This document shows positions 1 through 32,178 of a stretch of 32,178 nt of DNA, piece after piece. Position 1 is the stretch's first letter. Each line of letters opens with the position of its first letter. Origin of the DNA: Gemmatimonadota bacterium (GTDB taxonomy: Bacteria; JBHIER01; G020348925); assembly GCA_020348925.1 (NCBI GenBank), contig CP070758.1, positions 4,716,394-4,748,571 of the forward strand, written 5' to 3'. The translations under genes were made by a program, and so were the position numbers. The notes under the pieces are model-generated. The model was given only the letters and a program-made list of their open reading frames with translations, was not told the DNA's origin and did not search any database.

Positions 1-69
1 CGTATGAGGTAGTCCCTCACGTACGGATCTGTGCGGGGGGTGCCGGGCAACCGGCATTCCTACCGCGAC
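1..69 (+). ncRNA. Group II intron, 3' end (domains V and VI), partial
   Basis: The first ~30 bases fold as a group II intron domain V: CGTATGAGG and CCTCACGTACGG pair around a short loop, with the lower stem partner (AGC) cut off by the window edge. Bases 33-69 fold as domain VI: GCGG pairs with CCGC, and TGCCGG pairs with CCGGCA across a GCAA tetraloop. The segment ends CGCGAC, which fits the usual AY 3' terminus of bacterial group II introns. Domain V is the catalytic core of this ribozyme, so the call rests on a highly constrained structure. The intron body and any reverse transcriptase gene lie to the left, outside the window. The exact 3' splice site (about base 69) is inferred. Confidence 0.82.
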
Positions 70-385
70 TCAAATGCCATTTTCGCAAGAGCTATCCATT
101 CGTCAGAATAGTATTTCATGAATGAATCAGTTTAGAAGATTAGGGATGAGAATGTGACTTATTACTTGGGTGTTACATAACTTGCAACTCAGGATGTCAT
201 TCTGATTAGATTGACGATTCTGGTCTGAAAACGGTCGTTTTAAGGTGGAAAATAAAGCAGTTTTTTTGTCTTAATACCATCAGCTCTATATGCTTGATTT
301 GGTCCGACCCTAGTGGGCTACTTTCAGTCAAAAATCTATTAGACACCATTTTTAGGACGGCACCGAATTTTTTTGTCTTTTCTCC
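70..385. other. Non-coding stretch after the intron
   Basis: This would be the 3' exon flank of the group II intron and the downstream region of the minus-strand permease gene. It is AT-rich. I see no supported ORF, no clear terminator and no repeat matching the other families in this window. Confidence 0.5.
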
Positions 386-2794
386 CTATTCGTATCGTAA
401 GTCATCGACAGGATTTGTGCGCGCAATTTTAAGCGATTGGTAACTTACTGTAATCCACGCAATGAATAAAGCAATAAGGCCAGATAAAACAAATATCCCC
501 ACATTAATATCAACATGATAAGCAAACAATTGCAACCATTTGTCCATAAAATAATAAGCAACCGGCCATGCAATGATGTTGGCGATCAGTACCCATCGTG
601 TAAATTCTTTTGATAACGAGAATAGTATTCCTGATACAGAAGCACCCATTACCTTACGGATGCCGACTTCCTTCCTCCGTTTTTCCGTCATGTACGCAGC
701 AAGTCCGAATAATCCAAGGCACGAAATAATGATGGCAATAAATGAGAATGAAGTAAAGATTGTATTCATCTGCTCTTCGGATTTATAGAGATTGTCAAAC
801 GATTCATCCAAAAAGGCGTAATTATACGGTTGATCGGGAAACAGGCTTTCCCATTTTTCTCTCAATCTCGATACAGTTTCTGAGATCGCACTCCCCGAGA
901 GCTTTACTGCTATGACACTGAATCCCGATTGATTATTGAAAATGACAAGGGGTGTAATTTTCTTGCGCAGTGACAATGAATGAAAATCTTTGACAACACC
1001 GACAATTCTCTTCTGAAATTCAGTGGGTTGTCCATCGGATCCCCGGCCGCGTATGAAAATTGATTTTCCGATAGGATCATTCCAGCCCAACTGTTTCGCT
1101 GTCGTTTCGTTGATCAAAACGGCCTCGACATGATCAGTCGGTATTGTTGTAGAAAAATTTCTCCCCTTCATAATCTCAATGCCAAGTGTTGGCAACAAAT
1201 TCGGCTCTATACTAAAATGTTGCATCAAAATGGATTCATCATCCGTCCGACCCTCAGGCCGGAAGTTTCTCATGTCGAATCCCGTCCCAGGCACGTTTGA
1301 CGAAAATCCGACATTCATGACCCCTGGTATGGATGAAAGTTCATGCCGGAGAGAATGTACCGACCAATTTTGAGAATCATTTGGATACGGCAATGTCAAA
1401 ACTTGATCCTTATTGAATCCGAGATGTTTATTTCTTACAAACTGGAGTTGGTCATAAATAATCAGCGTCCCGACAATCAAAGCGATCGAAATACTAAACT
1501 GACCGACAACAAGAATCCGCCTGAACACTGAACTTGCAGCTCCCATCTTCAGGTGACCCTTTAAAGTTTTCACAGGCTGGAATGACGAAAGGAAAATGGC
1601 GGGATATGCTCCTGCAAACACACCGATTCCCAGAACAGAGAACATTAAAACAAAGAGGAACTGTGGCTGTAGGAACAACCAATAACTTAATTCCTGTCCT
1701 GTCATCGATTTCAACGCTGGAAGCAACATCAAGACAAATAAATAGCCGAGTATGACTGCGAAGAAGGTGACAAGAATCGTCTCCCCCAGAAACTGCTGGA
1801 CAAGAGAATTTCTTGAAGCACCGAGAGTTTTGCGCAGCCCGACTTCGAGGGCCCGACTGGAATAGCGAGCTGTCGAAAGATTGACAAAATTAATGCACCC
1901 AATCAAGAGCATAAAGAGAGCAACTCCTGAAAAGATGTACACATACATTATATTTCCGATTTTTGCCGGGTCATCCTCAAAATTCGAATAGAGGTGGATT
2001 TTCGAAAGGGGTTGTAATCCTATCCTGAATGTTGCTCCTACCTTTTCAATTCTGGAGCCCAGATTTTCATACACCACAGGTTCGAATTTCTTCTCCAACG
2101 TTTTGAAATCGACGCCAGGGGCAGTGAGTATGTACGTGGTTTGCTCCATCCATCCCCATGAACTTGCTTCCTGCTCATTCCAGATGATCCATGTTTCATA
2201 GGAGCAGAGGATGTCAAAAGTGAAATGGGAATTGGGGGGAATATCTTTCATGACGCCTGTCACCGTGTAGACGCGTCCGTCGCTGAACCTGAGCGATTTT
2301 CCCAGAGGATCTTCCTCGCCGAAATATTTATGTGCGATCTTTTCGGTCAATACGATCGAATATCTGGTTGTGAGGGCTGTAGCTGGATCTCCAATGATGA
2401 GCGGCAAGGTAAAAACTTCAAAAAAGGAATTATCAGCATAATAGATATTATTTTCCCTGAATTCTATATCTCCATATTTTGCAGTGATCGCATCAAAGGG
2501 CGACATTCTGACCGTATTCTCAATTTCGGGAAAAGCCTGTTGGAGCGCTGGTGCAACCGGAGCACCAACTATGGGTTGTGATCGTAAATTTCCTCCCAGT
2601 GTCAGGTCGCCATACAAGCGATAGATTCGATCGGCTTTTTGGTGAAACCCGTCATAGCTTACCTCGTTGTGGACCCATACCATGATGAGAATGCAACAGG
2701 CGATTCCTACGGCAAGTCCAAAAATATTGATGAATGAATACCCCTTTTGACGGACAATATTTCGAATAGCAACTTTCAAGTAATTTTGAAACAT
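386..2794 (-). CDS. ABC transporter permease, MacB/FtsX type
   Basis: An 802-residue inner-membrane permease of the MacB/FtsX class, which couples cytoplasmic ATP hydrolysis to movements of a periplasmic domain (macrolide, lipoprotein or peptide export in characterised relatives). The start 'NYLKVAIRNIVRQKGYSFINI' region and membrane segment at about 20-42 are typical. A MacB-type periplasmic domain spans about 45-240. An FtsX membrane domain follows at about 285-400 (GLRKTLGASR), then a further membrane segment near 430-455. A second periplasmic domain runs to about 675, and a last FtsX domain (EKRRKEVGIRKVMGAS) occupies 680-800. This long two-unit form is abundant in Bacteroidetes and related phyla. 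No ATPase gene is adjacent, so the partner must be encoded elsewhere. A GGGAAGGAA sequence upstream could serve as ribosome binding site. Substrate unknown. Confidence 0.9.
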   Translation of the reverse strand: MFQNYLKVAIRNIVRQKGYSFINIFGLAVGIACCILIMVWVHNEVSYDGFHQKADRIYRLYGDLTLGGNLRSQPIVGAPVAPALQQAFPEIENTVRMSPFDAITAKYGDIEFRENNIYYADNSFFEVFTLPLIIGDPATALTTRYSIVLTEKIAHKYFGEEDPLGKSLRFSDGRVYTVTGVMKDIPPNSHFTFDILCSYETWIIWNEQEASSWGWMEQTTYILTAPGVDFKTLEKKFEPVVYENLGSRIEKVGATFRIGLQPLSKIHLYSNFEDDPAKIGNIMYVYIFSGVALFMLLIGCINFVNLSTARYSSRALEVGLRKTLGASRNSLVQQFLGETILVTFFAVILGYLFVLMLLPALKSMTGQELSYWLFLQPQFLFVLMFSVLGIGVFAGAYPAIFLSSFQPVKTLKGHLKMGAASSVFRRILVVGQFSISIALIVGTLIIYDQLQFVRNKHLGFNKDQVLTLPYPNDSQNWSVHSLRHELSSIPGVMNVGFSSNVPGTGFDMRNFRPEGRTDDESILMQHFSIEPNLLPTLGIEIMKGRNFSTTIPTDHVEAVLINETTAKQLGWNDPIGKSIFIRGRGSDGQPTEFQKRIVGVVKDFHSLSLRKKITPLVIFNNQSGFSVIAVKLSGSAISETVSRLREKWESLFPDQPYNYAFLDESFDNLYKSEEQMNTIFTSFSFIAIIISCLGLFGLAAYMTEKRRKEVGIRKVMGASVSGILFSLSKEFTRWVLIANIIAWPVAYYFMDKWLQLFAYHVDINVGIFVLSGLIALFIAWITVSYQSLKIARTNPVDDLRYE

Positions 2795-3202
2795 GGTACT
2801 GGTTCCTTCCCTTCACTGTACTATTCATATTTCACGTCCAATTCTGCCGTCTGTCGGCTGAATGATTCTCATGCCAAAAGACGTATTTTTTTCATAATTT
2901 GTTGCATGGATGATGGTCGTTCCTTCTCATGTGGTGTGATTCGAATTTCACATACACATTTGCCAATCGGTTGGGCGGATTAGAAACCGATATAAAAAAT
3001 TTCTGGACCAGCCTTGAGATAATTGTAAATCGGGGACACTCCTTGTAATCATTTATAACATAATCACAAATACATTATTTCATCAAACGATTACAGAGGT
3101 TTGAGAGAAACAAGAGATTTCCAGCCATGCAACAATCTGAAGAAAAAATTTTTGGGGTGGTCTGACCTCCATTTTGCTCCTTCGCCGTTCAATTGATATT
3201 CT
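2795..3202. other. Intergenic region, no gene seen
   Basis: An AT-rich spacer between two minus-strand genes, holding the ribosome binding region of the permease (just right of 2794) and presumably its promoter. I see no convincing ORF or terminator. Confidence 0.45.
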
Positions 3203-4189
3203 TCAAAATTGTTTCATTACCGTAATCACTTCATCACGATGAGTGATATAGATTGAATGGCCGGCTCCATCAATTTCGATGACCTGCCCGCGATTCATCT
3301 TGTCCCGGAATCCTTGACGGGACAATCTATCAATTCTCAAGGCGGCGCGATGGTACGCTTCCATCTGCTTTTGGATGGCAGAGTCCCGTGAAGCATAATC
3401 AAGAAACAATTCGGTTATTGGGTAGTTGATGCCATAAATCGCCAGAGCGGGGACATCGAGCCCGAGGTAGTCGGGATCGGTCAGGCTCTCACGAATTGCA
3501 CTATATATCCACCCCGGAGTGATCCCGCCTTGGAACCGGCCGGTGGAATCCCATGAATTCAACGCCTCAATTTCCGAGAGCGGCATGACGACACCGTTGA
3601 CCCGGGTATAATAATCACGAAATCTTTCCGCACTGCTGAAATCATCATCGGACGGCTCGGGACGTATCGATTCGGGCTGCGGATAGTTCTGGAGCGAATC
3701 CGCAGCCGATTTGCGGTTGTAAGCGGCCTCAATATAGATGAGTCCTGATAGTCTCTCAGAGTACTTTCGGGCGAACAGCGTCATTTCGTCGCCGCCCAAA
3801 GAATGGCCGGCGAGAACTGCCTTTTTGATATTCAGGCTATCCATGACGGCTTTGATATCGGCCACAAGCGTATTGATGTCGTACCCCAAATCGGGTTGTG
3901 ATGAAGCCCCGAAACCGCGCCGGGTAATACCTATCACGTGACAATCGCCAGTTCATTCCGGAGCGAAATCGTCGAAAACATGAGCAGTGTGCCCCAGTCC
4001 GGCAAGGAGTATGACCGGAAGGCCTCGACCACCCCAGTCCACGACTTCGAGACTTACACCATCATCGACCGAAACATGCTTTATGATAAAAGATGGCGAC
4101 GAACCGCATCCTCCCAAGAATATTATTCCTGATAGAACGGACAAGAGAGCGACAACAGGAAAAACGTGAAGTAGGGTAGATTTTGGCAT
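3203..4189 (-). pseudogene. Alpha/beta hydrolase lipoprotein interrupted by one in-frame TGA
   Basis: Two collinear pieces in the same reading frame make one alpha/beta hydrolase. The N-terminal piece (3953-4189, 78 codons) has a lipoprotein-like signal (hydrophobic run ending LGGCGSS, lipobox cysteine) and the strand 'PVILLAGLGHTAHVFDDFAPE', where the LAGLGHTA turn supplies the oxyanion hole. The C-terminal piece (from 3952) continues TGDCHVIGITRRGFGASS, then the nucleophile elbow AGHSLGG and a late His in DGAGHSIY. They are separated only by a TGA at 3953-3955, with no frameshift. Relatives usually have Leu or a similar residue there, so TTA-to-TGA is the simplest history. No other gene in the window is read through TGA. 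It may be a fresh pseudogene, a strain polymorphism or a sequencing error. The C-terminal piece could restart at GTG 3937 but would lack the signal and first strands. Confidence 0.85.
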
Positions 4190-4429
4190 CAGTTCGATTG
4201 TGATTATGTTAGGTGCTTTGCCCGCAGCGCCAGTTCATTCGGTACGGCGCATCTTCATAGACCTTTCCATCGGCCAGGAACAAGTAGTCCCTCTGCTGGT
4301 TTAAAACGGCGTTAGATCTTCATCCCCGAAACTGGCAGATGAGAAACATTACCTGCAATTTGACTGTACGTTTGGTGCAGAGGTTTTGAAAATTCTGGAG
4401 AAACCGCGGAGGCTCCTTATATGCTGCTG

Positions 4430-4543
4430 TCATAGAGCGAATAACATATCATTTTTTTTATTCCTTTCTTTTTCAATATCCAGATATTTCTTCACCAAGG
4501 CTACACTGAGTTCCAAGGTCTGAGCTATCTCCTCCTGATTCAT
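4430..4543 (-). pseudogene. Remnant of a helix-turn-helix protein C-terminus
   Basis: Read on the minus strand, an open stretch of 37 codons encodes MNQEEIAQTLELSVALVKK followed by YLDIEKERNKK and a stop. The pattern 'EEIAQTLELSVALVKKYLDI' is a typical helix-turn-helix (regulator or transposase-associated; the C-terminus of DUF1670-type proteins looks similar). An in-frame TAA lies seven codons upstream of the ATG, with residues KLSRK between, so the upstream body of the gene is gone. I treat it as debris; it could be a tiny real ORF, but no ribosome binding site is visible. Confidence 0.4.
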
Positions 4544-4939
4544 CTTCCGGCTGAGTTTTTACCACTGGTCGAGTCGGACCAAGCTACCACATTGATGTTC
4601 AAGAAATAAGGTTAGAAAAGTTGTTTCTTGGTGACTTAGCCGGCATTTTCGGGATTGAAACTGTAGAATTAGACAATGGCAGATTCCAGTTCTCTAGATA
4701 GTCAAGTGATTTCTGCTATATTTGGAGAAATCTAATAACACTGTTTAAAATCTGCCTCATATCCTATCTCTCTGTTTATTGTAATCTATTATAAAGCGCA
4801 CCCAGGAGAAAAATGTCCGCCACTAACTCCTCATTATCCAGTCCCACCTTTTATACCCTTTTATAAGCCATACGTCATCCCCTGGAAAGCTCATTCTCAT
4901 TTCCATCGATACGAAACCGCAGAGTTAATTTGTTAATCC

Positions 4940-4968
4940 GAGGGGCAGTCCATCAAGGGTTGCCCCTC
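4940..4968. terminator. Hairpin, terminator-like
   Basis: GAGGGGCA (4940-4947) pairs perfectly with TGCCCCTC (4961-4968) around a 13-base loop, followed by a pyrimidine-rich TCTATTTCT. No intact gene lies just upstream, so it may end a lost transcript, or it may be a leader hairpin for the short ORF at 5000-5062. Confidence 0.4.
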
Positions 4969-5694
4969 TCTATTTCTATCCAGAGAGGAGGTGATTCTTG
5001 TGCATCTATGGCCAATTGATTCATCGCCGAGTGACAAACTTAACCCTGTCCGATGCAGTTGATATCAGGAAATGAAAAACGAAAGTCAAGCAAAATTTCA
5101 GACCTCTTTCAAGCGGTTATCAATCGTTTTATGAAAAAGAATAATTGAAATTAGATGAGTGAAAATCAGCTTCATTGAGTCGGTGTGTCTGAAATCCTCC
5201 CAATTTTAGAGCGTGAGGACGTCAATGAATTTTGTCAATTCCGTCGGAAACATACATTCGTATGTCGTGGAATGAAAATGTATGGTCTTTATATTTTGCA
5301 CTTTTAGGTTGAGTCTGTTGGAAGCGGGGAATTCATTTTTTCTCAAAGGAAATCAAGCAGTTCAAGTATCGATTACTGAATCCCCTCATAATATTCCTGA
5401 CATACGAAAACTCCATCGGAAATGAATTATGAGATCCTGAGGATTATCTTGGCAGAAGATTTTATTGAGTTCTGCTGAATCAACGGAGTCCTGATGTTTC
5501 CATTGGAACACTGTCCGGTTGTGCCAAATTTTGTTCGTCTGGGTTTTAAGAAGAGAGGACGAAAAGAGTGATGGCGCTGGTGGAATCATGAAAAAACTCT
5601 TGATTGGACGGAGGGAAAATCATTACTTTTGTATACAGATCGAAAAAGTTAACGAACGGCGGATCAGTAATAGGGGAAGGAGGTGAAGAATATC

Positions 5695-5781
5695 GTGGAT
5701 TTTGGAAGCTTGTTTGATGTGGTGATGTTCTGGGTTACGGCATGGGCGTTATTCTTCTGGTGTTGCCGCAGGCCTACGTAA
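5695..5781 (+). CDS. 28-residue putative membrane peptide
   Basis: The ORF opens with GTG at 5695, ten bases after a near-perfect ribosome binding site (AAGGAGGTGA, 5678-5686), and encodes VDFGSLFDVVMFWVTAWALF ending FWCCRRPT. It is a single hydrophobic helix of about 17 residues with a Cys-Cys-Arg-Arg tail, which predicts N-out, C-in insertion. A strong terminator follows 20 bases after the stop. Ribosome binding site, short membrane ORF and intrinsic terminator form a complete expression unit, which argues against chance. I do not recognise the peptide. Alternatives are a leader or toxin-like peptide, or a small RNA with a fortuitous ORF. An in-frame GTG at 5683 overlaps the ribosome binding site and is less likely as start. 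Confidence 0.45.
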   Translation: MDFGSLFDVVMFWVTAWALFFWCCRRPT

Positions 5782-5801
5782 AATTGAAAGATTGAAAGCA
5801 G

Positions 5802-5845
5802 AGGGGTTCAACGGGTTCTCTCAAAGGCCGGTTGAACCCCTTTTT
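5802..5845. terminator. Strong intrinsic terminator between convergent units
   Basis: AGGGGTTCAAC (5802-5812) pairs perfectly with GTTGAACCCCT (5831-5841), followed by a T run (5841-5845) on the plus strand. It ends the transcript of the small peptide ORF. It also lies just past the stop of the minus-strand DsrH gene and may act on that side too, though its minus-strand tail is less T-rich. Confidence 0.85.
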
Positions 5846-5859
5846 CATAGTGGGATTTT

Positions 5860-6117
5860 TTACCAGACCACGACCGTATCATGTTCAAAGAGAAGTTTTA
5901 CCATTTCATCGTAGGCGATGGTACGCATGTCGGACTGGATACCCGCATTGTCTGGAGTATCTGTGAGAATGTATGCTTTGACACCAGAAGGTGGTTTGGT
6001 GTGAATGCCCTCTTGCATGAGCAGAAGGGAGAGCGCTCCATCGTTCGCCTGGGCTTTGATGCATTCGAGAGCCTTCGCATCGTCCGGCCTTCGTATGATA
6101 TGAAGCGTGCTTGGCAT
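5860..6117 (-). CDS. DsrH/TusB-family sulfur relay protein
   Basis: An 85-residue DsrH/TusB-like protein, last in the sulfur-relay operon. In characterised systems DsrE, DsrF and DsrH form a hexamer that passes persulfide sulfur between TusA and an acceptor. The family C-terminus is recognisable (TIAYDEMVKLLFEHDTVVVW, comparable with the 'DYxxFVxLxxxHDxVxxW' end of DsrH). Cys19, in KALECIK, sits where DsrH proteins carry their reactive cysteine. I chose the ATG at 6117 because GGGGAG lies just upstream; a TTG at 6129 would add four residues but overlaps that site. The gene lies 15 bases after the DsrF stop. Confidence 0.75.
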   Translation of the reverse strand: MPSTLHIIRRPDDAKALECIKAQANDGALSLLLMQEGIHTKPPSGVKAYILTDTPDNAGIQSDMRTIAYDEMVKLLFEHDTVVVW

Positions 6118-6132
6118 GTCTCTCCCCAATAA

Positions 6133-6492
6133 TCAGAACACGAGAACCTTGCTCGATTGTGCGATCAATTTGGAGACATCTTCGACTGACACTATTTTCA
6201 CTTCGAAATCCGTCTCTTCAGGACCACCCTCCTGTTGAACGTATGATTCCTCAACGTTGAAAATCATCCCATATTCCAGCATGGCATCGAGATGCTGTTC
6301 AAAAGTTTCTCCATCTTCAAGGTCCCAGGGATCATGATACAGCAAAGCGGGGGCCGAATCTATCAAAATGATATTGATCTTCTCCGGCTCACCGCCGCTG
6401 AGGCCGATGGCAACCCGTAACGCTTCCGCCGGTCTGTGAGATTCGATGGGATTCGAGCGGATAACGATCGCGATGGGAAGGTCGTTTTCCAT
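6133..6492 (-). CDS. DsrF/TusC-like DsrE-family protein
   Basis: A 119-residue DsrE-superfamily protein in the DsrF/TusC position between the DsrE and DsrH homologues. The fold is suggested by an N-terminal strand (IAIVIRSNP), a helix with 'RPAEALRVAIGLSG', a second strand (NIILIDSAPALL) and a C-terminal strand ending SSKVLVF. It contains no cysteine, so it cannot carry persulfide itself and would be a structural subunit. It starts four bases after the preceding stop, consistent with translational coupling. Confidence 0.7.
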   Translation of the reverse strand: MENDLPIAIVIRSNPIESHRPAEALRVAIGLSGGEPEKINIILIDSAPALLYHDPWDLEDGETFEQHLDAMLEYGMIFNVEESYVQQEGGPEETDFEVKIVSVEDVSKLIAQSSKVLVF

Positions 6493-6496
6493 TGTT

Positions 6497-6820
6497 TCAA
6501 TTGAATGCGATAAATTGGTCGCAGGTATTCAAAAGGTTTAGGAGCACAAAGAGTCCACCGAAGACGGCCTTGTCGCTGCGGGGGATATTTCGCTTTTGGG
6601 CGGCGTAGGCGCAGCAGAAGAGTTTTACTCCCCCGGCCAGGAGCTCGTCAATCCCCGGATGATTCAAGTGAAGAATACCGTCATCGAGCAGATAGAGATA
6701 GACCTCGACACCCTGTGATACCGCTGCCTGTGAAAGTTTGACGACGGTCTGCAGATCAGGCCGTTCAGGCGATGTCGAAAGGAGTATTCCCAGTTTCTTC
6801 CCGGAGATTGGCTCAGCCAT
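6497..6820 (-). CDS. DsrE/TusD-like sulfur transferase subunit
   Basis: A DsrE-family protein of 107 residues. The first strand is KLGILLSTSP, the second VEVYLYLLDDG, and then comes LFCCAYAAQKRNI. In DsrE and TusD the reactive cysteine sits in a 'C-x-A-A-x-R-R-G-I' context, and the second Cys here aligns with it, so persulfide transfer chemistry is retained. I chose the ATG at 6820 (MAEPISGKK); an ATG at 6850 is in frame, but nothing resembling a ribosome binding site precedes it. With the DsrF and DsrH homologues downstream it would form a DsrEFH-type complex. Confidence 0.72.
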   Translation of the reverse strand: MAEPISGKKLGILLSTSPERPDLQTVVKLSQAAVSQGVEVYLYLLDDGILHLNHPGIDELLAGGVKLFCCAYAAQKRNIPRSDKAVFGGLFVLLNLLNTCDQFIAFN

Positions 6821-6919
6821 ATCTTGTCGTCCCACATCACGTAAAAACATTGTAGTATAAGAGGTTATGCGGAACGCGCATAATTATCCTTGAGAGAATG
6901 AGCACAATAGTCTCATATG

Positions 6920-7399
6920 TCAGATATAGAGATTCACCTCGGATTCTGAGGCGTACTCCAGAAAGGTGGAGGCACCGGCCAATTGAATACCGTCGATGAG
7001 ATCCTCTTTTTTCAGTCCCATAACTTCCATCGTCGTGGTGCAGGCAAAGAAAATGGCCCCACCCTCTTGGGCGATTTCGATCAAGTCTCTGAGCGGCGGC
7101 AGCTTGGCCCGATCCATCCATTTTTTCATGATCCCTGTGGCCATGGCCGTCATACCCGGCAGGACTCCGATCATATTCGGCACTGCGATCGGCATGGCGG
7201 GATTGGCCAGAGGTGGCACCTTTAAAGAATCCAACTTCTTTTTATTGAGAATATCAAGCCCGTAGAACGTGAAGAAGAGACCGCACTCCCAGTCCATGGA
7301 GACGGCAGTCGAGGCCAGAATGAGGGGAGCATAGGCGTTATCCAGTGTACCCTTTGAAACAACCAGGGCCAACCGTTTGTTCTTCTGTTTCTCAGCCAT
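6920..7399 (-). CDS. DsrE2-type sulfur carrier/transferase
   Basis: A 159-residue DsrE/DsrF/DrsH-like protein of the DsrE2 type. Typical features are an N-terminal strand (RLALVVSKG), the CGLFFTFYGLDIL segment, the long loop with PNMIGVLPGM, and the signature FFACTTTMEVMGL, whose Cys is the expected persulfide carrier, followed by the end LAGASTFLEYA. In sulfur oxidisers DsrE2 works with TusA and rhodanese to move sulfane sulfur. Here it starts three bases after the tusA-like stop, so the pair is almost certainly co-translated. AAGGGAA before the ATG serves as ribosome binding site. No dissimilatory sulfite reductase or heterodisulfide-reductase genes lie in the window. Confidence 0.85.
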   Translation of the reverse strand: MAEKQKNKRLALVVSKGTLDNAYAPLILASTAVSMDWECGLFFTFYGLDILNKKKLDSLKVPPLANPAMPIAVPNMIGVLPGMTAMATGIMKKWMDRAKLPPLRDLIEIAQEGGAIFFACTTTMEVMGLKKEDLIDGIQLAGASTFLEYASESEVNLYI

Positions 7400-7402
7400 C
7401 TT

Positions 7403-7642
7403 TTATTCCCTTTTTCTCACCAGAAAGATATATGTCCCGTTGTCCTCTTGGGACAGAAGCAGTTCGTGGCCGGTTTGTTTGGACCAGGCCTCCATGTCGG
7501 GAATCGATCCCGGATCAGTGGCAATCATCTTCAAAACCTGACCCCCTGTCAATCTTTTCATCTCTTTGTTCGTTTTGACGACCGGCATGGGGCAGAAGAG
7601 TCCTGTGCAGTCCAAGGTTCTATCGGGTTGAAGGTCTTCCAT
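7403..7642 (-). CDS. TusA/SirA-family sulfur carrier
   Basis: A 79-residue TusA-like protein. It has the family signature: LDCTGLFCPMPVVKT contains the CPxP motif whose Cys accepts sulfane sulfur as a persulfide. The ends of the fold are also clear (GQVLKMIATDPGS and the final strand YIFLVRKRE). It lies 16 bases after the HAD gene and three bases before the DsrE2 gene. TusA next to DsrE2 and DsrEFH indicates intracellular sulfur trafficking (thiolation, molybdenum cofactor, Fe-S assembly, or sulfur oxidation/reduction). I cannot tell which from this window. Confidence 0.87.
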   Translation of the reverse strand: MEDLQPDRTLDCTGLFCPMPVVKTNKEMKRLTGGQVLKMIATDPGSIPDMEAWSKQTGHELLLSQEDNGTYIFLVRKRE

Positions 7643-7658
7643 CGTATCCTCTCTGTTC

Positions 7659-8345
7659 TCAAGAAAAGATTTTCATTATCTCTGCTGTATCGGTCAAGTC
7701 GGGGAAAAAGTGATCGGGTTTTTCGGCTAGCAGGTCCTCTTTCGTGTGAATGCCGGTGGCGACGACAATAGTCCTGGCCCCGTGTGGCTGTGCACATAGA
7801 ATATCCAATGGTGTATCACCAATGACGTAGACGTCCTCAGGTTTGAGCTCGACCTCTCTCGTTTCCTCGCATCGCTTGACCGCAACAGGCACCAGATCCT
7901 CCCGTATTTCTGAGTCGTCGGCAAAAGCACCCAGTTCAAAGTAATGGTTGAGCTTGAAGAATCCTAACTTGATCTTGGCGCCTTGTTCCCAGTTACCGGT
8001 CAGAAGGCCGCGGACGAGATTCTCCCTATGAGATACTGCATCCAGCAGTTCAACAGTTCCGGGCATGATTCGTTTTTGGGGTAATGGTGCCTGAATTCCC
8101 GTGGTGAGATATGTGATGTAAAGTCTTTTAAAGCGTTCCTCATCCTGCTTTCGCCATTCCAAGCCATGATTGGCCAGGGCTTCCTTGAGAATGAGGGGAT
8201 CCGTCATTCCATACATCGAGATGTCCTTGAAGCCGTCTTCAATCCCATAGATCTCCTCAAAAGCCCTATGCATGGCTCTCCGTCCCGCACCGCCAGAGTG
8301 TATGAGCGTTCCGTCGACATCAAAGAGAAGGAGTTTCGTACTCAT
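7659..8345 (-). CDS. HAD-family hydrolase, phosphoglycolate-phosphatase-like
   Basis: A 228-residue HAD phosphatase of the Gph/beta-phosphoglucomutase type. Motif I is LLFDVDGTL (Asp nucleophile and acid/base), motif II is the Thr in LLTGNWEQ, and motif IV is VIGDTPLDIL. The helical cap lies between motifs I and II. Substrates in the family include phosphoglycolate, other sugar phosphates and haloacids; nothing here decides. I chose the ATG at 8345, directly before the first strand. The upstream ATG at 8381 would run through the palindromic operator. No ribosome binding site precedes 8345, so the message may be leaderless or weakly translated. It heads the sulfur-relay operon, but a functional link is not established. 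Confidence 0.82.
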   Translation of the reverse strand: MSTKLLLFDVDGTLIHSGGAGRRAMHRAFEEIYGIEDGFKDISMYGMTDPLILKEALANHGLEWRKQDEERFKRLYITYLTTGIQAPLPQKRIMPGTVELLDAVSHRENLVRGLLTGNWEQGAKIKLGFFKLNHYFELGAFADDSEIREDLVPVAVKRCEETREVELKPEDVYVIGDTPLDILCAQPHGARTIVVATGIHTKEDLLAEKPDHFFPDLTDTAEIMKIFS

Positions 8346-8371
8346 TCTATGTATAGTGTGTGAGAATAAAC

Positions 8372-8395
8372 TTATCCACAATATATTGTGGATAA
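8372..8395. promoter_or_regulatory. Perfect 24-bp palindrome of two inverted DnaA-box sequences
   Basis: The half-site TTATCCACAATA is followed directly by its exact reverse complement. Each arm contains TTATCCACA, the canonical high-affinity DnaA box, and the two are inverted with six bases between them. The element sits 27 bases upstream of the HAD start, where an operator would be, and an AT-rich tract (8396-8460) adjoins it on the far side. It could be a DnaA-regulated promoter, a DnaA-titrating site, or a repressor operator that resembles a DnaA box. No replication genes are nearby, so a chromosomal origin is unlikely. Confidence 0.6.
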
Positions 8396-8963
8396 TATGT
8401 AATCGAAAAACTCAATACTGTTGCAACATATTTAAAATATTAAACTTAAATGGTAATTAGCCATTTCAACAATGTTGGGGAAAAAGTGTTGAATACCAGC
8501 CATTGAACGGATCAGTGGTCTTCCCATATCCTTCAAGTCTTTTTCAGCCTCAGCTGAGCGATTTTTGACATCGGTTCGCTTTATTTGTCATTCTGAACGG
8601 GCCCAAGCGTAGTGAAGAATCTCACTCGCATGTCAAGAGATGCACCGCCCGACAGAGCGGACTCAGAATGGCGGTTGCGTCAAAATGTTTGCAAAGAATC
8701 GCTCTATGTAGGTTCAAATATACACAATATTGATCGATGGGTCAACCTTGAGCAGATTTTTTGGCTGAAAAACATTGTAACATCGGGAGGGTTATGTTCC
8801 AGGAATAATGACGAATTTCATCATTGGATTTGAATACGTAATTTTTTTAATTATATTAGTCGAAAACATGAGGGGTGTTCTCTGTCGGTTGTTCGATTTT
8901 AACTTTGAATGAGATTGTGAGGTTCGGTGTCCTTTTGGTATTTGTGACAAGGAGTAGTGAAAC
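8396..8963. other. Intergenic region between divergent operons
   Basis: Spacer between the minus-strand sulfur-relay operon and the plus-strand redox operon, so it should hold both promoters. It contains an AT-rich segment (8400-8460), an imperfect inverted repeat element (8587-8672) and, just before 8964, the ribosome binding site AAGGAG. I see no gene. Confidence 0.5.
8587..8672. repeat. Interspersed repeat with TCATTCTGA / TCAGAATGG ends
   Basis: TCATTCTGA at 8588-8596 is mirrored by TCAGAATGG at 8663-8671, and the left part continues with CGTAGTGAAGAATCTC. This arrangement resembles short palindromic elements scattered through many bacterial genomes. Only one copy is present here, so membership of a family is inferred. 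Confidence 0.45.
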
Positions 8964-9245
8964 ATGAATCTGAAACATGTTGCCGGGGAGAATAGAGGAG
9001 AGGTGGTTCTCTATGCATTGAGCACGTGCGGTTGGTGCAGAAAAACAAAGGACCTGCTCAATAGCCTTGGAGTGGAGTATTCTTATATCGATGTGGACAG
9101 CCTTGATTCTGAGGAGAAAGTGTCTGTGAAGGAAGAGATTCGTCGCTGGAATCCGGCCTGTTCTTTCCCGACGATTGTCGTGAACAATGAAACCTGTATT
9201 AAAGGCTATGCTGCGGAGCGGATCAAAGAGGTGCTGGGAGGATGA
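8964..9245 (+). CDS. Glutaredoxin-like thiol-disulfide oxidoreductase
   Basis: A 93-residue glutaredoxin-family protein. After strand VVLYALS comes the active site Cys22-Gly-Trp-Cys25 (TCGWCRKTK), then the second strand (EYSYIDVD) and the cis-proline segment SFPTIVVN, followed by KGYAAERI. A dithiol CGWC centre differs from the CPYC of classical glutaredoxins, and such proteins often act as mini-thioredoxins. AAGGAG lies nine bases before the ATG. Its stop overlaps the start of the next gene (ATGA-type overlap at 9242-9245), so the two are translationally coupled. The neighbour's reductase domain makes it a likely electron donor for this protein. That pairing is inference. Confidence 0.88.
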
Positions 9246-9745
9246 CGGAGATTCGGATTACCGATGAAGAGATCGATCAGCTTTACGAGAAATTGAACGA
9301 GGAGGCCGAAGCTTCGGGTTATCATCTCAATCCTGATGTGGAATTCACAAAGAATCTCCTGTATGGACTCTTGGTCAATGAGAAGAGATACGGCTATTGG
9401 GCCTGTCCCTGTCGGTTGGCGGCCGGAGTGAAGGAGAAAGACCTCGACATCATCTGCCCCTGCGATTACAGGGATCCTGATGTGAACGAGTTCGGATCGT
9501 GCTACTGTGCACTGTATGTCTCGGAGGAAGTGGTGAAAGGCGAAAGGGGCGTCGGCTCGATCCCCGAGCGCCGGTTACCCGATGATGAGCGACAGCAATC
9601 GAGATCGACGCCTCAAGGTGTCACCGAAATTTCACTGCCGGTCTGGAGGTGTCGCGTCTGCGGGTATTTGTGTGCCAGGGATGAGCCGCCTGAAGTGTGT
9701 CCCATCTGTAAGGCGAAAAAAGAGAGATTCGAGAGATTTTTGTAG
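9242..9745 (+). CDS. Ferredoxin-thioredoxin reductase catalytic domain fused to rubredoxin
   Basis: A 167-residue two-domain protein. Residues 1-100 match the catalytic (beta) chain of ferredoxin-thioredoxin reductase, which uses a 4Fe-4S cluster and an adjacent disulfide to reduce thioredoxin. The cysteine pattern is C55-P-C57, C72-P-C74 and C87-Y-C89, as in that family, though CYC replaces the usual CHC and the spacings differ slightly from the plant enzyme. Residues 135-167 form a rubredoxin-like domain with C137-x2-C140 and C153-P-I-C156 ([20 protein letters not shown]), expected to bind one iron. A polar linker (about 105-132) joins them. The fusion suggests electrons reach the Fe-S centre through rubredoxin, with the overlapping glutaredoxin gene as probable target. 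Confidence 0.88.
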
Positions 9746-9804
9746 CGATATGACAGTAGAGAAGCATCGGTATCCGCGTGACCGACATTGAGAGCACCCG
9801 ACGC

Positions 9805-9840
9805 CTCCCTTTTCAAGGGGACGTATATGGGAAAAGGGAG
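9805..9840 (+). promoter_or_regulatory. Hairpin that would hide a ribosome binding site
   Basis: CTCCCTTTTC (9805-9814) pairs exactly with GAAAAGGGAG (9831-9840). The right arm contains AAGGGAG, the only ribosome binding site candidate for the GTG at 9852. Folding would therefore block translation of the small membrane protein and could separate it from the upstream genes. No known riboswitch class is recognised. Confidence 0.45.
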
Positions 9841-9851
9841 AAAGTACGATA

Positions 9852-10091
9852 GTGAGTAATAACATTTCTTCAATCTTCATAATTATCGCGCTTCTCTGTG
9901 GTTCATTTGTGCTTTTTATATTCATCTTTCGGAGGTTACGCAAGCGTGGCGGCAGTATGGCCACGATCGCCCTTGGTGCGACATATGAGCTTCACGGAGA
10001 GGATAAAAAGAGGGCCATAGAAGCGATCGTCGAACGAAATGCCGGAGATAAATTGGAGGAACAGAGTTCGTCCGATCCGAAGGAAAAATGA
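9852..10091 (+). CDS. Small single-span membrane protein
   Basis: A 79-residue protein of unknown function. Residues about 5-26 (ISSIFIIIALLCGSFVLFIF) form one membrane helix, followed by the basic run RRLRKR, so the C-terminus should be cytoplasmic. The tail is charged and ends in a Glu/Ser/Asp-rich stretch. The start is GTG, with AAGGGAG about 11 bases upstream inside a hairpin. It sits between the redox-fusion gene and the peroxiredoxin gene on the same strand, so it probably belongs to that operon, perhaps as a membrane anchor or organiser; this is inference from position only. Confidence 0.6.
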   Translation: MSNNISSIFIIIALLCGSFVLFIFIFRRLRKRGGSMATIALGATYELHGEDKKRAIEAIVERNAGDKLEEQSSSDPKEK

Positions 10092-10124
10092 TATTTTCTG
10101 TTGCTATGAGTAATGGAGGTTCAC

Positions 10125-10577
10125 ATGCTGGAAAGAGGTGCCACGGCTCCGGATTTCACGTTGGTAGCCGATGACGGAAAAAAAATGAAGTTATCGAGTC
10201 TCCGGGGAAAGAAGGTCATCCTTTATTTTTATCCCAAAGCCGATACTCCCGGCTGCACGAGACAAGCGTGCGCTGTCCGGGATGTGTACCCGAAGATTGA
10301 GAAGAAAGACGTCACCGTGATCGGTATCAGTCCGGACAAACCGGAGAAGCTCGTGAAGTTTCGCGAGAAGTACAATTTGCCCTTCATTCTTCTCTCGGAT
10401 CCCGATCATAAGGTGGCTGAAGCCTATGGTGCATGGGGCGAGAAGAAGATGTACGGTAAAACGGTTGAGGGAATACTTCGCAGCCATTTTGCCATAGATG
10501 AAAAGGGGAAGATAGCGGAGCTCGAACGTAAGGTCAAGCCGGAGACGACCGCCGACGTGGCGCTTCGCTTGACGTAG
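10125..10577 (+). CDS. bcp: Thioredoxin-dependent peroxiredoxin, Bcp/PrxQ type
   Basis: A 150-residue Bcp (PrxQ) peroxiredoxin, which reduces hydroperoxides using thiol electrons. The catalytic motif is TPGCTRQACAVRD, with peroxidatic Cys44 and resolving Cys49 five residues later, the PrxQ arrangement that forms an intramolecular disulfide. Other family marks are APDFTLVADDG near the start, ILYFYPKADTPGC, and FILLSDPD. I chose the ATG at 10125 because GGAGG lies five bases upstream; the ATG at 10113 overlaps that site. The gene completes a set with glutaredoxin and the reductase fusion upstream, which could recycle it. Confidence 0.92.
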   Translation: MLERGATAPDFTLVADDGKKMKLSSLRGKKVILYFYPKADTPGCTRQACAVRDVYPKIEKKDVTVIGISPDKPEKLVKFREKYNLPFILLSDPDHKVAEAYGAWGEKKMYGKTVEGILRSHFAIDEKGKIAELERKVKPETTADVALRLT

Positions 10578-10579
10578 AT

Positions 10580-10605
10580 ATCCAGACATGTCCACATGTC
10601 TGGAT
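10580..10605. terminator. 12-bp hairpin after the peroxiredoxin gene
   Basis: ATCCAGACATGT (10580-10591) and ACATGTCTGGAT (10594-10605) are perfect inverted repeats separated by two bases, starting two bases after the stop of the peroxiredoxin gene. No T run follows, so it is either a factor-assisted terminator or an mRNA-stabilising 3' hairpin. It could also be a dyad operator. Confidence 0.55.
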
Positions 10606-10699
10606 CGATCTTTCGGTTCGTGGCATCGTGTTTTCCTGGAGGATATTCCTGCGGTTTTCCATTCGGCAGGGCTCTCGATCACGGGAGTTAAAAATTCGA

Positions 10700-10764
10700 C
10701 CTTTCGGAAATTTTACAAATGTCCGAAAGGCAGGGATCGTTTGTAGGGGGCAAGCCCCCTACAA
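10700..10764. repeat. Two successive hairpins
   Basis: CCTTTCGGA (10700-10708) pairs with TCCGAAAGG (10722-10730). Immediately after, TTGTAGGGGGC (10741-10751) pairs with GCCCCCTACAA (10754-10764) across only two unpaired bases. Such back-to-back hairpins resemble REP-type interspersed elements or processed RNA structures. They lie upstream of the attenuator-like leader and may be part of the same transcript. Confidence 0.5.
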
Positions 10765-10777
10765 GGGTGACAGCGGA

Positions 10778-10892
10778 GCGATCCGAGCTGGCGAAGGATC
10801 GCGAAGCGCCTAAGGGTCGGTGGAACCCTCTGGAGAAGTTAGCGACCAAAGGGAGCTAAGTTCCAAACAGGACTTGCTCGGATCTCTTTTTT
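10778..10892 (+). promoter_or_regulatory. Attenuator-like structured leader of the flavocytochrome gene
   Basis: One segment has two mutually exclusive partners. GCGATCC (10778-10784) can pair locally with GGATCGC (10796-10802). The overlapping GATCCGAGC (10780-10788) can instead pair with GCTCGGATC (10876-10884), which is followed by the U-rich TCTTTTTT ending at about 10890. Between them, AGGGT/ACCCT and TTAGC/GCTAA can form internal stems. The layout resembles a riboswitch or attenuator with a long closing stem ending at a U run. The gene start follows within six bases and has no ribosome binding site. I do not recognise a known class. Confidence 0.45.
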
Positions 10893-10895
10893 AAT

Positions 10896-12176
10896 ATGAA
10901 AAAATCCATACTGTTGGCGATTATGTCGTTGTGTTTGGCGCTGCCATTCCTCATCTGGTTCAGAACGATATCCTGGGGTATGCCATACGGGCTGTATCTC
11001 TATGATGCGGGGAGACTTTTAGGGCTCGTAGGGTTTATCCTCATCCTCTTCCAGTATGTGTTCAGCTCAAAGCTACGAATCATTGAAAAAGGTATCGGTC
11101 TGGATGTCCTGTTTTCAATTCACCGAAAGTGCGGCGCTCTGGGTCTGACATTCGTATTCATTCACCCCGTCCTGCTCTTTTTGTCCGGCGTGGTTCTCGG
11201 GTACACGCCATTGTTTCCCCCACTCAAGGTTCTTGGTGCTATTACCCTGCTATTTCTCATTGTGGCCGCAGCCACAGCCATGTTGCAAGGAATGCTGGGT
11301 CTGAAGTATGAAACCTGGATAGTTATCCACAGGGTGAGCTATATCGTGTTCGCTCTGGGATTCATCCACAGTATTTTTATGGGCAGTGATTTTTACAGCA
11401 GGCCATTGAGGATATTTTGGATATGTATGATGTGTGTCTACATTGCAGTTGTGGTGTATAAAGTCTGGCATCATTTTTACGTGAAGGGTCATCCGTTTCA
11501 AATAGCGAATGTATCACAGGAGACGCATAACACGTGGAATCTTTACTTCGAGGGGAAACATCTCGATTACGTGCCCGGCCAATTCATGATCGTACAACTT
11601 GTAAGGAAGGGCAAGGTGTCTGGACCTCATCCCTTTACAATATCTTCAAGCCCTACCAGGGATCGCCTCTCCATATGTGTCAAATCGGTTGGTGATTTTA
11701 CGTCAACAATCGGTGATACGAGAATATCCGATCGGGCATACATCGATGCGCCTTACGGCATGTTCAGTTTTCTCAATCACGATGCTCCGCATCTCGTTTT
11801 TATCGCAGGCGGTATAGGGATTACGCCCTTTGTGAGTATGTTGCGATACATATATGATAGAAAATTGGAGAGGAACATTGTCCTTCTTTGGGGGAATAAA
11901 ACTGAGAGTGACATCGCGTTTCGAGAGGAGTTGGACCACATGGAAAGAGAGATGTCGACCCTGAAGATCGTGCACGTTCTTTCCGAGCAGAATGATTGGC
12001 ATGGTGAGAAAGGGTGGATAAGTGCCGAGAAACTGAAAAGGTACGTTGCAGATTTTGAAGGGAGTCAATTTTTTATATGCGGTCCTCCAGCTTTGATGAC
12101 GTCAGTCGTACACATATTGAGAGAGCTGAAGGTCGAGAAGAGCAGAATACACTCTGAGCGCTTCGCTTTGCGGTAG
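10896..12176 (+). CDS. Ferric-reductase-like transmembrane flavocytochrome b
   Basis: A 426-residue membrane oxidoreductase that should pass electrons from NAD(P)H through FAD to haem b and across the membrane. Residues 1-190 hold about six membrane helices with paired histidines: H76 and H90 (IHRKCGALGLTFVFIH) and H145 and H158 (IHRVSYIVFALGFIHS), the bis-haem pattern of ferric reductase and NADPH oxidase cores. The C-terminal half is a ferredoxin-reductase module: PGQF near 227-230, the FAD motif HPFTISSSP (245-253), the nucleotide motif GGIGITP (305-311) and CGPP near the end. The acceptor could be ferric iron, oxygen or a quinone; the sequence does not decide. No ribosome binding site is seen. 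Confidence 0.88.
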   Translation: MKKSILLAIMSLCLALPFLIWFRTISWGMPYGLYLYDAGRLLGLVGFILILFQYVFSSKLRIIEKGIGLDVLFSIHRKCGALGLTFVFIHPVLLFLSGVVLGYTPLFPPLKVLGAITLLFLIVAAATAMLQGMLGLKYETWIVIHRVSYIVFALGFIHSIFMGSDFYSRPLRIFWICMMCVYIAVVVYKVWHHFYVKGHPFQIANVSQETHNTWNLYFEGKHLDYVPGQFMIVQLVRKGKVSGPHPFTISSSPTRDRLSICVKSVGDFTSTIGDTRISDRAYIDAPYGMFSFLNHDAPHLVFIAGGIGITPFVSMLRYIYDRKLERNIVLLWGNKTESDIAFREELDHMEREMSTLKIVHVLSEQNDWHGEKGWISAEKLKRYVADFEGSQFFICGPPALMTSVVHILRELKVEKSRIHSERFALR

Positions 12177-12256
12177 GTTGAGGTGTGTTCAAGGGGCGGT
12201 GCGGGACAAGGAACCTGTCAGTGAAAGTAAACTTCTCCCGAGGGGTATAGATAACA

Positions 12257-13162
12257 ATGCAGCCGGAGTTTCCCACATTCAAACCTGTTGAGATTGATGA
12301 CCGTGATTTCATCACCAGAATGCTGTGGGAATATCAGCCTGAGACCTCCGAATTGACCTTCACGAATCTTTATATATGGCGTTCGCATTACGGCATCGAA
12401 TGGTCCATGTGTGAGGATTGGTTGCTCGTCCTGTTTACTCAAGGGACTCAGAGCATATATGCCCTGATGCCCGCTGGACCACCGTCTCGGCTGGAAGTCT
12501 GCCGCCTGCTTCTTCAATGGCTTGAAAATGAGAGAGGTGTGGAAGATGCGCGCATTGAGAGAGCGGATCTGAGGCTCATTTCCGAGATCGAAAGTACATC
12601 GGAGTTTTTGATCGAGCCCATTCGGGATCATTTCGATTATGTGTATCGCAGTCAGGATCTCATACAACTATCAGGCAACAAGTATCATTCCAAGAGGAAC
12701 CATATCAACAAATTCCGACAAGCACACATATTCGGTTTTGAGCGACTCGGCGTGGGACATCTTCAGGATTGCCTCGATATGGCCGAGACCTGGTGTCAAC
12801 GGCGCCGCTGCGAGGAGGATATGAATCTCATGGGTGAGTGGGAAGCAGTTCGTGAGGCTTTGATCCATTATGCAGCTCTGAAGCTTCGGGGCGGAGTTAT
12901 TCCTATCGAAGGAAGGGTGGGGGCTTTTGCCCTTGGTGAGTTGCTGAATGATCGCACTGCCGTGGTGCACATCGAGAAGGCCAACCCGGAGATTCGCGGC
13001 TTGTATGCCATGATCAATCAGAAGTTTTGTGAGGAAATCTGGGGGGACGTTCCGTACGTCAACCGGGAGCAGGATCTGGGAGAACCCGGGCTCCGGGCGG
13101 CCAAGCTCTCCTATCATCCCCATCACCTCGAGGAAAAATTTCGAGTCCGTCTCAGAAATTAA
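12257..13162 (+). CDS. DUF2156 (phosphatidylglycerol lysyltransferase C-terminal-like) protein
   Basis: A 301-residue protein of the DUF2156/LPG_synthase_C family, a double GNAT-like fold related to the aminoacyl-transferase domain of MprF. Recognisable parts are the N-terminal 'FTNLYIWRSHYGIEW', the central 'KYHSKRNHINKFR' and the C-terminal YVNREQDLGEPGLRAAKLSY signature, where relatives show 'NxxqDlGxxgLrxaK'. Family members of this length are stand-alone soluble proteins without the membrane domain, so lipid aminoacylation cannot be assumed; some relatives modify other acceptors with aminoacyl-tRNA. It follows the flavocytochrome gene on the same strand after 80 bases. GAGGGG lies 13 bases before the ATG, rather far for a ribosome binding site. 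Confidence 0.85.
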   Translation: MQPEFPTFKPVEIDDRDFITRMLWEYQPETSELTFTNLYIWRSHYGIEWSMCEDWLLVLFTQGTQSIYALMPAGPPSRLEVCRLLLQWLENERGVEDARIERADLRLISEIESTSEFLIEPIRDHFDYVYRSQDLIQLSGNKYHSKRNHINKFRQAHIFGFERLGVGHLQDCLDMAETWCQRRRCEEDMNLMGEWEAVREALIHYAALKLRGGVIPIEGRVGAFALGELLNDRTAVVHIEKANPEIRGLYAMINQKFCEEIWGDVPYVNREQDLGEPGLRAAKLSYHPHHLEEKFRVRLRN

Positions 13163-13542
13163 ACTGTCGAAAATTCCCCTTGAATCTACTATCGGAAAGG
13201 AACAACATTTACAAAAGAAAACACAGCCGCCAAGAAAAAGTATAGTTTTCAAATAGGACAAGCAGTTTCATACCATCACGCATAGTCTTTGTTTCTGTCA
13301 AAAGTGATAGAATTTAACCACAAAAAATCATCCCTCAATGAAATTCAATATTATAGTATTATGGAAAAATGTCCCTGTATAGGCAGGATTATTTATAAAT
13401 ACCGATCCACTTCTCATTAGATAAACAGGTTCTCTTCTCCCATAATTCGCTTTTCCCTTTATTCTAAACAAGAAACTGAATGGTATCCACAGAGATCCAT
13501 CTATCGCTGGATTCCTAATTAAAGGAGGTTTATAGGCAAGTC
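13163..13542. other. Intergenic region, no gene seen
   Basis: AT-rich spacer between the DUF2156 gene and the kinase remnant. A clear AAAGGAGG at 13520-13527 precedes the remnant's ATG, so the old translation start is still intact. I see no ORF or terminator. Confidence 0.45.
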
Positions 13543-14003
13543 ATGATCGGCGAAACCATATCCCGTTACCAAAATCCTCAGGGAAATGGGCGAGGGCGAT
13601 GCGGGTGTGGTATCCAAAGCCGAGGATATAGGGGACAAACGTGCCTAAGCCTTCAAGTTTTTGCCCTCTGGACTCACCAGTGATACCGAAGCCAAAGAAC
13701 GATTCATCCAGGAAGCCCGGGCAGCTGCAGCTCTCAAGCATTATTACATCTGCACCATCCATGAAATTGACGAGACGAAACCCGCTTTCGAGGAATCGGA
13801 GAGTGGTCAGACATTTTTATCAATGGACTGTTATGAAAGCCAGACGTTGAAGGAAAAATCGAGAATGGACCGTTCAAAGTGAAGGAAGCTGTAGAAATCG
13901 CCATCCAGATTATTCAAAGTCTGGCAAAGGCACACGACCAAGAGATTGTCCGTCGGGATATTTAACCGGCCATAGAGTACGATTGACGAAGATGGTGCAT
14001 CTT
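13543..14003 (+). pseudogene. Decayed serine/threonine protein kinase (PknB-like)
   Basis: An intact ribosome binding site and ATG open into 'MIGETISRY', a typical start of these kinases. After a +1 shift near 13558 the frame reads KILREMGEGDAGVV, a degenerate glycine loop. The second frame carries AFKFLPSGLTSDTEAKERF (catalytic-Lys strand and linker) and EARAAAALKHYYICTIHEID, with an in-frame TAA at 13646-13648. After another shift near 13860 comes VKEAVEIAIQIIQSLAKAHDQ, then IVRRDI, where the catalytic loop HRD has become RRD, followed by a TAA at 13963. The rest of the kinase is missing. At least two frameshifts and two stops make this a clear pseudogene. Confidence 0.9.
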
Positions 14004-14051
14004 TAATGATGCCTGCCCCCAAACACTAACTAAATTGCTAAGAAATTTATC

Positions 14052-14501
14052 TTAAAGAATTTGGAGAATGCGATTTATCGCATTCAGAGTAGCTAATCCT
14101 ACAGCTTTTTGTGTGTTGTCCTTAATAAAAGCACTTCCGATGAATTTCTGACTACCCCGTGGATGAATACGATCTACAAAGACTGTGATGTAAGAAGTGT
14201 CCCCCGTCTGTGAAGGAATTACATCTTCCACGTACCACACCCCATGATCGGAAAAAAGCGTGGCCACAGCATTCAATGTGGCTGTGGCAATCAACCTTAG
14301 AAGATTCTTGTCGGCGCAGGAACCAGATGCCTCACCACTCGTCTCTATTTTCTGATAGGAGACATTGACTCTGACGACAATGTTGTCTATACCTTCGTCT
14401 TTGTGGCCTAAAATATCATAGCCCATCCATTCGATCCGCGATTTTTCCATCTGAAAATCATCACCACCGCAGTGATTGGAAATGTCTAACATGCCTCTCA
14501 T
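14052..14501 (-). CDS. Protein of unknown function, partner of the diguanylate cyclase
   Basis: A 149-residue protein I do not recognise. It shows an internal echo: TATLNAVATLF near the middle and LATLNAINRIL at the end, each preceding or following a strand-rich segment (NIVVRVNVSYQKIE, SYITVFVDRIHP), suggesting two alpha/beta halves or a dimerisation fold of the kind seen in regulatory domains. No signal peptide or membrane span is seen. Its first ATG lies three bases after the stop of the diguanylate cyclase gene, so the two are co-translated. MEKSRIEW, with GGTGGTGA upstream, is a possible later start. Position suggests a role in regulating or reading out the cyclase; that is inference. 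Confidence 0.7.
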   Translation of the reverse strand: MRGMLDISNHCGGDDFQMEKSRIEWMGYDILGHKDEGIDNIVVRVNVSYQKIETSGEASGSCADKNLLRLIATATLNAVATLFSDHGVWYVEDVIPSQTGDTSYITVFVDRIHPRGSQKFIGSAFIKDNTQKAVGLATLNAINRILQIL

Positions 14502-14504
14502 TTT

Positions 14505-15608
14505 TTAGTTCGCTAAGGTTTCCATTCGCTTCTTGAGATCATAATAACTGCATATGTTTCCTTCATTGTCATATCCGCATACCATATCTTTACCATACTC
14601 TTTGGCTCCATAAAGCAAAGCTTTGTCTGCAGCTTCATAGAGTTTTTCAAGTTTGGGATTCGGTGAGGGATATGTAGCCACACCTATTGAGACGGTTAGT
14701 GTTACTTCTTTTTTTTGTGTCTCAAGGTGTATCCTGTGACGTAACGTTTTGTCTCTCAACCGTTCACCAAGATCAAGAGCATCTCGGTGGCTCGTTCCAG
14801 GTAAAACCACTCCATATTCATCTCCCCCAATTCTCCCTTTTATATCACTTGCACGAAACGAATCATTAATAATATCTGCCATGGCTCTTAAGGCATTATC
14901 ACCATCGAGATGGAGATAGTTTTCATTAAAAGCCTTGAAATCATCGATATCTATAAGTATTAATGATAATGGTTGTGTGGGACTTCGTTTTTCTATGTTT
15001 TGTTCTATGTCTCCATAAGCAACCATTTGTTCTTCTAAGAGAAGATTGAAACACGTTTTATTATAGAGACCTGTCAGGCCGTCCAAATGAGATACGAATT
15101 CAGTTTCCTTCATTTCTATAATTCGACTGACTAAAGCCTTAACGAACATTCCCAAAACTTGTGGTTGGGGAATAAAGTAAAATGCGCCATTTTGAATCGC
15201 TTCAATTGCCTCATCTTGAATCATTAGATCCGTGAAAGCAATAACTTTAGCTTCAGGATGGAGTTTATTTATTTGTTTTAGGAGATTCATGCCTGTTTCT
15301 TTTTTTGGTTTCGCATATTTGTCTTCTGGGATTTCAAGACCAAGCAAAACTGCATGCTGTCTATGGCGTTCCCACCAGAGAATATATTCTAAGGCTGAAC
15401 CTGCTGTTCGTATATGAAGTTTTCTGGCAACTCTTTTTCTGCCCCCATTTGTCTGAATTTCTATTGCCCCCAAATATTCCCTAAACCTTGCAATATCCTC
15501 AGTATTATCAAAGGGGTCTGAAGGTTTTCCATCAAATAAATCGACCAAGTGATCTCGCACACTCTCATCTTTGTGGATAATGAGGAGGTTGTATTCGAAT
15601 TCTGTCAT
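14505..15608 (-). CDS. Diguanylate cyclase with degenerate receiver domain
   Basis: A 367-residue protein: residues 5-150 form a receiver-like domain and 175-345 a GGDEF domain that makes cyclic di-GMP from two GTP. The GGDEF core is intact: LTGLYNK, LILIDIDDFKAFN (metal-binding Asp), and RIGGDEYGVVLPG with the active site GGDEY (261-265). An RxxD inhibitory site (RASD, 252-255) sits five residues before it, so product inhibition is expected. The receiver is unusual: the phospho-acceptor Asp is Gly90 (VLLGLEIP), and the conserved Lys is Gln148 (YFIPQP). A roughly 50-residue insertion separates its first helix from the later strands. Phosphorylation control is therefore unlikely. GGGTGG lies five bases before the ATG. 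Confidence 0.93.
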   Translation of the reverse strand: MTEFEYNLLIIHKDESVRDHLVDLFDGKPSDPFDNTEDIARFREYLGAIEIQTNGGRKRVARKLHIRTAGSALEYILWWERHRQHAVLLGLEIPEDKYAKPKKETGMNLLKQINKLHPEAKVIAFTDLMIQDEAIEAIQNGAFYFIPQPQVLGMFVKALVSRIIEMKETEFVSHLDGLTGLYNKTCFNLLLEEQMVAYGDIEQNIEKRSPTQPLSLILIDIDDFKAFNENYLHLDGDNALRAMADIINDSFRASDIKGRIGGDEYGVVLPGTSHRDALDLGERLRDKTLRHRIHLETQKKEVTLTVSIGVATYPSPNPKLEKLYEAADKALLYGAKEYGKDMVCGYDNEGNICSYYDLKKRMETLAN

Positions 15609-16232
15609 TTTCCCACCCTAAGAACAAAAACATGTGCTGACTCTTAATGTTCAATTTTGAACAAAAGAATGTCGGGCAAGGCATTTCTGCCCTTACTCCT
15701 GGGCTCGTATGTAATGGCACATAATTTCTGTCCCATTCCATACAAGAATAGGGATTCTTACATCTCCAATATTTTGTTTTAAAGAGTGAGTATATGACTT
15801 CAGAATTGACGTCATTCCTCACAGGCTTGTAGTGATCACATCAACCCATACTACCCACTACTCTCATTATGCAAGAAATGTACCAGAGTCGTTTCGTTTG
15901 GTTTCCTTTTTCTTCGATATGCCATACTGCGGCTTTTATAAACTAAGTCATTAGAATACAAAGGACCAAAGATCTGAAGGATATCACTATCTTTTGAGAT
16001 TCTTGGAATGAATATCAGATTTCGAGTTCTTTTAAAGGAAAGTCACCGGAGGATGGGTATTTTGAGCAAATCTGGGGTTTTTCGCAAGAAATTGTAAAGA
16101 ATTCAGTACTTGAATTTGATTTGGAAGATTTTCTCCGTCATCCGATTTGAAATACAGAGCGTAATGATTTTCAAAGAAAGCTTTTATGTGGATTTTAAAC
16201 GACGCTATTAAATTTCCCCGAGAAAACAGTAA
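15609..16232. other. Intergenic region, no gene seen
   Basis: It carries the upstream region of the diguanylate cyclase gene, including a dyad at 15648-15663, and the downstream side of the secreted esterase gene. The open frames that cross it show no recognisable protein. No clear terminator follows the esterase stop. Confidence 0.45.
15648..15663. promoter_or_regulatory. Candidate operator upstream of the diguanylate cyclase gene
   Basis: TGTTCAA and TTGAACA form a perfect 7-bp dyad around TT, about 40 bases upstream of the cyclase ATG. The spacing and symmetry suit a dimeric repressor. The regulator is unknown. Confidence 0.35.
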
Positions 16233-18968
16233 TCATTTCATCAGCAGCATTCGTTTCGTGGACGCATAGTCGTTCGCCTCCAGTCGATAGAAATAGACAC
16301 CGCTGGCCATATTGCCACCGTCCCACTTGACAGCATGTTTACCCGCCGGGAGCTCTTCATCGATCAATACTTCCACGATTTGCCCAAGAATATTATACAC
16401 TGCGAGTCTCGCATCCGCTTGTTCGGGGAGATCAAACGTGAGCTCTGTTAGGGGATTGAAGGGATTGGGATAATTCTGTTTGAGACTGTATTCCTCCTGG
16501 ACCAACGAGGTGGCCTTGACCATTTCCATAAAACTGGTGAAATCCTCTGGTGAGAGATGACCTTCCAGCCTCCTGAGAAATTCCATCGCCTCGTCATTTA
16601 CAATTGGCTTGCCGGCCACTTGCGAACAGTCTCCGATTCCGAGAATCACATTGACCACACCCAAGACATCCAGAACGTTAATACTGGCATCACTGTTGCA
16701 GTCCGCTCGCCACCATGCATCACCCTCAAGAGGTTGAATATCTAAAATATGGTTGACAATGGCTAGAACATCAAGAACATTGGTGCTGCCGTTACCGTCA
16801 ACATCACCGCGTTCCAATTCGCAGGCATCACCCGTTCCATCTCCGTCACTGTCAATTTGATCAGGATTGTACACAGTAGGACAGTTATCCTCTTCGCACG
16901 TGTCACCGTATCCTGGATCTCCATAGCCGTCGTTGTCGGTGTCCGTGCAGGTATCACAGGCATCGCCTGACCCGTCTCCGTCAGTGTCAGTCTGCTCGGG
17001 ATTGTAAGTCTCAGGACAGCTGTCACACACATCGCCAGTCTCATCACCATCTGAATCTTCCTGCCCTGGATTTGAGTCGCTGACACAGTTGTCCTTGCAG
17101 TCGGTAACACCGTCCTCGTCCGAATCGGTCAATATCCAGCCCAGACTTACATCATCCCAGAATAGTGTTTGTGTGAGCGTTCCGTTCAAATTATTGGTTG
17201 TCTGGTCGAGGAGTGTTTCGCCCTCCCCTTCATTCATTTTCCAGTATCCAAGCAGTCCCGGTCCGGTTCCGTCAAGTTCCTCGTCCATGAAGTGGCATAC
17301 TTCATCCTCGGTTCTGATTGTTTCCCATAATCGGAGTTCATCGATAAGGCCGTTGAAGGTGAAACTTCCACTGGCGTCATTTCCAATAATGATGTCGTTG
17401 TTGCTGTTATCGGCAATCAATCCGGAAGGAGCTGGAAAATAGGTAAGTGCCTGCTCTATCCCGTTGATGTATAGTTTCACCTCGCTGGATGATCCATCAT
17501 ATGTCGCAGCCACATGCTGCCATGTATTGAGTGTGATGGAATGATCCGGCGAGTATGAATAGGTTGGGATTCCGCTGGGGTGAGTAATCTGAAGTCCCAG
17601 GCTGTGATCGGTGTAAATAGGATGGTCGCCGATCAAAAAGAGGGAGAATTGTCCCTTGTCGATGATCCTGCCAAGCCCAAAACCTCCCATCCGTCCCCAG
17701 CCGAAAGGATGGATCCATGCTTCAATCGACACTGTTTCTGAAAGATTATGGTCAGGTGTGGTCGGGCACGTGGCAATACTTTCTTCGTTTTTGAAAAAAA
17801 GAGAACTTTTGTCGCCGAACACCCGGATATGATCCGACCTGTAAGCTTTCTTTGAAGACAGACTGTTCGTCACTTCCAGGCTTACACTATAGATACCAGG
17901 CTCATCGAAGATCCAGGTCGGATGCTGATTGTAGGAATCTATAGTACCATCGAGATCGAAATCCCATGCCCACTCCGTTATTGGATCAAGTGAACTTGAT
18001 CGATCGGTAAACTGAACAGAGAGTGGTGCCTTTCCCGTCCTTGGTTCGGCCTGAAAATATGGAGAGGGACCATCAGAAGGTATCGAATGGGACAGGAAGA
18101 AATCCCACATCACATCGGTGGCCGAAATCAATTCTCCCGGCCAGTCGTGACCTCCCGATGGCAGGGTATAAAGGACAATATCAGCATTACTGGTCATAGC
18201 GGTCCACTTTCTGCCGATCACCCCGTTTTCGTTATAAATGGTATCAGGAAAAGGGTTGCAGCCGTTTATCCCGATCCAGAGGTTGAGTACTTCTTGAACA
18301 GGTCGGACAGGGCCGCAACCTGTCATTCCTCCATAGAAGGGAACGGACTGATCGTTCAGTGCATGAAAGTGAATTATTGGAATGGGACGGATCGGATTGA
18401 TGGTATCAAGGGTCATCTGGCCTGCAACAGGTCCCACGGCGGCGATCCGATCTGACAATTCAGCGGCTATATGATAGGTTGTCATGGAACCGATGGAATG
18501 GCCGGTCACGTAAATCCTTGTTGAATCGATGTTGAAGGTATTGAGAAGGGTGTCAATCAAAGATGAGATGAATCCGACATCGTCAATATTGTTTCGGGAG
18601 GCATAGCAATTATCCTGTCCGCTATTCCATGATCCGTTAATCCCTTCCGGATAGACAACGAAGAAATCTTCAGCGTTTCCTTTCAGCCCGAATCTGGAGT
18701 TATTCTCGATTGACATCGCTCCCCCTCCGAGTGCGTGCAATCCTATAACCAGAGGGTAAGGATACGATCCATCATAGGAGAACGGAACATGGACATAGTA
18801 AATCCGTTCCAAGCCGTCATGTTGAAGGGTGTTATACTGGGCTTGCGCCACACTGAAATGAAGAGACATGAATAGAACAGCACTTATGAGCCAGATCAAT
18901 TTTCTGTTTCTGGTTCGGGGAAATAGATTTCGAAATACTTTTCTTTTCCTGTTCGATTTCTTGTTCAT
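16233..18968 (-). CDS. Secreted multidomain esterase with dockerin and type IX sorting domain
   Basis: A 911-residue exported protein. Residues 1-43 are a signal peptide with a basic N-region and a cleavage site after AQA. About 50-295 is a PHB-depolymerase/feruloyl-esterase-type alpha/beta hydrolase: GLHALGGG (oxyanion hole), nucleophile Ser158 in TGHSIGS, Asp206 in ALNDQSVP, and His274 in GGHDWPG. A PKD domain (303-384, WAWDFDLDG) and a LamG/concanavalin domain (387-600, [12 protein letters not shown]) follow. Thrombospondin type 3 calcium repeats span 612-715. A dockerin-like pair ([25 protein letters not shown]) spans 720-780. The C-terminus is a type IX sorting domain (YPNPFNP at 833-839, ending KRMLLMK). 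I chose the ATG at 18968, preceded by AAGGAG. It probably attacks an ester in polysaccharide or polyester at the cell surface. Confidence 0.92.
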
Positions 18969-19545
18969 GTTTCGCTCCTTTCCGAAATATGCAGGGAAGC
19001 TCAATTTTATAAGAACCAAACGTTTCAAAAGGGATATTAAATTCTTATTTTTTGGACAAACTTACGTTCAGTATATATGCATTAGATGCAAAAGAAAAAT
19101 AATAGTTACAAAAATAGTACGTTTTTGTGATTGATCATTTATTTCCGAGTGACTTCCATATGTTCTATTCTTCTAATGGTTTGTGCCTTATAACCTTTCA
19201 GAATATATGCAATGGTTCCATGTCAAATAATTTCGACCGAAATCCGAATCCACTTCAATCGACCTGACTTTTCCCGGCGATAGATTGCGGAATGAAAATT
19301 TTTTAGACGAAAAGGCTGAGCTAAGAAGCGGGGAAATATTAAAGAGGTTGACAAAAAATGTCATATTATGGATGTATGAAGAAAGACAATAAGAGTAAGG
19401 ATTTTCTTTGAAAATTCTCTCGTTTAAACGCCTCCGTTCATACGTATTCCCTCAATATTGATTTTACACTTGTCATCAAGAATGAACGCTTTGCCTGCGT
19501 TTTGATTCAGTCGTACTGCTTGAGGAGGAAAGTGTTCGCCTTGCT
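18969..19545. other. Intergenic region, no gene seen
   Basis: Upstream region of the secreted esterase gene (ribosome binding site just right of 18968) and downstream region of the HD-domain gene. It is strongly AT-rich at 18990-19140, where the esterase promoter is expected; a TATACT on the minus strand near 19070 is a weak -10 candidate. No other feature is supported. Confidence 0.4.
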
Positions 19546-20085
19546 TCAGAAACCTGCGGCGGTCGATTTGGCGATATCAAAATCGATAAAATCGCAATGG
19601 TTGATCAGGATTGCCTCCGGGGTCCGGCTGACCTTCTCTCCCTCCGCGGAGTGGGCGGCAATGATGTGAGCCACTTCCAGTGGGAGCCCGACCTCCATAG
19701 CCATAGCGTAACCTGAAACCGGGTGCCTGACCAGGGCGCCGAAGCGGCTTTTTATGATCTGTCCGCCCGTCTCTTCGTATTCCAAAAGTTTTCCCACGTC
19801 GTGGGTCAGACCACCGGCAACGACGATATCCATGTCGAGATCGTACCGTTCCCTGGCAACTGCCATGGCCATCCTCGTCACCCGTCGAGTGTGCTCCACC
19901 AGAGTCGCTTCCGGCGGGACCAGCAGGGTGAACGGTATCGAATCGATCCTCTCCCACCCGCCGCGCTCCATGGCCACAAGCCATACTTTCGTCACAAGGT
20001 CCTTGAGGTTGGCATCCTGAATCTCTTCGACCTCTGGAAATAATTTCTTGATGTACTCGGTATCCGGCTTTCTCGCGTCCGTCAT
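19546..20085 (-). CDS. HD-domain phosphohydrolase-like protein
   Basis: A 179-residue HD-superfamily protein. The metal ligands are visible in order: His in LVEHTRRVTR, the His-Asp pair in GGLTHDVGKLLEYEE, His in VRHPVSGYAMA and His in IIAAHSAEGEK. This is the HDIG-like arrangement typical of small phosphohydrolases acting on nucleotides or nucleotide second messengers. The start is the ATG at 20085, with GGGAG eight bases upstream. It lies 51 bases after the dehydrogenase stop on the same strand, suggesting a two-gene operon. Substrate unknown. Confidence 0.83.
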   Translation of the reverse strand: MTDARKPDTEYIKKLFPEVEEIQDANLKDLVTKVWLVAMERGGWERIDSIPFTLLVPPEATLVEHTRRVTRMAMAVARERYDLDMDIVVAGGLTHDVGKLLEYEETGGQIIKSRFGALVRHPVSGYAMAMEVGLPLEVAHIIAAHSAEGEKVSRTPEAILINHCDFIDFDIAKSTAAGF

Positions 20086-20136
20086 CACCTCAACTCCCTG
20101 ATTAAAATTTAATTTGGCTTACAAACTCAGCCGCTT

Positions 20137-21255
20137 TCATCCCAGCTTCCGAGCCACCTCTTGACCGACCTCCAGCGTTGTCGATGTGCCGCCCATGTCG
20201 TACGTTTTCACCTTCCCCTCTTTGATGACCGCGGCAATGGCCGCTTCGAGATGCTGGGCTGCTTCGGTTTCCTCCAGATATTCCAGCATGAGTTTCGTCG
20301 TGATGAACATCGCCATAGGATTGACCTTGTATTGCCCGGCATACTTTGGCGCCGACCCATGAGTGGGCTCGAAAAGGCCGTAGTCATCTCCGATGTTCGC
20401 CGAGGAGGCGAATCCCAATCCCCCGACCAGTTGGCCGCACAGGTCGGAGATGATGTCCCCGAACATATTTGATGTGACCAGGACGCCATAGTCGAGGGGA
20501 TTCTTGATGAGCCACATGGCCATGGCGTCGATATTTGTCTCCCACAATTCAATATCCGGATATTCCTGAGCGATCTTGCGGGCCTCCCTGACCATGAGGC
20601 CACTTGTCTCACGGACAACGTTCGGTTTTTCCACGACAGTGACCGTCTTTCTGCCCGTTTTCTTCGCGTATTCGAAAGCGGAGCGAACGATCCGCTGACA
20701 GCCCTTTCTGGTGAAGATGCGGCAGGAGAGAGCGATGTCCTCCAGGGGCACGTCGGAGAACTTCTTCATTTTCGGATGGATGCTCAAGGCTTCCATAATG
20801 CTTTTCGGCAGAGGATGGAACTCCACGCCGCTGTAAAGGCCTTCGGTGTTCTCCCGGAAGACAATGAGGTCGATGCCGTCCCGGTAATTTAAAGGATTTC
20901 CGGGATAGGCTTTGCAGGGTCTCATGTTCGTATACAGGTCAAACATCTGTCGAATCGCAACGATGGGACTGTAGTACGTCAAACTTTTATTCTGCAGCTC
21001 GGGAGCCAGCTCCCTCTGAGCTTCTTCCTTGGGCTTTGACGTGATCGCCCCGAAAAGGCAGCAGTCCGTATTTCTCAACAGCTCGATGGTTCGGTCGGGA
21101 AGGGGATTCCCCTCACTGCACCAGAATTCCCACCCGATATCCCCGTGAATGTATTCGGCATCAAGCCCGATCTTGTCGAGGACGATTCGGGTCGCTTCCA
21201 TGACATCATTGCCCACTCCGTCACCGGGCAGCCATGCAATCTTATGTTTCGCCAT
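20137..21255 (-). CDS. Isocitrate/isopropylmalate dehydrogenase family protein
   Basis: A 372-residue beta-decarboxylating dehydrogenase that oxidises a 2-hydroxy acid with NAD(P) and decarboxylates it. Family marks are WLPGDGVGNDVM at the N-terminus, the ENTEGLYSGVE motif with the catalytic Tyr, VVEKPNVVRET where the catalytic Lys sits, the metal-binding aspartates around NMFGDIISDLCGQLVGGLG, and the nucleotide-binding HGSAPKYAGQ. The sequence differs from standard LeuB (which has a LETSRLWR-type segment), so isopropylmalate, isocitrate, homoisocitrate, tartrate or another malate analogue are all possible. No leucine or lysine pathway genes are nearby. GGAGG lies shortly before the ATG. Confidence 0.88.
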   Translation of the reverse strand: MAKHKIAWLPGDGVGNDVMEATRIVLDKIGLDAEYIHGDIGWEFWCSEGNPLPDRTIELLRNTDCCLFGAITSKPKEEAQRELAPELQNKSLTYYSPIVAIRQMFDLYTNMRPCKAYPGNPLNYRDGIDLIVFRENTEGLYSGVEFHPLPKSIMEALSIHPKMKKFSDVPLEDIALSCRIFTRKGCQRIVRSAFEYAKKTGRKTVTVVEKPNVVRETSGLMVREARKIAQEYPDIELWETNIDAMAMWLIKNPLDYGVLVTSNMFGDIISDLCGQLVGGLGFASSANIGDDYGLFEPTHGSAPKYAGQYKVNPMAMFITTKLMLEYLEETEAAQHLEAAIAAVIKEGKVKTYDMGGTSTTLEVGQEVARKLG

Positions 21256-21518
21256 ATCTTACCTCCGTTGCGATAAAAGGAAACAGTCTCAGCGCGAGTC
21301 AATCAGATAGAATGCACAAAGAACCAGTAAGAAGATTGACATAATACAATAATTGAAAGTTTCTCAAAAGTCAAGGTTTTTCAGTACTAAAAAAAGAGAG
21401 CGGAGGGGCAGCGGTGTCACAGGAGGTGAGTGTAGTCGAAAGAAAAATGGGAAACACGGATAAAACCTTACCACCTTTTACCCCGAATACCCAAGAAAGG
21501 ATATTGACAATTTTCTTC

Positions 21519-24185
21519 TCAAAGTGCTAAAATCAGGTTGACGATGGCAACGATGTCCAAAATGTCAATCACGCCGTCGTGATTCATGTCGGCTGTCGAG
21601 AGTTCATACTCGCTCGCCGGATCACCAATTCCTAAAATGATACTGATGGTTCGCAAGATATCCAAAATATCCACAGCGCAATCGTTGTTTACATCGCCGG
21701 CGTCTGCACACTCCTGGTATTTTGCTGTAAACAATCCTCTCCCGTGAGTGGCAGCTAAGACCGTACCATCGCCTTTCCGGACTTTCAACATATCGACCCT
21801 GACATTGGCCAATCCTTGGACAGATGGTGTCCAGTACACATCATTTTCATCGAGATTGTCCGTTGTCCAGACGCCAATTTCCGTGGCCAGCATGGCTTGC
21901 TTTGAACTCCCCGGAAGATAGACGGCCCACCGAACCGGTATATCGGGGAGGTTCCCTTCTTTTTCACCCCATGTCGTACCACCGTCGTACGTTTGCCAGA
22001 CCGAGGAAACCCCGTAATTCGAGAACGTGACGAGAAGCGTATCCTCCGAACCTCCCACGGCAATACAGGAGATATTTCCGGACGGGAAGCCGCCGCTTCC
22101 GATCTCCGTGGCATACGGGTTGGCATGGGCGTTGTCGACTTTGAACAGCCTGCCTGCCTGCGTTCCCAGGAAGAGTGTGGTTGTTCCCCACGGGGAATGG
22201 GGAGAGACTTTTACATGGGAAAAGGGAACGGATGTTCCGGTGGTCAACCACATGAACTCTCCCAAAGGTTTGAGCGGCAGTCCGCTGATTCTCAGAATCG
22301 TATTCAGGTTGTGGAGATCAAAGGAGGTGGCGTTGGCATACAACGTGTTCATGTAGGAGTCGTAATCTGCCGGATTGATGAAAATACCGCTGCTGTAATC
22401 ACCCAAGCTCCGGACCAATCTGTCATTGACGAAAATGTAATATCTGTTGTAATAGACGGAGGTGATATAAACTTCGTATTCGTTTCTATCGAAGAAGCAA
22501 TAGGCTCCATCACCCCCGCTGACCATGTCGTTGATATCCAGAGGGGCATCTCCGTAGAGCAGGGTTCCGTTATCCTGGAGTCCTCCCAAATAAGTGTTGG
22601 TATTCGATTCGGGATGTATGTCACACGTGTAAAATTGAAGCGTGTTGTATCCTCTGTTCTTCTCTACGAAGATCGGCTGGGGTGAGGTACCGCTGGCGGT
22701 GTAGAAAACACCACCGTCGTTGGCGAAAAGAATTTCATCGGACGAACCGGGCTTGAAGACAATGGCATGCTGATCGGCGTGGACGTATCGCGTGCCGCCT
22801 CCATAATACATTCCCGTCCAATCCGACACGCGCGTCCACGACTCTCCCGCATTGGTGCTCTTACAGAGATCCAAGCCGCCGATAAAGACCGTGTTGGGAT
22901 CATTCGGATCAACGCCGATAGTGAGCGCATGCCAAGCCAGGGTGGCCCAGTTTCCGTACTGGTTATCGGGCGGGATACTGGTCTCCGACCACGTAGTCCC
23001 TCCGTCAGTGGAACGGAGGATGTGGTTCCCGTACGAATAATTGAAGCCGAAGGTGTTTATGAAGCCTGAGCCGATGACGGCATAGACGATGTTCTCATCG
23101 GATGGTGCGCTGGAGAGCATGACCCTGCCCGGGATCGTGTAGGTCGGGGCGGATTCAATGACGGTCACGTAGTCGTCGAAAACGGTCCATGTGCCCGGTG
23201 TGCCGTCATCCGAATACAAAATTGTGGCGCCTCCCTCGCCGGCCAGATTTTTCAACGTTCCGACGTAGATGCGACCGTCGGGCCCGATTTCGATATCGGC
23301 GGGGGCGTAAGGATCTGAAAGGCCCGTGATATTGGGAAGCACCTGCTCCCAGTGCTCACCCCCATCCTCGGATCGGTAGAGGCCGTCGGAGGGGTAGCTT
23401 TCGTGAATACCGTGATACACTCCCGATACGACGCCTGCGTATATAACGCTGGTATTGTTTTCATCTCGGACTGCAATGTCGGTTACGTAGGCGAAGTTCT
23501 CGGTTGAGTATAACGCATGCCACGTATTTCCTCCGTCCGTTGATTTCCATATCCCCATACCCCGGCCGGAGGATTCCCTGTATATTGTCACTGCTGTGAA
23601 GGCCTCTCCGGTGCCGACGTAGAATATTTCAGGATTGTTGGGATCGTAAGCAATGCAGCTGATGGCCAGATTGTCCCAGAAATCGTCGACAGGAATCCAT
23701 TCGGAATTGTCATCCGTAATGTCGTTGTTATACCATAAACCGCCTGTGACGCCTCCTGCCCAGGCTGTCTTGTATGACGGCTCGTTCGGGTCGATCATGA
23801 GAGCCCGGGTTCGACCACCCATATTGGCGGAAGTTCCTTCCCAGGTCAAGTCGAATGCGGTCGGTCTCTGACCGGCCTCTTTCCGTATGGCCTGAGTCTC
23901 TCTGAAAGCGTCCTTCAATCTTTCAGTGGGAACCCTCCCCAGATCAGGATCCAATGTCATGAAGTAATCCTGGAAAGCAGCCAGATCCGGGTGCTCGGGC
24001 TTCGGTATCTCTTTCAAATCCTCACTGGAGTAATTGGGCAGTTTCTGATACTGTTCCTTCAAAAATTCCTCGTACTTCCCTCTGTCAATCATTACCCTGT
24101 CAGGGGAGCGAAGTAGAATAATGGCAAAGACGGAGAGAGTCGCAATGATGAGTGGACTGATAATTCTGGGTGCAATTCTCCTCAT
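21519..24185 (-). CDS. Exported BNR-repeat beta-propeller protein with dockerin-like end
   Basis: An 888-residue protein with an N-terminal hydrophobic helix (IISPLIIATLSVFAIILLR) that acts as signal or anchor. Most of the rest is a sortilin/VPS10-like beta-propeller with Asp-box (BNR) repeats: KSTDGGNTW, RSEDGGEHW, RSTDGGTTW, KSTNAGESW and QTYDGGTTW. Such propellers occur in exo-glycosidases such as xyloglucanases and in many proteins of unknown activity; catalytic residues cannot be assigned. The last ~60 residues are dockerin-like calcium loops (GDVNNDCAVDILDILRTI, ADMNHDGVIDILDIVAIV), after which the protein stops without a type IX sorting domain. I chose the ATG at 24185, six bases after AGGAGG; a TTG at 24191 is in frame. 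Confidence 0.88.
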   Translation of the reverse strand: MRRIAPRIISPLIIATLSVFAIILLRSPDRVMIDRGKYEEFLKEQYQKLPNYSSEDLKEIPKPEHPDLAAFQDYFMTLDPDLGRVPTERLKDAFRETQAIRKEAGQRPTAFDLTWEGTSANMGGRTRALMIDPNEPSYKTAWAGGVTGGLWYNNDITDDNSEWIPVDDFWDNLAISCIAYDPNNPEIFYVGTGEAFTAVTIYRESSGRGMGIWKSTDGGNTWHALYSTENFAYVTDIAVRDENNTSVIYAGVVSGVYHGIHESYPSDGLYRSEDGGEHWEQVLPNITGLSDPYAPADIEIGPDGRIYVGTLKNLAGEGGATILYSDDGTPGTWTVFDDYVTVIESAPTYTIPGRVMLSSAPSDENIVYAVIGSGFINTFGFNYSYGNHILRSTDGGTTWSETSIPPDNQYGNWATLAWHALTIGVDPNDPNTVFIGGLDLCKSTNAGESWTRVSDWTGMYYGGGTRYVHADQHAIVFKPGSSDEILFANDGGVFYTASGTSPQPIFVEKNRGYNTLQFYTCDIHPESNTNTYLGGLQDNGTLLYGDAPLDINDMVSGGDGAYCFFDRNEYEVYITSVYYNRYYIFVNDRLVRSLGDYSSGIFINPADYDSYMNTLYANATSFDLHNLNTILRISGLPLKPLGEFMWLTTGTSVPFSHVKVSPHSPWGTTTLFLGTQAGRLFKVDNAHANPYATEIGSGGFPSGNISCIAVGGSEDTLLVTFSNYGVSSVWQTYDGGTTWGEKEGNLPDIPVRWAVYLPGSSKQAMLATEIGVWTTDNLDENDVYWTPSVQGLANVRVDMLKVRKGDGTVLAATHGRGLFTAKYQECADAGDVNNDCAVDILDILRTISIILGIGDPASEYELSTADMNHDGVIDILDIVAIVNLILAL

Positions 24186-24202
24186 TTTCAACCTCCTTTG
24201 CT

Positions 24203-24381
24203 AACCTGCTTTATTCACAAGCTGTCATTCCGGCCCCCGTAATAGAATACGGGGTAAACTCTGTGCCGGAATCTCCTCGATTGGCTCAACCTCATATCTA
24301 CTGAGCAGATTCCGGTATAAAACCGGAATGACATGGTATCTTACAGTGGGAAGGATAAACGAACAGAGTTCAAAACTAATA
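24203..24381. repeat. MITE-like nested-palindrome repeat, copy A
   Basis: The core contains TGTCATTCCGG at the left, GGAATCTCCTCGATTGGC in the middle, and CAGATTCCGG and ACCGGAATGACA at the right, giving an outer stem (GTCATTCC/GGAATGAC) and internal hairpins. Similarity with copy C extends beyond the core: CCTGCTTTATTCA on the left and AGTTCAAAACTAATA on the right. An extra GC-rich hairpin (CCCCGTAATAGAATACGGGG) enlarges this copy. It begins right next to the ribosome binding site of the propeller gene. Confidence 0.75.
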
Positions 24382-24656
24382 ACTTTCATAAATCAAATAA
24401 AAGAAATATGTTAAATTATATTCTGACCGATTTTATGAATACTCCTGGCTAACAACGTTTTGACAGACACAGAAAAAGAAAGTTTCAAGAACAGTCAAAG
24501 GTAAAACGTGTTCCTCTTCATTACAACAGAAATCACCCCGCTTTTTTGGAAAAAATGTATCCGGGGAAAGAGAAGGCGCGAAACATTTCGGACTTTTTCC
24601 CTGTCCTAAACATGTACTTTTATCGCGTGACATATTCGAACCAAAGGGGGTTACCG

Positions 24657-25289
24657 ATGCTTACAAAAAGAACGTTCCTGGAGCTTGATCGCAGGCAGTT
24701 TCTTTCGAAGATCATGCCGGCATGTGCTCTGACATGCTTCGGACTGGGGAGTACCGTTGCGTTGGGACAGGATGCCGAGGAGTCCACTCCTCTTGAGGAT
24801 GTGCACAAATTCGACGAGGAATTCGGAAGAAAATTGACGTACAGACAGTATTTTGTCGCACGATATGGAGAATTCATCCAATTGGCCAAAGCTTTGGAGA
24901 AGGAACTCGGAGAAGAAAAGACGATACAATTTCTCAAGGAATACACAACAGAGAAAATGCTCCAATACGGCAAGAGCCACGCCAGTAAATCGCCTGATAA
25001 TGGTTTTCACACGTATACGGACACCTTTCGAGACCCCGAGAGGTACAAGAACACCGCAACCATGGAGATTATTGAGGACACGGAAAGGGCCTTCGAGCTG
25101 AAAGTGACCGAGTGTTTATGGGCGACCTCCTTTTTAGATGCCGATGCCGGGGAAATCGGTTATGCGTCCGTGTGCTACGGTGACTACGCCTGGGCCGAGG
25201 GCTTCAATCCTAAAATTGGCCTGATCCGTGACAAGACTTTGATGCAGGGGCATGGCTACTGCAATCATCGATACATTCTCAAGGTGTAA
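24657..25289 (+). CDS. Tat-exported L-2-amino-thiazoline-4-carboxylate hydrolase family protein
   Basis: A 210-residue protein. The N-terminus is a twin-arginine signal: D11-R12-R13-Q-F-L-S-K followed by a hydrophobic run and ALGQDA, so export in folded form is expected. The C-terminal part matches the ATC hydrolase family, whose characterised member opens a thiazoline ring on the route to cysteine: TECLWATSFL (Cys153), GYASVCYGDYAWA (Cys173) and TLMQGHGYCNHRY (Cys202) form the conserved cysteine-containing core. The family is broad and most members are uncharacterised, so the thiazoline substrate is not implied. I chose the ATG at 24657 because it gives a proper Tat signal and follows GGGGG. 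It precedes the glycyl radical genes on the same strand. Confidence 0.8.
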   Translation: MLTKRTFLELDRRQFLSKIMPACALTCFGLGSTVALGQDAEESTPLEDVHKFDEEFGRKLTYRQYFVARYGEFIQLAKALEKELGEEKTIQFLKEYTTEKMLQYGKSHASKSPDNGFHTYTDTFRDPERYKNTATMEIIEDTERAFELKVTECLWATSFLDADAGEIGYASVCYGDYAWAEGFNPKIGLIRDKTLMQGHGYCNHRYILKV

Positions 25290-25595
25290 CCACAATCTCC
25301 AATCCGTGATGTGATATCGGTTCATTTCTTTCGTTCATATGTCATCTCCGGTCAGGGTGACAGCATTCCTATTCTAACATCCTTTATAGATTTCAGAATA
25401 CTCTGAGATCTTGAAATTAATCTTGACTTTGGTCACAGTCTGGGTATAATTATTGGTATATTTTTGGAGTCTGAAAATTCGGAATCGGAAAGATTATGAG
25501 CTAAATTCTTTCAAATATTATTGAGATATGGAGTATACTAAACTCAACAATCTCTGTGTCTCTGAGCCTCTGTGGCGAAATATCCAGGTTAGAAT
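25290..25595. other. Upstream region and leader of the glycyl radical operon
   Basis: It contains the promoter described separately and a leader of about 140 bases before the activase ATG. No gene, no clear terminator for the upstream gene, and no riboswitch that I recognise. Confidence 0.5.
25423..25450 (+). promoter_or_regulatory. Sigma-70-type promoter of the glycyl radical operon
   Basis: TTGACT (25423-25428) and a perfect TATAAT (25445-25450) are separated by 16 bases, pointing toward the activase gene. Transcription would start near 25457 and give a leader of about 140 bases. It is the best consensus promoter I find in the window. Confidence 0.65.
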
Positions 25596-26498
25596 ATGGG
25601 CATGATTTTTGACATAAAAAGATATGCCATCCACGACGGGCCGGGCATTCGGACCACGGTCTTTCTGAAGGGATGCCCGTTGAACTGCCGGTGGTGTCAT
25701 AATCCGGAGGGCAAGGCGCAAAAGCAGGAATTTATGTGGTGGGAGGGGAGATGTATCGGATGTCAGAGCTGTCAGAGCGTCTGTGCTCAGGGAGCCATCT
25801 CCTTTTCGGATGATTCCCTCATTTTGGATCAGGACAAGTGTGATGCGTGTAAAGTGTGTGTCGATGCCTGCAACCCGCGTGCTTTGGAGCTGATCGGGGA
25901 AGAGATGACAGTGGCCCAAGTCATGAAGGAGATAGAGAGAGACGAAGTCTTTTACGACGAGTCCGGTGGTGGGGTAACCCTCTCGGGGGGTGAGCCGCTG
26001 ATGCAGCCGGATTTCTCGCAGGATATTTTGAAATCTTGCAAGGAGCTCATGATCCATACGACCCTCGATACGTGTGGATATGTCCAATCGGATCTGTTTT
26101 CAAGAATCTGTGAGCACGTGGATTTGGTTTTGTACGACCTCAAGGTTGTCGATGATAAGAAGCACATGGCGTTGACAGGCGTATCAAATGAAATTATTGT
26201 AGCGAACTTGAAAGAGCTGTCAAGGAGTGGCAGGAATTATATTGTGCGTTTTCCCGTAGTCCCCGGTGCGAATGATGATGAAAAAGATATTCTCGAATTT
26301 GGGGAATTGGTATCTTCACTCAGTAATGTTAATAGCGTGAGTATCCTTCCGTATCATAACGCAGGAGATGAAAAGAGCAGGAGACTCGTCAACTCGAGAA
26401 CCTCATCATTCTTCGGCCATCCCAGCACTTCTGAGCAAATGGTTGAAATTGAAGAAAAGCTCAAAGCGTTGGGGTTGAAAGTCCAAACAGGAGCATAA
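25596..26498 (+). CDS. Glycyl radical enzyme activating protein (radical SAM)
   Basis: A 300-residue radical SAM enzyme that abstracts hydrogen from the conserved glycine of its partner. The radical SAM cluster ligands are C27, C31 and C34 (GCPLNCRWCHN). Two further 4Fe-4S clusters follow, as in the activases of non-PFL glycyl radical enzymes: C53/C56/C59/C63 (CIGCQSCQSVC) and C82/C85/C88/C92 (CDACKVCVDAC). SAM-binding GGEP lies at 131-134 and the DTCGY segment later. The N-terminus IKRYAIHDGPGIRTTVFLKG is typical. Its stop is five bases before the glycyl radical enzyme start, so they form an operon. The clusters require anaerobic conditions. Confidence 0.95.
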   Translation: MGMIFDIKRYAIHDGPGIRTTVFLKGCPLNCRWCHNPEGKAQKQEFMWWEGRCIGCQSCQSVCAQGAISFSDDSLILDQDKCDACKVCVDACNPRALELIGEEMTVAQVMKEIERDEVFYDESGGGVTLSGGEPLMQPDFSQDILKSCKELMIHTTLDTCGYVQSDLFSRICEHVDLVLYDLKVVDDKKHMALTGVSNEIIVANLKELSRSGRNYIVRFPVVPGANDDEKDILEFGELVSSLSNVNSVSILPYHNAGDEKSRRLVNSRTSSFFGHPSTSEQMVEIEEKLKALGLKVQTGA

Positions 26499-26503
26499 CA
26501 AGA

Positions 26504-28867
26504 ATGACAGAGAGAGTGAGCTTTTTGAGAGAGCAGAGTGTGCATACCCGTCCGTATATTTGCACTGAACGGGCGGAGCTGCTGACAGATTTTTATCAAA
26601 GCGCCTTAACCAATACGGTCTCCACCCCTGTGGCACGGGCCTTGGCCTTCAAAAATATCATGGAGAATAAGACCGTCTATATCGGTGAGAGAGAACTGAT
26701 CGTGGGAGAGAGGGGATCGGCACCAAAAGCTACGCCCACGTACCCTGAGTTGTGTTGTCACACATTGGAGGATCTGGAGATATTGAATGCCAGAGAGCGG
26801 GCGCCCTTCCTGGTGAGTGAGGAGGCGAAGAACGTTTACAGTGAAAAGGTCATCCCCTTCTGGATGGGCAGGACCATGCGCGATCGGATCTTCGCCGCCA
26901 TGTCCGAGGAATGGATGAACGCGTTCCAGGCAGGAGTGTTTACGGAATTCATGGAGCAGAGGGCGCCCGGGCACGCCATTTTGGACGACAAGATCTATCA
27001 TAGGGGATTGCTCGATTTCAAGCGAGACATCAAACGAGGGCTGGATAGTCTTGATTATTTCAACGATCCTGACGCCTACACGAAGGGAGAGGAACTGAAG
27101 GCGATAGAGATCGGTGCGGACGCAATCATTCTCTTTGCGGGGCGCCATGCCGAGAAAGCGAGAGCACTGGCGGAGGCGGAAACGGATCCGCACAGGAAAG
27201 AGGAGCTGGGTAGAATCGCAGAGGTGTGCTCCCATGTCCCGGCCCGTGCTCCGAGAAATTTCTGGGAGGCCTTGCAGGCGTACTGGTTCGTCCATCTGGG
27301 CGTCATCACCGAATTGAATGTCTGGGATTCCTTCAACCCGGGACGTCTCGATCAGCATTTGTATCCCTTCTATGTGAAGGATTTGGAAGAAGGACATCTT
27401 ACCGAGGAGGCCGCAAAGGAGTTGTTGGAATGTTTCTGGATCAAGTTTAACAATCAGCCGGCCCCTCCGAAGGTGGACATCACCGATGAGCAGAGCGGTA
27501 CCTATCAGGATTTCGCCTTGATCAATGTCGGCGGCCTATCAGAAGACGGATCAGACGCCGTCAACGATCTCTCCTACCTCATACTGGATGTCGTTGAGGA
27601 GATGCGGCTCATCCAGCCCAGCGCCTGCATTCAACTCAGCAGCAAAAATCTCGATCGTTTCTTAACAAAGGCCGTCGAGGTCGTCAGGGCCGGGTTCGGA
27701 CAACCCTCGATGTTCAATACCGATGTGATTCTGCAGGAGTTTCTCCACGCCGGCAAGTCCATGGAGGATGCGAGGGCTGGGGGGCCGAGCGGCTGTGTGA
27801 CCATCAGTGCCTTCGGCAAGGAGAGCTGCACGTTGACCGGATACTGCAACTGGCCCAAAATCTTTGAGCTGACCCTGAACAACGGAACCGATCCGCAGAA
27901 TGGAGTGCCCGTCGGACTGAAGACGGGCAACCCTGCGGATTTCTCGACCTTTGACCATTTGTTATCAGCGTATAGAGAACAACTGAAATACTTTTTGGAC
28001 ATCAAGATCAAAGGTAATAATATCATTGAGAGAATCTACGCGGAGTATATGCCTGCGCCTTTCATGTCGCTCCTTGTTGATGACTGTATTGCCAAGGCGA
28101 AGGATTATCACAACGGCGGGCCGCGGTATAATTCCACGTATATCCAGGGTGTCGGTATTGGGACGCTGACGGATTCGCTGTCAGCGGTGAAATATCATGT
28201 CTTTGACAATAGGCATATGACGATGGCCGAGCTGCTTGAGCTGCTTCGGGATGACTTTACCGGGTCCGAGAAAACAAGAAAGATGTTGTTAAACGAAACT
28301 CCGAAGTACGGCAATGATGAGGACTACTCGGACGGCATCGCGCGGTCCGTCTTTAACATATACTTTGATCTTTTGGACGGGCGGCCCAACACGAAGGGCG
28401 GAAAGTATCGGGTCAATCTGCTGCCGACCACGGTCCACATCTACTTCGGGCGGGTTACCGGTGCGACGCCGGACGGGCGGAAAGCAGGAGAACCGCTCTC
28501 CGACGGTATTTCACCGGCACAGGGAGCGGACAGGAAAGGTCCCACCGCTGTCATCAAATCGGCCTCCAGGATCGATCATGCCAGGACCGGCGGGACGCTG
28601 CTCAATCAGAAATTCATGCCGCAGTTGCTGGCGGATGAGGCCGGCAGAGAAAAACTGAGGCATCTGATCCGAACATACTTCAAGCTGGGCGGGCATCACA
28701 TGCAGTTCAATGTCGTCGACGCGGAGACGTTGCGGGAAGCCCAGAGGGAGCCGGAAAAATACAAAGACCTCATCGTCCGTGTGGCAGGATACAGCGACCA
28801 TTTTGTCGATATCGGGAGAGAGTTGCAGGATGAGATTATAAGCAGGACGGAGCATAAAGAATTTTAG
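26504..28867 (+). CDS. Glycyl radical enzyme, PFL-like family, substrate unknown
   Basis: A 787-residue glycyl radical enzyme. The radical site is Gly762 in VRVAGYSDHF, followed by the C-terminus RELQDEIISRTEH typical of the dehydratase/lyase branch. The active-site thiyl Cys is Cys431 in GGPSGCVTISAFGKES. Known eliminases (glycerol and propanediol dehydratases, choline TMA-lyase, hydroxyproline dehydratase) have Cys-x-Glu, with Glu as general base; here Thr433 occupies that place. Pyruvate formate-lyase has Cys-Cys, also absent here. The closest class is thus open: a decarboxylase, C-C lyase or addition reaction, or an eliminase using another base. Length is normal and no frameshift is seen. 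The activase is directly upstream. Confidence 0.95.
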   Translation: MTERVSFLREQSVHTRPYICTERAELLTDFYQSALTNTVSTPVARALAFKNIMENKTVYIGERELIVGERGSAPKATPTYPELCCHTLEDLEILNARERAPFLVSEEAKNVYSEKVIPFWMGRTMRDRIFAAMSEEWMNAFQAGVFTEFMEQRAPGHAILDDKIYHRGLLDFKRDIKRGLDSLDYFNDPDAYTKGEELKAIEIGADAIILFAGRHAEKARALAEAETDPHRKEELGRIAEVCSHVPARAPRNFWEALQAYWFVHLGVITELNVWDSFNPGRLDQHLYPFYVKDLEEGHLTEEAAKELLECFWIKFNNQPAPPKVDITDEQSGTYQDFALINVGGLSEDGSDAVNDLSYLILDVVEEMRLIQPSACIQLSSKNLDRFLTKAVEVVRAGFGQPSMFNTDVILQEFLHAGKSMEDARAGGPSGCVTISAFGKESCTLTGYCNWPKIFELTLNNGTDPQNGVPVGLKTGNPADFSTFDHLLSAYREQLKYFLDIKIKGNNIIERIYAEYMPAPFMSLLVDDCIAKAKDYHNGGPRYNSTYIQGVGIGTLTDSLSAVKYHVFDNRHMTMAELLELLRDDFTGSEKTRKMLLNETPKYGNDEDYSDGIARSVFNIYFDLLDGRPNTKGGKYRVNLLPTTVHIYFGRVTGATPDGRKAGEPLSDGISPAQGADRKGPTAVIKSASRIDHARTGGTLLNQKFMPQLLADEAGREKLRHLIRTYFKLGGHHMQFNVVDAETLREAQREPEKYKDLIVRVAGYSDHFVDIGRELQDEIISRTEHKEF

Positions 28868-28914
28868 TATTGCACTTCCTTGGAGAAAGTATGAGTTCCG
28901 GGTAATGCGTAAAT

Positions 28915-29057
28915 GAAAAAATGCTGTCATTCCTGCGTATGCAGGAATCTCCTCGCATTGCGCAACAGGCTCTCAAGTAAGGAGATTCCGGGATAAACCC
29001 GGAATGACGCAGCATAGAATCGTGGCAAGTGCCGCGGAACTATGTTCAAAACCAATG
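28915..29057. repeat. MITE-like nested-palindrome repeat, copy B
   Basis: It shares the core with copies A and C: TGTCATTCCTGC, GGAATCTCCTCGCATTGCGCAA, GGAGATTCCGGGATAAACCC and GGAATGAC. The first hairpin (ATTCCTGC/GCAGGAAT) has changed in both arms compared with copy C, which keeps pairing. The right flank GTTCAAAACCAATG matches the right end of the other copies. Confidence 0.8.
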
Positions 29058-29176
29058 TTTGAGGTCGCACAGGATATGTATCCAGTGCGGAGGATGGAGA
29101 GGGATATACATCCCCAAAAAGGTTTTCGACCGGCATATATATACCGGGCGATCAAGAATATATTCAATCCACCATG

Positions 29177-29242
29177 TCCCTCCTTTTAAAAAGGAGGGAA
29201 TTCGTAAATCCCCCTTTTGTAAAGGGGGATATAGGGGGATTA
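29177..29242. repeat. Tandem hairpin repeat (CCTCC/GGAGG and CCCCC/GGGGG)
   Basis: TCCCTCCTTTT and AAAAGGAGGGA (29177-29199) form one hairpin, and ATCCCCCTTTT and AAAGGGGGAT (29208-29230) form the next, followed by ATAGGGGGATTA. This combination is a familiar interspersed repeat in many bacterial genomes. Only one copy occurs here. Confidence 0.7.
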
Positions 29243-29279
29243 AATAATTTAAGGATTGTATACTCAAAAGAGGAATGTA

Positions 29280-31640
29280 ATGTCTGAGATAGACTCAACA
29301 CGCCCCAATTTCTCCGATAAAGAGATACGGAAATTTGCCAAGGACTTGTATGGCCTCGACGCCTCTGTTCGACCGTTGGACAGCTACAGTGACCAGAACT
29401 TTCACCTCACAAGTGAGATTGGTGAGGAATTTGTCTTCAAGGCGGCTCATGCCGCAGAGCAAAGGGAGGTCCTTGATGCTCAAAACCAGGCCATGAAATA
29501 CCTGGAAACAGAGTGCACATCATTCGAGTTTCCTCGCGTTTGCAGGACAGTATCGGGCGAAGAGATTGTTTCCGTGAAGACTGGCAAAGGTGGATCCTGC
29601 TCTGTACGGATGCTGACTTTTCTGAAAGGCACTTTCCTCGCCGATCTTGAATCGCAAACAGAAGATATATTATACAGTTTCGGGCGATTTTTGGGCCGTA
29701 TGGACAAAGCGCTCACCGGATTTTATCACCCCGCCGTCCACAGGAATTTGCCGTGGGATTTGAAGAACACCCTTCATGCCAGCCGAAACGTCCTCCATGT
29801 TCGAAATCCGCGTCAAAGAAGTCTGGTCGAGCATTTTCTGCTCCAATTTGAAACGTTTGTCACTCCTGTTTTGCCACACCTTCGCACCAGTGTTGTTCAT
29901 AGCGATGCCAATGACCACAACGTGCTTGTGGATGATTCTGATTCGGGCGACGCAAAGATTGTCGGAATAATCGACTTCGGCGATATGGTTCATACCGCTA
30001 CTGTGTGCGAGCTTGCCATCGCTGTTGCCTATGCGATGTTCGGAAAAAAGGATCCTATGGAGGCGGCCAAACAGATCGTGCGCGGTTATCACGAGGTCTA
30101 TCCACTGAGGGAGTCGGAGCTGGGTATACTTTTTCACTTGATATGCGGACGGCTGTGTATCAGTGTGACCATGTCGGCCCATCAACACGAGCTCGAACCG
30201 GAGAACGAGTATATTATGGTATCCGAGAGACCGGCATGGGCATTACTTGAGAGATTGTTGGAGGTGAATCCCGAGCGAGCGGGCAACGAGTTCTTGCAGG
30301 TGTGTGAGATACCCCTCTCCCAGAAGTGGCACGGTCTGAATCACAGGGAGATCATCGATTTGAGACAACGGCTCATCGGAAAATCCCTGAGCATCTCGTA
30401 TAAAAAGCCGTTAAAAATAATCCGCGGGGCGTTGCAGTATTTATATGATGATACCGGCCAGACCTATCTGGATGCTGTGAACAATGTATCGCACGTGGGA
30501 CATTGCCACCCCAAAGTTGTCAGGGCAGCGAAAGATCAGATGGCGGTCCTCAACACGAATACGCGATATCTTCACGATAACCTCGTGACGTATGCCCAGC
30601 GCCTCACCTCGAAGATGCCTGAGCCGTTGCGTGTCTGTTTCTTCGTCTGCTCCGGAAGTGAGGCCAACGACCTGGCGCTTCGTCTGGCGAGGACGCATAC
30701 GAAAGGGAGAGATGTTCTTGTCGTTGACGGTGCCTATCATGGCACGACCACGTCTGACATCGAAATAAGCCCGTACAAATTCGACGGCCCCGGCGGAGCA
30801 GGCGCCGAACCTTTTATTCACAAGGTCCCCATCCCTGATCTCTATCGGGGAGCCTATGAGGCTACCGATCCGGAGGCCGGTAAAAAGTATGCGGAATACG
30901 TTCGGACGACGATTGAGCGGATGCAGAAGGATCGAAAACAGGTGGCGGCATTCATTTGTGAGCCTCTCATGGGATGTGCGGGCCAGATTGTTTTTCCCGA
31001 AAATTATCTTCAGGAATCCTTTCGCCATGTCAGGAACGCAGGCGGCGTCTGTATCGCCGACGAAGTTCAGGTGGGGTTTGGCCGGGTGGGATCGCATTTC
31101 TGGGGTTTTGAGACGCAGGGTGTGATTCCGGATGTCGTGACTCTTGGGAAGCCCATGGGCAATGGGCATCCCCTGGCCGCGGTCCTCACGACCCCGGAAA
31201 TTGCGGAGTCTTTCAACACCGGCATGGAGTATTTTAACACCTTTGGCGGCAATCCTGTCTCCTGTGCGGTGGGCCTGGCTGTTCTCGACGTGATCGAAGA
31301 AGAAAAGTTGCAGGAGAATGCGCTGAGGGTCGGTGCCCGGATGAAAAAAGGACTTGAACATCTGAAAGCGAAACATCCTCTCATTGGCGATGTGCGAGGC
31401 CTGGGTCTTTTTTTGGGCATCGAGCTCGTATTGGACCGCGAGACACTGGTCCCAGCGACCGAGCAGGCGTCGTATGTCATCGAGAGAATGAAGGAAGAGG
31501 GGGTTCTGATCAGTACGGACGGCCCTTTTCATAACGTTCTGAAGATAAAACCCCCGATGGTTTTCACCGAAGCGAACGCAGATCTTTTGGTCAGCACCCT
31601 TGACAGAATTTTGGGGGAAGATGCCCTTCAGGACCTTTGA
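29280..31640 (+). CDS. Aminoglycoside-phosphotransferase-like kinase fused to class III aminotransferase
   Basis: A 786-residue bifunctional protein. Residues 1-335 form an APH/choline-kinase-like small-molecule kinase: catalytic loop [12 protein letters not shown] (Asp209, Asn214) and metal site IIDFGD (Asp232). Residues 365-786 form a PLP-dependent class III aminotransferase-fold enzyme: CSGSEAND (457-464), [17 protein letters not shown] (594-602) and [11 protein letters not shown] with PLP-binding Lys624. The GKPMGNGHP form is typical of the ethanolamine-phosphate and phosphohydroxylysine phospho-lyase branch. Kinase plus phospho-lyase would phosphorylate an amino alcohol and then eliminate phosphate and ammonia to give an aldehyde. 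Many bacterial homologues carry a peptidase M23 domain between the two; it is absent here. I chose the ATG at 29280, after AAGAGG. Confidence 0.92.
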
Positions 31641-31699
31641 GCACAAAATGATGATCATTGATGTAAACGGTATAGCATCTATCGACCGGATAGAAATTA

Positions 31700-31853
31700 G
31701 CCTGGTTTATTCATGAACTGTCATTCCGGCTGGAATGCCGGAATCTCCTCGATTGATGCAACGGATTCTCTATTCAGGAGATTCCGGGATAAACCCGGAA
31801 TGACAGAGTATACAATTGTGGGAGATACTATGGAACAAAGTACAAAACCAGTA
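31700..31853. repeat. MITE-like nested-palindrome repeat, copy C
   Basis: The best preserved copy. CTGGTTT (31702-31708) and AAACCAG (31845-31851) are inverted ends. Inside are TGTCATTCCGGC/GCCGGAAT, CTCCTCGATTGATGCAAC, and ATTCCGGGATAAACCCGGAAT followed by GACAGAGTATACAATTGTGG. The region to its right matches copies A and B in order (CAATTGTGGGAG, GGAAC, TACAAAACC), so the unit is about 150 bp, larger than the visible palindrome. Confidence 0.8.
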
Positions 31854-31947
31854 TTCATTATAATTCCATAAATATATTCTTGTTATGTTGCGTTTGTAGT
31901 GGTTTTATGAATTGTCCAAGTTAGTATCTTCCCGGAAGCTTTTCCTC

Positions 31948-31983
31948 TTGACATGTATGCATGATAGATGCATATTTATGCAT
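31948..31983 (+). promoter_or_regulatory. vapB promoter with three phased ATGCAT operator sites
   Basis: TTGACA (31948-31953) and CATATT (31971-31976) are 17 bases apart. ATGCAT occurs at 31957, 31968 and 31978, that is, every 10-11 bases on one face of the helix; two of the three form a dyad (TATGCAT/ATGCATA) between the -35 and -10. The ATG follows the -10 by seven bases, so the transcript should begin at or next to the start codon. This is as expected for autorepression by a VapBC complex. Confidence 0.65.
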
Positions 31984-32178
31984 ATGAGAACGACACTGAA
32001 CATCGACGATGAAATCCTGAACAAAGCCTCAGAGTTGACGGGTATTAGGGAAAAAACTTCTCTGGTGCGGCTCGGCTTGGAGGCGCTCATTGCCCGTGAA
32101 AGTAGTAAGCGACTCGCAAGCTTGGGAGGGACTGAAAAAGATCTTCGTCCAATTCCGAGAAGAAGATCGACAAAGTCA
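31984..32178 (+). CDS. vapB: VapB-family antitoxin, partial at window end
   Basis: Sixty-five codons run to the window edge without a stop. The sequence MRTTLNIDDEILNKASELTG, then EKTSLVRLGLEALIARES and RLASLGGTEKDLRPIPRRR, matches VapB antitoxins of the MRTT-type ribbon-helix-helix/AbrB-like class that pair with PIN-domain VapC ribonucleases. Relatives usually end close to this IPRRR motif, so the stop and a vapC gene should follow just outside the window. No ribosome binding site precedes the ATG, in line with a leaderless message. The product binds the toxin and its own operator. Confidence 0.85.
   Translation, partial: MRTTLNIDDEILNKASELTGIREKTSLVRLGLEALIARESSKRLASLGGTEKDLRPIPRRRSTKS

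What the first reader, a model, noticed from the sequence alone, without database searches (positions are those of the whole stretch)
26504..28867. Glycyl radical enzyme with Cys-Val-Thr in place of Cys-Val-Glu
The thiyl cysteine (Cys431) is followed by Val and Thr433. The characterised dehydratases and choline lyase use a Glu at that position as general base, and pyruvate formate-lyase has Cys-Cys. The enzyme is otherwise complete (Gly762 radical site, normal length). The substitution suggests a subfamily with different chemistry or substrate.
Basis: partly seen in the sequence, partly recalled or inferred. Interest (0 to 1): 0.65.

Follow-up and report, generated by a model that had tools for sequence, protein, structure and literature searches.

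The report
Hydroxyproline dehydratase lacking an essential glutamate
This gene encodes a close relative of the anaerobic radical enzyme that removes water from hydroxyproline (a collagen amino acid), but a glutamate known to be essential in the studied enzyme is a conserved threonine here and in 17 other genes from several uncultured bacterial and archaeal lineages, which makes it a natural test of what that glutamate does.

Summary
In detail: window 26504-28867 encodes a 787-aa glycyl radical enzyme (GRE) with Cys431-Val432-Thr433 and Gly762. It is not an unplaced GRE. [quoted passage not shown] model against C. difficile HypD TM 0.98), and its activase lies directly upstream. Every other residue reported to contact hydroxyproline is kept (His157, Asp275, Ser331, Asp336, Phe337, Tyr447, Thr642). 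Only HypD Glu436 is changed, and the published E436Q mutant is inactive. Thr at this site is no accident: 18 genes carry it with three synonymous codons, from Planctomycetota, Aminicenantes, Acidobacteria, WOR-3, Zixibacteria and Bathyarchaeota. They form one strongly supported clade that also holds four Planctomycete genes with Glu, so the tree needs two changes. Half of the clade's 24 diagnostic substitutions flank catalytic residues (odds ratio 12). Neighbouring genes (t3HypD, OCD-family reductase, Xaa-Pro aminopeptidase, symporter, proC) point to proline/hydroxyproline catabolism. T genomes carry no Glu-type HypD, and nearly all have an enzyme that consumes P5C. Best reading: a hydroxyproline dehydratase variant with a remodelled leaving-group pocket, probably still making P5C (about 0.6). 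A different hydroxyproline isomer is the main rival. New variant of a known kind; no activity has been tested.

The parts
26504..28867 (+). HypD-family glycyl radical enzyme, 787 aa, with Thr433 in place of HypD Glu436
   Evidence: (NF043068 1257 bits, cut-off 1100)
27791..27805 (+). Cys loop core Gly430-Cys431-Val432-Thr433-Ile434; thiyl Cys431 codon 27794-27796, Thr433 codon ACC 27800-27802
28787..28789 (+). Gly762 codon, glycyl radical site (HypD Gly765)
25596..26498 (+). radical-SAM activating enzyme, 300 aa; stop codon 5 bp before the GRE start
   Evidence: NF043069 HypD activase is the best family (371 bits, below its cut-off of 425); TIGR02494 346.6 bits (cut-off 174); activase found next to all T-type genes
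25423..25450 (+). promoter-like sequence TTGACT-16-TATAAT upstream of the activase (consensus match only)

Best explanation
The gene encodes a hydroxyproline dehydratase of the HypD family. Shown from sequence: the family, the activase, the thiyl Cys, the glycyl radical Gly and every Hyp-contact residue of HypD except Glu436. Inferred: the activase puts a radical on Gly762 and it passes to Cys431. With Asp275 deprotonating the ring nitrogen, Cys431 takes a hydrogen from C5 of a 4-hydroxyproline whose carboxylate is held by Ser331, Tyr447 and Thr642 and whose ring packs on Phe337. The 4-hydroxyl leaves, protonated by Asp275 as proposed for HypD Asp278, and hydrogen return to C4 gives delta-1-pyrroline-5-carboxylate (P5C). 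[quoted passage not shown] In this clade a changed second shell lets Thr433 with His157, or a water in the freed space, do that job. P5C is then oxidised to glutamate (P5C dehydrogenase; the window genome has no proC) or reduced to proline (lineages with ProC).
For: HypD equivalog score 1257 over a cut-off of 1100; HypD is by far the nearest solved structure (1029 bits against 573 for the next) and the AF2 model (pLDDT 91) matches 6vxc at TM 0.98. His160, Asp278, Ser334, Asp339, Phe340, Cys434, Tyr450, Thr645 and Gly765 are all kept in all complete T-type genes. Thr is conserved with three synonymous codons in 18 genes. T-type neighbours: t3HypD-like protein with the Cys/Thr pair typical of t3HypD, OCD-family reductase, Xaa-Pro aminopeptidase, sodium/solute symporter, proC (pathway in PMC4113996). 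The t3HypD-like neighbour also occurs beside Glu-type HypD (L041, L043, L068, L075) and OCD beside L040 and L057. T genomes hold no Glu-type HypD; the one second copy, L091, is also Thr. P5C users: proC in 9 T genomes, and P5C dehydrogenase over the curated cut-off in the window genome and in five T genomes without proC. Thr and Glu forms occur inside one clade with the same first shell.
Against: C. difficile HypD E436Q has no detectable activity (PMC7077986, Table 2), so losing the carboxylate is not neutral in that background. Twelve of the 24 residues diagnostic for the clade lie within four residues of the catalytic ones, an enrichment no other clade shows so strongly; this could mean a different substrate. 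ProC and P5C dehydrogenase are common enzymes, so their presence is weak evidence. The window itself has no proline gene beside the operon. No activity is known for any Thr-type member.
Confidence: 0.6

Rival explanations
1. The Thr-type enzyme eliminates water, or another C4 group, from a different hydroxyproline: a cis-4 or 3-hydroxy isomer, or a C4-substituted derivative for which the smaller Thr makes room. Ring, amine and carboxylate would be bound as in HypD.
For: The only first-shell change is at the residue that touches the leaving hydroxyl. The surroundings of the catalytic residues are remodelled in the whole clade. GRE dehydratases for other hydroxyprolines exist: the PDB lists N-methyl-cis-4-hydroxy-L- and D-proline dehydratases 8id1 and 8iof.
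Against: The four clade members with Glu share the remodelled shell, so the remodelling does not track Thr. Neighbouring t3HypD-like genes already cover trans-3-hydroxyproline in two loci. 8id1 keeps Glu but lacks His160, Asp278 and Asp339, the opposite pattern, so an N-methyl substrate is unlikely.
Confidence: 0.25
2. Different radical chemistry on a proline-like substrate, for example C-N cleavage as in HplG or a reaction without a leaving hydroxyl.
For: The CXE Glu is absent, and HplG shows that GREs can open the hydroxyproline ring (7vua; PMC11528403).
Against: HplG is much more distant (395 bits against 1029 for HypD). The acid/base set used for dehydration in HypD (His160, Asp278, Asp339) is invariant in the clade.
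Confidence: 0.1
3. A degenerate or inactive HypD copy, or a sequencing error.
For: E436Q abolishes activity in C. difficile HypD (PMC7077986).
Against: Open frame, tight operon with an activase, Thr fixed in 18 genes with synonymous codon variation, all other catalytic residues invariant.
Confidence: 0.05

Closest known systems
trans-4-hydroxy-L-proline dehydratase HypD of Clostridioides difficile (PDB 6vxc/6vxe; NCBIfam NF043068)
   Same: Family, length, fold (TM 0.98), activase, thiyl Cys and radical Gly, nine of ten functionally tested residues
   Different: Glu436 is Thr433. Clade-wide changes beside catalytic residues: T161A, E333Q, N342L, G438S, L453W, M642L, C647V (HypD numbering). No adjacent proC.
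N-methyl-cis-4-hydroxy-L-proline dehydratase 8id1
   Same: GRE dehydratase of a hydroxyproline; Ser334, Phe340 and Tyr450 equivalents kept
   Different: Keeps Glu436 but has Glu, Ala and Met at His160, Asp278 and Asp339; 514 bits against 1029 for HypD
[quoted passage not shown]
   Same: GRE acting on hydroxyproline
   Different: C-N cleavage; far less similar (395 bits, 30% identity)
B12-independent glycerol dehydratase and choline TMA-lyase
   Same: GRE eliminase fold
   Different: Their CXE Glu is the proposed base on a retained hydroxyl (PMC7077986)
Arylacetate decarboxylase 7e7l
   Same: A GRE with a non-Glu residue after Cys-Val (Cys-Val-Leu)
   Different: Decarboxylase; no close similarity outside the fold

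Membership tests
[quoted passage not shown]
   1257.2 bits, cut-off 1100
[quoted passage not shown]
   Cys431 and Gly762
[quoted passage not shown]
   His157, Asp275, Ser331, Asp336, Phe337, Tyr447, Thr642
[quoted passage not shown] difficile HypD | tested here: not met
   Thr433, conserved in 18 genes
[quoted passage not shown]
   25596-26498; HypD activase is the best family, but 371 bits against a cut-off of 425
[quoted passage not shown]
   needs an assay
GRE eliminases (CXE class) | Cys-X-Glu in the Cys loop | tested here: not met
   Cys-Val-Thr
HplG (C-N lyase) | Closest similarity to HplG | tested here: not met
   395 bits against 1029 for HypD
Aminoacyl radical enzymes (Ala/Ser/Thr at the radical site) | Radical Gly replaced | tested here: not met
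   Gly762 present

The most novel reading that the evidence does not exclude
The Thr-type clade is a functionally distinct GRE dehydratase of deep-branching anaerobic lineages. It acts on a hydroxyproline isomer or derivative with no known anaerobic enzyme, and its leaving group departs without the CXE carboxylate.
Probability: 0.25. Interest if true: 0.7.

Novelty: new variant of a known kind. Interest (0 to 1): 0.48.

Why it matters
NCBIfam calls these genes trans-4-hydroxy-L-proline dehydratase with high confidence although they lack a residue whose mutation kills the model enzyme. Either the annotation is wrong for a widespread clade, or HypD can work without the CXE carboxylate, which would sharpen the proposed mechanism. 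Thr and Glu natural forms within one clade that share the rest of the first shell make a clean test of what that residue does. The clade also extends anaerobic hydroxyproline use to Planctomycetota, Aminicenantes, WOR-3, Zixibacteria and Bathyarchaeota.

Tried and rejected
No kin of the window genome are held: family and phylum searches returned only itself. The low AF2 confidence at residues 329-335 (substrate loop) looked special but also occurs in a Glu-type control, L030, at 330-333, so it was dropped. A single origin of Thr with no reversal was rejected: 0% of bootstrap trees. Radical-site replacement (aminoacyl radical enzyme) was rejected because Gly762 is present. The Cys-loop motifs of 8iof and 7vua could not be printed. 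No paper on Thr-type HypD was found in the held library; the key subscription papers on HypD discovery and HplG are not held.

Full report
WHAT IS THERE. The open frame 26504-28867 (+) gives 787 aa with GGPSGCVTISAFG (Cys431-Val432-Thr433) and RVAGYSD (Gly762). A radical-SAM activase, 25596-26498, ends 5 bp before it.

FAMILY. The protein is a HypD: NCBIfam equivalog NF043068 at 1257 bits against a cut-off of 1100. The best solved structure is C. difficile HypD, 1029 bits, the next 573. An AlphaFold2 model (pLDDT 91, pTM 0.91) matches 6vxc at TM 0.98, rmsd 1.4. The activase fits the HypD activase best but falls short of that family's cut-off (371 of 425 bits).

ACTIVE SITE. The HypD crystal structure paper (PMC7077986) reports mutants of ten residues. 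Mapped on the window, nine are identical: His157, Asp275, Ser331, Asp336, Phe337, Cys431, Tyr447, Thr642, Gly762 (HypD 160, 278, 334, 339, 340, 434, 450, 645, 765). The tenth, Glu436, is Thr433. In HypD this Glu differs in role from that of other eliminases: it points at the leaving hydroxyl instead of deprotonating a retained hydroxyl to make a ketyl radical. Asp278 is the proposed base for the amine and acid for the hydroxyl. E436Q is nevertheless inactive.

CONSERVATION. Of 80 related loci, Thr occupies this site in 16 plus the window; a further copy in another contig of one of those genomes (L091) also has it, so 18 genes are known. Codons are ACA, ACG and ACC, which indicates purifying selection on Thr. 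Sources: Planctomycetota, Aminicenantes, Acidobacteria, a WOR-3 chromosome, Zixibacteria, Bathyarchaeota. In trees built without the trait column all 17 tested lie in one 21-row clade (100/100) that also includes four Planctomycete rows with Glu. Two changes are needed, and no bootstrap tree has Thr as a single clade. Whether Thr arose twice or Glu returned once cannot be told.

REMODELLED SURROUNDINGS. The 21-row clade has 24 diagnostic positions outside the Thr site. Twelve lie within four residues of the ten catalytic ones, against a background of 9% (odds ratio 12.0, Fisher p 1.2e-7, not corrected for the number of clades tried). About twenty clades were tried; the best clade without the window's group has odds ratio 6.0, p 0.005. 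Nearly all of these changes are shared by the four Glu members, so they do not depend on Thr. They may be what permits Thr; that is inference.

CONTEXT. Loci L009 and L010 have GntR, activase, GRE, Xaa-Pro aminopeptidase, a proline-racemase-family protein and an OCD-family reductase in line. [quoted passage not shown] SPTGTG) that PMC4113996 gives for t3HypD. That paper also assigns Pyr2C reductase to OCD-family enzymes. L012 has the peptidase, L016 and L022 have the peptidase and a sodium/solute symporter, L085 has proC divergently. The same t3HypD-like neighbour occurs beside Glu-type HypD at L041, L043, L068 and L075. T genomes contain no Glu-type HypD. The window genome, one contig at 96% completeness, has no proC although all 14 control genomes ring, but has a P5C dehydrogenase at 811 bits over a cut-off of 614. 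Five further T genomes without a proC match over the cut-off hold P5C dehydrogenases over the cut-off; nine T genomes have proC. Only two incomplete genomes (G014, G016) show neither.

MECHANISM AND RIVALS. Kept binding residues, exclusive occurrence, shared neighbourhoods and P5C-consuming enzymes favour hydroxyproline dehydration to P5C (0.6). The remodelled pocket and the inactive E436Q mutant keep a different hydroxyproline isomer or derivative open (0.25). An N-methylated substrate looks unlikely: 8id1, the N-methyl-cis-4-hydroxy-L-proline dehydratase, keeps Glu but replaces His160, Asp278 and Asp339, the reverse of this clade.

LIMITS. No activity is known. Distances in the model could not be measured. 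The AF2 weak spot near Ser331 is also seen in a Glu-type control and means nothing special. The sample of loci comes from one pattern-based scan and is not a census.

Noticed in passing
window 29256-31640 (+): Fusion of an APH-family kinase with a class-III PLP domain; the PLP half is closest to human ethanolamine-phosphate phospho-lyase (6tor, E 4e-155). A kinase plus phospho-lyase pair suggests hydroxylysine or phosphoethanolamine breakdown; hydroxylysine would be a second collagen amino acid beside the hydroxyproline gene. Not conserved at other T-type loci.
   Followed up: partly
L006:598-4131 (-) (window genome C1, about 3.86 Mb): 1177-aa protein joining a DyP-type peroxidase C-terminal domain match (PF20628, 37 bits) to a PFL-like glycyl radical enzyme with Cys-Phe-Glu and an RMGGWSEF radical loop; an odd pairing of a peroxidase-like domain with an oxygen-sensitive radical enzyme.
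   Followed up: partly
window genome G000: No pyrroline-5-carboxylate reductase (proC) found in a near-complete single-contig genome; six other T-type genomes (G002-G005, G008, G016) outside Planctomycetota and Bathyarchaeota also lack one over the cut-off, as does the incomplete Planctomycete G014.
   Followed up: yes
window 24657-25286 (+): ATC_hydrolase-domain protein (PF14196, 80 bits) with a twin-arginine-like N-terminus (DRRQFLSK), upstream of the activase.
   Followed up: no
L005:1390-4014 (+) (window genome C1, about 1.344 Mb): A second, diverged GRE (875 aa, Cys-Val-Glu) nearest choline TMA-lyase but far below any equivalog cut-off.
   Followed up: partly
window 16233-19028 (-): Secreted protein with PHA-depolymerase-like esterase domain and a type IX secretion sorting domain.
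   Followed up: no
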